This document shows, piece by piece, positions 1-64,000 of a DNA stretch of 64,000 nt (positions are counted from its first letter, which is position 1; each line of letters starts with the position of its first letter). Made by a program: the position numbers and the translations under genes. Source of the DNA: Sulfurimonas denitrificans DSM 1251 (GTDB lineage: Bacteria; Campylobacterota; Campylobacteria; Campylobacterales; Sulfurimonadaceae); assembly GCF_000012965.1 (NCBI RefSeq), contig NC_007575.1:310001-374000 (forward strand). The letters are read 5' to 3'. Under the pieces are notes generated by a model. The model saw only the letters and a list, made by a program, of their open reading frames with translations. It did not search any database and was not told where the DNA came from.

Positions 1-40
1 ACTTGGTGTTGGTGGTGAAGTTATGTGTACAGTTTGGTAG
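1..40 (+). CDS. rpsH: 30S ribosomal protein S8, C-terminal end (partial)
   Basis: Only the last 12 codons and the TAG stop are in the window, reading in frame from base 2. The tail LGVGGEVMCTVW matches the conserved C-terminus of S8, which binds 16S rRNA helix 21. It lies 9 bases before rplF, the normal spc-operon order. The 5' part lies outside the window. Confidence 0.85.
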   Translation, partial: LGVGGEVMCTVW

Positions 41-49
41 GAGAATAAC

Positions 50-586
50 ATGTCAAGAATTGGTAAATTACCTGTAGAGTTTGCAGCAGACGTTAAAGTA
101 AGCGCAAATGGAAATGTTATAACTTTTGTTAAAGGCAAAAATAGTGTTGATTTAGATACAAAAGGTAACGTTGCTTTCAATATAGATGGAAATGTTATAA
201 CTTTTGCTACTCTTTCAGATTCTCGCACACATAGAGCATTTTGGGGCACATATCGTGCACTGGCTGCAAATATTGTTACTGGTTTAACAACTGGATACAC
301 TAAACAGTTAGAGATTAATGGTGTTGGTTACCGTGCTTCTGCAAACGCAAATGTACTTAACCTTCAGCTTGGTTATTCTCATGACATCAACTACAATTTG
401 CCAGAAGGTGTTGAAGCGGTTGTTGAGAAAAACGTTATTACTTTAAAAAGTCATGACAAGCAAGCTCTTGGTCAAGTTGCTGCTGAAGTAAGAGGATTCC
501 GCCCACCAGAGCCTTACAAAGGTAAAGGTATTAAATATTCAGATGAGACTATCGTGCGTAAAGCCGGTAAGACTTCTAAAAAATAG
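50..586 (+). CDS. rplF: 50S ribosomal protein L6
   Basis: L6 binds 23S rRNA near the factor-binding centre of the large subunit. The 178-residue product has normal length and shows the signature region [20 protein letters not shown] near residues 141-160. The ATG at 50 is preceded by AGGAG. The gene sits in spc-operon order between rpsH and rplR. Unusually, the N-terminal domain contains an exact 21-base direct repeat encoding a GNVITF segment twice, 26 codons apart. The family assignment is secure. Confidence 0.98.
108..206 (+). repeat. Exact 21-base direct repeat inside rplF
   Basis: Bases 108-128 and 186-206 are identical, 78 bases apart and in the same frame, each encoding a GNVITF strand preceded by N or D. 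Two beta-hairpins of the L6 N-terminal domain thus share the same DNA. Identity at synonymous positions suggests a recent copying event or gene conversion within the gene, though chance reuse of common codons is possible. Confidence 0.8.
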
Positions 587-599
587 GAAAGGGGTATAG

Positions 600-956
600 A
601 TGAAAGCAAAAGTATTAAAAAGCAAAATCGCTAATCGTTTAAAACGTAAGCGTCGTATTCGCGCAAAAATATCTGGTTGTGCTTCACTTCCTCGTGTTTC
701 TGTATTTCGTTCAAATCGTTATTTGAGTGTTCAAGCTATTAATGATGCAACGGCAACTACTTTAACATCATTAAGTTCAAAAGCTACAGGTCATAAAGCA
801 AATAAAGAGGGAGGAGCTGCTCTAGGTGCTGCATTTGCTGCAAAACTTAAAGAAGTTGGAATCTCTCAAATTGTATTTGATCGTAACGGTTACCAATATC
901 ACGGTGTTATAGCTGCATTTGGTGACGCACTTCGTGAAAACGAAATTAAGTTCTAG
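600..956 (+). CDS. rplR: 50S ribosomal protein L18
   Basis: L18 binds 5S rRNA and anchors it in the central protuberance. The 118-residue product has the expected basic N-terminus ([12 protein letters not shown]), then [17 protein letters not shown] and the C-terminal [21 protein letters not shown]. Length is typical. It starts at an ATG 13 bases after the rplF stop, preceded by GGAAAGGGG, and is co-directional with its spc-operon neighbours. The assignment is secure. Confidence 0.98.
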
Positions 957-964
957 GGGTTAAA

Positions 965-1405
965 ATGGAAATCAATAGAGAAGATTTTGAAGAATCAATT
1001 GTAAATATAGGCCGTGTTACAAAAGTTGTAAAAGGTGGACGTCGTTTCCGTTTTACAGCACTTGTAGTTGTTGGTAATAAAAAAGGTACTATCGGTTTTG
1101 GTGCTGGAAAAGCGAAAGAAGTTCCAGATGCTATTAAAAAAGCTGTTGATAATGCGTTTAAAAACTTAAGCAAAGTTAGTATCAAAGGTACTACAATTGC
1201 ACATGATATTGAACATAAATATAATGCAAGTCGTATTTTATTAAAGCCAGCCTCTGAGGGTACTGGTGTTATTGCAGGTGGAGCAGTTCGTCCTGTTCTT
1301 GAACTTGCAGGTATAAAAGATGTACTTACAAAATCAATTGGTTCAAACAATCCAGGTACACTAGTGCGCGCTACAGTAGAAGCACTAGGTCGCTTAAAAG
1401 GATAG
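965..1405 (+). CDS. rpsE: 30S ribosomal protein S5
   Basis: S5 lies at the mRNA entry side of the small subunit and affects decoding fidelity. The 146-residue product shows the N-terminal double-stranded RNA-binding fold ([21 protein letters not shown]) and the [18 protein letters not shown] loop, then the C-terminal part with [12 protein letters not shown]. It begins 8 bases after rplR. A 134-codon reading frame on the opposite strand (946-1350) is a shadow of this gene. Confidence 0.98.
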
Positions 1406-1408
1406 ACG

Positions 1409-1807
1409 ATGGGTATTGAAAATTTAACACCTGCTGAGGGTTCTACGGCTAATCGTAAAAGAGTTGGTCGTGGATGTGGTTCTGGAATGGGTAAGACTTC
1501 TACACGTGGTGGAAAAGGTCAGACTGCTCGTTCAGGTAGTTCAAGAAAAAGAAACTTTGAGGGTGGACAAACTCCACTTGCAAGAAGATTACCAAAAATT
1601 GGATTTACATCTCGTGTTGTAAAACCTTATGTAATCAATGTAGAAAAAATCAAAGCAGTAGCAGAGTTAGCTGAAATAACTATGGAGAGTATCCGTGGCG
1701 TTCATAAAATAGCTGCTGGTATTACTAAAGTTAAGTTAGTTGGTGCATCTGCTAAAGATTTAGCATCAAAAATTAAAGACGACAACGTTACTGCAACAGG
1801 TAAATAG
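1409..1807 (+). CDS. rplO: 50S ribosomal protein L15
   Basis: L15 is a late-assembly 23S rRNA-binding protein. The 132-residue product has the glycine/arginine-rich extended N-terminus ([21 protein letters not shown]) typical of the family and the conserved [16 protein letters not shown] segment. It starts 3 bases after rpsE and is followed 2 bases later by secY, so the genes are probably translationally coupled. Confidence 0.97.
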
Positions 1808-1809
1808 TC

Positions 1810-3072
1810 GTGAATAAAAATCTAGTAAATAAGATATTTATTACTATCGGGTTTTTATTTATTTATCGCCTACTGGCATACGTGCCAGTTCCAGGCGTTG
1901 ACGCTGCTGTTATAGCTTCATTCTTCGATTCACATCAATCAGACGCATTAGGTTTATTCAATATGTTTAGTGGAAATGCTGTTGAGAGAATGTCAATTAT
2001 AGCTCTTGGTATTATGCCTTATATTACTGCTTCAATTATCATGGAACTTCTTGCCGCAACTTTCCCTACTCTTGGGCAGATGAAAAAAGAGCGTGATGGA
2101 ATGGTAAAATATATGCAAATTATTCGTTATGCGACTATTGTTATAACAATAATTCAAGCAATAGGTATAAGTGTTGGACTACAAAGTTTAACAGGACCTA
2201 ATGGTAACAGCGCAATCTTAGCAGATCACAACACATTTATCATGCTCTCTGCTGTATCGATGCTAGCTGGAACTATGTTACTTATGTGGATTGGCGAGCA
2301 GATAACTCAAAGCGGTATCGGAAATGGTATATCTTTAATTATCTTCGCAGGAATCGTCTCAGCAATTCCAAGTGCGATTGGTCAAACGTTTACAATGGTA
2401 AATACTGGAGCTATGAGTTTCATAACAGTACTTGCTATATTAGCTCTTATTTTTGGAACTGTTGCAGTTATTATTTATGTTGAGCTAGGTGAACGTCGCA
2501 TACCAGTGACGTACGCTAAAAAAGTTATGTTACAAAATCAAAACAAAAGAGTTATGAACTATATTCCTATCAAGGTAAACCTCGCTGGTGTTATTCCAGT
2601 TATTTTTGCTAGTGCAATATTAATGTTTCCAATGACTGTAATGTCAAGTAGCACTAATCCAACGATTATGGCTATAGCTGATTATCTTAACCCAAATAGT
2701 TATTTCTTTAACTTTTTGACATTTGTTTTTGTTGTTTTCTTTGCATTTTTTTATGCATCGATAACATTTAACTCAAAAGATATTTCTGAAAATTTAAAAA
2801 AACAGGGTGGCTTTATCCCAGGTATTCGTACTGGAAATGCAACTGCTGAATTTTTAAATACAACGGCGAGTAATTTGACATTTACAGGTGCTCTATATCT
2901 TGGTTTAGTAGCAACTCTACCATTTATGATTATCAAAGGGATGGGAGTTCCATTCTTCTTTGGAGGGACTGCAGTTTTAATTGTTGTTCAAGTTGCACTT
3001 GATACTATGAGAAAAATTGAGGCTCAAATTTACATGAGTAAGTATGAGACACTAAGTGCAGTTGGTCTGTAA
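1810..3072 (+). CDS. secY: Preprotein translocase subunit SecY
   Basis: SecY is the channel-forming inner-membrane subunit of the Sec translocon and works with SecE (34721-34900 here). The 420-residue product is highly hydrophobic with about ten membrane segments. It starts RLLAYVPVPGVD near residue 21 and carries the cytoplasmic GERRIPVTYAKK loop that contacts SecA and ribosomes. The start is GTG, 2 bases after the rplO stop. Tight spacing to rplO and map implies one transcript, as in most bacteria. Confidence 0.97.
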   Translation: MNKNLVNKIFITIGFLFIYRLLAYVPVPGVDAAVIASFFDSHQSDALGLFNMFSGNAVERMSIIALGIMPYITASIIMELLAATFPTLGQMKKERDGMVKYMQIIRYATIVITIIQAIGISVGLQSLTGPNGNSAILADHNTFIMLSAVSMLAGTMLLMWIGEQITQSGIGNGISLIIFAGIVSAIPSAIGQTFTMVNTGAMSFITVLAILALIFGTVAVIIYVELGERRIPVTYAKKVMLQNQNKRVMNYIPIKVNLAGVIPVIFASAILMFPMTVMSSSTNPTIMAIADYLNPNSYFFNFLTFVFVVFFAFFYASITFNSKDISENLKKQGGFIPGIRTGNATAEFLNTTASNLTFTGALYLGLVATLPFMIIKGMGVPFFFGGTAVLIVVQVALDTMRKIEAQIYMSKYETLSAVGL

Positions 3073-3075
3073 ATA

Positions 3076-3834
3076 ATGGCCATAGCGCTTAGACAACCCG
3101 CAGATATTGAAAAACTACGTGCTGCCAATAAGATTGTTGGTGGTGCATTAGAGCTACTAAGACAAAATACAAAAATCGGTATATCTTTAAAAGAGCTTGA
3201 CGCTATGGCAGAGGATTATATCCGCTCTCATGAAGCTAGACCCTCTTTTAAGGGACTTTATGGCTTTCCAAATGCAGTATGCACATCACTTAATCATGTA
3301 ATCATTCACGGTATCCCAACAGAATATAAGCTTCAAGAGGGTGATATTATAGGTTATGATATTGGGACTGAACTTAATGGGTGGTTTGGTGACGCTGCTA
3401 TTACAGTAGCAGTTGGAGAAGTAAGTGACAAAGATAAAGAATTAATAGCATGTGCCAAAGATTCACTCTATGAAGCTATTGATGCTATAAAAGTTGGAAT
3501 GAGATTTAAAGAACTTTCTGTTATTTTAGAAAATGCTATTCGTTCAAGAGGCTTTGTTCCTCTTCATAGTTTTTGTGGGCATGGAATAGGTAAAAAGCCT
3601 CATGAAGAACCAGAAATACCAAACTATTTAGAGGGAAAAGACCCAAAAGGTGGTCCAAAAATAAAAAACGGAATGGTTTTTTGTTTAGAACCGATGATTT
3701 GTCAAAAAGATTCAAAGCCGCTTATTTTAGAGAATAAGTGGGATGTTGTTAGTGCCGATGGTTTACGCGGCTCACACTACGAGCATACTGTTGCAGTTGT
3801 CAATGGTAAAGCTGAAATTTTATCTCTGGCTTGA
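3076..3834 (+). CDS. map: Methionine aminopeptidase, type I
   Basis: Removes the N-terminal methionine from nascent proteins in the cytoplasm. The 252-residue product carries the metal ligands of the family: the two aspartates in [17 protein letters not shown], the histidine in HSFCGHGIG, the glutamate in CLEPMI and the C-terminal YEHTVAV. It starts 3 bases after secY and precedes infA, a common spc-operon arrangement. No N-terminal zinc-finger extension is present, as expected for bacterial type I enzymes. Confidence 0.97.
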
Positions 3835-3850
3835 GAAAAAAAGGATTAAA

Positions 3851-4069
3851 ATGGCTAAATCAGATGTTATCGAAGTTGATGGCAAGATTATAGAGGCTTT
3901 GCCAAATGCAACATTCCGTGTTGAGTTAGAAAACGGACATATTATTTTATGTCATATTGCAGGAAAAATGCGTATGCACTATATAAAGATATTGCCAGGC
4001 GATAAAGTAAAATTAGAGCTAACACCATACTCTTTAGATAAAGGTCGTATCACTTACAGATACAAATAA
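3851..4069 (+). CDS. infA: Translation initiation factor IF-1
   Basis: IF-1 binds the ribosomal A site during initiation. The 72-residue product is a single OB-fold with the canonical start [13 protein letters not shown] and the conserved [23 protein letters not shown] region, ending GRITYRYK. The reading frame opens further upstream inside map, but the ATG at 3851, preceded by AAAAAAGGA, gives the family length. It is the last gene before a terminator. rpmJ, its usual next neighbour, is about 12.9 kb away. Confidence 0.97.
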
Positions 4070-4072
4070 AAG

Positions 4073-4094
4073 AGAGGCATTTTTGCCTCTTTTT
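4073..4094 (+). terminator. Rho-independent terminator after infA
   Basis: The 7-bp stem AGAGGCA/TGCCTCT (4073-4079 with 4084-4090), a TTTT loop and a following T run form an intrinsic terminator 3 bases after infA. A-rich sequence on the other side may let it also end the convergent minus-strand gene. It marks the end of the spc transcript and the left edge of the accessory block. Confidence 0.8.
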
Positions 4095-4102
4095 AAAACT
4101 AG

Positions 4103-4840
4103 CTACTCTATATCGCTTTTATAAATCTTCATATTTTTTAAATCAAACATCTTGTATAGTACATACCAATTTGCCAAAGCGGTTAAATAAGTATCGCTAT
4201 ATATTGTATTTTGTCTCTCTTTTTCTAAAGTCAACTCATTAGAAAAAAGCTTTTTCAACTCAAACTCACTTCTTAGTGTTAGATCATCAAAAAAAATCTC
4301 TTTGAGGCTTTTTGCTACGGTTGTCTCTGTAGTATCTTTTAAATACTCTTCATCAACTAAAATTTGAGGATTATATGTTGCTTTAAAAGTCCCATTTTTT
4401 AAAGGTTTTGACTCTATTGAGGTGACTTTATTGTTATATTTAAAAACCCACGCCATATAACCCCCATCCAAAATAGAGATATTTTCAAACCCATGTTGCA
4501 AAAAAGTAGATGCTAAATAGGTAGCGTTTAGATAATCAATACTATTTGTCCTTGAGTATATAACTACATGCGAGTTTTCATTTATACCAAGATTGCACAT
4601 CTCATCTTCTATTTTTTGGTTAAAGTTTATAGAGACTCCTGTGTATTTATTATTGATAAATTTAGAAATATTGGTATGAATTGCGCCAGAGATATGGCTT
4701 TTTTTATAATCAGAGTATTTACTTACATCCAAGAGAATTAAATTATTCTCTTGTAAAATCTCATTGAGTTGAGCTGGCTTTATAAAAGCATCATAAGCAT
4801 TTACATGTAGAGCAAAAAGTAGTATTAGTACAAATTTCAT
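4103..4840 (-). CDS. Exported rhodanese-like protein lacking the catalytic cysteine
   Basis: Two tandem rhodanese-like domains behind a signal peptide (MKFVLILLFALHVNA, residues 1-15). Domain 1 (about 20-140) has LLDVSKYSDYKKSHISGA and ILDGGYMAW, typical of sulfurtransferases. Domain 2 (about 155-245) ends in IYSDTYLTALANWYVLYK, which aligns with the usual YCGSG active-site loop but has Ser215 where the catalytic Cys belongs. A sulfur-transfer role is therefore doubtful; a binding or regulatory role is possible. The start at 4840 fits the signal peptide, although the frame opens at 4900 inside the preceding gene. It lies 7 bases after the chorismate mutase gene. Confidence 0.7.
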   Translation of the reverse strand: MKFVLILLFALHVNAYDAFIKPAQLNEILQENNLILLDVSKYSDYKKSHISGAIHTNISKFINNKYTGVSINFNQKIEDEMCNLGINENSHVVIYSRTNSIDYLNATYLASTFLQHGFENISILDGGYMAWVFKYNNKVTSIESKPLKNGTFKATYNPQILVDEEYLKDTTETTVAKSLKEIFFDDLTLRSEFELKKLFSNELTLEKERQNTIYSDTYLTALANWYVLYKMFDLKNMKIYKSDIE

Positions 4841-4847
4841 AAGTTGC

Positions 4848-5150
4848 TTAAAATGTCTGAGTATTTCTAAATTCTGATATTTCGGTCTCAACCATTTCAT
4901 TTATCATAATTTTAAAAAGATCAGAAATCATATTTGGAGAAACATCAGCTTTAATAGCAGAGTGACGTACTTTTTGCAGTATATAATCGACTCTATCATC
5001 AGCTTTAACTTCTTCAATACTATTTTTAAATGATGCAGCCTGACGGACTAAGTGGCTTCTTTTGGAGATTAACTCAACTATTAAATCATCAATTTTGTCT
5101 ATCTCGTTTCTTATCTCAAGTAGTGAATTGCATTTTTTTACTTCTGACAT
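4848..5150 (-). CDS. Chorismate mutase-like protein (AroQ/PchB family)
   Basis: A 100-residue all-helical protein of the AroQ class (LLEIRNEIDKIDDLIVELISKRSHLV). AroQ enzymes convert chorismate to prephenate for Phe/Tyr synthesis; the related PchB also cleaves isochorismate to salicylate and pyruvate. Putative active-site residues Arg14, Arg31 and Lys42 fall at the PchB positions, with Glu90 where PchB has Gln. Mutase activity is the safer inference. It is upstream of and probably co-transcribed with the rhodanese-like gene; no siderophore genes are nearby. Confidence 0.75.
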   Translation of the reverse strand: MSEVKKCNSLLEIRNEIDKIDDLIVELISKRSHLVRQAASFKNSIEEVKADDRVDYILQKVRHSAIKADVSPNMISDLFKIMINEMVETEISEFRNTQTF

Positions 5151-5203
5151 TTTATTCTCCGTTTGTGGTAAAGTATGTTATCTAAAAAGAGACAATAATT
5201 TAA

Positions 5204-5890
5204 TTACTCTGTTATATTAAATACTCTTTTATAAGCCTCTCTAAGTGGCAACTCTCTATTTTTGTAATCAATTATATCTCCTATTTCTATATCAATAGTG
5301 CGCTCCAACGTAGAGTCTTTTATGGCTAGAAGAAGAGTTTTTTCTGCTTGAGAGCGTATATAAACTGGTAAAATTGGAAGTCTATTTTTAATTGCAATAA
5401 TTTCAGAGCCATCCTTGAACTCACTTAGTTGAACTTCTGATTTATTTCTTGTTCCCTCTGGAAATATAAAAATGGAGTTTTTCTCTTTTGTACACTCTTT
5501 TATATCTTTAAAAAAACCACCCATCTGAGATGCTTCTCTATCTAATAAAATAGTCCCAGCATTTCTTGTAAAACTTCCAAAAAAGAGCGAGCTATAAAGC
5601 TCTTTCTTCGCTATCCAGTAACCAAAGATAGAGCTATCTTTTGTGGCAAATTCAATTATTAGAGGGTCAATGATTGTTCTATGGTTTGACACTAGAAGAT
5701 ATTGGCCATCTTGTGGAAGTTTGGATTTATTTATAATGTTTATTTTTATATTTAAGCTATTAAGCAATTTAGTTGAATATTCTACTCTTAATCTTTTTTT
5801 ATCTTTTGAATTTGAACCTTTAAGTTTAAATCCATAATAATTAGTTAAAAATATTGAATAAATTGCCATTTTTATCTGATTTAGTGTCAA
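5204..5890 (-). CDS. plsC: 1-acyl-sn-glycerol-3-phosphate acyltransferase (PlsC family)
   Basis: Transfers an acyl group to lysophosphatidic acid to make phosphatidic acid at the inner membrane. The 228-residue product has the HX4D catalytic motif (NHRTIID, His70/Asp75), the GTILLDRE block and the FPEGTRN substrate-binding block. Length is typical of short bacterial PlsC proteins. It is the third gene of a minus-strand unit with the S1-domain protein and a 68-residue protein, with gaps of 1 and 9 bases. Whether it is the main cellular PlsC or a paralogue cannot be told from this window. Confidence 0.85.
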   Translation of the reverse strand: MTLNQIKMAIYSIFLTNYYGFKLKGSNSKDKKRLRVEYSTKLLNSLNIKINIINKSKLPQDGQYLLVSNHRTIIDPLIIEFATKDSSIFGYWIAKKELYSSLFFGSFTRNAGTILLDREASQMGGFFKDIKECTKEKNSIFIFPEGTRNKSEVQLSEFKDGSEIIAIKNRLPILPVYIRSQAEKTLLLAIKDSTLERTIDIEIGDIIDYKNRELPLREAYKRVFNITE

Positions 5891-5899
5891 GAGATTTCC

Positions 5900-6106
5900 T
5901 TAGTTTGGCTTTATGATTTTCTTTATCTCTTTTGGCAGATGTGCAAAAGGGAGAGTTTTTATCCCCTCTTTTGCACCATTTTCAAAAACCATAACATCAA
6001 GTGTCATTTTTGTAGGATAAAATCTTATAACGTCATAAGAGACATTTTCAAGTTCAAATGATATTTTTTTGTCATGTAGTTCTATACTTTTTCTGTTTTT
6101 TGCCAT
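5900..6106 (-). CDS. Small conserved-looking protein of unknown function
   Basis: A 68-residue soluble, basic protein with no recognised domain, signal peptide or membrane segment. It starts MAKNRKSIELHDKKISF and ends in a lysine-rich tail. It lies one base after the CvfB-like gene and nine bases before plsC, so it is very probably a real, translationally coupled operon member. The function is unknown to me. Confidence 0.6.
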   Translation of the reverse strand: MAKNRKSIELHDKKISFELENVSYDVIRFYPTKMTLDVMVFENGAKEGIKTLPFAHLPKEIKKIIKPN

Positions 6107-6107
6107 T

Positions 6108-6956
6108 TTAACTCTTTAAATATATGCCATTTTCTCTAACTTCTATAGTGTTGCTATCTACTAAGGCAGTCAGGGAGCGTTTAAACTCTTTTTTGCTCAG
6201 TTCAAAAACATCTTTTATAAGCTCCGCATCACTTTTGTAGTTGTAGGGCATACTTCCGCCATTTTTATTTAAAAGTAGTTTAACTTTCTCTACTGAAGCG
6301 TCTTTTCTCTTAGATGAATCTGGCTGGAGCGATAAATCTATACATCCATCTTTTCTAATATTTTTTACAAAAGCTCTTTTTTTATCGCCTATCTCTATCT
6401 TTTCAAAGATTTCGTTATGATAAATTAATCCTTCATATAGCTTTTCTACTATGCATTTATATCCAAGTGGGGTCTTTGCAATGATGAGTATATCTGCCTC
6501 TTTGTGTTGTGATAAACCTTTTACTCTACGCTCAAAAAAATCTCCCAATTTTTCAGTGCCAACGAGTCTGTGAGTTCTATCATCATAAATGATTTTTAAA
6601 AATCTTTTATCGCCAACTTTAAATGGTTCTTTTTGAAACATTTTTGGAACAAAGAGATCTTTTGGCAGACCCCAATTTACAAATGCCCCAAATGGAGCAA
6701 CATCTACTACTTCAAAGAGAGCAAACTCATCCAGCATTGCTTTTGGCTTAAGAGTTGTTGCAACAAGCCTATCTTCAGAGTCTGTATATAAAAAGACCTC
6801 CAAGAGTGTATCCTCTTGCATACTCTGAGTTACATAAGCTTGTGGCAGAAGAACATCTTTACCATCGAGTGCTTCTAAAAAGATTCCATGAGGAGTGTAT
6901 CTATCAACTCTAAGAGAGTTGATAATACCTAGTTCTAAGTGGTGGTTTTGTTCCAT
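6108..6956 (-). CDS. S1 RNA-binding domain protein (CvfB-like)
   Basis: A 282-residue protein with the tandem S1-like/winged-helix layout of CvfB (YitL). An N-terminal degenerate S1 region is followed by a clear S1 motif (FEVVDVAPFGAFVNWGLPKDLFVP, about residues 77-100), a third S1-like region and a C-terminal winged helix. CvfB proteins bind RNA and affect expression of diverse genes; the target here is unknown. It heads a minus-strand unit (this gene, a 68-residue protein, plsC) behind a TATAAT at 7011-7016. Confidence 0.75.
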   Translation of the reverse strand: MEQNHHLELGIINSLRVDRYTPHGIFLEALDGKDVLLPQAYVTQSMQEDTLLEVFLYTDSEDRLVATTLKPKAMLDEFALFEVVDVAPFGAFVNWGLPKDLFVPKMFQKEPFKVGDKRFLKIIYDDRTHRLVGTEKLGDFFERRVKGLSQHKEADILIIAKTPLGYKCIVEKLYEGLIYHNEIFEKIEIGDKKRAFVKNIRKDGCIDLSLQPDSSKRKDASVEKVKLLLNKNGGSMPYNYKSDAELIKDVFELSKKEFKRSLTALVDSNTIEVRENGIYLKS

Positions 6957-7010
6957 CTATTTTTCCTTGTTATTCCGTCTATCTCAGAGTATCTGAGAAA
7001 TAATGGCGCT

Positions 7011-7016
7011 ATTATA
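7011..7016 (-). promoter_or_regulatory. Candidate -10 element for the CvfB-like operon
   Basis: On the minus strand TATAAT is followed by AGCGCC, 54 bases upstream of the start at 6956. It matches the pattern of other -10 boxes in this window, TATAAT followed by a GC-rich CGC/GCG start region. No clear -35 is present, as is usual in Campylobacterota. Confidence 0.5.
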
Positions 7017-7023
7017 TCTTTTT

Positions 7024-8277
7024 TTAAAGCAGTGAGAGTAGGACAGCTAACAAAACTATGGGGGTTACTAAAAGACCAAATTTTGTATATGAGTAGTAAT
7101 TAATTTTTATCCCTTTTTTCTCTAGCGTATGAAGCCATAAAAGTGTAGCAAGTGAGCCAAATGGCGTCATCTTTGGACCTAGATTACAACCTATGATATT
7201 TGCATATATCATCGCTTCGTTTGCAATATCTTTGAGTGCTATATCCATAATCATGATAGTAGGCATATTGTTCATCACAGCAGATAAAATTGCAGCTAAA
7301 AAGCCAGTTCCAACAACTGCTATAAGCTGGCTTTGAGTATTTAAGTAGAGCAAAATCTCACTCAAGTAATTAGTCAAGCCTGCATTTTTAAGCCCATAAA
7401 CAACTATATAAAGACCAAGTGAAAACCATACAACTTGCCAAGGTGCATCTTTAATTATCTCTTTTGGTTTAACTGCTTTGGCAAATGTAGCAATGAGTAG
7501 AAATATAAGTGCACCGCCTAGAGCAAACAAAGAGATAGGCAGATGATAAGTATCTCCTATAAAATAGCTACAAAGCAGAAGTGCTATAAAGAGCCAAGAG
7601 AAGTTAAATAGTCCTTTGTGCTTTATGGCATCTTTTGGGTTTTTAAGTAAAGTTATATCTACATGTAAAGGAATGTCTTTGCGCAAAACTATCCAAAGTA
7701 TGAGCATACTTATCAGTGTGCTTATGAAAAATGGGAAAATCATATTTGCAAAAAAAGTTCCAAAGCCTATGTTGAAGTAGTTGGCGGTAACTATATTTGT
7801 TAAATTTGAAAATACAAAAGGCAAAGATGCACTATCACTTATAAAACCACCAGCAAGTAAAAATGCAAGAATAGTTTTTGTGTTTAATCTAAGAATTTTC
7901 ATTTTTGCAAGTAAGATAGGAGTTAAGATAAGTGCTGCTCCATCATTTGCAAAAAGTGCTGAAACAAGAGCACCTAAAATTATAGAGTAAAAGAACATTG
8001 CTCTTCCACTTCCATTGGATAGTTTTGCCATCACAAGAGCGCAGTACTCAAAAAAGCCTATCTCATCTAAAATCATAGAGAAGATTATTATGCCTATAAA
8101 AGCGAGCGTTGCGTCCCAGATAATATCAAAAACACTCAAAACATCATTAAAGTTTACAACACCAAAAATAAGAGCAACTATTGCGCCAGATATAGCAATA
8201 GTTCCTATTTGTAATCCACGTGGCTGCCATATAATTAAAATAAGAGTTACAAGAAATATTAAAAAAGGAAGCAACAT
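7024..8277 (-). CDS. arsB: ArsB-family arsenite efflux permease
   Basis: A 417-residue polytopic membrane protein of the ArsB/NhaD/SLC13-like superfamily that extrudes As(III) (and Sb(III)) using the proton motive force. About ten or more hydrophobic segments are visible. ArsB-like blocks include ANDGAALILTPILLAKM, GGFISDSASLPFVFSNLTN and MNNMPTIMIMDIAL. Its ATG overlaps the arsC stop by one base (TAATG), implying translational coupling in an arsR-arsC-arsB operon. That context supports arsenite over other anions. Confidence 0.85.
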   Translation of the reverse strand: MLLPFLIFLVTLILIIWQPRGLQIGTIAISGAIVALIFGVVNFNDVLSVFDIIWDATLAFIGIIIFSMILDEIGFFEYCALVMAKLSNGSGRAMFFYSIILGALVSALFANDGAALILTPILLAKMKILRLNTKTILAFLLAGGFISDSASLPFVFSNLTNIVTANYFNIGFGTFFANMIFPFFISTLISMLILWIVLRKDIPLHVDITLLKNPKDAIKHKGLFNFSWLFIALLLCSYFIGDTYHLPISLFALGGALIFLLIATFAKAVKPKEIIKDAPWQVVWFSLGLYIVVYGLKNAGLTNYLSEILLYLNTQSQLIAVVGTGFLAAILSAVMNNMPTIMIMDIALKDIANEAMIYANIIGCNLGPKMTPFGSLATLLWLHTLEKKGIKINYYSYTKFGLLVTPIVLLAVLLSLL

Positions 8278-8675
8278 TAGAGCTCTTTTTCTATAATTGG
8301 AAGGAGTTTGCTCTTTATCTCATCAAATATTTTAAAAAATTCTGCAATCTCTTTGCCATCAGGGTCAACAAAACCTACATGTATTACTTTACTCTTTTTT
8401 TTAAATATTGGACATGACTCTTTTGCGTTATCACATACAGTTATAACTAAGTCAAAATCTATATCTTCAATCTCTTCTATAGTTTTAGAGTGGTACTCGT
8501 CTCTCCATATTTGAGCTTTTTGCAAAACTGCTTTTGCGTTTGGATTTACGACACCACTAGCACGAACTCCTGCACTATAAGCTCTAACACCTTTTACATG
8601 TGCATTTATGAGAGCTTCGGCAATGATAGAGCGACAACTATTTCCTGTACATAAGACTAATATTTTTTTATTCAA
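8277..8675 (-). CDS. arsC: Arsenate reductase, thioredoxin-coupled (low-MW phosphatase fold)
   Basis: Reduces As(V) to As(III) for export by ArsB. The 132-residue product has the CX5R phosphatase loop CTGNSCRS (Cys9, Arg15) and the redox pair Cys81/Cys88 in CDNAKESC. This matches the three-cysteine relay of the plasmid pI258/Bacillus ArsC class, which is recycled by thioredoxin rather than glutaredoxin. The VDPDGKE loop supplies the general acid. It overlaps arsR by 8 bases and arsB by 1. Confidence 0.88.
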   Translation of the reverse strand: MNKKILVLCTGNSCRSIIAEALINAHVKGVRAYSAGVRASGVVNPNAKAVLQKAQIWRDEYHSKTIEEIEDIDFDLVITVCDNAKESCPIFKKKSKVIHVGFVDPDGKEIAEFFKIFDEIKSKLLPIIEKEL

Positions 8676-8979
8676 GATTGCATCCTTTTTTTTGTAATGA
8701 TATATTTATGCCTAGAGAGTTAATCTCTTTTAAAATTGATGCTCTAAACTCATCCATAGGTTCTACAATACTGTAAAAAGCCCATCTGCCACGTCTGTCA
8801 ACCTTTAAAAATCCTGCATCTTTTAAAATTTTTAGATGTCTTGATATACGAGATTGAATCATTGAAAATGAATTTTCTATATCACAGACACATACTTCAC
8901 CACTTTGATTTATATAATGAAGAATCTCAACTCTAGTGTAATCATTTACTGCGCCAATAGTTTTTAAAAAAACATCCAT
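8668..8979 (-). CDS. arsR: ArsR-family arsenic-responsive repressor
   Basis: A 103-residue winged-helix repressor with the As(III)-binding EVCVCDIE motif (Cys30, Cys32) in the DNA-recognition region and the QSRISRHLKILKDAGFL helix-turn-helix. Family members repress their own operon and release DNA when As(III)/Sb(III) binds the cysteines. It is the first gene of arsR-arsC-arsB, and an ATCAA-N6-TTGAT palindrome lies 51 bases upstream of its start, consistent with autoregulation. Confidence 0.9.
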   Translation of the reverse strand: MDVFLKTIGAVNDYTRVEILHYINQSGEVCVCDIENSFSMIQSRISRHLKILKDAGFLKVDRRGRWAFYSIVEPMDEFRASILKEINSLGINISLQKKGCNLE

Positions 8980-9024
8980 ATATTACTCCTTGTTAGAATT
9001 TTCAAAATTATAACAGTTTATAAA

Positions 9025-9046
9025 CAATATATCAAGATATATTGAT
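9025..9046. promoter_or_regulatory. Candidate ArsR operator
   Basis: Two overlapping palindromes lie upstream of arsR. One is CAATATATC-AA-GATATATTG (9025-9044). The other is ATCAA-N6-TTGAT (9031-9046), the arrangement known for several ArsR/SmtB-family operators. It sits in the 139-base gap between arsR and the histidine kinase gene, where the arsR promoter must lie. Binding is inferred, not shown. Confidence 0.65.
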
Positions 9047-9118
9047 GTAAGATTTCTAAGTTTTAAAATAAGCACCTTATAAATGTCTCAGAGATAAATC
9101 ATAATAAGGATATTTTTC

Positions 9119-10528
9119 TTAAATATTCCTAGTTAAGAGAAGTTCATTTTTTGGAATCAGTATAGTTACAGTTGTTCCAATATCTTTTCTACTTTGTAAC
9201 TTAATTTTGTAGTTGTGAATATCTAAAATCATCTTTACAATAGAGAGTCCTAAACCAAAACCTGCATCTTTTCTTGAGCGGGCTTTATCTGCTCTGTAAA
9301 ATCTATCAAAGATAAAAGGTAAATCTTCATCGCTTATGCCATATCCGTTGTCTTTAATAATAAGCAGATACTCTTGGCTAGTCTCATCCATTGAAATCTC
9401 TATTGTTGTATCGCTCTTGCTATATACAATTGCATTTTTAAGAATGTTGTTTATAGCAATTTTTAAAAGGGTCTCATTTGCGTAAATGGTTGAGGGGATA
9501 ATTTTTTTTATGACTATATCTATGTTTTTATTTTTGGCAAATTTTTCTATCCACAAGGCTGTATCTGTGACTATTTCATCTAAATATATCTCTAAAAAGC
9601 CACTCTTTATCTCTGATGTATCTTTTTTAGCAAGGAAAAGAAGTTGATTTATTATCTCTTGGATGTTAATACTCTCTTCTAAAATATCTTTTAAAATATC
9701 TTTGTACTCCTCTGTTGATCTCTCTTGTTTGAGAGCTACTTCTATCTCTCCACGAATAACAGTTAAGGGAGTTTTTAGCTCATGTGAAGCGTCTTGGCTA
9801 AATGAGGTTATTTTATTAAAAGAGTCCTCTAAGTTGCTTAGTAGATGGTTAAAAGTACTTACAAGCTCTTCTATCTCACTAGGAATTTTTTTCGTGTCTA
9901 TGCGGTTTGAGAGACTTTTTACAGAGATTAATTTTACAGACTCTATAACCTCTTTGACGGGAGAGAGAGTTTTATTTATAAGGATGTTTGCAATGAATAG
10001 AAAAATTATTAAGATAATTGGAGTTGCTATAATCAAATTATATAGAAGTTGTTTTATATATGCAGAATCAATATCTTTTTTAGTAGCAAGTTGGATAAAA
10101 AATTTACTATCCTCTTTTTCAAAAATAAGCATAGAACTGACACGATATATACCTTTGTTGAAGTAGTAGATACTATTAAGGTGCCCAATCTCATTAAGAG
10201 GTATCTCAAATAGATAACTCATATCATCAGAGGAGATGCTCTCATGCTCTATAGTTTTGCTCTGTTTGTTATAGTGGATGATTTTTAAAAAGAGAGGGGT
10301 GATTGAAAACTCTCCTAAGAGTTCATCTGCAAACCCTTTAGCGTTAGAGTAACTGCTCTCTTTAAAGTCAGGTATAACATCCAAAGATATCATCTTAAGT
10401 TGTGCATCAGTTGTGTTTAAAAGACCTTTTTTTGCCGTGCTATAAATAAAGCCACCATAGATAAAAAGAACTATAAAATTTATGATAAAAAAGTAAAAAA
10501 GCAGTTTTAATCTTAAGCTCTTAAACAT
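9119..10528 (-). CDS. Membrane sensor histidine kinase (HAMP-HisKA-HATPase)
   Basis: A 469-residue kinase: TM1 at about 8-30, an extracytoplasmic sensor of about 130 residues, TM2 at about 163-185, HAMP, then the H-box SQDASHELKTPLTVIRGE with phospho-acceptor His249. The ATP-binding domain follows with an N-box (INNILKNAIVY), G1 (DNGYGIS), F-box (FIFDRFYRAD) and G2 (GFGLGLSIV). It overlaps the response regulator gene by 8 bases, so they form one pair. It is the last gene of a unit with a sulfatase-family transferase and dgkA, suggesting an envelope signal. The ligand is unknown. Confidence 0.9.
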   Translation of the reverse strand: MFKSLRLKLLFYFFIINFIVLFIYGGFIYSTAKKGLLNTTDAQLKMISLDVIPDFKESSYSNAKGFADELLGEFSITPLFLKIIHYNKQSKTIEHESISSDDMSYLFEIPLNEIGHLNSIYYFNKGIYRVSSMLIFEKEDSKFFIQLATKKDIDSAYIKQLLYNLIIATPIILIIFLFIANILINKTLSPVKEVIESVKLISVKSLSNRIDTKKIPSEIEELVSTFNHLLSNLEDSFNKITSFSQDASHELKTPLTVIRGEIEVALKQERSTEEYKDILKDILEESINIQEIINQLLFLAKKDTSEIKSGFLEIYLDEIVTDTALWIEKFAKNKNIDIVIKKIIPSTIYANETLLKIAINNILKNAIVYSKSDTTIEISMDETSQEYLLIIKDNGYGISDEDLPFIFDRFYRADKARSRKDAGFGLGLSIVKMILDIHNYKIKLQSRKDIGTTVTILIPKNELLLTRNI

Positions 10529-11195
10529 CTTTCTCGCTTAACATGTAGCCTAATCCTCTTACTGTATGTATAAGTTTTGGCTCATAATCTTTATCTATTT
10601 TATTGCGCAAACGGTAGATATAAACATTTACGATATTACTCATACTGACCTCTGCCATATCACTTAGATTCTCTTTTATAATTGTCTCACTTAAGAGCTT
10701 CTTGGAATTTCTTGCTAGGTATTCAAGCAGGGCATACTCTTTTGCGGTTAGGTTAATCTTTTTATCTCCACGCTTTACTTCACGACGAGCTGTATTTATA
10801 GTTAAATCAGCTATAGCTATCGTGCTTGAGAGAGTTGAGGTAGTTCTTAGTTTGGAACGGATACGAGCTAAAAGTTCCTCAAATGAAAAAGGTTTTGTTA
10901 AGTAGTCATTTGCGCCACAATCAAGACCCTCAACTTTATCTTTAATCGCATCTCTAGCTGTTAGCATAATGATTGGAGTTGCAATGTTTTTGCCTCTTAT
11001 GTTTTTACAGACATCTATCCCACCAAGTCCATGAATCATCAAATCAAGCAAAACAATATCATAAGAGTTAGTCTCTACAAGATAGATAGCTTCATATCCA
11101 TTAGATGTGACATCAACGCTGTATGACTCCTCTTGCAGACCTTTTTTTATGAAAGATGCAATTTTTTCATCATCTTCAACAACTAATATTCGCAT
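10521..11195 (-). CDS. OmpR/PhoB-family response regulator
   Basis: A 224-residue regulator with an N-terminal receiver (acidic pair Asp8/Asp9, phospho-acceptor Asp51 in VLLDLM, Thr79, Lys101 in LTKPFSF) and a C-terminal winged-helix DNA-binding domain ending HTVRGLGYML. It overlaps the histidine kinase gene and starts 3 bases after dgkA. It probably controls this operon and perhaps the divergent transferase gene; a perfect palindrome at 13572-13589 is a candidate binding site. Confidence 0.92.
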   Translation of the reverse strand: MRILVVEDDEKIASFIKKGLQEESYSVDVTSNGYEAIYLVETNSYDIVLLDLMIHGLGGIDVCKNIRGKNIATPIIMLTARDAIKDKVEGLDCGANDYLTKPFSFEELLARIRSKLRTTSTLSSTIAIADLTINTARREVKRGDKKINLTAKEYALLEYLARNSKKLLSETIIKENLSDMAEVSMSNIVNVYIYRLRNKIDKDYEPKLIHTVRGLGYMLSEKDV

Positions 11196-11198
11196 AAG

Positions 11199-11558
11199 TT
11201 ATAGCGTCTCCCAAATTATAAAAATCCAAGTTACTACAAAAATAGCTATAGATAAAAAAACAACACTGCTTCCAATATCTTTTGCTCGTCCTGCAAGTGG
11301 GTGATGTTCAAGTGTAACCAAATCAACAACTCTCTCAATAGCGCTGTTTATAGCCTCTGCTATTAGCATGCTAAAGAGCGTTATAAACATAAGAAGTTTG
11401 TTTGTAAGAGAGACATCTATAAAGATAATAACGGGTAGTAAAGTTATAGCTACAAAGAGTTCAATTTTAAATGAGGTCTCAGTTGCAACTAAATCTCTTA
11501 GCCCTTTTATCGCATAGGATGTGTTTTTAAAAAAATTATATTTAGGCTGATTTCTCAA
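11199..11558 (-). CDS. dgkA: Diacylglycerol kinase (prokaryotic DgkA)
   Basis: A small inner-membrane kinase (119 residues, three membrane helices) that phosphorylates diacylglycerol to phosphatidic acid. The signature EAINSAIERVVDLV and the downstream HPLAGRAKDIGSSVVF are clear. DgkA recycles the diacylglycerol left when phosphoglycerol or phosphoethanolamine head groups are moved from phospholipids to envelope acceptors. That fits its 4-base overlap with the upstream sulfatase-family transferase gene. Confidence 0.92.
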   Translation of the reverse strand: MRNQPKYNFFKNTSYAIKGLRDLVATETSFKIELFVAITLLPVIIFIDVSLTNKLLMFITLFSMLIAEAINSAIERVVDLVTLEHHPLAGRAKDIGSSVVFLSIAIFVVTWIFIIWETL

Positions 11559-13495
11559 TTGTTTTTATCCTTAGGTTTATATAGTTTCTTCTCATACATG
11601 TAACTAAGCGCCACAACAAAAGCCAGAGCATCTTTTTCTAGCTCCTCATCACTTTGAGTAGGAGTTAGATGGTTATTTGTATCCATATAATTTGCTGGAT
11701 CTTCATATATAAATGTAGATGCTTTTTGATCCGTACCAATTATGGCAACTTTGTCATCTACTCTTAGCGCATAAGATGTATGAAACTGCATAAGTGAGAT
11801 ATTTTGCTTCTCGTCGCTAAAAATTGAGTGTCCCATAATAGGATATGTAAAATCCAAACCTATCAAATCAAGAGCAGTAGCAAGAACATCTGGTTGAGTT
11901 GAAATTTTATCATAAATTTGAGGCTTGACATCTGCGCCAAGAATCAAAGCAGGTATGTGAAACATATCAACAGGAATTAAGTCATTGCCATAAACTCTAA
12001 CGTTATGATCTGCAACAATAACAAAAATGGTATCTTTATAATATGGCTCTTTCTTTGCCATCTCAATTAATCTCCCAATTGCAAAGTCAGCATATTTGAT
12101 GGCATTTTTAACACTATTTGGAGCTACTCCATCTAGTAGTTCTATTTTTTCATAAGGATATTCAAAGGGGGAGTGGTTTGATTGAGAAAACATAACAGTT
12201 GCAAATTTTTGATTTTTTTCATGCATCTTCTTAAACTCTTCGTTTGCTCTCACAGCCAAATCTTCATCGCAAACGCCCCATGGAGCTGTAAATGTTGGAT
12301 TTACAAAACATGGCTGATCAATAATTTCATCAAAACCGTTACCAAGGTACCAGCTCCTCATGTTGTCAAATCTACTCTCCCCACCATACATAAAGGTCGT
12401 GTGATAATCAAATGGCTTAAGTAGTGAGGCAATTGTAAAAAAACCACTCTGAGACTTGCTTCTCTTTAAAACACCATCCCCAGGAATTGCAAGATTTCCA
12501 GCACTCATGCCAGCTAACCCGCGAATGCTTCTTGTCCCATTTGAGTACAAATCTGTAAATAAAATTCCCTCTTTGCTGAGGTTGTTAAAGTTTGGTGTTA
12601 TCCCTTTTTCTCCGCCAACTGCCTCTACAAATTGATAACCAAAACTCTCTTGTATAAAAATTACAAGATTTTTTGGTTTAGTTGTTTTAAAGTGGCTCTC
12701 TTGAACTCTCAAGAAAAGAGAGTCATCGTCAGTGGTTTTTATATTTAATCTTTTTTTAACTCTTTTTATCGCCTCTTTTGTATCCATTTTGCCATATTTA
12801 GCCATCATCTTCTCACTACCATGTGCTGAATTGCTATATACAGCATACAAAATAGAGTAGATGGAGTTTTTTGTTATCTCATTTACCATTCTGTTTGTCG
12901 TGTACATCGCATCAGAAGCATTTGCTGGTCTGTGTCCAAATGATGAACGTGCGCCAATAAAAAGTAGTAAAAATATAGGTAAAAATAGAGCAATGCGCTT
13001 TAGGTAGCTAGTTTCAAATATTTTTGAAGTGCTGTTTTTTGCATATTTTAGATAAAGATAGATAAATGCACCAATCATCCCAAAGGCTACGAGAAGCTCT
13101 AGTTTATAATCCGCAAATATCATAGCAAAAACTTCTTGCGGATATACAAGATACTCAACAAAAAGATAGTTTGGACGTACATCATACTGCGCTATAAAAG
13201 GCAGAGTCGCATTTTCTATATAGATTATAATTGAGAAAACCACTAAAAAATAGTATTTTAAAAATTTTTCAACAGACTCTTTGAGTTTTGCTGGAGTTAA
13301 TGAGAGTAAAATAAGTGGAATAAGTAAAAGTGTAGATGCGACAATTGTATCCATTCTAAGACCATAAATAAAAGTGAGCCAATAATCAACACCGCTATCT
13401 TTGAAGTTATCAAAATAGAGTACAAAGAGTACTGCTCTGCCGATGAAAAATAGAGTAATCATATAAAGATAATATTTGATGAGATATTTAAACAT
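11555..13495 (-). CDS. LTA synthase/EptA-like sulfatase-family membrane transferase
   Basis: A 646-residue protein with about five N-terminal membrane segments (to about residue 182) and a periplasmic alkaline-phosphatase-superfamily domain. Likely active-site residues are the metal ligand Glu283 (FIQESFGY), the nucleophile Thr321 (SNGTRSIRG) and the late metal pair in VADHN. Relatives move phosphoglycerol or phosphoethanolamine from phospholipids to LTA, periplasmic glucans, lipid A or proteins. In a Gram-negative, one of the latter three acceptors is likely. It heads the operon with dgkA, a response regulator and a kinase, and is paralogous to the divergent gene at 13665. The substrate cannot be read from sequence. 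Confidence 0.85.
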   Translation of the reverse strand: MFKYLIKYYLYMITLFFIGRAVLFVLYFDNFKDSGVDYWLTFIYGLRMDTIVASTLLLIPLILLSLTPAKLKESVEKFLKYYFLVVFSIIIYIENATLPFIAQYDVRPNYLFVEYLVYPQEVFAMIFADYKLELLVAFGMIGAFIYLYLKYAKNSTSKIFETSYLKRIALFLPIFLLLFIGARSSFGHRPANASDAMYTTNRMVNEITKNSIYSILYAVYSNSAHGSEKMMAKYGKMDTKEAIKRVKKRLNIKTTDDDSLFLRVQESHFKTTKPKNLVIFIQESFGYQFVEAVGGEKGITPNFNNLSKEGILFTDLYSNGTRSIRGLAGMSAGNLAIPGDGVLKRSKSQSGFFTIASLLKPFDYHTTFMYGGESRFDNMRSWYLGNGFDEIIDQPCFVNPTFTAPWGVCDEDLAVRANEEFKKMHEKNQKFATVMFSQSNHSPFEYPYEKIELLDGVAPNSVKNAIKYADFAIGRLIEMAKKEPYYKDTIFVIVADHNVRVYGNDLIPVDMFHIPALILGADVKPQIYDKISTQPDVLATALDLIGLDFTYPIMGHSIFSDEKQNISLMQFHTSYALRVDDKVAIIGTDQKASTFIYEDPANYMDTNNHLTPTQSDEELEKDALAFVVALSYMYEKKLYKPKDKNN

Positions 13496-13571
13496 GTAAA
13501 CCTTTGCTTTTTTGTTTTTAGAAAAATATCACTATTTTGTTAAAACAATATGAATATAAAATGACAAATTG

Positions 13572-13589
13572 TTCATATAGTTATATGAA
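13572..13589. promoter_or_regulatory. Perfect palindrome between divergent transferase genes
   Basis: TTCATATA-GT-TATATGAA is an 18-base perfect inverted repeat in the 169-base AT-rich gap between the two paralogous transferase genes. Partial copies (ATATGAA near 13549, ATTCAT near 13595) flank it. Its central position suits an operator serving both promoters, perhaps for the nearby response regulator. This is an inference from position and symmetry. Confidence 0.5.
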
Positions 13590-13664
13590 ATAAAATTCAT
13601 CTTTTTTTCACTTTAATTTCATCACTATAACCTAATATTTCGCAATTTATTTTAAGGATTTTTT

Positions 13665-15587
13665 ATGCAAGAGAGTATGCGAAACAGATTTCATTTTATA
13701 GGGATAGTCTTTTGGATTTTTTTAGCAATTTCTGCAATAACAAGAACAGTGCTTCTGGTTAAATCAATAGATGTAGTAAGCCTATCTATATTAGAGATAT
13801 TAAAAATTTATCTCATTGGAGCTTTTTATGATTCTGTTAGCGCTGGATATTTAGTTATTCCTTTTGTAATCTATCTATTTTTTATTCCGCAAAAACTATT
13901 TAACCATAAACTTCATCGTTATCTCACCTACGCTTTTTCTTATACACTTCTCTTTGGAGCAGTTTTTTTATCATTTAGCGAGTGGTTTTTTTGGGATGAA
14001 TTTAGTGTTAGATTTAATTTTATAGCAGTTGATTATCTTGTATATACAAAAGAGGTAATTGGAAATATAAAAGAGTCCTATCCGATGGGACTGCTTTTAA
14101 CTGTTATAGCAACGATTGCAGCACTGCTCTTCTATTTTTTATATAAAACAAAAAGAGTCGATACGCTGCTTAGAGATAGCAGTACAATTAAACAAAGAAT
14201 CAAACCAACTCTAATCTATCTTCTCATACCAATAATCTCTTTTGCTCAAGTGACGGACGGCTTATCAAAATTTTCTGCAAATCAGTACAACAATGAACTA
14301 AGTAAATCAGGGCTCTACTCACTCTTTGGTGCATTTAGAAATAATACACTTGATTACAATACATTTTATCTTAGCGAAGATGAGCAGAGTGCTCTGTCAA
14401 ATCTTAAAAAATCGTTATCATCTGATAACTCTACATTTTTAAACGATGGAGGAGTTACAAGAAACATTATAAATAAGTCTCAAGAGAAGGATTATAATGT
14501 AGTAATGATAGTAGTAGAGAGCTTAAGTGGAAGGTTTCTTGAGTCTCTTGGAGGAGATAAAGGATTGACTCCAAACCTTGATTCACTTGTAAAAGAGAGT
14601 ATGTTTTTTGATAACTTTTATGCAACAGGAACAAGAACCATAAGAGGAATGGAGTCCATTACACTCTCAGTTCCGCCGATGCCAGGGCGCTCTATTGTAA
14701 AGAAGCCAGACAATCATAATATGTACTCAAGTGGATTTATCTTTCGTAATAAAGGGTATGAGACAAAGTTTATCTATGGTGGATATGGCTACTTTGACAA
14801 CATGAATGAGTTTTTCTCAAATAATGGATTCTCTGTTGTTGATAGAGTAAATTTTAGTGATGAGGAGGATACCTTTCATACAGTTTGGGGAGTTTGTGAT
14901 GAGGATTTGTTAAACAAAACTCTAAAAGAGGCGGACATGTCATATCATGCGCATAAGCCATTTATGAGTTTTGTTATGACTACATCAAACCACAGACCTT
15001 ATGACTATCCAAATGGGCGTGTTGATATACCATCTCATACAGGAAGAGATGGTGCTGTAAAATATACAGATTATGCAATTGGCGATTTTTTGAAAAAGGC
15101 AAAAGATAAACCGTGGTTTAAAAATACAATTTTTGTAATAGTTGCTGATCATTGTGCAACAAGTGCAGGAAAGAGTGAACTTCCTCTTGATAAATACCAT
15201 ATTCCTATGATTATTTATGCTCCAGAGCTTATTCAGCCACAAGTTATTAATAAAATCTCAAGTCAAATAGACATAATGCCGACACTCTTTAATATGTTAA
15301 ATTGGTCATACAAGAGTAAATTTTACGGAAAAGATATACTAGAAGAGTCATTTGAGCCAAGAGCGTTAGTTGGAACATACCAAAAGCTTGGACTATATAA
15401 AGATGATGTTTTAAGTGTTTTGTCTGTTGGTAAAAAATTAAACAGTTATGAAGTGTTAGAGCAAGATATTTTCTCTACAAAGTATAAAGAGGTCTCTTTA
15501 GATACAAAAATTAAAGATGAGATTCTAAGTTACTATCAAAGTGCAAGTTATATACAAGAGAGAAAATTAGATAGATATGAAGATTAA
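13665..15587 (+). CDS. LTA synthase/EptA-like sulfatase-family membrane transferase (second copy)
   Basis: A 640-residue paralogue of the gene at 11555-13495, with the same layout: about five N-terminal membrane segments (to about residue 197), then a periplasmic phosphatase-fold domain. Predicted catalytic residues are Glu285 (IVVESLSGRF), Thr323 (ATGTRTIRG) and the metal pair in VADHC. Both copies share the FxxVDYLVY/VEYLVY-xx-EV segment before the third or fourth membrane span. It has a good AAGGA site before the ATG. It overlaps the PAP2 gene by 11 bases, which suggests coupled lipid head-group transfer and dephosphorylation. Confidence 0.85.
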   Translation: MQESMRNRFHFIGIVFWIFLAISAITRTVLLVKSIDVVSLSILEILKIYLIGAFYDSVSAGYLVIPFVIYLFFIPQKLFNHKLHRYLTYAFSYTLLFGAVFLSFSEWFFWDEFSVRFNFIAVDYLVYTKEVIGNIKESYPMGLLLTVIATIAALLFYFLYKTKRVDTLLRDSSTIKQRIKPTLIYLLIPIISFAQVTDGLSKFSANQYNNELSKSGLYSLFGAFRNNTLDYNTFYLSEDEQSALSNLKKSLSSDNSTFLNDGGVTRNIINKSQEKDYNVVMIVVESLSGRFLESLGGDKGLTPNLDSLVKESMFFDNFYATGTRTIRGMESITLSVPPMPGRSIVKKPDNHNMYSSGFIFRNKGYETKFIYGGYGYFDNMNEFFSNNGFSVVDRVNFSDEEDTFHTVWGVCDEDLLNKTLKEADMSYHAHKPFMSFVMTTSNHRPYDYPNGRVDIPSHTGRDGAVKYTDYAIGDFLKKAKDKPWFKNTIFVIVADHCATSAGKSELPLDKYHIPMIIYAPELIQPQVINKISSQIDIMPTLFNMLNWSYKSKFYGKDILEESFEPRALVGTYQKLGLYKDDVLSVLSVGKKLNSYEVLEQDIFSTKYKEVSLDTKIKDEILSYYQSASYIQERKLDRYED

Positions 15588-16257
15588 CAGAGAAATCGTA
15601 ATTATACTAACTACTCTAATAGCTCTATTTTTACTCTTCGAGATTACAAATATTGATATGTTTGTACAGAAGTTTTTTTATGACGATATCTCTCATAAAT
15701 GGTTGTTAAGCCATGAAAAGGGGAGCTGGTTAGACATAGTTTTTTATACAGGAATAAAAAAAAGCATTATTGCATTTGCTGTCATAATTTTGTTCTTGTA
15801 TCTTTACTCATTTAGAAAATCAGCGAAAAAACTAAGAGAGTATAGAGAAGGACTTCTAATTGTTTGGCTAAGTGTGGCTATTGTTCCAGCTTTAATTGGC
15901 TTTTTAAAAGCTACAACAAATGTGCCTTGTCCATGTGATGCTTTCGTTTTTGGTGGAGATTATCCATACATAAGAGTTCTTGATTCAATGCCACAAGAGA
16001 TTATGAAAAAATTTAAGTGCTATCCAGCAGGTCATGCCAGTGGCGGTTTTGCGCTGATGTCGCTTTTTTTCCTTTTTAAATCAAAAATAAATCAAATCTT
16101 AGCTTTAGTAGTTACGCTTATTATTGGTTGGAGCATGGGCATATATAAGATGCTAATTGGAGATCACTATTTAAGCCATACGATTATAACAATGGTTTTG
16201 TCATGGCTTTTAATACTTATAATAAAAAAAGTTGTAAATAAATATTGCAAATTGTAA
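15577..16257 (+). CDS. PAP2-family membrane phosphatase
   Basis: A 226-residue membrane protein with a PAP2 signature: CYPAGHASGG (PSGH-type motif) and GDHYLSH (the third motif with its catalytic His). The first motif is degenerate: FLKATTNVPCPCD, where KX6RP is expected, lacks the Arg. Relatives remove phosphate from phosphatidic acid, undecaprenyl pyrophosphate, phosphatidylglycerophosphate or lipid A. Its 11-base overlap with the transferase gene points to the same envelope pathway. The exact substrate is unknown. Confidence 0.8.
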   Translation: MKINREIVIILTTLIALFLLFEITNIDMFVQKFFYDDISHKWLLSHEKGSWLDIVFYTGIKKSIIAFAVIILFLYLYSFRKSAKKLREYREGLLIVWLSVAIVPALIGFLKATTNVPCPCDAFVFGGDYPYIRVLDSMPQEIMKKFKCYPAGHASGGFALMSLFFLFKSKINQILALVVTLIIGWSMGIYKMLIGDHYLSHTIITMVLSWLLILIIKKVVNKYCKL

Positions 16258-16312
16258 TATTTTTTTAAAATCTAATATTTTTTTTCTATTATTATAAAAA
16301 AATGGAAAAGTT

Positions 16313-16657
16313 ATGATTTTAGGAAAATGCCCATATTGCAAAGATGGCAACATTGAAGTAAGAGATAAAGAGGTTAGCGGCAAAAAAGTAAAACTTTATG
16401 CATGCTCAAATGCTCACTGGAGCACAGAAGATGGTGAGATGTTTGAACCGACAAAAGAGTCCACATGTAGCTTTAGAATCTGGCAAAATGCACTTGCTAA
16501 GTATGGGAAGTGGCTTACATATAAAGAGATAAGAGAACTTTTGGAAAATGAGAGTGTAGAAGTAGAGCTCTTAAGTAAGAAATATGGTAAAAAAATCTAT
16601 TATAAAAAATATATAATCACAAATGAAGAGTATGGTGTTAGTGTATTGTGGGAATAA
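16313..16657 (+). CDS. Small zinc-ribbon/topoisomerase C-terminal repeat protein
   Basis: A 114-residue protein with an N-terminal CPYC...C cluster (Cys6, Cys9 and a later Cys31) resembling a topoisomerase IA zinc ribbon. It is followed by an IWQNALAKYGKWLTYKEIRELL segment resembling the topoisomerase C-terminal repeat (Toprim_Crpt). No catalytic domain is present, so it is not a topoisomerase. It stands alone at the right edge of the accessory block. The role is unknown; nucleic-acid binding is a reasonable guess. Confidence 0.6.
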   Translation: MILGKCPYCKDGNIEVRDKEVSGKKVKLYACSNAHWSTEDGEMFEPTKESTCSFRIWQNALAKYGKWLTYKEIRELLENESVEVELLSKKYGKKIYYKKYIITNEEYGVSVLWE

Positions 16658-16735
16658 GTTGTTAAAAAAAAGAATCCAAAGAGAATAAAAGTTACAAAAC
16701 TAAACAACTTAATAAATCTTTTACATTTGTTTGTG

Positions 16736-16741
16736 TATAAT
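16736..16741 (+). promoter_or_regulatory. Candidate -10 element for the rpmJ-rplQ (alpha) operon
   Basis: TATAAT lies in the 275-base gap 16658-16932 between the zinc-ribbon gene and rpmJ, 191 bases before the rpmJ start, after a T-rich stretch. Because infA is terminated at 4094, the alpha operon needs its own promoter in this gap. The long leader (about 180 bases) could hold regulatory structure, but no clear S4-binding pseudoknot was identified by eye. Confidence 0.4.
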
Positions 16742-16932
16742 CCACATCCGCTTTGCTGTTTTAACAAAAGAGTAGAATGTTTTTGTTTATATAAATATGT
16801 ATAGACAAAAGTATTGGTTAATTTACACTTAACCTACAAACAGCAAATGGTCTGGCTAAATAAGAGGTTTCATTAACAAATAAGAGCTGAATTTTATTCA
16901 GATTTTATGAGAATTTATTGTAAGGACTTTCG

Positions 16933-17046
16933 ATGAAAGTAAGAGCTTCAGTTAAGAAGATGTGTGATGACTGTAAAGTTGTCAAAAGAAAAGGCATTGT
17001 AAGAGTAATCTGCAAAGTTAAAAAACATAAACAGAGACAAGGATAA
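16933..17046 (+). CDS. rpmJ: 50S ribosomal protein L36
   Basis: A 37-residue zinc-ribbon protein of the large subunit. The sequence starts [20 protein letters not shown] and ends KKHKQRQG, with the zinc ligands of the C+ form (Cys11, Cys14, Cys27 and a following His). The ATG at 16933 is preceded by TAAGGA. It ends two bases before rpsM, heading the alpha operon. Confidence 0.96.
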
Positions 17047-17048
17047 CC

Positions 17049-17411
17049 ATGGCTCGTATATCAGGTGTTGATTTACCAAAGAAAAAAAGAATAGAGTATG
17101 GTTTAACATACGTCTATGGAATTGGTCTTCATGCTTCTCGCAAGATTTTAGATGCGACTGGCATAGACTATAACAAAAGAGTTTACGAACTAAATGAAGA
17201 TGATATTGCTGCGATTACAAAAGAGATTCGTGCTAGTCATGTTGTAGAGGGTGATCTTCGTAAACAAGTTGCAATGGACATTAAAGCACTTATGGATTTA
17301 GGTTCATACAGAGGTCTTCGTCACCGTCGTGGTCTTCCATGTCGTGGTCAAAAAACTAAGACAAATGCGCGTACTCGTAAGGGTAAACGCAAAACTGTCG
17401 GCGCAGCGTAA
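17049..17411 (+). CDS. rpsM: 30S ribosomal protein S13
   Basis: S13 sits in the head of the small subunit and contacts P-site tRNA and the 50S subunit. The 120-residue product begins [14 protein letters not shown], has the helix-hairpin region of the family ([12 protein letters not shown]) and ends with the basic tail [18 protein letters not shown]. It lies between rpmJ and rpsK in alpha-operon order. Confidence 0.98.
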
Positions 17412-17421
17412 GGGATAACAG

Positions 17422-17814
17422 ATGGCAAAAAGAAAAGCTGTTAGAAAAAAAGTAGTAAAGAAAAATATTGCACGTGGTATCTGTCACATCTCTGCATCAT
17501 TTAACAATACACTTGTAACAATTACAGATGAAATGGGTAACATGATTGCTTGGAGTTCTGCTGGTAGCCTTGGTTTTAAGGGTAGTAAAAAATCTACTCC
17601 TTTTGCAGCTCAAGCAGCCGTAGAAGATGCAGTAGCAAAAGCTCAAGTACATGGTGTAAAAGAACTTGGTATTAAAGTTCAAGGTCCTGGTTCAGGAAGA
17701 GAAACTGCAACTAAAGCAGTAGGCGGAATTGAAGGTATTCGTGTAACATTTATGAAAGATGTTACTCCACTACCACACAACGGATGTCGCGCGCCTAAGC
17801 GCCGTAGAGTTTAA
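17422..17814 (+). CDS. rpsK: 30S ribosomal protein S11
   Basis: S11 lies in the small-subunit platform near the E site. The 130-residue product contains the conserved [30 protein letters not shown] and [13 protein letters not shown] blocks, the last being the invariant C-terminus. It begins 10 bases after rpsM with a purine-rich ribosome site. Confidence 0.98.
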
Positions 17815-17825
17815 GGAGATTACTG

Positions 17826-18452
17826 ATGGCAAGATATAGAGGTCCAGTAGAAAAAATCGAAAGAAGATTTGGAGTTAGCCTTAACCTAAAAGGAGAGCGT
17901 CGTTTAGCAGGTAAATCTGCATTAGAAAAACGTCCGTATGCTCCAGGTCAACATGGTCAGCGTCGTAAAAAAGTATCTGAGTACGGATTACAATTAAACG
18001 AAAAGCAAAAAGCAAAATTCATGTATGGTGTATCAGAGAAGCAATTCCGTGCACTATTCGTTGAAGCTAAAAGAAGAGAAGGAAACACAGGTACAAACCT
18101 TGTTACTTTAATTGAGCAGAGATTAGATAACGTGGTTTATCGTATGGGATTTGCAACTACTCGTCGTTTCGCACGCCAATTAGTTACTCATGGTCACCTT
18201 TTAGTAGATGGTGCAAAACTAGATATCCCTTCTTACCGTGTAAGACCAGGACAAAAAATAGAGATTCGTGAGAGCAGCAAAAACAATTCTCAAATTGTTC
18301 GTGCTCTTGAGCTTACAAATCAAACTGGTTTAGCTCCATGGGTTGATATTGATGCTGATAAAAAATTCGGTATCTTTACTCGTTTACCAGAGCGTGAGGA
18401 AGTTGTTATACCTGTAGAAGAGCGTTTAATCGTCGAACTTTACTCGAAATAA
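17826..18452 (+). CDS. rpsD: 30S ribosomal protein S4
   Basis: S4 nucleates small-subunit assembly, and in enterobacteria represses the alpha operon by binding its leader. The 208-residue product has the full family length. RRLGVSLN-type N-terminal sequence is followed by the S4 RNA-binding domain ([31 protein letters not shown]). It lies between rpsK and rpoA. Autoregulation here is unproven. Confidence 0.98.
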
Positions 18453-18480
18453 TAGTTAAAATATAAAAGGCGTAAGAGAC

Positions 18481-19473
18481 ATGAAAAAGATTAAAACTAC
18501 TCCACTTGCTCCACAAGAGTTTGAGGTAGAGCAGATTAGTGAGAATGAAGCTAATATAATGGCATATCCTTTTGAAACTGGGTTTGCTATATCTTTAGCT
18601 CATCCACTTCGCCGTTTTTTGTTAAGTAGTTCAGTTGGTTATGCACCAATAGCTATAAAAATTGAGGGCGCAAAGCATGAGTTTGATTCAGTACGCGGCA
18701 TGCTTGAAGATATTTCAGATTTTATTTTAAATCTTAAAGAGACTCGTTTTAAGCTACTTGGTGGTGCTACTGAAGCAGAGATTAATTACAACTTTACTGG
18801 TCCTTGTGATATAAAAGGTAGTAATCTTTCAAATAGTGAAGTAGAAATAGTAACTCCAAATACTCATCTTGCTACATTAAATGAAGACTCTACACTGAAT
18901 TTTAGCATTAGAATTGCGCAAGGTATTGGTTACGTTGCTAGTGAAGACACATATGATGAACTACAAGATGGATACATAGCATTAGATGCTTATTTTACTC
19001 CTGTTAGAAGTGCAACATATAAAATTGAAAATGTATTGGTAGAAGATAATCCTAACTTTGAGAGAGTTATCTTAAATATTAAAACTGATGGACAAATAAC
19101 TCCATTGGATGCATTTAGAAATTCACTAGAAGTCATGTATGCACAACTAGCAGTATTTAACAGTGAGATCAGCGTGAAAGCTCCAGCTACTATAGAGAGA
19201 GCTGAAGAGAGTCCAGATCTTAAAAAATTAACAGCGCATATTGATAGTTTAGGTTTAAGTGCAAGAAGTTTTAATTGTCTTGATCGCTCAAATATTAAAC
19301 TAATAGGTGAAATAGCATTGATGAGTACAAATGATCTTAAAAATGTTAAAAATCTAGGCAAAAAATCGTATGATGAGATTGTAGAAAAACTTCAAGAGTT
19401 TGGTTATGAAGTTGGTGGCGATCTTGCAGATGATGTAGTAAGTGCATTAAAAAAGAAAATAGAAGCTTTATAA
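18481..19473 (+). CDS. rpoA: RNA polymerase alpha subunit
   Basis: A 330-residue alpha subunit. The N-terminal domain (about 1-235) dimerises and binds beta/beta' ([21 protein letters not shown]). The C-terminal domain (about 250-325) with helix-hairpin-helix ([15 protein letters not shown]) contacts UP elements and activators. Length is normal, so no domain is missing. It sits in alpha-operon order between rpsD and rplQ. Confidence 0.98.
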
Positions 19474-19493
19474 GCTAAATAGAGGAATTATAG

Positions 19494-19844
19494 ATGAGAC
19501 ATCGTCATGGATACCGTAAGCTAGGTCGTACAAGTTCACACCGTGCAGCTTTACTTAAGAACCTTAGTATTTCGTTAATTGAACATGGTAAAATTGAAAC
19601 TACTGTAGAAAAAGCAAAAGAGTTACGCTCTTATGTTGAAAAACTTATCACAGTTGCTGGTAAGAATGATTCAAATGCTCATAAAGCAGTATTCGCGGCG
19701 CTTCAAAGTAAAGAAGCAACAAAAAAACTAGTAAATGAAATAGCTCCAAAGTACGTTGAGCGTGCAGGTGGCTACACAAGAATTATTAGAACACGTATTC
19801 GTCGTGGTGACGCTACAACTATGGCATTTATTGAATTAGTATAA
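19494..19844 (+). CDS. rplQ: 50S ribosomal protein L17
   Basis: A 116-residue protein starting [23 protein letters not shown]-like, the diagnostic L17 N-terminus, with [19 protein letters not shown] and ending [16 protein letters not shown] then a short tail. It is the last gene of the alpha operon and is followed by a hairpin at 19861-19889. Confidence 0.98.
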
Positions 19845-19860
19845 CTACTAAATTTAATAA

Positions 19861-19889
19861 GCAGAAGAGATTCAATCTCTTTTGCTGCA
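19861..19889 (+). terminator. Hairpin after rplQ, likely terminator
   Basis: AAGAGATT/AATCTCTT (19865-19872 with 19875-19882) forms the core stem, extended by flanking GCAG/CTGC after a small bulge. The T run is embedded (TTTT) rather than following, so intrinsic termination is plausible but not strong. It lies 16 bases after the last alpha-operon gene. Confidence 0.5.
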
Positions 19890-19975
19890 CTAACAATCAG
19901 AGATTAAAAAACACTCTTATTACTTAACAAAACTTCCCAATCCTAAAATACTTAAAATAAAAAGAGAGAGAGATT

Positions 19976-21208
19976 ATGAGTAATTTTGCATTTGGAACTT
20001 ATAGAATAAGCGATTTAAATCCTCAACATGTAGAAGCCTTAAGAGAGGCGATAGAGTCAGGCGTGGACTTAATCGATACTTCTTCTAACTATATGGATGG
20101 TGGAGCGCAAAGAGCGATAGCGGCTGCCATGAGAGCAGTTGAGAGCGATAAAAAAAATGAAGTTGAGATAGTAAGCAAATTTGGATATATACAAGGTAGC
20201 TCCCTGCTTGAGTATAGAGAAAATTTTGCAGATAAAAAATATTCAAAAGATGTAGTGAAATACTCTGAGGATTGCTATCACTGTATATCAAAAGAGTTTT
20301 TACATGTAGAGCTAACTGAATCGCTAAAGAGGTTAGAAGTTAGTAGCATTGGGTGCTACCTTATTCATAACCCTGAATATTACATTCTAGATGCAATAAA
20401 TAAAAACATCTCAAAAGATGATAGATTGGATGAGATGTATAGAAGAATTGAAAATGCTTTTATTGGGCTAGAAGAGGAGATACGAGACTCTAGAATCTTA
20501 TCTTATGGTATTAGCTCAAATAGTTTTTCACTCTTAGGCTCAGATGATGAGTTTTTACCCTATGAAGACCTTTTAACTTTGGCTCAAAATGCAGCAACAA
20601 TAGTTGGAAATCAAAAGCATAGTTTTACAACAATCCAGCTCCCTATAAACATATTAGAAACAGAGGGGCTAAAATGCGCTGCTTGGGCAAAACAAAACGG
20701 GCTTAGAGTTTTAGCTAATAGACCTCTTAATGCAAAGTATAAAAACAGAATGTATCGTTTAGCAGATTATAAAGAGAGCAGAGAATATTATCACTACTTT
20801 AATGAACTTATAGAGTTTTGTGATAGGGATGAGTTAAGAGCACTATATAACCTTTTAGAAGAGATGGAAGCTACAAAACATAAATTTGACTGGATTGGTA
20901 GTTATGATATTTTTCTATTTACGCAGATAATTCCTCATATAAAAAAGAGTTTAGAAAGATTTGAGTCAGAGGAAGTTGAGGATATCATAAACACAATTAG
21001 ATTATATTTAGTAGAGTATCGTAAAATGGTTGAGTATGAGTGTTCAGTGCGTACAAGAGATGAATTAAAACAATTTTTTAAAGAGTCTCATCTTTTAATG
21101 CAAGAGATTGCAATAAAGTTTTTAATGAAATGTGAAAATGTCGATTATGTTATTGTTGGTATGAGAAAGCCTCTTTATGTGTATGAAATCCTTTCTTTAA
21201 GAGTATAA
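19976..21208 (+). CDS. Aldo/keto reductase family protein
   Basis: A 410-residue protein whose first half is an AKR TIM barrel with the catalytic tetrad: Asp34, Tyr39 (DLIDTSSNYMDGG), Lys68 (IVSKFGY) and a His in YLIHNPEYY. The family reduces carbonyls with NAD(P)H. The C-terminal part (after about 280) is longer than in typical 300-350 residue members and is rich in charged helices. It has an AGAGAGAGA purine stretch before the ATG. It is flanked by hairpins on both sides, so it is probably a single-gene unit. The substrate is unknown. Confidence 0.8.
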   Translation: MSNFAFGTYRISDLNPQHVEALREAIESGVDLIDTSSNYMDGGAQRAIAAAMRAVESDKKNEVEIVSKFGYIQGSSLLEYRENFADKKYSKDVVKYSEDCYHCISKEFLHVELTESLKRLEVSSIGCYLIHNPEYYILDAINKNISKDDRLDEMYRRIENAFIGLEEEIRDSRILSYGISSNSFSLLGSDDEFLPYEDLLTLAQNAATIVGNQKHSFTTIQLPINILETEGLKCAAWAKQNGLRVLANRPLNAKYKNRMYRLADYKESREYYHYFNELIEFCDRDELRALYNLLEEMEATKHKFDWIGSYDIFLFTQIIPHIKKSLERFESEEVEDIINTIRLYLVEYRKMVEYECSVRTRDELKQFFKESHLLMQEIAIKFLMKCENVDYVIVGMRKPLYVYEILSLRV

Positions 21209-21230
21209 GTGATATTTTTTATCACTTGTT
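21207..21230 (+). terminator. Terminator-like hairpin after the aldo/keto reductase
   Basis: AAGTGATA/TATCACTT (21207-21214 with 21220-21227) with a T5 loop overlaps the stop codon and is followed by GTT. The stem is AT-rich and the T tail short, so this is a moderate candidate. Confidence 0.5.
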
Positions 21231-21285
21231 AAGCGATATTTCCATATCTTATGAATACAATAAATGAAGATATAAATTTTAAAGG

Positions 21286-21567
21286 ATGGGTATGATTCCA
21301 TTTACAGACGAAGAGTTGATGAATCCAGTTAGAAACGTAATAGATAAAGTTCGTCCATCCTTAGCCCTTGATAGTGGAGATATAAGTTTTATTACAGTTA
21401 AAAATTCAAAAGTATATATCCAGTTAAAGGGTGCATGCGTTGGGTGTGCTAGTAGTGGGACAACACTTAAATATGGTGTAGAGAGACAATTAAAGATGGA
21501 TATTCATCCAGAAATAACAGTTATAAATGTACCAGTTGGTATGGAAAACGATATAGATAATTTATAA
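21286..21567 (+). CDS. NifU C-terminal domain-like iron-sulfur scaffold protein
   Basis: A 93-residue single-domain protein of the NifU-C/Nfu family, which carries and delivers Fe-S clusters. The CxxC motif (GACVGCASSG, Cys51/Cys54) and the preceding VRPSLALDSGDISF block are typical. Start choice is between 21286 and the Met codon at 21292. The 17-base gap to the next gene suggests co-transcription toward murE. Confidence 0.85.
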   Translation: MGMIPFTDEELMNPVRNVIDKVRPSLALDSGDISFITVKNSKVYIQLKGACVGCASSGTTLKYGVERQLKMDIHPEITVINVPVGMENDIDNL

Positions 21568-21583
21568 AAAAGTGTAGAAAAAA

Positions 21584-22174
21584 ATGGCAATAAGTAAATT
21601 TAAAATATTATCACAGGCAAAAGATAGCTTTTCAAAATCTGATTATAAAAATGCACTAGAGAAGTTTGCTTCAGTTTTGCAAAATTTTCCTAATTCACAA
21701 GAAGCCTATAATGGCGTAATCTTAGCAGAGATGGCGCTAAGTGGCGAAGGCGGTGCTGAAGCCCTTTTTGATTACTATGAGGTTTTGAGAGAGGAAGATA
21801 AAGAGCAAGCTGACATCATAATGAGCGAAATATTAAAAAATATGGATGGCTCGTTGGAGAAATTAAAAGAAGTTTTTTCAGAGCCCCTGCGAGATAGAGT
21901 TGAACTTGAAGATGGAATTTTATACAAAGATTTTAGAACGTTAGTCGAAGAGGGTGGAGATTTTAAAGAGATATTTGAAAACATAATGTTCTCAACTCGT
22001 GTTATTATCACCCAAAAAGAGGATTTTGTTGATTTTTTGGACAAGTTAATAGAGCATGATTTTACAGATATGGCGCTTACATATCTCGAAAATGCTCTAA
22101 GTGTTTATCCAAGAGACACTTCACTTAGAAAGCTTCTTAAAAAATTAGCAAAAGGCAAAATAGTTGAAAATTGA
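21584..22174 (+). CDS. TPR-like helical protein of unknown function
   Basis: A 196-residue soluble, acidic, all-helical protein. The start (KILSQAKDSFSKSDYKNALEKFASVLQNFP) and the end (ALTYLENALSVYPRD) look like degenerate tetratricopeptide units. The last 11 bases overlap the TTG start of murE, so translation is probably coupled. No specific function is recognisable; TPR proteins usually mediate protein-protein contacts. Confidence 0.6.
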   Translation: MAISKFKILSQAKDSFSKSDYKNALEKFASVLQNFPNSQEAYNGVILAEMALSGEGGAEALFDYYEVLREEDKEQADIIMSEILKNMDGSLEKLKEVFSEPLRDRVELEDGILYKDFRTLVEEGGDFKEIFENIMFSTRVIITQKEDFVDFLDKLIEHDFTDMALTYLENALSVYPRDTSLRKLLKKLAKGKIVEN

Positions 22175-23465
22175 GATACCAGATGAAGCTTTTAGATATA
22201 TAACTGAAAACTCACAAGAGTGTGATGCAGATACAGCTTTTGTTTTAACTCCACAAAATGAAAAATATCTTCAAAATGCAAAAGATAATGGCGCACACTC
22301 AATCATAAATATCAAAGATGTAGCAAAGTTATTTGGTATTGAGAAGATAAAAATTGTAGGTATTACAGGAACAAACGGCAAAACCACGACGGCTAGTGCG
22401 ATATACTCGTTTTTGCTCGATTTAGGTTACAGAGTTGCTATGCAAGGAACTCGTGGTTTTTTTATGAACGACAGAGTGATAGAAGAAAAAACTTTAACAA
22501 CACCATCACTCTTAAATACATATAAACATATTTACCAAGCTGTGAGTGAAAAGTGTGATTTTTTTATTATGGAAGTAAGTTCTCATGCTATCGTACAAAA
22601 GAGAGTAGAAGGTCTTAACTTTGAACTTAAAATTCTTACAAACATTACACAAGATCATCTTGATTTCCATAAAACATTAGGCGAATATATCGCAGTAAAA
22701 AACAGCTTTTTTCAAGATGATGGTAGAAAACTCATAAACAAAGATGAGACAAAATCATCATTTAATTTTAAAAATACCTTTACTTACGGTATAGAAAATT
22801 CAGCAACTTATAGACTAATAGCATATTCGCTAAATAATGCATCGAGTGGAATTATTCAACATTTTAGCGAAGTAGTTCCTTTTACATCTTCATTGCATGG
22901 CTTCTTCAATCTATACAATCTTATGGCAGCAATTGCAGCAACACATCTACTAAGTGGTAAAAAATTAGAAGAAGTAACTGCAGTAGTAGATAATTTCGCT
23001 GGTGTTAGTGGAAGAATGGAACAAGTTAGTGAGAGCCCAAATGTTATAGTTGATTTTGCACATACTCCAGATGGGATACAACAAGTCTTAAATGCATTAA
23101 AAGAGAAAGAACTTTTAGTAGTTTTTGGAGCTGGCGGAGATCGAGATAGAACAAAAAGACCTTTGATGGGCAGAGTTGCGGCAAGTTTGGCAAAGAAGTT
23201 GTACATCACAAGCGATAATCCAAGAACTGAAGATCCTCAAGATATTGTAAATGATATTTTAGAGGGAATCCAAGATAAAAGTATTGTTCAAGTTGAGCTA
23301 AATAGAAGAAAAGCGATAGAGAACGCTTTGAGTGAACAAAAAGAGAATGAAGTTGTTGTTATCCTTGGCAAAGGCGATGAAACTTATCAGATTATATATG
23401 ACCAAAAGTTTCCTTTCGATGATAGAGAAGTGGTAAGAGAGATACTCAAAAATAAAATAATTTAA
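22164..23465 (+). CDS. murE: UDP-MurNAc-tripeptide synthetase (meso-DAP adding)
   Basis: Adds the third residue of the peptidoglycan stem peptide to UDP-MurNAc-L-Ala-D-Glu. The 433-residue product has the Mur ligase ATP loop GITGTNGKTTTA (residues 67-78), the carbamylated-lysine region and the DNPR motif (TSDNPRTEDP) that recognises meso-diaminopimelate. It is shorter at the N-terminus than the E. coli enzyme. The start is TTG at 22164 overlapping the upstream gene; no ATG fits. Confidence 0.93.
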   Translation: MKIEIPDEAFRYITENSQECDADTAFVLTPQNEKYLQNAKDNGAHSIINIKDVAKLFGIEKIKIVGITGTNGKTTTASAIYSFLLDLGYRVAMQGTRGFFMNDRVIEEKTLTTPSLLNTYKHIYQAVSEKCDFFIMEVSSHAIVQKRVEGLNFELKILTNITQDHLDFHKTLGEYIAVKNSFFQDDGRKLINKDETKSSFNFKNTFTYGIENSATYRLIAYSLNNASSGIIQHFSEVVPFTSSLHGFFNLYNLMAAIAATHLLSGKKLEEVTAVVDNFAGVSGRMEQVSESPNVIVDFAHTPDGIQQVLNALKEKELLVVFGAGGDRDRTKRPLMGRVAASLAKKLYITSDNPRTEDPQDIVNDILEGIQDKSIVQVELNRRKAIENALSEQKENEVVVILGKGDETYQIIYDQKFPFDDREVVREILKNKII

Positions 23466-23521
23466 ATCTTAAGCCTAAAGAGTTCTTTACATGTGCTGTT
23501 TTTTATCTTATTCTTTTTTGA

Positions 23522-23527
23522 TATAAT
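23522..23527 (+). promoter_or_regulatory. Candidate -10 element for the 2Fe-2S protein/panD unit
   Basis: TATAAT followed by TGCG lies 29 bases before the start at 23557, downstream of a T-rich run and without a clear -35. It matches the other TATAAT-plus-CGC-type boxes in the window. Confidence 0.55.
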
Positions 23528-23556
23528 TGCGAAAATTTTTTATAAGGGTGGTTTTT

Positions 23557-23931
23557 ATGGGAATTCCTCAACCAGCATTTTATATATTTAAATGTGAACA
23601 ATCGGCTCCTCCAGGTATGCCAAAGCCTTCGTGTGTTACACCGCAGACTCAAGATTTGTTCCAACATTTAGCGCAAAAACTGATGAAAGAGGGTGTAATG
23701 GGCACAATCCAGCCGATTCGTACATCATGTCTAAGTCGCTGTAGTTCAGGTCCAGTTATGCTTGTTGAGCCAGGACATTTTATGTATGCAGCTCTTACAA
23801 AAGAGAAGATTGACAGAATAGTTGAAGAGCACCTAATTGGTGGAAAAGTTGTTGAAGAGTATTTAATAAGTGCTGATGTGTGGGATGAACCAATATCTCC
23901 ATGTGAGATGAAAAAACAGATGGGAATGTAA
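23557..23931 (+). CDS. Thioredoxin-like [2Fe-2S] ferredoxin
   Basis: A 124-residue protein with the four cysteine ligands of thioredoxin-like 2Fe-2S ferredoxins: Cys13 and Cys26 (CX12C), then Cys58 and Cys62 (CX3C) in [11 protein letters not shown]. These carry electrons and resemble the NuoE C-terminal domain. The frame opens at 23527, but the ATG at 23557 follows AAGGGTGG and gives the family N-terminus. It ends one base before panD. The redox partner is unknown. Confidence 0.85.
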
Positions 23932-23932
23932 G

Positions 23933-24298
23933 ATGACAATAGAGATGTTGTACAGCAAAATTCACAGAGCTACTGTTACTGATGCTAACTTAAACTATGT
24001 TGGTTCTATAACTGTAGATGAGGAGCTTTTAGAAGCTTCTATGTTGAGAGTTGGACAAAAAGTTGAGATTTTAAATATAAATAACGGTGAGAGATTTTCA
24101 ACATATATTATTTTAGGTGAACGTGGCAAGAGGGATATATGCTTAAATGGCGCAGCTGCTAGAAAAGTTCATAAAGGCGATAAAATAATTATAGTTGCTT
24201 ACGCTACTTATGATGAAAAAGAGCTACAAAATTATAAGCCAAGAGTTGTTTTAGTAAATGATAACAACGATATAGAAGAAATTTTAGAGAGTATCTAG
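23933..24298 (+). CDS. panD: Aspartate 1-decarboxylase precursor
   Basis: Makes beta-alanine for pantothenate/CoA synthesis and works with PanC (52567-53388). The 121-residue pyruvoyl enzyme self-cleaves between Gly24 and Ser25 ([10 protein letters not shown]), the same position as in E. coli, to give beta and alpha chains. Lys9 in [11 protein letters not shown] and [13 protein letters not shown] are conserved. Confidence 0.95.
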
Positions 24299-24302
24299 CG
24301 CT

Positions 24303-24611
24303 ATGTTTGGAAACTTAAGCGATATGGGCAAGATGCTAGAAAGTATGCAAGAGAGTGCAAAAAAGCTTCAAAGTGAACTAGAGTCTAAAGTTTTCAATGT
24401 AAAAAGCGGTGGCGGATTGGTAGAAATTACCATAAACGGAAGTGGCGAAGTAACTGATATAACTATAGATAATTCACTTCTTGGAGATAAAGAGTCTTTG
24501 GAAATTTTGCTCATTGGCGCAATAAATGACGCAAATAAGATGGTCGAACAAAATAGGCAAAATAGCGCTCTAGGAATGTTTGGCAACGTAAACCCTTTTG
24601 GGGGAAGGTAA
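24303..24611 (+). CDS. YbaB/EbfC family nucleoid-associated protein
   Basis: A 102-residue DNA-binding protein: an N-terminal coiled-coil helix (MGKMLESMQESAKKLQSELE) followed by a beta region with the family signature (GSGEVTDITIDNSLL) and a glycine-rich tail. Members dimerise and bind DNA non-specifically. It sits between panD and a PDZ protein rather than beside recR/dnaX, where it is often found. Confidence 0.88.
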   Translation: MFGNLSDMGKMLESMQESAKKLQSELESKVFNVKSGGGLVEITINGSGEVTDITIDNSLLGDKESLEILLIGAINDANKMVEQNRQNSALGMFGNVNPFGGR

Positions 24612-24612
24612 G

Positions 24613-25593
24613 TTGTTAAGGCTACTCTTAGCACTTGGCTTACTTTTTTTAAATTTACATGCATGTAAAAGCAGTAGCGAATCTTGCAGACAAAAAATAC
24701 TTGATTCAGGTGCTATATTAACTCAAAGTTTGCAAATTCCCATACAAAAAAATTACCTACTAATCTTTTCTCAAACCCCTCCAAAAGAAAAAATACTCAA
24801 ACACGATCCATTTTTATCTCTATATATTATTGAAGATACAAAAAAATTTAAATACCCTTTTAAAATAAACAGCCATCCATCTTTAGGGATTATAGGCGTT
24901 GATAATAGTAGAATTATAAATGCTAAGATAGCAAAAAAACAGGTGGGGTTGGATAGTTTTGCAACATTTTCTCATACACTCTCTACTCCAAGTTTGCTGC
25001 TTAATAGCTGTTGTGATTTAGAGGCAATAGTAACAGAGCGTGGTATCATAGAAAAAGAGTATATAGATAGATTTATAAAGATAAAAAATGTATCTTATGG
25101 TGATATTGGTATTAGGGTAAAAGATGAAAATTCTGTAGTTATAGTAAAAGAGAGTAATCCATTTGTAGAGTCAAATCAGCTAAAAGTTGGAGATGTTATC
25201 TTAGAATTTGATACAAGAAAGGTTAAAGATAGTGCCTCTTTTATGAGAAATATACTTTTTTCCTCAATCGGTTCTACCCATAATGTTAAGATAAAAAGAG
25301 ACAACAAAATAGTTACTCTAAGAGCAATTACACAAAAAAGATTGGGTGGGGGGTTTCAAAGAGATGTCTATTTGGAGTTTTTGGGAATGCAATTTGACAA
25401 AAAACTCTTTATCGTTAAAGTTGCAAAAGAAGCGGAGCGTTTTGGGCTTAAAGTAGGAGATAGGCTTCTTCAAGCAAACACAAAAGATATAAAAGGTGCG
25501 GATGATATTTTTGATAAAGCTGATAAAGTAAAAAACTCTCTAAATCTTCTATTTGAAAGAGAGCATTTTCAGTTTTTTGTGAAAGTAAATTAG
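24613..25593 (+). CDS. Exported two-PDZ-domain protein
   Basis: A 326-residue protein with an N-terminal signal sequence (LLRLLLALGLLFLNLHAC) that may be a weak lipobox. It has an unassigned 120-residue region with several Cys, then two PDZ modules at about 155-245 and 255-325 (both with LKVGDxxL). No protease domain is present. I chose TTG at 24613, preceded by GGGGGAAGG at the end of the ybaB-like gene, because it places the signal peptide at the N-terminus. It could act as a periplasmic scaffold; the partner is unknown. Confidence 0.65.
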   Translation: MLRLLLALGLLFLNLHACKSSSESCRQKILDSGAILTQSLQIPIQKNYLLIFSQTPPKEKILKHDPFLSLYIIEDTKKFKYPFKINSHPSLGIIGVDNSRIINAKIAKKQVGLDSFATFSHTLSTPSLLLNSCCDLEAIVTERGIIEKEYIDRFIKIKNVSYGDIGIRVKDENSVVIVKESNPFVESNQLKVGDVILEFDTRKVKDSASFMRNILFSSIGSTHNVKIKRDNKIVTLRAITQKRLGGGFQRDVYLEFLGMQFDKKLFIVKVAKEAERFGLKVGDRLLQANTKDIKGADDIFDKADKVKNSLNLLFEREHFQFFVKVN

Positions 25594-25594
25594 A

Positions 25595-25600
25595 TACAAT
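25595..25600 (+). promoter_or_regulatory. -10 element only 5 bases from the ispA start (leaderless?)
   Basis: TACAAT is followed by TTCGC and then directly by ATG at 25606. A transcript starting the usual 6-7 bases downstream would begin at or next to the start codon, and no Shine-Dalgarno sequence precedes the ATG. The box overlaps the stop codon region of the PDZ gene. Confidence 0.5.
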
Positions 25601-25605
25601 TTCGC

Positions 25606-26454
25606 ATGCAAAACTTTGAAAACTTCCTACTAAATCATCTGCCAGCTTCAAAAAGTATTCATCCGACATACGAAGAGGCAGTTCAAAAAATGCTCATTGC
25701 TGGAGGGAAGAGATTTCGTCCAGCACTCCTTCTTGGAGTTGTAAACGCTTACAATCCACTTATGATTGGTGGAGCTTACCATGCAGCGTACGCTATTGAG
25801 CTTCTGCATACATACTCACTTATACATGATGATTTACCAGCTATGGATAACTCACCACTCCGCAGAGGCGAACCTACACTACATGTACTCTTTGATGAAG
25901 TCACTGCAATTTTGGCAGGTGATGCGCTAAACACATACGCTTTTGAGGTTTTAAGTAACGCCCCTTTTTCAGACTTTACAAGAGTAGAACTAATCAGAGA
26001 ACTAGCAACAAATGGTGGACTAAATGGTATGGTTCTGGGCCAAGCGATTGATTGTTACTTTGAAAATAGAGTACTTAGTATTGATGATGTAAAAATATTA
26101 CATACAAATAAAACAGCAAAACTAATCGCTGCTTCACTTAAAATGGGTGCAATTATTGTTGGAGAAGAGAAGTTAGCTGAGACGCTTTATGATTTTGGTA
26201 TAAAGCTTGGACTTCTTTTTCAGATTCAAGATGACATTTTAGACGTTACGCAAAGTTCACAAGAGGCTGGAAAACTTACAAACAATGATGAAAACAAAAA
26301 TAGTTTTGTAACAATTTTAGGATTAGATGAGGCCTTCTTGGAAGCGGAGTCTCTAGCAAACACTCTTTTAAAAGAGATAGATGGTTTTGATGAAAAACTC
26401 AAAAGTGAGCTCTCAAAACTTTTAGTTCACTACATAAACAGACATAAAAACTAA
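25606..26454 (+). CDS. ispA: Polyprenyl (farnesyl/geranylgeranyl) diphosphate synthase
   Basis: Condenses isopentenyl diphosphate with allylic diphosphates in isoprenoid synthesis. The 282-residue product has the first aspartate-rich motif HDDLPAMDN (Asp75-Asp81), RRGEPTLH, and the second motif QIQDDILD followed by KLTNND. Length fits short-chain (C15-C20) enzymes. It lies 17 bases before tkt. No ribosome-binding site precedes the ATG; see the adjacent -10 element. Confidence 0.9.
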   Translation: MQNFENFLLNHLPASKSIHPTYEEAVQKMLIAGGKRFRPALLLGVVNAYNPLMIGGAYHAAYAIELLHTYSLIHDDLPAMDNSPLRRGEPTLHVLFDEVTAILAGDALNTYAFEVLSNAPFSDFTRVELIRELATNGGLNGMVLGQAIDCYFENRVLSIDDVKILHTNKTAKLIAASLKMGAIIVGEEKLAETLYDFGIKLGLLFQIQDDILDVTQSSQEAGKLTNNDENKNSFVTILGLDEAFLEAESLANTLLKEIDGFDEKLKSELSKLLVHYINRHKN

Positions 26455-26471
26455 AAAAAGGTAAAGATAAA

Positions 26472-28391
26472 ATGAGTAATAAAATGCGTCAAAAGATGGC
26501 AGATAGCATAAGATTTTTAGCAGCAGACATGGTACAAAGTGCAAATTCAGGTCACCCAGGCGCACCTATGGGGCTCTCAGACATAGCAGTTGTTTTAAGT
26601 GAACATTTAAACCACAATCCAAAAAACCCATCTTGGTTAAATCGTGATAGAGTTGTATTCTCAGGCGGTCATGCTACAGGGCTTATCTACTCTCTTTATT
26701 ATCTTTGGGGATATGGATTAGAGATAGAAGATTTAAAAAACTTCCGTCAACTTGATTCAAAAACTCCAGGACATCCAGAGTTTGGACATACCGCTGGTGT
26801 TGAGATAACAACAGGCCCACTAGGGCAAGGTATAGCAAATGCTGTTGGTTTTTCAATGGCTTCAAAATTTGTAGGTGCGCAAGTAAACTCTGAAACTGCA
26901 AAAGTAATAGACCATAAAGTTTACTGTTTATGTGGTGATGGAGATTTAGAAGAGGGTATAAGTTATGAGGCTTGCTCAATTGCAGGGCATAACAAACTAG
27001 ATAATCTTATACTTATTTATGACTCTAATCGTATCACTATAGAGGGCTCAACTGATTTAAGTATCAGCGAAAACATCCGTATGCGTTTTGAGTCACAAGG
27101 TTGGAATGTTTTAGAGTGTGATGGTCACAATTTTGATGAGATTGACAACGTAATTACAGCTGCAAAAGTAAATTCAAAACCGACTATTATTATTGCTAAT
27201 ACTCTTATCGCAAAAGGCGCAGGCATTATGGAAGGCTCACATCATGCACACGGTGCGCCTCTTGGCAAAGATGTGATTGCTCAAGCTAAAGAGGATGCAG
27301 GCTTTCCTACAAATAAGACTTTTTACGTTGATGAAGATGTAATGGCAAGATTTAGATGTGCGGTAGAAAAGGGCGATTTGTTAGAGCGAGAGTGGATACA
27401 TAGCCTTAAAACTCTTCCATTAATGGAGCAAAATGAGGCTCTATCTGCGCTTCAGAATCCTGATTTTTCAAAAATCCAGTGGCCAAGCTTTGATAAAGCA
27501 GATGCAACAAGAAACACAAACGGGAAAATTTTAAATGCTATTGCTAAAGCTCTTCCTAACTTTTTAGGTGGTTCAGCTGATCTTAGCCCATCTAACAAGA
27601 CTGAACTTGTTGACATGGGAGTTTATCCAAAAGGGCGAAATATCTACTTTGGTATTCGTGAACATGCAATGGCTTCAATTACAAATGCTATCGCACTTTA
27701 TGGACCTCTTATGCCATTTTCGGCTACATTTTTTGTTTTTTCAGACTACTTAAAACCAGCGGCACGTATAGCGGCATTAACAGGAATACAGCAATTTTTT
27801 ATCTGGACTCATGACAGTATCGGCGTAGGAGAAGATGGACCTACTCATCAGCCAATAGAGCATTTAAGCCAGTTTCGCGCACTTCCAAACTTTTATGTGT
27901 GGCGTCCAGCTGATGGTGCTGAAAATGTTGAAGCTTGGAAAACAGCACTAGAGATGAAAAAATCTCCATCAGCTTTTGTCTGCTCACGCCAAAATCTCTC
28001 AGTTCTTCCACTTCCTGTAAAAGGAATTATAAGTAACGGTGGTTATCTTCTTGCAAGTGATGAGAATGCTACTATTACTTTGATGGCAAGTGGAAGTGAA
28101 GTTGAACTTGCACTTAAAGTTAAAGAGGCACTAAATGAGAAAAAAGTACATGTAAATGTAGTTTCAGTCCCATGCTATGACCTTTTTATAGAGCAAGATA
28201 AAACTTATATAGACTCAATTATTAAGCCTAACACTAAAAAAATAGCAATAGAAGCAGCTCGTGGTTTAGAGTGGTATAGATTTGCGGATGAAGTAATTGG
28301 TATGGATACATTCGGTGCTTCTGCTCCTGCTGATAAACTCTTTGCAAAATTTGGTTTCTCAGTAGAGGGCGTTCTCTCTAAAATAATATAA
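26472..28391 (+). CDS. tkt: Transketolase
   Basis: Transfers two-carbon ketol units between sugar phosphates in the pentose phosphate/Calvin-type pathways, with ThDP and Mg. The 639-residue product has the substrate/ThDP histidines (NSGHPGAPMG, GGHATGL), the ThDP motif GDGDLEEGISYEA, and the pyrimidine-domain GIREHAMASI and HDSIGVGEDGPTHQPIEHL blocks. Full length. It follows ispA with an AAAAAGG site and probably shares its transcript. Confidence 0.96.
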   Translation: MSNKMRQKMADSIRFLAADMVQSANSGHPGAPMGLSDIAVVLSEHLNHNPKNPSWLNRDRVVFSGGHATGLIYSLYYLWGYGLEIEDLKNFRQLDSKTPGHPEFGHTAGVEITTGPLGQGIANAVGFSMASKFVGAQVNSETAKVIDHKVYCLCGDGDLEEGISYEACSIAGHNKLDNLILIYDSNRITIEGSTDLSISENIRMRFESQGWNVLECDGHNFDEIDNVITAAKVNSKPTIIIANTLIAKGAGIMEGSHHAHGAPLGKDVIAQAKEDAGFPTNKTFYVDEDVMARFRCAVEKGDLLEREWIHSLKTLPLMEQNEALSALQNPDFSKIQWPSFDKADATRNTNGKILNAIAKALPNFLGGSADLSPSNKTELVDMGVYPKGRNIYFGIREHAMASITNAIALYGPLMPFSATFFVFSDYLKPAARIAALTGIQQFFIWTHDSIGVGEDGPTHQPIEHLSQFRALPNFYVWRPADGAENVEAWKTALEMKKSPSAFVCSRQNLSVLPLPVKGIISNGGYLLASDENATITLMASGSEVELALKVKEALNEKKVHVNVVSVPCYDLFIEQDKTYIDSIIKPNTKKIAIEAARGLEWYRFADEVIGMDTFGASAPADKLFAKFGFSVEGVLSKII

Positions 28392-28399
28392 TTTTAACA

Positions 28400-28416
28400 G
28401 TTGGCATAGTGCCAAC
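28400..28416 (+). terminator. Hairpin after tkt
   Basis: GTTGGCA-TAG-TGCCAAC forms a perfect 7-bp stem 9 bases after the tkt stop. It has no following T run, so it may be a processing or 3'-end stabilising hairpin instead of a true intrinsic terminator. Confidence 0.45.
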
Positions 28417-28581
28417 AGTTAAAACACTAAACAATCTCCATTTGGTCACAATCTTAAAAAATATTATAAAGTGTTACTAAAAAAGATAATATAGATTTTT
28501 TTGTTATTTTTTACTTAAAATTAATATTTGTTTTATTTTAGTAATATATAATAAAACATATTTTGTTAAAAGGAGTTATAA

Positions 28582-28833
28582 ATGAAGTTACTTTCTGTTT
28601 TACTTGTAGGTGCAACATTATGTTTTGGTGCAGTTGATATTAACAAAGCTGACAAAGCTCAGCTAATGGAGATAAAGGGTGTAGGAGAAGCAAAAGCAAA
28701 TGCTATTTTAGAGTATAGAAAAGAGCATAAATGTTTTAAAACGGTTGAGGAGATAAAAAATGTCAAAGGGTTTGGTGTTAAATTTTTAGAAAAAAACAAG
28801 TCAAATTTAGAGGCTAGTAGCTGTAAAAAGTAG
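28582..28833 (+). CDS. Exported ComEA-like helix-hairpin-helix DNA-binding protein
   Basis: An 83-residue protein with a signal peptide (MKLLSVLLVGATLCFGA, 1-17) and a double helix-hairpin-helix domain: VDINKADKAQLMEIKGVGEAKANAI and the second hairpin VKGFGVKFLE. This is the minimal ComEA form, which binds incoming double-stranded DNA in the periplasm during natural transformation. Two Cys (51, 81) could form a disulfide. It has a strong AAAAGGAG site and a private terminator built from two copies of the window's enriched motif CTACATGTA. Confidence 0.85.
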   Translation: MKLLSVLLVGATLCFGAVDINKADKAQLMEIKGVGEAKANAILEYRKEHKCFKTVEEIKNVKGFGVKFLEKNKSNLEASSCKK

Positions 28834-28840
28834 CTCTTAT

Positions 28841-28870
28841 ATCTACATGTACCCTTACATGTAGATTTTT
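28841..28870 (+). terminator. Perfect terminator of the comEA-like gene
   Basis: An 11-bp perfect stem, ATCTACATGTA (28841-28851) with TACATGTAGAT (28856-28866), has a CCCT loop and ends in a T run. It contains two inverted copies of the enriched 9-mer CTACATGTA (28843-28851 and 28856-28864). Confidence 0.85.
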
Positions 28871-28885
28871 AAAATATATAAAAAT

Positions 28886-29560
28886 TTAAATTACCTCTTT
28901 TAAGACGCACCCACTTCCATAAGGCTTTTTTGAGTAGTAACTCTTGCCATGTGCTACTAGCAAAGCATGAAACTCCTGATATGTTTTTAGAAGCTCCACC
29001 TCATTTTTTATGCACTCTTTTAAAGATGTTTCCACAAGGTTTTTTATATCTCTGTATTTTGTTTTTGGCTCTATCATGCCAAGCTCACTTAATAATCTTT
29101 TTGTGTAAGCATCAACTTTAAATTCTAGCTGATTGTAACCATATAGAAGTATAGAATCAGCACTCTCCTCGCCGATACCAATAACACTCAAGAGCGCATC
29201 CCTTGTTGGTACTTTGCCATCTAGACTCTTATAGAATTTTATAAATTCCAAAATGTATCTTGTTTTTTGATTAAAATATCCACAAGGCTTGATAGCCTCT
29301 TTTAATTCCAAGATATTCATGTTCTCTATGCCATATACATTTAGTGCGCTCTTTACATGTAGATTGTTTAATGATTTTACAACTGAGGTAAAAGTTGTGT
29401 TTTGAGTTAAAATTGAGCCTAAACAGACCTCAAATATCTCATCTTCATTGTGTGGAAAAGTGTAATCTAGTTTATGATAACCATGACCTAGTATTGGCCA
29501 CCAGCCTTGAGGACCATACATCTCATAGAGAGTTTTATAGATATGATAAACTCTATTCAT
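28886..29560 (-). CDS. HhH-GPD DNA glycosylase (MagIII-like)
   Basis: A 224-residue endonuclease III-superfamily base-excision enzyme. QNTTFTSVVKSL, the helix-hairpin-helix VIGIGEESADSILL and the catalytic Asp in FKVDAYTKR are present. The Lys that makes EndoIII bifunctional is replaced (IGEES), and the C-terminal four-Cys Fe-S cluster is absent, with one Cys remaining. Both traits match Helicobacter MagIII, a 3-methyladenine glycosylase. It overlaps the AEC permease stop by 4 bases. Confidence 0.85.
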   Translation of the reverse strand: MNRVYHIYKTLYEMYGPQGWWPILGHGYHKLDYTFPHNEDEIFEVCLGSILTQNTTFTSVVKSLNNLHVKSALNVYGIENMNILELKEAIKPCGYFNQKTRYILEFIKFYKSLDGKVPTRDALLSVIGIGEESADSILLYGYNQLEFKVDAYTKRLLSELGMIEPKTKYRDIKNLVETSLKECIKNEVELLKTYQEFHALLVAHGKSYYSKKPYGSGCVLKEVI

Positions 29561-30465
29561 AGATAATTAAGCAATCTGATTCCAATAAAAATTGCTCCTA
29601 AAAATATAACAGATGAGATAAAGACAAGTGCAGTTACAACTTTTGGTTTGCAATCATAAAGAGAGGCAAAATTTACATTTGCAATGGCAAGAGGAACTAA
29701 TAACTCTATAAAAATTATTCCCTTTATCATCAAATCAAGCTCAATTAAAAAGAGAACTAAAAACGTAAGAGCGGGTAAGATGATAAATTTTACACTAATA
29801 ACCCAAAGAGTTAACCTTTTACTTATTTCACTGATTTTTGTTCCATATAGATAAATCCCAAACAAAAAGAGTTGCATAACTATAGAAGCATAAGCCCCCA
29901 TCATAAGCGTTTTCATAATCTCAACACTCGGCTGATAACCATAAGCACTAAGAGTAATTGCTAATGCTGCTGCCCAGAGAATAGGGAGTTTTGCTATATT
30001 TTTAAACGAACTCTTAACATCAAAGCTCCCTCTTGAGTAGTAGTAAACACCAACTGTATAGACAATAAATACATTCATAAGATTTATAACAGTAGTGTAT
30101 GGGATAGACTCTTCTCCAAAAATAGCGATATTTAATGGAATACCAAGATTTCCAGTATTTCCTATAACAGCTGCGACTGTTGCGATGGAGTACTCTTTTT
30201 TATCCTCAAATAGTCTCTTTGCCATCAGAGCTGATATAAAAAGCACTAAGATAACAATGAAAAGATAAATTGAAGGTGCAAAGAGAAGTGTGGAGTCAAC
30301 GGGGCGGATAAGTAGTCCCCAAAATGTCAGAAAAACTTGTAAAAAATATACATTTATAAGAGTTATGGTTTTATCATCAATGCGCTCTTTAAAACTCATC
30401 TTTGCTATAAAGCCTATAACAATAAAGATATAAATAGCCAAGATTGAAAATAGTATTGAACTCAT
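29557..30465 (-). CDS. Auxin efflux carrier (AEC) family permease
   Basis: A 302-residue membrane protein with about ten hydrophobic segments and AEC family features (GNTGNLGIPLNIAIFGEE; ELLVPLAIANVNFASLYD). Bacterial members export small organic anions such as malate; the substrate here is unknown. The frame opens at 30513, but the ATG at 30465 starts the first membrane helix. A TATAAT ends 6 bases before that ATG and no Shine-Dalgarno is seen, suggesting a leaderless message. Confidence 0.8.
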   Translation of the reverse strand: MSSILFSILAIYIFIVIGFIAKMSFKERIDDKTITLINVYFLQVFLTFWGLLIRPVDSTLLFAPSIYLFIVILVLFISALMAKRLFEDKKEYSIATVAAVIGNTGNLGIPLNIAIFGEESIPYTTVINLMNVFIVYTVGVYYYSRGSFDVKSSFKNIAKLPILWAAALAITLSAYGYQPSVEIMKTLMMGAYASIVMQLFLFGIYLYGTKISEISKRLTLWVISVKFIILPALTFLVLFLIELDLMIKGIIFIELLVPLAIANVNFASLYDCKPKVVTALVFISSVIFLGAIFIGIRLLNYL

Positions 30466-30471
30466 GGAGCG

Positions 30472-30493
30472 ATTATAGCAAATAGTGTATAAT
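30472..30493. promoter_or_regulatory. Back-to-back -10 elements for the AEC permease and thioredoxin genes
   Basis: Minus-strand TATAAT (30477-30472) is followed by CGCTCC and then the permease ATG. Plus-strand TATAAT (30488-30493) is followed by TTCGCAC, 24 bases before the thioredoxin ATG. The two boxes are 10 bases apart, so both genes must share upstream promoter DNA. Confidence 0.55.
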
Positions 30494-30517
30494 TTCGCAC
30501 TACAAAGGGGCAAAGAG

Positions 30518-30838
30518 ATGCAAAATATAGAAGATATAAATAGAGTTATAAAAGAGAATCTAGCAGTTATGCTCTACTTCTCAGCACCTACATGTAACGT
30601 ATGTCACGCATTAAAACCAAAGTTATTAGAAGCGATAGAGAACAATTTTCAAGAGTTTGAAGTAGTAAGTATCGATACATCTATAGAGCAAGAGATTGCA
30701 GCCAACTTTAGTGTTTTTGCCATTCCTACTGTTTTAGTTTTTTTAGATGGCAGAGAGTTTTTAAGAAAATCTCGCCACATGAGTGTTGATGAGGTTATAA
30801 GAGAGATAAAAAGACCTTACGAAGTTATGACTTCATAA
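30518..30838 (+). CDS. Thioredoxin-family protein
   Basis: A 106-residue thioredoxin fold with active site APTCNVCHALKP (Cys26, Cys29) and the cis-Pro loop FAIPTVLVF. The CNVC pair differs from the classical WCGPC, so substrate and redox potential probably differ from housekeeping TrxA. The ATG at 30518 follows AAAGGGG; the longer upstream frame is not needed. It is cytoplasmic (no signal peptide) and convergent with the trmH-type gene 3 bases away. Confidence 0.85.
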   Translation: MQNIEDINRVIKENLAVMLYFSAPTCNVCHALKPKLLEAIENNFQEFEVVSIDTSIEQEIAANFSVFAIPTVLVFLDGREFLRKSRHMSVDEVIREIKRPYEVMTS

Positions 30839-30841
30839 CCC

Positions 30842-31591
30842 TTAGCGCATAAAAGCGATTAAAGAGGCAGTGACTGCTACATTTAAAGATTCTACATCTC
30901 TATTCATAGGGATATTTATCGAGTCGTTACAAAGTGCTTCAATCTCACGTGAGACTCCATCACTCTCATTTCCAAGAACAAATATAGATTTATCCTCTTG
31001 ACGCAAATCGTAGATGCTCTTTTTTGCATGTGAAGAGAGAAGATATATTTTTGTATCTTTTAGTTCTTTTAAAACTTCATCTAAAGTGTTGCAGTAGTAA
31101 ATAGGAAGTTTAAACAGTGTTCCTGCACTGGCTTTTATGACAAGAGGAGAGATTTTAGCACTATTTTTTTTAGGAAGAATCACACCATCAATATATCCAG
31201 CAGCACAAGAGCGTATAATCATTCCTAGATTTTGAGGATTTTGGATGCCATCAAGTGCTAAAAGTTTAAATTTTTTGAGATTTTTTATCTCATTCGCATT
31301 TTTATAAGAATTAGCGATTATATCAATTGCAACACCTTGATCTTGTTTTGAATTTTTACTTATGCGACTAAGTGCATTTTTATCATGATAAGTGACTTGA
31401 ATATCTCTTTTTTTTGCTAAAGATAAGATAGTTTCTATAGCACCATCGCTTTTATTAGAGTTAGAGAGATGAAGTTTATGTATCTCTATTGTGTTGTCTA
31501 GTAAAACTTCTATAATCACATTTCTTCCATAAAGAGTTATGATTTTTTCAAAATACGCTTTTTTATCTTTGTACTCTTGTGAATCTTGCAA
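30842..31591 (-). CDS. TrmH/SpoU-family RNA 2'-O-ribose methyltransferase
   Basis: A 249-residue SAM-dependent methyltransferase of the knotted SPOUT class. It has an N-terminal substrate-binding domain, then motif 1 (LDGIQNPQNLGMIIRSC), motif 2 (FVLGNESDGVS) and motif 3 (INIPM...ESLNVAVTASL). Relatives such as RlmB methylate 23S rRNA and TrmH tRNA; the two-domain layout favours an rRNA target, but this is not certain. Confidence 0.87.
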   Translation of the reverse strand: MQDSQEYKDKKAYFEKIITLYGRNVIIEVLLDNTIEIHKLHLSNSNKSDGAIETILSLAKKRDIQVTYHDKNALSRISKNSKQDQGVAIDIIANSYKNANEIKNLKKFKLLALDGIQNPQNLGMIIRSCAAGYIDGVILPKKNSAKISPLVIKASAGTLFKLPIYYCNTLDEVLKELKDTKIYLLSSHAKKSIYDLRQEDKSIFVLGNESDGVSREIEALCNDSINIPMNRDVESLNVAVTASLIAFMR

Positions 31592-31640
31592 AATAGAGCC
31601 TTTTATTTAATTGAGTAGAATTTTACACTATTTAAGTTTG

Positions 31641-32366
31641 TTATCTGATTTCATAGACTATTTCTGTTCTATTTTTCTTCTTTATAATCTCTTTAACGCT
31701 AAGAGTATCAATTTGTATTTTCATAAACTCTTCGATTGAGTTTATAGAATTTTCTGCAACGGCTCTCAAAACCAAACCTCTATAAGCTTTAGCCCAGTGA
31801 CTTACTACTTTGCCATCTTTTAAAAATTTCAAAGTTAAATAAGGTTTATTTATCTCATAAAATTTATCATAATATCCAGCGCGTAAATCTAAAATATCAG
31901 CGTTTGATAGAAAAAGATCAAGCTGATATGAAAATCTATCTTTATAAAATTTATCAGGTATAAGATTACCTATATTATTTCCTTGTTTTACCTTATAGTT
32001 AGCAATTGTATCGCCTCCGAAAATTGGGCCATAAAGGTTTGAAAATATAATACTATTTTTCATTAGATACTCTTTTGCACTATTATTAAGCGTCTCAAAG
32101 TTGAGATATTGATATGCTATACCATCATAACGTTCAATAGAGTGCATAAGTGGTGACTTGAAAATATCATTTATATATGGTTGGCAGTCTGAAAATTTTT
32201 TAAATCCAAAAAGTTCTTTAATTACCTCTTCATTATGACTATTTACGACGCTATTGTATTCATTTAGTATGGTTTCTCTTGCGCTATTTGAACCAAAAAG
32301 TTCTTTTTGCTCTTCAGTGCCACCAGTTTTTTTGTTCTCAGATGGAGAAAATAATATTTTTAACAT
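31641..32366 (-). CDS. YaaA/DUF328 family protein (peroxide stress)
   Basis: A 241-residue protein starting MLKILFSPSENK, the family signature, with conserved YDGIAYQYL and FSNLYGPIFGGDTI-type blocks. E. coli YaaA limits free iron and DNA damage during peroxide stress. The ATG at 32366 is preferred to the TTG just upstream. It sits upstream of and opposite to the tRNA-tuf promoter. Confidence 0.8.
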   Translation of the reverse strand: MLKILFSPSENKKTGGTEEQKELFGSNSARETILNEYNSVVNSHNEEVIKELFGFKKFSDCQPYINDIFKSPLMHSIERYDGIAYQYLNFETLNNSAKEYLMKNSIIFSNLYGPIFGGDTIANYKVKQGNNIGNLIPDKFYKDRFSYQLDLFLSNADILDLRAGYYDKFYEINKPYLTLKFLKDGKVVSHWAKAYRGLVLRAVAENSINSIEEFMKIQIDTLSVKEIIKKKNRTEIVYEIR

Positions 32367-32457
32367 CAATAAAACCTTTAATATATATAAAATAGAAACA
32401 GATAATAGCCTTTTTTACATAAAGAGATAAATCTTTTAAATTTTAAGTAAAAACCCC

Positions 32458-32486
32458 TTGACATTGAAAATATATTGCACTATAAT
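32458..32486 (+). promoter_or_regulatory. Full-consensus sigma70 promoter of the tRNA-tuf operon
   Basis: TTGACA (32458-32463) and TATAAT (32481-32486) are separated by exactly 17 bases, a perfect match to the bacterial consensus at both hexamers. It lies 17 bases before the first tRNA. Campylobacterota housekeeping promoters usually lack a recognisable -35, so this is an exceptionally strong stable-RNA/EF-Tu promoter. Confidence 0.9.
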
Positions 32487-32503
32487 TCTGGCTCAAATTC
32501 GAT

Positions 32504-32580
32504 GCCGACATAGCTCAGTTGGCTAGAGCAGCTGATTTGTAATCAGCAGGCCCGGGGTTCAAATCCTCGTGTCGGCACCA
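32504..32580 (+). tRNA. tRNA-Thr (anticodon TGT)
   Basis: A 77-base cloverleaf with encoded CCA. The acceptor GCCGACA/TGTCGGC pairs fully, with D-arm GCTCAGTTGGCTAGAGC, anticodon stem GCTGA/TCAGC with TGT, and T-arm with GTTCAAAT. First gene of a Thr-Tyr-Gly-Thr-tuf cluster, the same order as E. coli thrU-tyrU-glyT-thrT-tufB. Confidence 0.96.
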
Positions 32581-32634
32581 TTGAATTCGAGAATATTAGA
32601 AACAGTGTTAGACCAGATTAAACAATTATGTTAT

Positions 32635-32719
32635 GGTGAGATAGTCAAGTGGCCAACGACGGCGGACTGTAAATCCGCTCCCTCCGGGTTCAGAGGTTCG
32701 ACTCCTCTTCTCACCACCA
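32635..32719 (+). tRNA. tRNA-Tyr (anticodon GTA)
   Basis: An 85-base class II tRNA with a long variable arm and encoded CCA. The acceptor GGTGAGA/TCTCACC pairs fully and the anticodon loop contains GTA. The long variable arm between CGCT and GGTTC fits tyrosine. Confidence 0.96.
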
Positions 32720-32732
32720 TTCAATGGCACAT

Positions 32733-32809
32733 GCGGGCGTAGCTCAGTTGGCTAGAGCGTCAGCCTTCCAAGCTGAGGGTCGAGGGTTCGAGTCCCTTCA
32801 CCCGCTCCA
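32733..32809 (+). tRNA. tRNA-Gly (anticodon TCC) with a C6-A67 acceptor mismatch
   Basis: A 77-base tRNA with encoded CCA and the anticodon loop CTTCCAA. The acceptor GCGGGCG against CACCCGC pairs at six of seven positions; C6 faces A67. Other arms pair normally, so it is very likely functional. Confidence 0.94.
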
Positions 32810-32964
32810 TTGAAAATTCTGGAAGCTGAAGTACAATTTCAACCTACTTCATAAACATATATTTAAACTAAGATTATAGTATATGGCAATCTACACAAAA
32901 AACAATCTAATATTTAAAAAATTATGCAATTATTGCTTGGTGTCTATTTTACTTTTTTAACTTT

Positions 32965-33039
<75 letters not shown>

Positions 33040-33129
33040 TAAGGTAAAGTATAGACAAAGTTTAAGCAATAATTGAATAATTTTTGGGTACAATTCCATT
33101 TCTATTCACAAATTAAGTCGGAGGACACT

Positions 33130-34329
33130 ATGGCAAAAGAAAAGTTTGCGCGTAATAAACCGCATGTAAACATAGGTACAATTGGTCACGTAGATCATGG
33201 TAAAACAACATTGACAGCTGCAATTACTGCGGTATTAGCAGTAACAAATGGTGCAAAAATGATGGATTATGATGCTATCGACAATGCTCCTGAAGAGCGT
33301 GAGCGCGGTATTACAATTGCAACATCACACGTAGAATACGAAACTAACAATCGTCACTATGCACACGTTGATTGTCCAGGTCACGCGGATTATGTTAAAA
33401 ACATGATTACAGGTGCTGCACAAATGGATGGTGCTATTTTAGTTGTTTCTGCAGCTGATGGTCCGATGCCTCAAACTCGTGAGCATATTCTTCTTTCTAA
33501 GCAAGTTGGTGTTCCATATATCGTTGTTTTCATGAACAAAGAAGATATGGTTGATGACGAAGAGCTATTAGAGTTAGTTGAAATGGAAATCCGTGAACTT
33601 CTTGATATGTATGATTTCCCAGGTGACGATACTCCAATCGTAGCTGGTTCAGCAAAAGAAGCATTAGATGAAGCAAAAACTGGTACACTTGGACCATGGT
33701 CTGCAAAAATACAAAAGCTTATGGCTGCTGTAGATGAGTATATTCCTGAGCCAACTCGTGAAGTTGATAGAGATTTCTTAATGCCTGTTGAAGATGTTTT
33801 CTCAATCTCTGGTCGTGGAACAGTTGTAACTGGTCGTATCGAGCGTGGAACAGTTAAAATTGGGGATGCTATTGAAATCGTAGGTATCCGTGATACTCAA
33901 AAAACTACTGTAACTGGTATAGAGATGTTCCGTAAAGAAATGGATCAAGGTTTAGCTGGTGACAACTGTGGTGTTCTAGTTCGTGGTATAGGTAAAGATG
34001 ATGTTGAGCGTGGTCAAGTGCTTTGTAAGCCAGGCACAATCAATCCTCACACTAAATTTACAGCTGAGATTTACGTATTAAGTAAAGAAGAGGGTGGTCG
34101 TCATACTCCATTCTTTACTAACTATCGTCCACAGTTCTATGTTCGTACTACAGACGTTACAGGTGCTATCTATTTACCAGAAGGTACAGAGATGGTTATG
34201 CCAGGTGACAACGTAAGTATTACTGTTGAGCTAATTCACCCAATCGCTATGGAAAAAGGTACTAAGTTCGCTATCCGTGAGGGTGGACGTACTGTTGGTG
34301 CTGGTGTTGTAGCTGAGATTCTTGCATAA
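33130..34329 (+). CDS. tuf: Elongation factor Tu
   Basis: The GTPase that brings aminoacyl-tRNA to the ribosome. The 399-residue product has G1 GHVDHGKT, switch I region [18 protein letters not shown]3 DCPGH, G4 NKED (a variant of NKXD) and the C-terminal barrels. The frame opens at 33073, but the ATG at 33130 follows CGGAGG and gives the invariant [14 protein letters not shown] start. It is co-transcribed with the upstream tRNAs. It is the only tuf in this window; the str operon at 46938-49990 lacks one. Confidence 0.98.
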
Positions 34330-34350
34330 TTCGCTTAAGCGAATATGCAA
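34322..34350 (+). repeat. Near-perfect inverted repeat at the end of tuf
   Basis: The palindrome ATTCGCTTAAGCGAAT (34329-34344) is flanked by TTGCAT/ATGCAA, giving a 29-base hairpin with one unpaired A that overlaps the tuf stop codon. It has no T run. It lies between tuf and rpmG and may slow decay of or process the message. Confidence 0.7.
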
Positions 34351-34372
34351 AATCCTTTAAAAGGTTAATAAC

Positions 34373-34525
34373 ATGAGAGAAGCAATACATTTAGGGTGTG
34401 AAAAGTGTACTCGTCGTAACTATCATACTACTAAAAACAAAAAAACTCATACTGAAAAATTTTCAGTTAAAAAATATTGTAAATTTTGTCGTGAGCATAC
34501 TCTTCACAAAGAGATGAAGTTATAA
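34373..34525 (+). CDS. rpmG: 50S ribosomal protein L33
   Basis: A 50-residue protein of the zinc-binding (C+) L33 type: Cys9/Cys12 (GCEKCTRRNY) and Cys36/Cys39 (YCKFCREH). The start is ATG at 34373 after AAAAGG. Position between tuf and secE matches other Campylobacterota. Confidence 0.95.
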   Translation: MREAIHLGCEKCTRRNYHTTKNKKTHTEKFSVKKYCKFCREHTLHKEMKL

Positions 34526-34536
34526 TATTAAAGTTG

Positions 34537-34571
34537 CAATAAAGCTAAGGTTGAATACTTCTGCTTTATTG
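34537..34571 (+). other. Hairpin between rpmG and tRNA-Trp
   Basis: CAATAAAGC (34537-34545) pairs with GCTTTATTG (34563-34571), a 9-bp stem immediately before tRNA-Trp. It may help release the tRNA from the mRNA or end rpmG. No strong T run. Confidence 0.5.
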
Positions 34572-34580
34572 TTAAAATAA

Positions 34581-34657
34581 AGGCGTATAGCTCCAACGGT
34601 TAGAGCACCGGATTCCAAATCCGGGTGTTGGGAGTTCGAATCTCTCTACGCCTGCCA
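34581..34657 (+). tRNA. tRNA-Trp (anticodon CCA)
   Basis: A 77-base tRNA with encoded CCA. The acceptor AGGCGTA/TACGCCT pairs fully, the anticodon stem is CCGGA/TCCGG with loop TTCCAAA, and the T-arm has GTTCGAAT. Embedded between rpmG and secE, as in several Campylobacterota. A 9-bp inverted repeat CATTAATTA/TAATTAATG (34660-34703) follows it. Confidence 0.96.
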
Positions 34658-34720
34658 CACATTAATTATTTGTAGTGCTTTGGGGCTTTATTTGTAATTA
34701 ATGACGATTAGGAAAGTTGA

Positions 34721-34900
34721 ATGAATTTAGGTGTACATATTAAAAATGCTAGAATAGAATTAAGCAAAGTTATTTTTCCTACTAAAGGTCAAGTGAAACA
34801 AGCCTATATTTCTGTTTTAATTGTTGTAACAGTAATCACTGCTTTTTTAGCATTGGTTGATTTGCTTATGTCATCAATAATGTCGGCAATTTTAGGTTAA
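34721..34900 (+). CDS. secE: Preprotein translocase subunit SecE
   Basis: A 59-residue single-span SecE of the short bacterial type. An amphipathic N-terminal helix (IKNARIELSKVIFPTKGQVKQAYI) precedes one membrane helix (VLIVVTVITAFLALVDLL). It clamps the SecY channel. The ATG at 34721 follows GGAAAG; nusG starts 9 bases later. Confidence 0.95.
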   Translation: MNLGVHIKNARIELSKVIFPTKGQVKQAYISVLIVVTVITAFLALVDLLMSSIMSAILG

Positions 34901-34909
34901 GGGGTAACA

Positions 34910-35449
34910 ATGGAGAAAAAAAACAGTCATCAATGGTACTCTATACAAACATATGGCAATGAGAGAACTGTTCGTTTAGCAATTTTAAATCTTATAGAAG
35001 AGATGAGACTACAAGACTTCATAACAGATGTTATAGTTCCTACAGAAGATGTTATAGAAGTAAAAGATGGCAAGAAAAAAATATCTGAACGCTCACTTTA
35101 TTCAGGTTATGTTTTTGCTAGAATCGAACTCAATACTGAGATTCAACATATAATTCAATCAATACCAAAAGTATCTGGATTTATTGGTGAAGCAAATATT
35201 CCTACACCACTTAGTGAGCATGACATAAATGTAATACTAGATCGTGTTCAAAATCGTGCTGCGCCTAAGCCAAAGGTATTTTTTGATAATGGGGAGACTG
35301 TCCGAATTACAGATGGTCCATTTGCAAACTTTACGGCAACTGTAGATGAGTATGATTTAGAGCATGGAACTTTAAAACTAAATGTTTCAATTTTTGGAAG
35401 AGCAACACCAGTTGATATCTCTTATACTCAAGTTGAAAAAATAATTTAA
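34910..35449 (+). CDS. nusG: Transcription antitermination factor NusG
   Basis: A 179-residue NusG with the NGN domain (HQWYSIQTYGNERTVR at the start) and a C-terminal KOW domain (ETVRITDGPFANFTATVDEY). It increases processivity of RNA polymerase and couples it to Rho or the ribosome. It follows secE with a GGGGTAAC ribosome site, in the usual secE-nusG-rplK order. Confidence 0.97.
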   Translation: MEKKNSHQWYSIQTYGNERTVRLAILNLIEEMRLQDFITDVIVPTEDVIEVKDGKKKISERSLYSGYVFARIELNTEIQHIIQSIPKVSGFIGEANIPTPLSEHDINVILDRVQNRAAPKPKVFFDNGETVRITDGPFANFTATVDEYDLEHGTLKLNVSIFGRATPVDISYTQVEKII

Positions 35450-35460
35450 TTAGCAATAAG

Positions 35461-35610
35461 CTACGCTAACTTTAGATTTTTTATAAAAGTTTAAAGTTAG
35501 CGTAGTTTAAAGCGACTTGTCGCGCGAGCATCTGCTGAAGAAAACTTAGCGTTAGCGTAGCAAACTGGACTCTGTTCAGGTTGCGTTAAGTAAAATAATA
35601 AAAAGGAAAA
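35461..35610 (+). promoter_or_regulatory. Structured leader between nusG and rplK
   Basis: A 14-bp inverted repeat, CTACGCTAACTTTA (35461-35474) with its complement at 35492-35505, is followed by a third partial copy GTTAGCGTAG near 35551. A second stem, GCAA..CTGGA with TTCAG..TTGC, lies near 35560-35585. In E. coli, L1 represses rplK-rplA by binding this leader. An L1 site here is plausible but not demonstrated by sequence alone. Confidence 0.55.
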
Positions 35611-35613
35611 AAG

Positions 35614-36039
35614 ATGGCAAAAAAAATAATGGGCTACATTAAGCTTCAAATTGAAGCTGGCAAAGCAACTCCTGCTCCTCCAGTTGGACCAGCACTTGGT
35701 CAACGTGGTGTTAATATTATGGAGTTTACAAAAGCGTTTAATGAAAAAACAAAAGATAAGATGGGATTTAAAGTTCCTGTAGTTATTACTGTTTTTACTG
35801 ATAAAAGTTTTACGTTTGTTGTAAAACAACCACCAGCATCTGCTCTACTTATGCATGCTGCAGGTCTTAAAGGCGGTTCAAGTAATCCACTTAAAAATAA
35901 AGTGGCAAAACTTACTCAAGCGCAATTAATGGAAATTGTAAATAGAAAAATCGAAGATTTAAATACTGATGATAAAGAAGCTGCAGCTAAAACAATTGCT
36001 GGTTCAGCTCGTTCAATCGGTATTGAAATAGTAGATTAA
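35614..36039 (+). CDS. rplK: 50S ribosomal protein L11
   Basis: L11 forms the stalk base and the GTPase-associated centre. The 141-residue product has the N-terminal [19 protein letters not shown] motif and the C-terminal RNA-binding domain with LMEIVNRK and [11 protein letters not shown]. The ATG at 35614 follows AAAAGGAAAA. Paired with rplA as usual. Confidence 0.98.
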
Positions 36040-36109
36040 TATTAAACATTTTATCATCGACCACAGTGATATAAAGTTTTGTGGCAGAATTTCATAGGAG
36101 AATTTGACA

Positions 36110-36802
36110 ATGAGCAAAAGATATAAACAATTAACAGAAAAAATTGATGTTACTAAAGCGTATAGCGTTGATGAAGCATCACTATTAGTAAAAAATTTAG
36201 TAAGTGCAAAATTTGATGAAACAGTTGAAGTGGCATTTAATTTAAATGTAGATCCAAGACATGCGGATCAGATGATTCGTGGAGCTATTGTGCTTCCTCA
36301 TGGAACTGGTAAAACTGTACGTGTTGCAGTTTTTGCTAAAGGTGCTAAAGCTGATGAAGCCAAAGCTGCTGGAGCAGATATAGTTGGAACTGATGATTTA
36401 GTTCAGCAAATTAAAGATGGCATTTTCAACTTTGATATTGTTGTTGCTGCACCTGATTGTATGGGACTTGTTGGTCAAATTGGTCGTATTTTAGGGCCAA
36501 AAGGTATGATGCCTAACCCTAAAACTGGGACTGTAACTCCAGATGTTGCAACAGCAGTTAAAAATGTTAAGGGTGGGCAAGTAAATTTCCGTGTTGATAA
36601 AAAAGGAAATATACATGCAGGTATTGGTAAGGCAAGTTTTAATGCTGATAAAATATCTGAGAATCTTATAACATTTGTTAAAGCGATTAACAGACACAAG
36701 CCATCATCTGCAAAAGGTCGCTACATTAAAAATTGTGCTTTAAGTTTAACAATGAGTCCTGCTATCAAGCTTGATGTTATGCAATTAGCGGATATGAAAT
36801 AA
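36110..36802 (+). CDS. rplA: 50S ribosomal protein L1
   Basis: The L1 stalk protein that moves deacylated tRNA, and a translational repressor of its own operon in enterobacteria. The 230-residue product includes [34 protein letters not shown] and [18 protein letters not shown]. The ATG at 36110, 9 bases after AGGAG, is preferred to the TTG at 36104. Confidence 0.97.
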
Positions 36803-36815
36803 TTTAGTAATTTTT

Positions 36816-36954
36816 AGTGCTTTATTCGTAAAGCACTCTCAAGTTACTACTTTGGTAACTGCATTTTATGGACTGAAGATATAGGAGCGAAAGCTTAATA
36901 TGCTGATAATAATTAGCATCCCTATTGAAGTGTTGTCTGGAAAGGAGATATTCT
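36816..36954 (+). promoter_or_regulatory. Ribosomal protein L10 leader
   Basis: The 152-base gap between rplA and rplJ contains a UUCG-capped 9-bp hairpin AGTGCTTTA/TAAAGCACT (36816-36837), a second stem AGTTAC/GTAACT (36842-36860), and a conserved-looking ACTGAAGATATAGGAGCG segment before rplJ. Position and content match the L10 leader family bound by the L10/L7-L12 complex to limit rplJL translation. Confidence 0.65.
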
Positions 36955-37434
36955 ATGACAAAAACACAAAAAGCTGAAATTATTGAAGTACTTTCAAATG
37001 AATTTAAAGATGCTCAAAGTGTAATCTTTTGTGATTACAAAGGTTTGAGCGTTTCTAAGCTTGAGAATTTGAGAAAAATGGCTCGTGCTAAAGATACAAA
37101 AGTTCAAGTTGTTAAAAATACGTTAGCTACTATTGCACTAAGCAATGCTTCACTAACGGGTGTTGAATTAAAAGACACTAATATTTTAGTATGGGGAGCA
37201 GATTCTGTTGCTACATCTAAAGTATGTGCTGACTTTGCTAAAGATAATGAAAAATTTGTAATTAAGTCTGCTTATGTTGATCGTGAAGCTGCTGATGCTG
37301 CTAAGGTTGAAGCATTTGCTAAACTTCCTGGTCGTGAGGAGCTTCTTGCTATGCTTGCTGCTACTTGGATGGCACCAGTTACATGTTTCACTATTGGACT
37401 TGACGCATTAAGACAAAAAAAAGAGGAAGCTTAA
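36955..37434 (+). CDS. rplJ: 50S ribosomal protein L10
   Basis: The stalk-base protein that binds L7/L12 dimers. The 159-residue product begins MTKTQKAEIIEVLSNEF, has FCDYKGLSVSKLENLRKMAR and VVKNTLATIAL, and ends with the L12-binding helix. The frame opens at 36925, but the ATG at 36955 follows AAAGGAG and gives the family start. Confidence 0.97.
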   Translation: MTKTQKAEIIEVLSNEFKDAQSVIFCDYKGLSVSKLENLRKMARAKDTKVQVVKNTLATIALSNASLTGVELKDTNILVWGADSVATSKVCADFAKDNEKFVIKSAYVDREAADAAKVEAFAKLPGREELLAMLAATWMAPVTCFTIGLDALRQKKEEA

Positions 37435-37493
37435 TAGCTTTCAACAAACATAGATGATTTAAATCATCAAAATAAAAATTAAGGAGCTATATT

Positions 37494-37862
37494 ATGGCTA
37501 TAACTAAACAAGATGTATTAGAGTTTATCTCAGGACTTTCTGTATTAGAACTTTCTGAATTAGTAAAAGAGTTTGAAGAGAAATTTGGTGTATCTGCACA
37601 GCCTGTAGCTGTTGCTGGTGGTGCTGTTGCTGCAGTTGCTGTTGAAGAGCAAACAGAATTTAATGTTATCATCACTGATGCTGGCGATAAAAAAATCAAC
37701 GTAATTAAAGTTGTTCGTGCATTAACTGGTCTTGGATTAAAAGAGGCTAAAGATGCAACTGAGAATGTACCTTCAACAATAAAAGAGGGTGTAGATAAAG
37801 AGACTGCTATGAATGCTAAAAAAGAGCTTGAAGAAGCTGGCGCAAAAGTAGAAGTTAAATAA
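37494..37862 (+). CDS. rplL: 50S ribosomal protein L7/L12
   Basis: The multimeric acidic stalk protein that recruits translation factors. The 122-residue product has an N-terminal dimerisation domain ([22 protein letters not shown]), an Ala/Val/Gly hinge (residues about 40-52) and the globular C-terminal domain ending [10 protein letters not shown]. The ribosome site is AAGGAG. Confidence 0.98.
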
Positions 37863-37875
37863 TTTTACTACCTAC

Positions 37876-37920
37876 TCGCAACACAGGAGAAGACATTTTT
37901 CCTGATAGTTGCGAATTTTT
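37876..37920 (+). terminator. rplL-rpoB attenuator/terminator
   Basis: TCGCAAC (37876-37882) pairs with GTTGCGA (37908-37914), and CAGGA (37884-37888) with TCCTG (37900-37904), followed by a T5 run at 37916-37920. This two-part stem with a T tail is a good intrinsic terminator. In E. coli a partial terminator at this place lowers rpoBC expression relative to rplJL. Confidence 0.7.
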
Positions 37921-37964
37921 GGGCGCTTTTACGAATGGATTTTTATCTCTTCGTAAAAGTGCCC
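37921..37964 (+). other. Strong 15-bp hairpin in the rplL-rpoB gap
   Basis: GGGCGCTTTTACGAA (37921-37935) pairs with TTCGTAAAAGTGCCC (37950-37964), with one G-T pair. In E. coli an RNase III site lies between the attenuator and rpoB; this long stem directly after the attenuator could serve the same purpose. That role is inferred from position. Confidence 0.65.
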
Positions 37965-38016
37965 TTATGTCGTTTATAAGCACTGAATAGAAGCTCTAAC
38001 TTTTGAGCTAAAAATC

Positions 38017-38061
38017 ATCTAGGGACGCCTAGATACGAAACCTTAATCTTTAATGATTAAG
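38017..38061 (+). other. Two tandem hairpins before rpoB
   Basis: ATCTAGG-GACG-CCTAGAT (38017-38034) and CTTAATC/GATTAAG (38042-38048 with 38055-38061) are consecutive perfect 7-bp stems ending 28 bases before the rpoB start. A weaker AGCTC/GAGCT stem precedes them at 37992-38009. They may shape the rpoB leader. Confidence 0.55.
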
Positions 38062-38086
38062 TCTTAATAACAACTCATCGAGGTAG

Positions 38087-46739
<8,653 letters not shown>

Positions 46740-46749
46740 AAAAATTTAC

Positions 46750-46774
46750 TTAGAGATCTTCTTAAGGTCTCTAA
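46750..46774 (+). other. Hairpin after rpoC
   Basis: TTAGAGATC (46750-46758) pairs with GGTCTCTAA (46766-46774), a 9-bp stem with one G-T pair and a TTCTTAA loop. No T run follows, so it may protect the rpoC 3' end. The 198-base gap 46740-46937 also contains one copy of CTACATGTA (46777-46785) and an AT-rich stretch likely to hold the rpsL promoter. Confidence 0.5.
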
Positions 46775-46937
46775 ACCTACATGTACTTCTTCTATAATTC
46801 TACAAATAAAATATTATATATTAATTTATTCTTAAAATAAGCTAACTTTAATCACAATTTATATAACATTACGCGTCTATAACTCCCTAAAATTTAGCGA
46901 GTTAAATTCTACTGGAAAAATTAAGTAAAGGAATTGT

Positions 46938-47318
46938 ATGCCTACAATTAATCAATTGATTAGAAAAGAGCGTCAAAAAGTGGTTAAAAAATCAAAATCA
47001 CCTGCTCTAGTATCATGTCCACAGCGTCGTGGAGTTTGTACTCGTGTTTACACAACTACACCAAAAAAACCTAACTCAGCTTTGAGAAAAGTTGCAAAAG
47101 TTCGTTTAACTTCTGGTTTTGAAGTTATTTCATATATCATGGGAGAGGGTCACAACCTTCAAGAGCACTCAATAGTTCTAGTTCGTGGTGGCCGTATTAA
47201 AGACTTACCAGGTGTTAAGTACCATATCGTTCGTGGTGCATTAGATACTGCTGGTGTTGCTAACCGTACTGTTTCTCGTTCTAAATATGGAACTAAGAGA
47301 CCTAAAGTTAAAAAATAG
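46938..47318 (+). CDS. rpsL: 30S ribosomal protein S12
   Basis: The decoding-centre protein. The 126-residue product has [18 protein letters not shown], with Lys at the classical streptomycin-resistance position (wild-type), and the second site [12 protein letters not shown]. It starts after TAAAGGAATTG. First gene of the str operon here (rpsL, rpsG, fusA). Confidence 0.98.
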
Positions 47319-47407
47319 TCCCAAGCTAATTAAGCTAAAAAAAGAAAATAACACAGGATATACCTTTAGTGGTATATTTTGAGTAAATTTAAAAAAAATT
47401 GAAGTAA

Positions 47408-47887
<480 letters not shown>

Positions 47888-47899
47888 TAGGAATATAAT

Positions 47900-49990
47900 A
47901 TGGCAAGATCACATAAATTAGAAGACGTTAGAAACATTGGTATTGCTGCTCACATTGATGCAGGTAAAACTACAACGACAGAAAGAATCCTTTTCTATAC
48001 AGGTCGTGAGCACAAAATCGGAGAGGTTCATGATGGCGCTGCTACTATGGACTGGATGGAGCAAGAGCAAGAGCGTGGTATTACTATCACTTCTGCTGCA
48101 ACTACATGTGAATGGGCTGGAAAGCAAATTAACATTATAGATACTCCAGGTCACGTTGACTTCACTATCGAAGTTGAGCGTTCAATGCGTGTTCTTGATG
48201 GTGCTGTTTCAGTTTTCTGTGCAGTTGGTGGTGTTCAGCCTCAATCTGAGACTGTTTGGAGACAAAGAAATCGTTATGGCGTACCATCGATTGTATTTGT
48301 TAACAAAATGGATAGAACAGGTGCAAACTTTTATGCAGTTGAAGAGCAGATTCGTACACGCCTTAAAGGTAATCCAGTTCCTATTCAGATACCAATAGGC
48401 GAAGAAGATAACTTCTTAGGTGTAATAGACCTTGTTAAGATGAAAGCAATTGTTTGGGATGTAGATGCTGCTATGGGTTCAAATTACCATGTAGAAGAGA
48501 TTCCAGCAAATTTACTTCAAAAAGCACAAGAATATCGTGAAAAAATGATTGAATCTATCTCTGAAGTAGATGGTAACGAACACCTTGCAGAAAAATATTT
48601 AGAGGGTGAAGAGTTAAGCGAAGATGAGATTATTGCAGGTATTAAAGCTGCTACAATCGGTATGCACATTGTTCCAATGACAGCTGGTACATCATTTAAA
48701 AACAAAGGTGTTCAAACTCTTCTTGATGCAGTTGTTGCTTACCTTCCAGCTCCTACTGAGTGTGCTCCAATTAAGGGCACAATGATGGATGATGAAGATG
48801 AAGAAGTTATCGTCCCATCAACAGACAGTGGGGAGTTTGCATCACTAGCGTTTAAAATTATGACTGATCCATTCGTTGGAACGTTAACTTTTATTCGTGT
48901 ATATCGTGGTTCACTTGAAGCTGGTTCATTCGTTCATAACTCTACTAAAGATAAAAAAGAGAGAATTGGGCGTATCGTAAAGATGCACGCTGTTAAACGT
49001 GAAGATATAAAAGAGATTTATGCTGGTGAAATCGGTGCAGTTGTTGGTTTGAAATATACAACTACTGGAGACACTTTGTGTTCAGAAGCTGATAAAGTTA
49101 TATTAGAGCGTATGACATTCCCTGAGCCAGTTATCTCTGTAGCAGTTGAGCCAAAAACTAAAGCTGACCAAGAAAAAATGGGTCTAGCTTTAGCTAAACT
49201 TGCTGCTGAAGATCCATCTTTTAAAGTACATACTGATGAAGAAACAGGACAAACTATTATCTCTGGAATGGGTGAACTACACCTTGAAATTCTTGTTGAC
49301 CGTATGAAGAGAGAGTTTAAGGTAGAAGCTGAAGTTGGCGCGCCACAAGTTTCTTACCGTGAAACTATTAGAGACACAGTTAACCAAGAGTACAAGTACG
49401 CTAAACAATCTGGTGGACGTGGTGCATTTGGACATGTATATCTTACAATCAAGCCAGGTGATGCTGGAACAGGTTTTGTATTCCATAACGAAATCAAAGG
49501 TGGGGTAATTCCAAAAGAGTATATTCCTGCAGTTGAAAAAGGTTGTGCTGAAACTATGAGTAATGGTGTTCTTGCAGGTTATCCTATGGAAGATATCGAT
49601 ATTACTCTATATGATGGTTCATACCATGAAGTTGACTCTAACGAGATGGCATTTAAACTTGCTGCTTCAATGGGATTCAAAGAGGGTTGTAGAAAAGCAA
49701 GACCTGCTATTTTAGAGCCACTTATGAAAGTTGAAGTTGAAGTTCCTGAGGACTATATGGGTGATGTTATCGGTGACTTAAATCGTCGTCGTGGACAAGT
49801 TACAAATATGGGAGATAGAAGCGGAAACAAAATAGTTGACGCATTTGTTCCTCTTGCTGAGATGTTTGGTTACTCAACTGACCTTCGTTCAGCTACTCAA
49901 GGACGTGCTACATACTCTATGGAATTTGATCACTATGAGGAAGTTCCAAAAAATGTGTCTGAAGAAATCATTAAAAAGAGAAATGGCTAA
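47900..49990 (+). CDS. fusA: Elongation factor G
   Basis: The translocation GTPase. The 696-residue product has G1 [34 protein letters not shown] and [10 protein letters not shown], followed by domains II-V ([24 protein letters not shown]). Length is canonical. It starts 12 bases after rpsG. tuf, often next in the str operon, is absent here and lies at 33130. Confidence 0.98.
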
Positions 49991-49998
49991 TAAAGCCT

Positions 49999-50025
49999 AA
50001 TAATACTTCTTTATGAAGTATTATT
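49999..50025 (+). terminator. Terminator after fusA
   Basis: An 11-bp perfect stem, AATAATACTTC (49999-50009) with GAAGTATTATT (50015-50025), and a TTTAT loop, starts 9 bases after the fusA stop. The following sequence is only mildly T-rich. It separates the str operon from the convergent minus-strand gene at 50051. Confidence 0.65.
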
Positions 50026-50050
50026 GCTCTTCTTATATAAAAAACCCTTT

Positions 50051-50284
50051 CTATTTTTTCTTTCTATTTTTTAAAAACACGATATATTTTATAATCAACC
50101 TCACAAAGCCAATCAAAATATAAATCAGAGATGTCCAGAGCAGTGGATGAAAAAAGTTCCCTTTTTCTACCATTAAATCAATTCTTCCAAATGGAGAAGT
50201 AAGTAAATCAGAGTGCTGCAAAAGAGATAGCACCAACAATATAGCCAAGAAATATACGAGTTCAGTTGTTGTTTTTTTAATCAT
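50051..50284 (-). CDS. Small two-span membrane protein of unknown function
   Basis: A 77-residue protein with a hydrophobic helix at about residues 8-24 (ELVYFLAILLVLSLL), a short loop, a second helix at about 48-70 and a basic C-terminus (KNRKKK). It lies 54 bases downstream of the bpt gene on the same strand and is possibly co-transcribed. No family recognised. Confidence 0.55.
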   Translation of the reverse strand: MIKKTTTELVYFLAILLVLSLLQHSDLLTSPFGRIDLMVEKGNFFHPLLWTSLIYILIGFVRLIIKYIVFLKNRKKK

Positions 50285-50338
50285 AGTGAAATTATAATAA
50301 AAAAATAAAAAATATTATTGTTTTGTGAAATAATTTAC

Positions 50339-51052
50339 TTATAACCAAAGAGCCTCTTCAAAAAGTTCGGGTCTATCTTGAAGTGTCAAATATGGAGTAT
50401 AATGCGCTTTATATGCAAGGGAAGGGCACTCTTTTACATAATAACCTAAATATATCCAACTCTTATTACTATTTTTTGCAAAGAGTATTTGATTATAAAG
50501 AGAGAGTCGTCCAAGAGAGTAGTGTGAATAGGCGGGATCATAGTAGAAGTATATAGATGAGATTCCATCATTTAAAACATCAATAAGATCAACTCCAATT
50601 AATTTATCTTCATAATAGTAGAGTATTTCATAACCAAAATCATGGTGTCCATCTACAAATGAGCTGTGGTAGCTTTGTGCTGAGGATGGTGTATAATCCC
50701 ACCCTTTTTTCTCTCTCATGTAGAGGTGATATTTATCAAAAAGTTCAAGATGAGCTCTGCTAAGAGATGGCTTTTGTATATAGCTTTTAATTTTTGATGC
50801 TTTTTTTAGCACTCTTTTTTGAGAAGAGGAGAATATGAAGTTATCTACGTCTATTTTTATGCTTTTGCACTCATCGCAGTTGCTGCATACTGGTCTAAAA
50901 TAGACCTTCCCAAATCTTCTATAACCTCTCTCAATTAGCTCTTGAGAAAATAGAACTGAGCACTCATCAACGATTTTATAGTGAGTGGTCTGATTTTTGC
51001 TTTTTAGATAAGAACAACTATCATTAGTTTCAAATTCTTTAAGTATATTCAT
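50339..51052 (-). CDS. bpt: Aspartate/glutamate leucyltransferase (Bpt)
   Basis: Transfers leucine from Leu-tRNA to N-terminal Asp or Glu of proteins, marking them for ClpS/ClpAP degradation (bacterial N-end rule). The 237-residue product has the ATE/Bpt signature: ERGYRRFGKVYFRPVCSNCDECKSIKI with its Cys pair and the GNAT-like C-terminal half (LIGVDLIDVLNDGISSIYFYYDP). Length is typical. ClpS is not in this window. Confidence 0.9.
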   Translation of the reverse strand: MNILKEFETNDSCSYLKSKNQTTHYKIVDECSVLFSQELIERGYRRFGKVYFRPVCSNCDECKSIKIDVDNFIFSSSQKRVLKKASKIKSYIQKPSLSRAHLELFDKYHLYMREKKGWDYTPSSAQSYHSSFVDGHHDFGYEILYYYEDKLIGVDLIDVLNDGISSIYFYYDPAYSHYSLGRLSLYNQILFAKNSNKSWIYLGYYVKECPSLAYKAHYTPYLTLQDRPELFEEALWL

Positions 51053-51093
51053 GCGGGAAGTTTGACATAATTTACTTTATAAAAAGGAAAAAA

Positions 51094-51438
51094 ATGAGAG
51101 AGATATTTATCAGATACAAAATAGTTATATTTAGAGTTCTTGGCATTATGATGTTATTGATTGGATTCATACTATTTTTTTGGATGTCACCAAAAGAGGG
51201 CTTTAGTGAAAATGAGGTCGCTTTAGCAAATTTAGCCAGAATGGAGGCTAGTGTAAAAGGCGGTTCTGCAACTACTTCGAAACAGAGTCAAAAACCTGAT
51301 GCATCAAAATTTGTGCAAGAGCTTCAAAATGCTCAGCAACAACAAGTCCAGTATCTACTTATAGCAACTATGATATTTGGAGTGTTGTTTTTGTTATATA
51401 GTTTTATCTCAAAACCTAAGAACGATTCTGAGATATAA
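51094..51438 (+). CDS. Two-span membrane protein of unknown function
   Basis: A 114-residue protein with membrane helices at about 10-31 ([20 protein letters not shown]) and 85-107 ([20 protein letters not shown]). They flank a Ser/Gln-rich soluble linker of about 50 residues. It has an AAAAGGAAAAAA site before the ATG. Its 3' end overlaps the convergent prfB by 23 bases. No family recognised. Confidence 0.6.
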
Positions 51439-52513
51439 GAACATCCTCAATCATTTTGTCTATGTCTCCATCTAGTATAGCACTCACATTTGAGTATGCT
51501 ATATTGCTTCTTGTATCTTTTATCTGCTGATATGGTTGCATAACATAAGAGCGTATTTGATGCCCCCAGCCTATTTCACTTTTTGCTATACCTGCAATTT
51601 CTGCTTTTTGATTCTCTAGTTCTAACTCATAGAGTCTTGACTTTAACATCTTCATAGCAGTAGCCCTGTTCTTGTGTTGGCTTCTATCATTTTGACACTG
51701 TACAACAACACCAGTTGCTATATGAGTTATTCTAATAGCAGACTCTGTTTTATTTACATGTTGTCCGCCAGCACCGCTTGAGCGATATGTATCAACACGA
51801 ATATCTCTGTCTTCTATCACTATATTTATGTCATCATCAACCTCTGGTGAAACCATTACAGAGCTAAAAGAGGTATGTCTCTTTGCATTAGAATCAAATG
51901 GAGATATACGTACAAGTCTGTGAATACCATTTTCTACTTTTAGATAGCCATAAGCGTTCTCGCCTGAGATAAGCAGAGATACATCTTTTATGCCTGCTTC
52001 ATCACCAGCTTGATAGTCGAGAACTTCAACACTCCATCCACGTCTCTCAGCAAATCTTTTATACATTCTAAGAAGTATAGAAGCCCAGTCTTGGCTCTCA
52101 GTTCCACCAGCTCCAGGATGGATTGAAAGAATAGCATTATTGCCATCGGTCTCTTCACTTAGTAAAACTTCAATCTCCATTGTACGGATAAGGTCTTCTA
52201 TATGTTGGGCGCCATTAAAACACTCTGCAATTAAATCCTCATCATTTTCCTCTTTTGCCATCTCATAAAGCTCTTTTGCATCATCAATAGCATTTTTTGC
52301 AAGATTATATTTCTTTAATTTTCGCTCACATTGTGTTTTGTCTTTTTGAACTAAAGCGGCGTTAGATGAATCATTCCAAAAATCTTGTGAATTTTCAAGT
52401 TCATCAATTTGGGCAACTCTTTTATATAGTTTATCAGGTTCTACAACACCTGTTATATTGCTCATTTTTTTTGAGAGATTTTTTAAAAGTTCTGTATATT
52501 CGTAGTTATCCAT
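51416..52513 (-). CDS. prfB: Peptide chain release factor 2
   Basis: Terminates translation at UGA and UAA. The 365-residue product has the tripeptide anticodon SPF (204-206) and the catalytic GGQ (249-251, [14 protein letters not shown]). The reading frame is continuous, so the +1 programmed frameshift that autoregulates prfB in E. coli is absent. A possible promoter faces that of panC (52532-52549). Confidence 0.97.
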
Positions 52514-52531
52514 AAAATTTGTCCAATAGTG

Positions 52532-52549
52532 TATAATTGCGCGATTATA
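52532..52549. promoter_or_regulatory. Face-to-face overlapping promoters of prfB and panC
   Basis: TATAATTGCGCGATTATA contains a plus-strand TATAAT (52532-52537) reading toward panC and a minus-strand TATAAT (52549-52544) reading toward prfB. They are separated by only six bases. The distances to the two start codons are nearly equal (29 and 30 bases). Each initiation point would fall within the opposite -10 box. Confidence 0.55.
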
Positions 52550-52566
52550 TTAAATTGAGGCTTAAA

Positions 52567-53388
52567 ATGAAGATTATTTCTAATCCCCTAGAGCTAAAAG
52601 AGTATCTTAAAGATGAGAAGCGCTCTATTGGTTTTATCCCAACAATGGGCGCTTTACATGAGGGTCATATTGCACTCATAAAAAAAGCAAAAGAGCAAAA
52701 TGAGCTTGTTGTTGTATCTATATTTTTAAATCCTACACAATTTTTAAAAGGCGAAGATTTAGACAAATATCCCAAAAAAGATGAAGCTGACAGACAAATA
52801 TGTAAGCTTTGCGGAGTTGATATACTTTTTTTTCCACATGTAGATGGTATTTACGGCTCTGATGAAGTCTCACTGCTGGCTCCAAAGATAAGAGGGTTTG
52901 TTTTAGAGGGGCAAAGCAGACCTAGCCATTTTAATGGCGTACTAACAGTTGTTATGAAACTCTTAAATATCGTAAGACCAAAAAGAGCCTATTTTGGAAA
53001 GAAGGATGCTCAACAGCTAAATCTAATCTCTTTAATGGTTAAACAACTTTTTATGAGTGTAGAGATTGTCGCAGTGGATACTGTTAGGGAAAAGGATGGA
53101 TTAGCCCTTAGTAGTAGAAACGCATATTTAACGCCAGCTCAAAGGCAAGAGGCTCTAAAAATAGCTACATCTTTAAGAAGTGCGACGGCTATGGTTATGA
53201 GAGGTATTTTTGATTCAGAACTTATAATAGCAAACATGAGAGAGATTTTATCACCTTTAGATATCTCTTATGTTGCTATTGTGAACCGTGAATTTACTGA
53301 GCTTAAGAGAGTAGAGATAGGAAATAGTGTGATTTTAGTTGAGGCTAGCCTCGGGAGTACTAGGCTGCTCGATAATATTTGGCTTTAA
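52567..53388 (+). CDS. panC: Pantothenate synthetase
   Basis: Joins pantoate and beta-alanine (made by PanD, 23933-24298) to pantothenate using ATP. The 273-residue product has the nucleotide-binding PTMGALHEGH motif, VSIFLNPTQF, KLLNIVRPKRAYFGKKDAQQ and REKDGLALSSRN. The ATG at 52567 is chosen over the frame opening at 52537 because it gives the normal N-terminus. The 3' end overlaps the convergent penicillin-binding protein gene by 54 bases. Confidence 0.95.
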   Translation: MKIISNPLELKEYLKDEKRSIGFIPTMGALHEGHIALIKKAKEQNELVVVSIFLNPTQFLKGEDLDKYPKKDEADRQICKLCGVDILFFPHVDGIYGSDEVSLLAPKIRGFVLEGQSRPSHFNGVLTVVMKLLNIVRPKRAYFGKKDAQQLNLISLMVKQLFMSVEIVAVDTVREKDGLALSSRNAYLTPAQRQEALKIATSLRSATAMVMRGIFDSELIIANMREILSPLDISYVAIVNREFTELKRVEIGNSVILVEASLGSTRLLDNIWL

Positions 53389-55122
53389 GTAACTCTCTTC
53401 AACCAAAAGATCTATAATTTTTTTAAAGACAGGTACTGCGGTTTGTGCGGCAAACTGGCTTTTTTTTGGTTTTATGACAATAACACCAATTGTGTATTTA
53501 CTCTTTTCATCATTTGCAAAACCGACAAAAGCAGTGTTATATTCATTAACATATTTTCCATCTTCAACTATATGTGCAGTTCCAGTTTTGCCCCCAACCT
53601 CAAGTCCTTCAGTTTTGGCTTTTGTTCCTGTTCCTTCATTTACAGTTTTTATTAATATATCTTTCATTCTTTGTGCTGTTGTACTTTTAATAACTTGAAC
53701 TTGCTCCTCATTTGGAATAAGAAGTTCCCTTTTGTAGTTATCTATAAATGAGTGGACTATTTTAGGAGTTACCATTTTCCCATTGTTGCTATAAGCACTA
53801 TAGGCACGAATAAGTTGCATTAAGTTTACACGTATTCCATATCCATATGAACATGTAGCTTTGTATATTTCACTGTTTAACTGCGTTGCGCTTGGGATTG
53901 AACCAACTCTCTCATATACTAAATCTGGAGTAGAAGGTTTAGAAAAGCCAAAATCTATAAGACCTTGATTGAACTCTCCGCCAGAGAGCTTTTGTGCAAG
54001 TTGAGCAATTCCTACGTTGGATGAGTGTACGATAGTGTTCTCGGCGCTTAACCAATCAAATCTATGTTCATCAGTTATAGTCTTATTTCCAATTACAAAA
54101 CGTCCATTATGACCATTTACCATGTCATAAGGATTTACAAGACCTTTATCTAAAAGAAGTGAAAAAGTTATAGTTTTAATAACACTTCCTGGCTCAAAAC
54201 TATACTCAATCATAGAGCTATTTAAGGATGGATAATCACTTGTTTTTATCTCTTTTGGAAGAAATCTATTTGAACTTGCCATTGCAAGAATCTCTCCGTT
54301 TGTAGAGTTCATAACAGCGAGCATAATCTCTTTTGCTCTAAGATCCTCTTGCATAACATCTAGCATCTTTTCAACTCGAATCTGAAGAGAGACAGGGATG
54401 TTTAGTTTTACATCAAGTCCATTTATCTCCTGTTTTGTAAAACTGTTTTTATTGAAAATGATATAGCTATTAACATCTCTCAATCCTTGGCTTAGCTCAT
54501 CTTGTTTTGCCTGAAGTTCGTTTTCAAACCTTTTCTCTAGACCTTTAACACCCTTAATATATGTATATCCATCATCTTCTGCTTTATGCGGATAGCCAAT
54601 TATTGGGGTTAAAAGGTTGCCATACGAGTACTCTCTACTCTCTCCGCTTTCTATTATGTTAAGAGCATGTAGTGAGGTTTTGCCAGTAATTGGATTTTTT
54701 CTCTCAATAAAAACTTTTAGTCGTCTTAGCTCGTATGAGAGTTGCTTAAGATATTGCGCTTGCTTTTGGGGAATATTGTAACTAAGAACGACAACACCTT
54801 TTTGACGCAATTTTTTCTCTATCTCAAGAGGCGGTATCTCTGAGTATATACTAAAAAGTTTTACAAATAAATCTGCTTTTTTAGAATCAATATAGTGTGT
54901 ATTTACAATCGCTTTATAGAGTTTTACAGTTGTCGCAATATGAAAACCATCAGCACTTATAATGGAGCCACGAGTTGCTTTTGATGTATTTTTTGTATAA
55001 AGAGAGGGCAGATCACGAGCTTTTAGCGTATTTATAAGCATTACAGCCAAAAACAGTAAAAAACCTCCAACAAGAAGAGCGTAGAGGATAAATATTTTTT
55101 TACTTTTATTTTGGCTATTCAT
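53335..55122 (-). CDS. Penicillin-binding protein 2/FtsI-type transpeptidase
   Basis: A class B PBP (595 residues) that cross-links peptidoglycan in the periplasm: N-terminal membrane anchor (about 9-31), dimerisation domain (about 45-215), then the transpeptidase with SXXK Ser313-Lys316 (EPGSVIKT), SXN at 367-369 (HSSNVG) and KTG (GGKTGTAH). It lies 31 bases after fliE on the same strand, so it may be expressed with the flagellar genes. FtsI versus another class B PBP is not certain. Confidence 0.88.
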   Translation of the reverse strand: MNSQNKSKKIFILYALLVGGFLLFLAVMLINTLKARDLPSLYTKNTSKATRGSIISADGFHIATTVKLYKAIVNTHYIDSKKADLFVKLFSIYSEIPPLEIEKKLRQKGVVVLSYNIPQKQAQYLKQLSYELRRLKVFIERKNPITGKTSLHALNIIESGESREYSYGNLLTPIIGYPHKAEDDGYTYIKGVKGLEKRFENELQAKQDELSQGLRDVNSYIIFNKNSFTKQEINGLDVKLNIPVSLQIRVEKMLDVMQEDLRAKEIMLAVMNSTNGEILAMASSNRFLPKEIKTSDYPSLNSSMIEYSFEPGSVIKTITFSLLLDKGLVNPYDMVNGHNGRFVIGNKTITDEHRFDWLSAENTIVHSSNVGIAQLAQKLSGGEFNQGLIDFGFSKPSTPDLVYERVGSIPSATQLNSEIYKATCSYGYGIRVNLMQLIRAYSAYSNNGKMVTPKIVHSFIDNYKRELLIPNEEQVQVIKSTTAQRMKDILIKTVNEGTGTKAKTEGLEVGGKTGTAHIVEDGKYVNEYNTAFVGFANDEKSKYTIGVIVIKPKKSQFAAQTAVPVFKKIIDLLVEESYLKPNIIEQPSTPEASLN

Positions 55123-55153
55123 ACTTTTTATTATCTTATTTTTTTAAAAAGTA

Positions 55154-55453
55154 TTATAGCTGAGTCCTACTCAATTCTTTATAAGCACTTAGCGCTTTAT
55201 TTCTAATTTCAAGCATAAGTTTCATGCTTGTCTCAGCTTTACCAATAGCAAGTGCGGCTTGATGAAGGTCTTTAACCTGTCCAGTAGCCATGTCACCAAG
55301 AGCGAGTTCACTATTTTGTTGAAGCTCATTTACTTCGTTTATGGCTGATTTTAGATGGTTTGCAAAATCTTCGCCACCAGCGCCCTCAACTTTACTTTTT
55401 TGTTTTAATAGTTCGGCAGATGATATGCCAGAAATTCCATCAATTGGACTCAT
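55154..55453 (-). CDS. fliE: Flagellar hook-basal body protein FliE
   Basis: Links the MS ring to the proximal rod. The 99-residue product has the family C-terminal block DLHQAALAIGKAETSMKLML-EIRNKALSAYKEL. It is third in flgB-flgC-fliE, 15 bases after flgC. Confidence 0.94.
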   Translation of the reverse strand: MSPIDGISGISSAELLKQKSKVEGAGGEDFANHLKSAINEVNELQQNSELALGDMATGQVKDLHQAALAIGKAETSMKLMLEIRNKALSAYKELSRTQL

Positions 55454-55468
55454 AATTTTCCTCTATAT

Positions 55469-55963
55469 TTATTGTAACAGTGAAATAGCACTGTTTGCTA
55501 TACTTTTTGAACTCTCAAAAGCGGCTACATTTGCCTGATAACTTCTAGTTGCTTCCACTAAATCGGCCATTTCTATAACAGGATTAATATTTGGATACGC
55601 AACATACCCATTTGCATCGGCATCAGGGTGCGCTGGATCATATTTTTTTTGAGGCTCTTTATCGTCTCTTGAAATTTTATCAACAACTACGCTCATTATA
55701 GCAGGATTGACTCTCTTACCAAAATCTCCCTCATCTAGTGGGTCTTCATATTTTGCACTCTCAGTCATACCATTTAGCGCTTTGTTAAACTCTTGATTGA
55801 AGTCTATGGCTTTAAATACAACCTCTTTTCTTCTGTAAGGTCCACCCTCATCAGTTCTTGTTGTTTGCGCATTTGCTATATTTTGAGAGATAGTATTTAC
55901 ACGGACTCTCTGAGCAGAGAGACCATAACCACTGATATCAAAACTATTTAAAAAATTGCTCAT
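55469..55963 (-). CDS. flgC: Flagellar proximal rod protein FlgC
   Basis: A 164-residue rod protein. The N-terminal SNFLNSFDISGYGLSAQRVRVNTISQNIANAQT and the C-terminal NPVIEMADLVEATRSYQANVAAFESSK are the conserved heptad-rich ends that form the rod coiled coil. It is 10 bases after flgB and co-transcribed. Confidence 0.95.
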   Translation of the reverse strand: MSNFLNSFDISGYGLSAQRVRVNTISQNIANAQTTRTDEGGPYRRKEVVFKAIDFNQEFNKALNGMTESAKYEDPLDEGDFGKRVNPAIMSVVVDKISRDDKEPQKKYDPAHPDADANGYVAYPNINPVIEMADLVEATRSYQANVAAFESSKSIANSAISLLQ

Positions 55964-55973
55964 ATTTTAATCC

Positions 55974-56405
55974 TTAACTTAATTTTGAAGAGGCGTCAAT
56001 AACACCTTTAAATATACCTGAATCTTTTTTCATTGCACCAACAAGAGCGTTAAACATGATAGAGTTTTTACTCATTTCTGTTGTTTCTACATCCAAATCA
56101 ACGCTGTTGCCATCATTTCTAGCCATGTGCCCATCTCTAAAAAATGTTTTAGCTTTTGAATTGTCTGGTTCATCTTTGAGTGGAATGTGGGCAGAGTCTG
56201 TTTGTGCTAAAGAGAGTTTTGGTATTGAGAGATTTAATATTTTAGCTTTTTGCTCTGCTAAAGTATCTTCAAAACGAACATCTCTTGGTCTGTAAAAAGG
56301 AGTGTCAGCATTTGCAATATTCGAAGAAATCATATCTTGTCTGATAGCTCTATAATCAAGTGCTTTTGCAGCTAGCGCATGTGTTGCTGATACTTGAATG
56401 CTCAT
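55974..56405 (-). CDS. flgB: Flagellar proximal rod protein FlgB
   Basis: A 143-residue rod protein with the family ALDYRAIRQDMISSNIANADTPFYRPRDVRFE block and a C-terminal helix. First gene of flgB-flgC-fliE, with AGGGGAG before the ATG and a sigma54 promoter at 56441-56458, consistent with middle-class (RpoN/FlgR-dependent) flagellar expression in Campylobacterota. Confidence 0.95.
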   Translation of the reverse strand: MSIQVSATHALAAKALDYRAIRQDMISSNIANADTPFYRPRDVRFEDTLAEQKAKILNLSIPKLSLAQTDSAHIPLKDEPDNSKAKTFFRDGHMARNDGNSVDLDVETTEMSKNSIMFNALVGAMKKDSGIFKGVIDASSKLS

Positions 56406-56440
56406 CTAAACTCCCCTATTCAAACTTAGTTTACAGATAT

Positions 56441-56458
56441 AAGCAAGAAAAGTTCCAA
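56441..56458 (-). promoter_or_regulatory. Sigma54 (RpoN) promoter of flgBC-fliE
   Basis: On the minus strand TTGGAAC-N5-TTGCTT carries the invariant -24 GG and -12 GC with the correct 10-base spacing. It ends 35 bases before the flgB start, giving a short leader. This matches Campylobacter/Helicobacter sigma54 flagellar promoters. Confidence 0.88.
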
Positions 56459-56557
56459 TTTAAATATTAATAACAATAAGCAACTATTAATATTAAATAT
56501 TGCATAATATTTTTTAAAGTTATTTATATGCATTTTATTTATTAGGCGGACTCTTTT

Positions 56558-56956
56558 ATGAAAAAAGCTGGTTTTACAATGATTGAACTAATCTTTGTTA
56601 TCGTTATTTTAGGTATTTTATCTGCAGTTGCGTTACCAAAGTTTATAGGTGTGTCTCAACAAGCACATGACCAAAAAATTAGAGCGTTTATTGGTACTTT
56701 AAATAGAACTGTTGGACCATCAATGTGGGCTGTATCCATCGCAGATGGAACACATTTTGGTTCAGTTACTACAATGTGTGATACGACTAAAAATTTAGAG
56801 GTGTATCTTGATAAAATTCCAGAAGAAGTTACATTGAACGCTTGTAAATTTAATGCTGTTTCTGCTGCTGGTGGAACATTTGGCATAAATTTTCAAGATG
56901 GAAATGCAACAAATGCACCAACTTGGATTGAGTCTAATACAACAACAGGCTCATGA
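56558..56956 (+). CDS. Type II/IV pseudopilin-like protein
   Basis: A 132-residue protein with a type III signal: KKAG|FTMIELIFVIVILGIL, where prepilin peptidase would cut after Gly5 and methylate Phe. The hydrophobic helix is followed by a small globular head with a Cys pair (Cys73, Cys91 approx.) likely to form a disulfide. It is preceded by a strongly AT-rich 100-base region. It may belong to a type II secretion, type IV pilus or competence pseudopilus; no machinery genes are adjacent. Confidence 0.8.
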   Translation: MKKAGFTMIELIFVIVILGILSAVALPKFIGVSQQAHDQKIRAFIGTLNRTVGPSMWAVSIADGTHFGSVTTMCDTTKNLEVYLDKIPEEVTLNACKFNAVSAAGGTFGINFQDGNATNAPTWIESNTTTGS

Positions 56957-57063
56957 TTTTTTTTGTTTTTTCCATTTTTGTGATTTGCGTGGGAAGGCAC
57001 ATATAAATGTAGTTATTTCCAAGCTATATAGAACAGTTTTAAAATAACTAGCTAAGGGTTTTT

Positions 57064-57501
57064 ATGAAATTATCTTCTGCTTTTACTCTTATAGAACTTA
57101 TTTTTGTTATTATTGTGCTTAGTATATTAGCTAGTATTGCTCTACCTAAATTTGCAAATATAAAAGAGATGACAGACTTGGCAAAAGGTCGTGCAGATTT
57201 AGCAACGATTCGTGCAGCAATTGCAAATGAGAGGTCGCAACAAGTTATAAAAGGCACCTATACATACATGTTAAAGCTCTCATCTGGCACGATGCTATTT
57301 AATGGTGATGGGACAAGAACACTGCTTAAGTATCCAATGAGAGCAGGAACATCTTCAGGTGAGTGGTACAGAGATAATGATACGACATATAGATTTAAAA
57401 TTGGTGCAAAAACAACACTATTTACTTATAATCCAGCAAATGGAATGTTTAATTGTAATACTAGTGATAGTGGAACTGATTGCAAAGCTTTGGCAAATTA
57501 A
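57064..57501 (+). CDS. Type II/IV pseudopilin-like protein with Ala at -1
   Basis: A 145-residue prepilin: KLSSA|FTLIELIFVIIVLSILASIALPKF, with Ala rather than the usual Gly before the cleavage site. The C-terminal domain ends in a disulfide-capable pair (FNCNTSDSGTDCKAL). It is 107 bases after the other pseudopilin and shares its N-terminal helix, so they are likely partners. Minor pilins often have such variants. Confidence 0.78.
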   Translation: MKLSSAFTLIELIFVIIVLSILASIALPKFANIKEMTDLAKGRADLATIRAAIANERSQQVIKGTYTYMLKLSSGTMLFNGDGTRTLLKYPMRAGTSSGEWYRDNDTTYRFKIGAKTTLFTYNPANGMFNCNTSDSGTDCKALAN

Positions 57502-57532
57502 GAACTTAATGTTCAAGGGGTATTTTTAAAAA

Positions 57533-59377
57533 TTGCACTACTATAATATAGCACTGATAAACTCTCCTCTTGAGCCTTTTAGTTATGAGTCATCCCGTAT
57601 GCTTGAGATTGGGAAAAAGGTAAAAGTAAAAGTTAAAAGCAGAGAGCTCTTTGGTGTAGTAATAGCTACATGTGAAAAACCAGAGTTTAAAACAAGCGAA
57701 ATTTTAGAGCTATGTGACTCTTTTTACAGCCAACAACAGCTCCAGCTTGCTAACTTTATCTCAAGTTACTATTTTTGCTCTATTGGAGAAGCACTAGGAG
57801 TAATGCTTCCTTACTCAGATAAAGAGTGGATAAATCTCTCTACATGTAAGAGTATTAGCAAAAATATAGAGCTCTCATCCAAGCAGCAAGAGGCGCTAGA
57901 ATTTTCAAAAACACATAAAGTCTCACTCCTTTTTGGAGATACAGGAAGTGGAAAAACAGAGATATATATGCGTTATTTTCAAGAGATGCTGCTTCTTGAG
58001 AAGCGTTCTATATTTTTAATGCCAGAGATTTCACTCACTCCTCAAATGGGCAAACGTTTAAAAGTACATTTTGGTGATAACGTTGTTATGTGGCACTCAA
58101 AACTAACTCCGCTGCAAAAGAGAAAAGCACTCGAATCAATCTATAATGGAGAGGCTAAAATCATAGCTGGTCCTCGTTCAGCTCTTTTTTTGCCGATAAA
58201 GGATTTAGGTCTAATTGTAGTTGATGAAGAGCATGATGATAGTTACAAATCATCTTCTCGCCCTAGATACAGTGCAAGAGACATAGCTATTTACATGGGT
58301 AAATTATATGGTGTAAATGTTGTTTTAGGAAGTGCTACTCCTAGTGTTGGAAGCTATGTAAAATTTCCTCACTTCAGGCTTCGTGGAGGCTACTTTACCT
58401 CTCAAAAAAAGTTTATTTATGAGAGAAGTGCTGAGAGTTTATCCCCTCTTGTGATAGATAATTTAGAGAAGAGTTTAGAGAAAAAAGAGCAGGCGATACT
58501 TTTTCTTCCAACTAGAGCAAATTTTAAGTACCTGATTTGCCAAGATTGTGGATATACGCATAAGTGTACTTTTTGTAGTGTTGGAATGAGTGTACACCAA
58601 AAAACACGCTCTCTTAGATGCCACTACTGTAATTTCGCTCAAGCTATTCCAAACATCTGCTCTGAGTGCAAAAGCACAAATCTAACAAGTTCAAGGCTTG
58701 GAACTTCAGAGGCTCTAAGCCAACTACAAGAGAAGTTTAGTGAGCATAAAGTAGGGCAGTTAGATAGAGACGTTGTTACAACTTCAAAAAAGTTATCACA
58801 TGTACTTAAATCTTTTAATGATAGAGAGATAGACATCTTAGTTGGTACGCAGATGCTCTCCAAAGGGCATGACTATCATGGAGTAACTTTAGCAGTTGTT
58901 TTAGGGCTTGACAATATACTCAACCAGAGTGATTATAGAGCAAGGGAGAAAGCTCTCTCAACGCTTATCCAAGTAGCTGGAAGAAGCGGTAGAAAAGAGA
59001 GCGCCAAAGTGCTAGTTCAAACATTCAATGAAGAGTTCTTTAGCGCTTATATTGATAGATATGAAGATTTTTTAGAAGATGAAAAGAGTTTTAGAGCAGA
59101 ACTTTATCCACCATATAAAAAATTATGTCGCATTTTGTTTTCTCATAAAAACGGCATAAAAGCTGGGGACGCAATGAATGAGATGCAGGAGAGACTACGC
59201 AGTTTTGCAAATGTAGAGATAGTTGGATATAAAAAGTGTGCAATAGAGAGAGTAGCGGATAAGTACAGATTTGAGATACTTTTGCGTTCAGACAAAAGTA
59301 CAGATATTATCAAAGCAGTTTTAGCATGTAGAAATTCTTTAGCAGAGATAGATATGGACCCTATTGAATTTGGTTGA
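57533..59377 (+). CDS. priA: Primosomal protein N' (PriA helicase)
   Basis: The 3'-5' helicase that restarts stalled replication forks. The 614-residue product has a 3'-DNA-binding N-terminal domain, Walker A GDTGSGKTE (135-143), the DEEH box (VVDEEHDDSYK), the zinc-binding insertion (CQDCGYTHKCTFC...CHYCNF...CSEC) and motif VI VAGRSGR. It starts at TTG 57533 after AAGGGG. It is shorter than E. coli PriA, typical of the phylum. It overlaps the convergent Nudix gene by 17 bases. Confidence 0.95.
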   Translation: MHYYNIALINSPLEPFSYESSRMLEIGKKVKVKVKSRELFGVVIATCEKPEFKTSEILELCDSFYSQQQLQLANFISSYYFCSIGEALGVMLPYSDKEWINLSTCKSISKNIELSSKQQEALEFSKTHKVSLLFGDTGSGKTEIYMRYFQEMLLLEKRSIFLMPEISLTPQMGKRLKVHFGDNVVMWHSKLTPLQKRKALESIYNGEAKIIAGPRSALFLPIKDLGLIVVDEEHDDSYKSSSRPRYSARDIAIYMGKLYGVNVVLGSATPSVGSYVKFPHFRLRGGYFTSQKKFIYERSAESLSPLVIDNLEKSLEKKEQAILFLPTRANFKYLICQDCGYTHKCTFCSVGMSVHQKTRSLRCHYCNFAQAIPNICSECKSTNLTSSRLGTSEALSQLQEKFSEHKVGQLDRDVVTTSKKLSHVLKSFNDREIDILVGTQMLSKGHDYHGVTLAVVLGLDNILNQSDYRAREKALSTLIQVAGRSGRKESAKVLVQTFNEEFFSAYIDRYEDFLEDEKSFRAELYPPYKKLCRILFSHKNGIKAGDAMNEMQERLRSFANVEIVGYKKCAIERVADKYRFEILLRSDKSTDIIKAVLACRNSLAEIDMDPIEFG

Positions 59378-59930
59378 TGTTATCAAAAAACCAATAGAAA
59401 GCTAACATAACGCCAGTTGTTTTTTGATAGCTCTCATTAAACATAAACTCTTTTGCCTCTTTTGTAGGGATATAGACAACCTCGATATTTTCATCTTCTA
59501 AGCCACCGCCTTCATCAATCTTCATAGAGTCGTCACACTCTGCATAGTAGAGTGTTTGATGTGTTCCAGAGATGCCAACACTTGTATAAAAAGAGCTTAT
59601 TTTTTGTAAACTCTCAACAGTGATATTAAAACCACACTCCTCTAAAACTTCCTCTTTTGCTATCTGCTCAAGCGAGGTTGCTTTATCTACAATACCAGCG
59701 CAAAGCTCGTACATCATGCCATCATTTTGATTTTTATTTAAAACTGTTGCACGCAACTGCTTTACAAGAATAAAAGCATCACGAGTTCTATGCCAAAGCA
59801 GTATTGCAACACTGTCATGTGTTACTACTGCTTCCCACTTTCTCTCTATATTCAAAATAGAGTAGCAAATTAGAATTGGTTTTATAAACCTTGGATTCTC
59901 AAGAGTTTGGACTGAGTTTATTTTGTACAC
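59361..59930 (-). CDS. Nudix hydrolase, NUDT14-like (UDP-sugar diphosphatase type)
   Basis: A 189-residue Nudix protein (GTG start). The region YELCAGIVDKATSLEQIAKE-EVLEECGF closely resembles human NUDT14 (UDP-glucose pyrophosphatase): the first Glu of the canonical Nudix box is Thr and the Arg is Glu. Downstream SVGISGTHQTLYYAE and GGGLEDENIEVV also follow that subfamily. It probably hydrolyses NDP-sugars. The frame opens at 59945, but GTG at 59930 directly follows GGAGGGAG. It overlaps the upstream peptidase gene. Confidence 0.78.
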   Translation of the reverse strand: MYKINSVQTLENPRFIKPILICYSILNIERKWEAVVTHDSVAILLWHRTRDAFILVKQLRATVLNKNQNDGMMYELCAGIVDKATSLEQIAKEEVLEECGFNITVESLQKISSFYTSVGISGTHQTLYYAECDDSMKIDEGGGLEDENIEVVYIPTKEAKEFMFNESYQKTTGVMLAFYWFFDNINQIQ

Positions 59931-61107
59931 AACTCCCTCCATCAAAAAAGTAACATGTGTTTTCTGGCATAGAATTTCTTATATATTTTGTATCATTTGC
60001 TACATGTAGATTAATGCTCTCATCATAGTTAGATTTTAACTTTAAAAATGCAGTTCTCTCTTTCGCAGAGATTTTTCTAGTTGCTATTTGTACAACACGA
60101 AGCGGATCTATTGCTTCTCCATCTTTATATAATCCAAAGTGAAGATGCGGTCCTGTTGAGAGTCCTGTGCTTCCTACGTAACCTATCACTTGCCCTTTTT
60201 TAACGCTCGAACCATTGCTAAGACCTTTTCTAAAAGAGTTTTGATGAGCATAGAGACTAAGATATCCATCACTATGTTGTATTTTTGTAAGATTTCCATA
60301 GCCATTTGTTGTGCCTAAAAAAACAACTCTTCCATCGCCAGCGGCAATAATAGGCGTTCCTCGCCCAGCTGCATAGTCAACTCCCAAATGTGCACGATAT
60401 TTTTTTAAAATAGGGTGAAATCTTCTTTTTGTAAAAGTAGATGATATCCTTGCGCTCTTCACTGGAGTTGCAAGGAAAAATCCTTGAAGTTCATTTCCAT
60501 CTTGATTATAGTAACGCTCATCACTGTTTAAATAGATGTAATTTTTTTTGCCACCCATCTCAATCATAGAGGCTTTAAGAGTAGGCATTGAAAATGGTTT
60601 TCCAAGGCGATATTTTTGTTCATAAATCATGGCCAGAGTATCACCTTTTTTGAGATCTCTTTTGAAGTTGAGTGAGTTTTGAAAACTTGAAACAAATATC
60701 TTTGCGAGTTTGTTTGAGCCAGTCTCTCTTAAAATATCTAAATATGGAGAGTTTTCTATTTTGATAACAAAAGCTTCTATTTTTGTTTCACTAATGATGG
60801 GAATTGTCTCAAAAAAGTATTCATCACTCTGTTTGTAGATATGAATTTGCAACTCATCGTTTAATGGAATAAATGCTTGAGATATAGTTCCATCTTGATT
60901 TCTTGATATTTTAAAATGAACACCTGTTAATATCTCTTCACTAAGTTGCTTCTCATCTTCATCCAAGTTATAATAGAGAGTTTTTAAAGGAAGATTGTTT
61001 TTTTCTAAAAAAGAGAGATATGTTTCACCATTGTCCCAACGAAACGTTTCAACGCGAGCACCAAAGAGAGATGTTACTAAAAATAAAAAAATAAAAAATT
61101 TTGCCAT
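59899..61107 (-). CDS. M23-family peptidoglycan peptidase (Csd3/HdpA-like)
   Basis: A periplasmic zinc metallopeptidase of 402 residues with a signal peptide (MAKFFIFLFLVTSLFGA). An N-terminal inhibitory/LysM-like region precedes the C-terminal LytM domain with the zinc motifs HLGVDYAAGRG and GPHLHFGLY. Domain order and length match Helicobacter Csd3/HdpA and Campylobacter Pgp3, which trim peptidoglycan and set cell shape. The ATG at 61107 gives the signal peptide; a longer frame starts at 61119. Confidence 0.87.
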   Translation of the reverse strand: MAKFFIFLFLVTSLFGARVETFRWDNGETYLSFLEKNNLPLKTLYYNLDEDEKQLSEEILTGVHFKISRNQDGTISQAFIPLNDELQIHIYKQSDEYFFETIPIISETKIEAFVIKIENSPYLDILRETGSNKLAKIFVSSFQNSLNFKRDLKKGDTLAMIYEQKYRLGKPFSMPTLKASMIEMGGKKNYIYLNSDERYYNQDGNELQGFFLATPVKSARISSTFTKRRFHPILKKYRAHLGVDYAAGRGTPIIAAGDGRVVFLGTTNGYGNLTKIQHSDGYLSLYAHQNSFRKGLSNGSSVKKGQVIGYVGSTGLSTGPHLHFGLYKDGEAIDPLRVVQIATRKISAKERTAFLKLKSNYDESINLHVANDTKYIRNSMPENTCYFFDGGSCVQNKLSPNS

Positions 61108-61184
61108 ATATAAAACCAAACCATAAATTTTGAAAATAATGCCAAAACTTTAACAAATTTTGCCTTAGTGTGAGGTTTGTTTGA

Positions 61185-61190
61185 TATAAT
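61185..61190 (+). promoter_or_regulatory. Candidate -10 element for the PgbA-like gene
   Basis: TATAAT followed by CGCATC lies 30 bases before the ATG at 61221, after a T/G-rich tract, with no clear -35. Same pattern as the other housekeeping -10 boxes in the window. Confidence 0.55.
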
Positions 61191-61220
61191 CGCATCATAT
61201 TATTTTTAAAGTGGAAAAAA

Positions 61221-62027
61221 ATGAAGCATATATTTTTAGTTTTCATAGCTGTTTTGCAACTCTTTGGAGGTGTAGTAAAATCGCAAATTGTTGGAGTTAA
61301 TAAAGAGTTTAGTGAAGCTAGCATTAAAGTTGAGAAGATTGATGTTGGAGTTAGCGGTTTTGTTGTTCATGAGATATCAAAAGGTAAAAAAACAATTCTA
61401 GCAAACGCTATTGTAAAGAGTTTTGATCCCTCTTCTAAGATTGCTAAGATTGAAGTGAGTGAGTTTACCTCACTTAGTAGCAGTGCTCTGCCAAATGGTA
61501 AATGGAGTATTAAAGTTGGGGATGAAGTTGTATTGGCATTTGGATACACAAGAGGAGTTTTGATAGCTCCAAGTGAAGAGATTTACTACAGAATAACTAA
61601 AAATTCAGTTCTTGGGTGGGTTCACCCAGATCTTTTTGCTGTGATGCTCTCATATAATGGTCATCCAACACCATTAAGAAGTGATTTTTTGCAAATGAGC
61701 AACGATAATTCTGTTGGTTTAGTATTTATATTTTTACAAAATAGAGTCTATACATTGGACGCAAAAAGCTTTAAAATATTAACTATAACAGATGCTGCAC
61801 TTGAACAAGAAGAGGTTAAACTACCTTTTTACACGAGAGTAGAAGAGATAAATTCACCATGGTGGAAGTGGTTTGATGAAGGAGCAAAAAAGCTTGATGA
61901 GTATGAACCACACTACTATGAGCTGATAATAGAGGCAAACAGAGATAATAAAGAGCTTTATGAGATAGTTAAAAAGGGTGGCGAAAAACTCAAAGATTTG
62001 CTTGAAGAATTTGAGATAAAAGGTTAA
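61221..62027 (+). CDS. PgbA-like (plasminogen-binding N-terminal domain) protein
   Basis: A 268-residue exported protein with a signal peptide (about 1-20) and the N-terminal domain of Helicobacter/Campylobacter PgbA (VSGFVVHEISKGKKTILANA; VGDEVVLAFGYTRGVLIAPS). The domain is widespread in Campylobacterota, including free-living species, so plasminogen binding is unlikely to be its role here. A helical charged C-terminus follows. It ends 3 bases before glcD. Confidence 0.75.
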   Translation: MKHIFLVFIAVLQLFGGVVKSQIVGVNKEFSEASIKVEKIDVGVSGFVVHEISKGKKTILANAIVKSFDPSSKIAKIEVSEFTSLSSSALPNGKWSIKVGDEVVLAFGYTRGVLIAPSEEIYYRITKNSVLGWVHPDLFAVMLSYNGHPTPLRSDFLQMSNDNSVGLVFIFLQNRVYTLDAKSFKILTITDAALEQEEVKLPFYTRVEEINSPWWKWFDEGAKKLDEYEPHYYELIIEANRDNKELYEIVKKGGEKLKDLLEEFEIKG

Positions 62028-62030
62028 GAG

Positions 62031-63416
62031 ATGATTGATAGTAAGCATTTAACACATTTTAGTGAGATAGTAGGAAGTGAAAATATTTACAGCGACAAAG
62101 CCCATCTTATCGCTTATTCGTATGATGCTACAAGAGAGCATTTTGAGCCAGATGCAGTTATTTTTCCAAGAGATGAAGATGATATAAGTAAAATATTAAA
62201 ATACTGCAATGAGCATAAAATAGTTATAGTTCCTCGTGGAGCAGGTAGCGGCTTTACTGGTGGAGCGCTTCCAAGCAGCGGTGGAATTGTTTTAGCATTT
62301 GAGAAACATATGAATAAAATTCTTGAGATTGATATGAAAAATATGGTCGCAGTTGTTCAACCTGGTGTTATAAACATGGATTTGCAGCGTGCTGTTGAAG
62401 AGGTAGGACTTTTCTATCCGCCAGATCCAGCTAGCCAAGAGTACTCAAGTATTGGTGGAAACGTTAGTGAAAATGCGGGAGGAATGAGAGCTGCAAAGTA
62501 TGGAATCACAAAAGATTATGTAATGGCTACTCGCGCAGTTTTACCAAATGGCGACATTATTAAAGCTGGAAAGAGAACTATAAAAGATGTAGCGGGTTAT
62601 AATATTAGCGGGATTTTAATAGCTAGTGAGGGAACTTTAGCCGTTCTTAGCGAGATTACTCTAAGACTTATTCCAAAACCAAAAATGACAAAAACTGCTA
62701 TGGGAGTTTTTAAAACCGTAAATGAAGCAATGAATGCTGTTTATAAAACAATGGCTAGTGGCATAACTCCAGTTGCTATGGAATTTTTAGACAACTTAAC
62801 AATTAGAGCGGTTGAGCAAACTTACAAAAAAGGACTTCCTGTAGATGCTGGCGCTCTTTTAGTAACTGATGTTGATGGAAATCTTGAAGATGATTTAGAT
62901 TTTCAACTTGGCGAAATCCAAAGAGTATTTATGGAAAATGGCTGTTATGAGTTTAAAATAGCAAAAGATAAAAAAGAGGCAAGTGATCTCTGGTTCGCAA
63001 GACGTAACGCTTCTCCATCTTTAAGCGTTTATGGAAGCAAAAAATTAAATGAGGACGTAACAGTTCCTCGCTCTGCACTTCCTGAGCTTTTAGAGAGATT
63101 TTACGCAATAGCTGATAAATACAACGTGAAAATCCCATGTTTTGGGCATACTGGAGATGGTAATGTTCATACAAATGTTATGGTTGATGGAAAAGATCCA
63201 GAGCAGGTAAAAATTGCTTATCAAGCCATAGAAGAGGTTTTTCAAGCAACTATTGATTTGGGTGGAACACTAAGCGGCGAACATGGTATAGGACTTGCAA
63301 AAGCTCCTTATATGTCAATGGCTTTTACTCCAGAGGAGATGGCTCTCTTTAAAGCTATCAAGATGGCATTTGATCCAAACAATATTTTAAATCCAGCCAA
63401 AATGGGTTTAAGCTAA
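62031..63416 (+). CDS. glcD: FAD-linked 2-hydroxyacid dehydrogenase (GlcD family)
   Basis: A 461-residue flavoprotein with the FAD-binding type 4 domain (PRGAGSGFTGGALPSSGG; GGNVSENAGGMRAAKYG) and the C-terminal FAD-oxidase domain (PCFGHTGDGNVHTNVMV; SGEHGIGLAKAPYM). It is glycolate or D-lactate oxidising in relatives. GlcE and GlcF partners are not adjacent. It lies 3 bases after the PgbA-like gene and 6 before the YihY gene. Confidence 0.88.
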   Translation: MIDSKHLTHFSEIVGSENIYSDKAHLIAYSYDATREHFEPDAVIFPRDEDDISKILKYCNEHKIVIVPRGAGSGFTGGALPSSGGIVLAFEKHMNKILEIDMKNMVAVVQPGVINMDLQRAVEEVGLFYPPDPASQEYSSIGGNVSENAGGMRAAKYGITKDYVMATRAVLPNGDIIKAGKRTIKDVAGYNISGILIASEGTLAVLSEITLRLIPKPKMTKTAMGVFKTVNEAMNAVYKTMASGITPVAMEFLDNLTIRAVEQTYKKGLPVDAGALLVTDVDGNLEDDLDFQLGEIQRVFMENGCYEFKIAKDKKEASDLWFARRNASPSLSVYGSKKLNEDVTVPRSALPELLERFYAIADKYNVKIPCFGHTGDGNVHTNVMVDGKDPEQVKIAYQAIEEVFQATIDLGGTLSGEHGIGLAKAPYMSMAFTPEEMALFKAIKMAFDPNNILNPAKMGLS

Positions 63417-63422
63417 TATATT

Positions 63423-64000
63423 ATGATAGATATAAAAGGTAAATTCCTTAAAATTTATGAATATGTAAAGTTGTTTGTAACTTCATTTATAGATAAAGAT
63501 CTTACCTTTTATGCTGCAAGTTTAAGTTTCTATACTATTTTTACACTTATACCACTTCTGCTTATAACTCTTACTCTCTTTACTTCAATGCCAAATTTTG
63601 CTGATAGTTATGAGAAACTCCAAGAGTTTATCTTCTCAAATATTATGCCTGTAAATTCTGAAGCTGTTATGGGGCATATAAATGGGTTTTTGCAAAATTC
63701 TCTTGAGATGAGTATGATAAGTTTTGTAGCAGTTATAATCTCATCACTTCTCTTTTTTCAAAATTTTGAGTATATTGCAAATAAGATTTTTCATGTTAAA
63801 AAAAGAGGTATTTGGGAGAGCATAACAACTTTTTGGACACTCTTAACGCTCACTCCAATAGGACTTGGAGCCTCATTTTATATAACTGGGTATGTAGCAA
63901 GCCTTATGGCTGAGAATGAATATATCCCAAATATAAATATACTTCCATATATTCCTTACCTTATTATCTGGGTGCTATTTTTTCTTATATTTCAGATATC
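63423..64000 (+). CDS. YihY/BrkB family membrane protein (partial)
   Basis: The first 192 codons of a membrane protein that runs off the window. It starts MIDIKGKFLKIYEYVKLFV, with TFYAASLSFYTIFTLIPLLL as the first long membrane segment, the conserved signature of the YihY/UPF0761 (formerly RNase BN/BrkB) family, and further spans. The family function is unclear. The ATG at 63423 is 6 bases after the glcD stop. Confidence 0.82.
   Translation, partial: MIDIKGKFLKIYEYVKLFVTSFIDKDLTFYAASLSFYTIFTLIPLLLITLTLFTSMPNFADSYEKLQEFIFSNIMPVNSEAVMGHINGFLQNSLEMSMISFVAVIISSLLFFQNFEYIANKIFHVKKRGIWESITTFWTLLTLTPIGLGASFYITGYVASLMAENEYIPNINILPYIPYLIIWVLFFLIFQI

Follow-up and report, generated by a model that had tools for sequence, protein, structure and literature searches.

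We analysed a 64,000-nt window of Sulfurimonas denitrificans DSM 1251 (NC_007575.1, positions 310,001-374,000; GCF_000012965.1). The ORF list and Pfam searches place a transferase (TA), a diacylglycerol kinase (DgkA), an OmpR-type response regulator (RR) and a sensor histidine kinase (HK) in a tight minus-strand run at 9119-13495, in agreement with the original prediction of four genes overlapping or 3 bases apart. The run is real but incomplete as a description of the locus, since a divergent plus-strand unit, with a second transferase (TB), a PAP2 phosphatase and a repeat array, had been overlooked. The ORFs thus define a cluster spanning 9119-16257, with the following features (window coordinates):

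9119..10528, minus strand: sensor histidine kinase (HK), 469 aa, Pfam HisKA and HATPase_c
10521..11195, minus strand: OmpR-type response regulator (RR), 224 aa, Pfam Response_reg and Trans_reg_C
11199..11558, minus strand: DgkA diacylglycerol kinase, 119 aa, DAGK_prokar at 1.6e-31
11555..13495, minus strand: TA, predicted membrane-anchored periplasmic head-group transferase from the LtaS/OpgB side of the alkaline phosphatase superfamily, 646 aa, Sulfatase at 2.7e-36
13496..13664, no strand: divergent intergenic region common to TA and TB, 169 bp, predicted promoter/operator region
13539..13565, minus strand: degenerate array of the repeat below, facing TA, GTCAT-N6-TTCAT-N6-TTAAC, 3 mismatches
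13596..13622, plus strand: triple direct repeat TTCAT-N6-TTCAC-N6-TTCAT, lying 42-69 bp upstream of the start codon of TB, putative operator for RR
13665..15587, plus strand: TB, second, divergent predicted head-group transferase, sharing about 28% identity with TA and placed in a separate clade
15577..16257, plus strand: PAP2 phosphatase, PF01569 over cut-off

The DgkA ORF has a TTG start and overlaps the end of TA by 4 nt; 3 nt separate it from RR, and RR and HK overlap by 8 nt. This spacing suggests that the minus-strand run is co-transcribed. A pattern scan of 8600-16700 returned two terminator-like sites; each lies within a gene and on the plus strand. The gene run nearest to the cluster resembles arsenic genes (labels of two assigned by eye).

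The transferase had been predicted to resemble LTA synthase more than EptA, and profile, tree and fold agree on this point. By all three kinds of comparison (sequence, tree and fold) TA is a member of the VP1736 (3lxq) family, with 39% identity to VP1736 over 462 aa. The phylogeny that had been suggested, against LtaS, OpgB and the Ept group, was run on 62 chosen sequences, rooted by us on the Ept/MCR group and including LtaS, LtaP and MCR-1 as partial PDB sequences; TA and TB were placed with Vibrio VP1736, near OpgB and LtaS and outside the Ept group. The TA model, in which N-terminal helices precede the periplasmic domain, matched VP1736 with a Z score of 55.7 (405 residues, 1.7 A), followed by LtaP/LtaS (33.5-36.0), YejM/PbgA (29.3-29.7) and the GroP transferase GacH (25.4). 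LtaP/LtaS are the closest enzymes of known function by fold. For VP1736 itself a structure has been solved, and we found neither a function nor a publication naming it. At least 551 relatives of the TA family were confirmed, with TA homologues present in an uncultured Aeromonas and in Shewanella, Psychromonas and Vibrio.

Residues E283, T321, H441, D496 and H497 of TA are invariant across 22 aligned sequences. We take these positions to be the catalytic acidic residue, the Thr nucleophile, the His and the Asp-His metal/substrate residues of LtaS/OpgB enzymes. In the alignment of TA, the column of LtaS R356, presumably the arginine holding glycerol phosphate, is an invariant Met; therefore phosphoglycerol is not an assured substrate of TA. 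Neither protein reached an NCBIfam equivalog cut-off for LtaS or OpgB (TA: 76.6 of 572 and 50.7 of 574; TB: 95.2 of 572, 57.2 of 574 and 65.3 of 970). TB showed a weak likeness to EptB (7.9e-4 by BLAST; EptB model 7.3e-4, 17.9 of 493 bits). The identification of TA as EptA or EptC was rejected on the basis of NCBIfam models, BLAST, tree position and the lack of PF08019 (EptA) matches in the whole genome at E 0.001, with a positive E. coli control. Neither TA nor TB matched the EptA model in the NCBIfam scan, and EptA-type chains were absent among the best 50 VIA rows for the TA fold. Given a Foldseek match of MCR-1 to TA (E 1.2e-12), some kinship with EptA-type enzymes may exist.

The predicted identity of DgkA was borne out: it retains the conserved positions shared with the E. 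coli enzyme, and it is the sole DgkA match in the genome. The best NCBIfam model for the PAP2 protein was "PAP2 family lipid A phosphatase" (NF028538, 158.9 bits, below the cut-off of 275); among lipid A phosphatase models of the LpxE/LpxF type, NF045633 was likewise below cut-off (35.8 of 400).

The best NCBIfam models for RR and HK were TIGR01387 (cztR/silR/copR; 240.2 bits, under the cut-off of 279.2) and TIGR01386 (cztS/silS/copS; 272.3 bits, under 292.55). PmrA and PmrB models stayed below equivalog level (174.7 of 330 and 140.2 of 314), and identity was 38% between RR and BasR and 24% between HK and BasS. HK displays by eye two hydrophobic stretches flanking a roughly 130-aa sensor domain. 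An ExxE motif was absent from its sensor residues 31-165 and from 5 of 11 orthologues; five others share an ELxE at an aligned position near the start of the domain, where HK reads ELLGE, and the remaining one (L066) has two ExxE elsewhere. The cluster had been likened to pmrCAB operons. Layout and probable role uphold this parallel, and E. coli eptA-basR-basS indeed shows the same order of transferase, regulator and kinase in one run. Membership is not supported (no EptA, PmrA/PmrB models below cut-off, no ExxE), and the cluster also departs from pmrCAB in its transferase family, its inserted DgkA, its second divergent unit, the regulator family that scores best and the sensor motif. A pairing of an EptC-type transferase with dgkA in Campylobacter, also part of the original prediction, was not confirmed by the portions of the literature available, and those on Campylobacter CprRS gave neither a binding box nor an orthology link to RR-HK.

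The 169-bp intergenic region joins both units, and the consensus of its triple repeat is TTCAT-N6-TTCAY-N6-TTCAT. An array with at most 1 mismatch lay upstream of TA or TB in all 14 genomes with an RR orthologue of at least 64% identity, in 2 of 18 genomes without a close RR (G262 and G150), and before none of 241 control genes. Scoring covered 32 of 33 genomes, S. denitrificans included (upstream DNA is absent for G335); G222 and G236, with regulator matches of 55-56%, counted as lacking RR, and TA of G308 has only 178 bp upstream. Six of the 14 genomes have other gene orders and were outside the motif-finding set. The Fisher value for co-occurrence of array and RR, 5e-7, is too optimistic because related genomes are not independent. 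Across different gene orders the array tracks RR at TA, TB and EptA starts. The whole S. denitrificans genome contained 33 matches with at most 2 mismatches (some overlapping) versus 26 for a reversed control pattern; therefore only two exact array sites stand out, and a wider regulon defined by the array was rejected. The best matches in 13496-13664 to a PmrA box and to the CarR box GACA-N6-TACA had 2 mismatches and 2 mismatches of 8, respectively, and both candidates were discarded.

Gene neighbourhoods were compared in relatives using a longest-ORF script for gene calls; one locus set had about 1.5 kb of flank and shows near neighbours only. The TA-DgkA-RR-HK run facing TB recurs in L048, L056 and L057, and on one strand without TB in L069 and L070. 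This conservation indicates that the arrangement is not a chance neighbourhood. In L062, of the same genus, the RR-HK pair adjoins TB with no TA at that locus. EptA genes lie alongside TA and/or TB in L058, L064, L067, L069, L073 and L077 (by Pfam) and L070 (by sequence only). All 7 EptA genes scanned from such runs hit both PF08019 and PF00884, and 5 of 5 exceed the NCBIfam cut-off for lipid A phosphoethanolamine transferase (NF028537). The predicted role in lipid A alteration thus gains support from true EptA sharing runs with TA or TB, even as pmrCAB membership does not.

Among immediate TA neighbours, DgkA was counted 10 times and EptA 7 times in 140. The count covered 140 of 147 references, omitting TB of L093, TB and RR of L096, one neighbour each in L095 and L145, a TA fragment (L111) and a long protein (L148). 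Among genes 5-6 positions away, DgkA and EptA each fell outside the 25 families listed, i.e. at most 2 of 139; this control took 139 of 210 genes in locus order, ending at L151 (L152-L172 not included). Half of the DgkA neighbours (5/10) come from loci without a Sulfurimonas label (L107, L128, L147, L169 and L171). Glycosyltransferases, LptF/LptG and lipid A acyltransferases are also present in the distant control, so the LPS-gene signal around TA is regional. Twenty neighbour proteins were scanned at 12 hand-picked TA loci, and 5 of the 12 had a sugar-transferase or lipid A gene: L115 (GT9, lipid A acyltransferase, TA, GT90), L122 (GT90), L102 (ABC-type, MsbA-like protein, TA, GT25 LPS family), L117 (GT2) and L172 (sugar-transferase-like protein). 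At 6 of the 12, both an LPS-type gene and DgkA were missing among scanned neighbours. Many of the TA genes compared have no adjoining DgkA, EptA or two-component system.

Known systems offer partial parallels. According to the available portions of two reports, V. vulnificus CarRS is an OmpR-type system driving DgkA and an MdoB-like phosphoglycerol transferase I homologue; CarR activates its own operon, and the eptA operon is required for full polymyxin B resistance (PMC10433830, PMC12064563). One strain has carR-carS adjoining dgkA-eptA, so clustering is also common to CarRS, as far as the text at hand goes (PMC12064563). The S. denitrificans cluster likewise combines a two-component system with DgkA and a transferase, the likeness of MdoB to TA being one of description. 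It differs from what these portions describe in lacking EptA, in its repeat (TTCAT-N6-TTCAT instead of GACA-N6-TACA), and in having two LtaS-side transferases plus PAP2 on two divergent units. In the available portions of work on Pseudomonas, ColR controls dgkA along with a PAP2 gene and genes for LPS modification, and has a 16-bp consensus that is in effect TTCAC-N6-TTCAC, and ColS senses Zn/Fe via an ExxE near the second membrane helix, absent from HK (PMC2689224, PMC4074579). The ColR consensus fits 13596-13611 with one mismatch; since the 64-kb window holds 9 matches at this threshold, this single match is weak. A search aimed at ColR gave RR only 35-45% matches, to regulators of unspecified identity, and the likeness to ColRS lies in regulon and site. 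Finally, mcr-pap2 and mcr-dgkA cassettes, as partially consulted, also join a transferase to PAP2 and/or DgkA (PMC7559476, PMC10285318). Unlike TA, MCR is EptA-type, and in the portion available no specific regulator is associated with these cassettes, mcr-8 excepted (PMC10285318).

Gene content, conservation, array/regulator co-occurrence, family placement and retained active-site positions are best explained, with a probability of roughly 55%, by one cluster at 9119-16257 for regulated LPS head-group remodelling through phosphoglycerol transfer with DgkA recycling; we infer donor, acceptor, signal, transcription and binding. HK would sense an envelope signal and phosphorylate RR, which would bind the TTCAT-N6 direct-repeat arrays in the intergenic region and activate both divergent units, the autoregulated TA-dgkA-regulator-kinase unit and TB-PAP2. 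TA and TB would be inner-membrane enzymes with a sulfatase-fold domain in the periplasm, moving a phospholipid head group, most likely phosphoglycerol from phosphatidylglycerol and less likely phosphoethanolamine, onto LPS (lipid A or a core sugar). DgkA would rephosphorylate the leftover diacylglycerol, and PAP2 probably acts on lipid A or an isoprenoid, removing a phosphate.

Phosphoglycerol as an LPS substituent is on record for two species: Colwellia psychrerythraea 34H reportedly carries it on lipid A and core, Aeromonas caviae ATCC 15468 on the O-chain. We found no enzyme in the literature assigned to its addition to LPS. We tentatively propose that TA and TB could perform this step. In Campylobacterota these enzymes would be controlled by an envelope-stress system dedicated to them and would serve as the anionic counterpart of EptA or as an alternative to it, while DgkA would cover the cost in lipid.

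It is rather unlikely that TA and/or TB instead transfer phosphoethanolamine from PE, replacing the missing EptA and making the cluster a working pmrCAB built on another type of transferase. The occurrence of EptA in the same runs of relatives and its absence from S. denitrificans, the loss of the LtaS arginine in TA and the EptB-like trace in TB would fit, and DgkA recycling is compatible with either donor. Several relatives, however, carry EptA together with TA and/or TB, which are thus not simple EptA substitutes, and TA is closer to LtaS than to the EptA group by tree and fold. Decoration of a glycan other than LPS, in the periplasm or on the surface (exopolysaccharide, glycoprotein glycan or other oligosaccharide), seems unlikely indeed. 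Acceptors do vary within the superfamily, since OpgB modifies glucans and GacH cell-wall polysaccharide, and many TA loci have no adjoining LPS gene. Against this, EptA and DgkA recur as TA neighbours, LPS-type genes accompany TA in some lineages, and MdoG is absent from the S. denitrificans genome, so osmoregulated glucans were rejected as acceptor. We find it improbable that TA-dgkA and RR-HK are mere neighbours, with RR-HK devoted to CopRS/CzcRS-type metal efflux: the CopRS/CzcRS models do give the top scores, and TA lacks a close RR in many genomes, but the array follows RR at transferase starts in varied gene orders and no metal-efflux gene was recognised among ORFs around the cluster. 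Polymerisation of glycerol phosphate into an LTA-like chain by TA or TB, suggested by the fold, is highly improbable, as no LtaS-model match exceeded its cut-off (TA unlisted at E 0.001) and we know of no Gram-negative polymer of this type.

The general idea of stress-regulated head-group decoration is known; the enzymes of the preferred LPS-remodelling reading are of an uncharacterised kind. The cluster supplies context for the widespread VP1736 family, names, for an environmental Campylobacterota lineage, a predicted operator and regulon of LPS modification, and offers a candidate enzyme for attaching phosphoglycerol to the LPS of marine Gram-negatives. Should phosphatidylglycerol be the donor, the usual link of such operons with cationic phosphoethanolamine would need widening.

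A DegP/HtrA-like gene (label by eye) follows the end of the second exact array site at a distance of 48 bp. Across 22 loci of this type, no site with at most 3 mismatches was found in 14, including those of the RR-bearing G114, G244, G300, G212 and G182, and upstream DNA is absent for G301. The site is exact in S. denitrificans, with 1 mismatch in G325, 2 in G293, G206, G210 and G201 (the last without a close regulator) and 3 in G218. The DegP/HtrA-like gene is a lead as a further candidate target of the array.

The four tightly packed minus-strand genes of the original prediction are real, as ORF positions and Pfam matches agree. They occupy the proposed extent of 9119-13495, but the cluster continues past 13495 with a divergent second transferase gene and a PAP2 gene. 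Two predicted operators (hereafter, the array, a triple direct repeat TTCAT-N6-TTCAY-N6-TTCAT) lie between the divergent genes.

Genes and predicted operators of the cluster (minus-strand genes from ORF reading and Pfam)
9119-10528, minus strand: sensor kinase, 8-nt overlap with the regulator
10521-11195, minus strand: OmpR-type regulator, 3-nt gap to DgkA
11199-11558, minus strand: DgkA, 4-nt overlap with TA
11555-13495, minus strand: TA, head-group transferase
13539-13565: weaker array facing TA, predicted operator
13596-13622: TB-facing array TTCAT-N6-TTCAC-N6-TTCAT, predicted operator
from 13665, divergent to TA: TB, second sulfatase-superfamily transferase, 640 aa, with about 28% identity to TA
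15577-16257: PAP2 phosphatase, overlapping TB

In the genome (2,201,561 bases, one contig), PF00884 matches nothing besides TA and TB, and DgkA is the sole match of its kind. Neither EptA_B_N (PF08019) nor MdoG (PF04349) was found in the genome, the E. coli control being positive for both. The earlier observation is confirmed and extended. Most likely the cluster serves to move head groups onto LPS under regulation, through two enzymes of the LtaS/OpgB side, with recycling by DgkA.

TA shares 39% identity over 462 aa with VP1736, a Vibrio protein of solved structure (PDB 3lxq), and 24% over 357 aa with OpgB; its matches to E. coli EptA, EptB, EptC, OpgE and LapC were at E 0.4 or worse. TB matched EptB weakly (7.9e-4). 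A TA profile searched against the PDB recovered LtaP (2.3e-25), B. subtilis LtaS2 (7.2e-20) and S. aureus LtaS (3e-11). The AlphaFold model of TA (mean pLDDT 83.9) matched 3lxq (Z 55.7), LtaP/LtaS (33.5-36.0), YejM/PbgA (29.3-29.7), sulfatases (28.6 and below) and the phosphoglycerol transferase GacH (25.4). In a tree of 62 sequences, whose root we placed on the Ept/MCR group, TA grouped with VP1736-like gammaproteobacterial proteins (1.0) and TB formed its own clade (0.998); the two joined each other (0.975), and OpgB joined them through a long branch (0.938). The proposal that the transferase is closer to LTA synthase than to EptA is thus upheld by tree, profile search and fold comparison alike. 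The tree sets TA, TB and OpgB in one group that also takes in LtaS and LapC and is separate from Ept/MCR (0.974), the position of LtaS itself not being fixed. Residues E283, T321, H441, D496 and H497 of TA are invariant across 22 homologues. The LtaS arginine that holds glycerol phosphate aligns with an invariant methionine in TA, an argument against carrying the LtaS mechanism over unchanged.

The neighbours of TA bear on what it acts on. A scan of named genomes confirmed at least 551 relatives, 80 of which were kept. DgkA accounted for 10 of 140 immediate neighbours and EptA for 7 of 140; neither was among the 25 families listed for genes five or six from TA (control loci up to L151), hence at most 2 of 139 there. 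Half of the ten DgkA neighbours came from loci that do not carry the Sulfurimonas label (L107, L128, L147, L169, L171), which argues that TA would leave diacylglycerol behind. In the neighbours scanned at 12 hand-picked TA loci, genes for sugar transferases or lipid A turned up at five loci and DgkA at one:

Neighbours of TA in six of the 12 hand-picked loci
L115: heptosyltransferase, lipid A acyltransferase, TA, GT90
L122: GT90 near TA
L102: ABC protein, TA, GT25
L117: GT2 near TA
L172: sugar-transferase-like protein near TA
L169: DgkA near TA

The scanned neighbours in the other six (L098, L105, L109, L124, L156, L158) included neither kind. LPS genes were also present in the distant-gene control; TA therefore lies in LPS regions of some lineages, without a general rule. 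Among the open-licence papers listed, none was on the TA-type family in LPS modification, and none names VP1736. Phosphoglycerol is reported both on the lipid A and on the core of Colwellia psychrerythraea 34H, and on an O-chain of Aeromonas caviae (PMC8914368, PMC3210612). We consider LPS the somewhat favoured acceptor for TA and TB, and phosphoglycerol, to the same degree, the somewhat favoured transferred group.

When the intergenic regions are aligned across eight genomes, the control region shows TTCAT units at 11-bp steps, as is typical of OmpR-family regulators. A genome was scored as having the array when a copy with no more than one mismatch lay before TA or TB, and as having a regulator orthologue at 64% identity or more. 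The array was present in 14 of 14 genomes with an orthologue, compared with 2 of 18 without (G262, G150) and 0 of 241 other upstream regions (Fisher p = 5e-7 for co-occurrence, treating genomes as unrelated). The motif was derived from eight of the 14 regulator-bearing genomes; the remaining six all carry the array. This tracking of the regulator is the strongest new evidence for TA and TB as its targets, and TA-dgkA and TB-PAP2 would form one regulon of the neighbouring regulator with a probability of about 0.85. In relatives whose gene orders differ, the array, with 0 or 1 mismatch, also precedes TA and again EptA in L069 and L070, the regulator and TB in L062, and TB in L064, L065 and L066.

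The exact triple pattern occurs twice in the genome. The other site (G000 C1:2193670-2193696; L203 5171-5197) ends 48 bp before a gene labelled by eye as a DegP/HtrA-like serine protease, a distance about equal to that between array and TB; it is kept in the closest relatives and lost in several regulator-bearing genomes. An identical 27-bp near-match at C1:457890, 581401, 729849 and 2141399 belongs to a four-copy repeat, possibly that of the rRNA operons.

The closest working analogue is the V. vulnificus CarRS system, which drives dgkA-eptA-mdoB and polymyxin B resistance (PMC10433830); carR-carS adjoins dgkA-eptA in one strain (PMC12064563). The pmrCAB parallel first drawn is right on the probable way of working but wrong as family, since EptA is absent and regulator and kinase are nearest the CopRS/CzcRS models of NCBIfam (both under cut-off), ahead of PmrAB. 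The window repeat differs from the published ColR consensus (PMC2689224) at one position, and dgkA, a PAP2 gene and LPS genes are under ColR control (PMC2689224, PMC4074579). Nine such matches at one mismatch or fewer occur in the 64 kb, so the apparent likeness is only suggestive. The sensor domain of the window kinase has no cysteine, conserved histidine or conserved ExxE, which leaves sensing of metals in the manner of PmrB or ColS unsupported; ELxE occupies one aligned position in 5 of 12 kinases, where the window kinase has ELLGE.

Gene orders were read from 40 stretches around family members with our own ORF script. The divergent cluster is complete in the window, L048, L056 and L057. 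L047 (G325) lacks TA and keeps the rest and the array, L054 lacks DgkA at the same place, and L059 lacks DgkA and PAP2. In L069 and L070, which have no TB at this place, a protein of about 540 aa and then PAP2 lie behind TA-dgkA-regulator-kinase on the same strand. The order in L064 is TB, then a 537-aa protein, the regulator, the kinase and TA; in L062 it is regulator-kinase-TB-PAP2 without TA. The remaining stretches include TA or TB without the regulator. The proteins of about 540 aa are EptA, with PF08019 and PF00884 in all seven scanned (L051, L058, L064, L067, L069, L073, L077) and 5 of 5 above the cut-off of the NCBIfam model for lipid A phosphoethanolamine transferases. EptA is in the same run as regulator and kinase in L064 and L069; no regulator lies near the other five. 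Thus TA, TB, EptA, PAP2, DgkA, regulator and kinase recur in shifting combinations, EptA belonging to the set in relatives and absent from the window genome. In the wider order, TA is matched at E 1e-20 in 31 of 149 genomes. At 11 loci outside the window genome with at least 50% identity, DgkA lies beside one and a kinase match beside another (flanks of about 1.5 kb).

Several minor observations concern these neighbourhoods. Window 7024-8979, on the same strand as the kinase and 139 bp beyond that gene, has an ArsR-type regulator (PF01022), a small phosphatase/arsenate-reductase-like protein and an ArsB-like transporter (the last two labelled by eye); all three also lie next to the cluster in L047, and the transporter in L048. 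TA is split over two ORFs in L071 (G332), with DgkA intact. L078 encodes a YejM/LapC/PbgA-like protein (2560-4422; NF038282, 135.9 of 825 bits; DUF3413) after DgkA and two genes before TA, and a protein 38% identical to it adjoins DgkA in L151. Finally, TA homologues of about 42% identity on planctomycete MAG contigs (L148, L152) nest among Campylobacterota in the tree, which suggests transfer or mis-binning.
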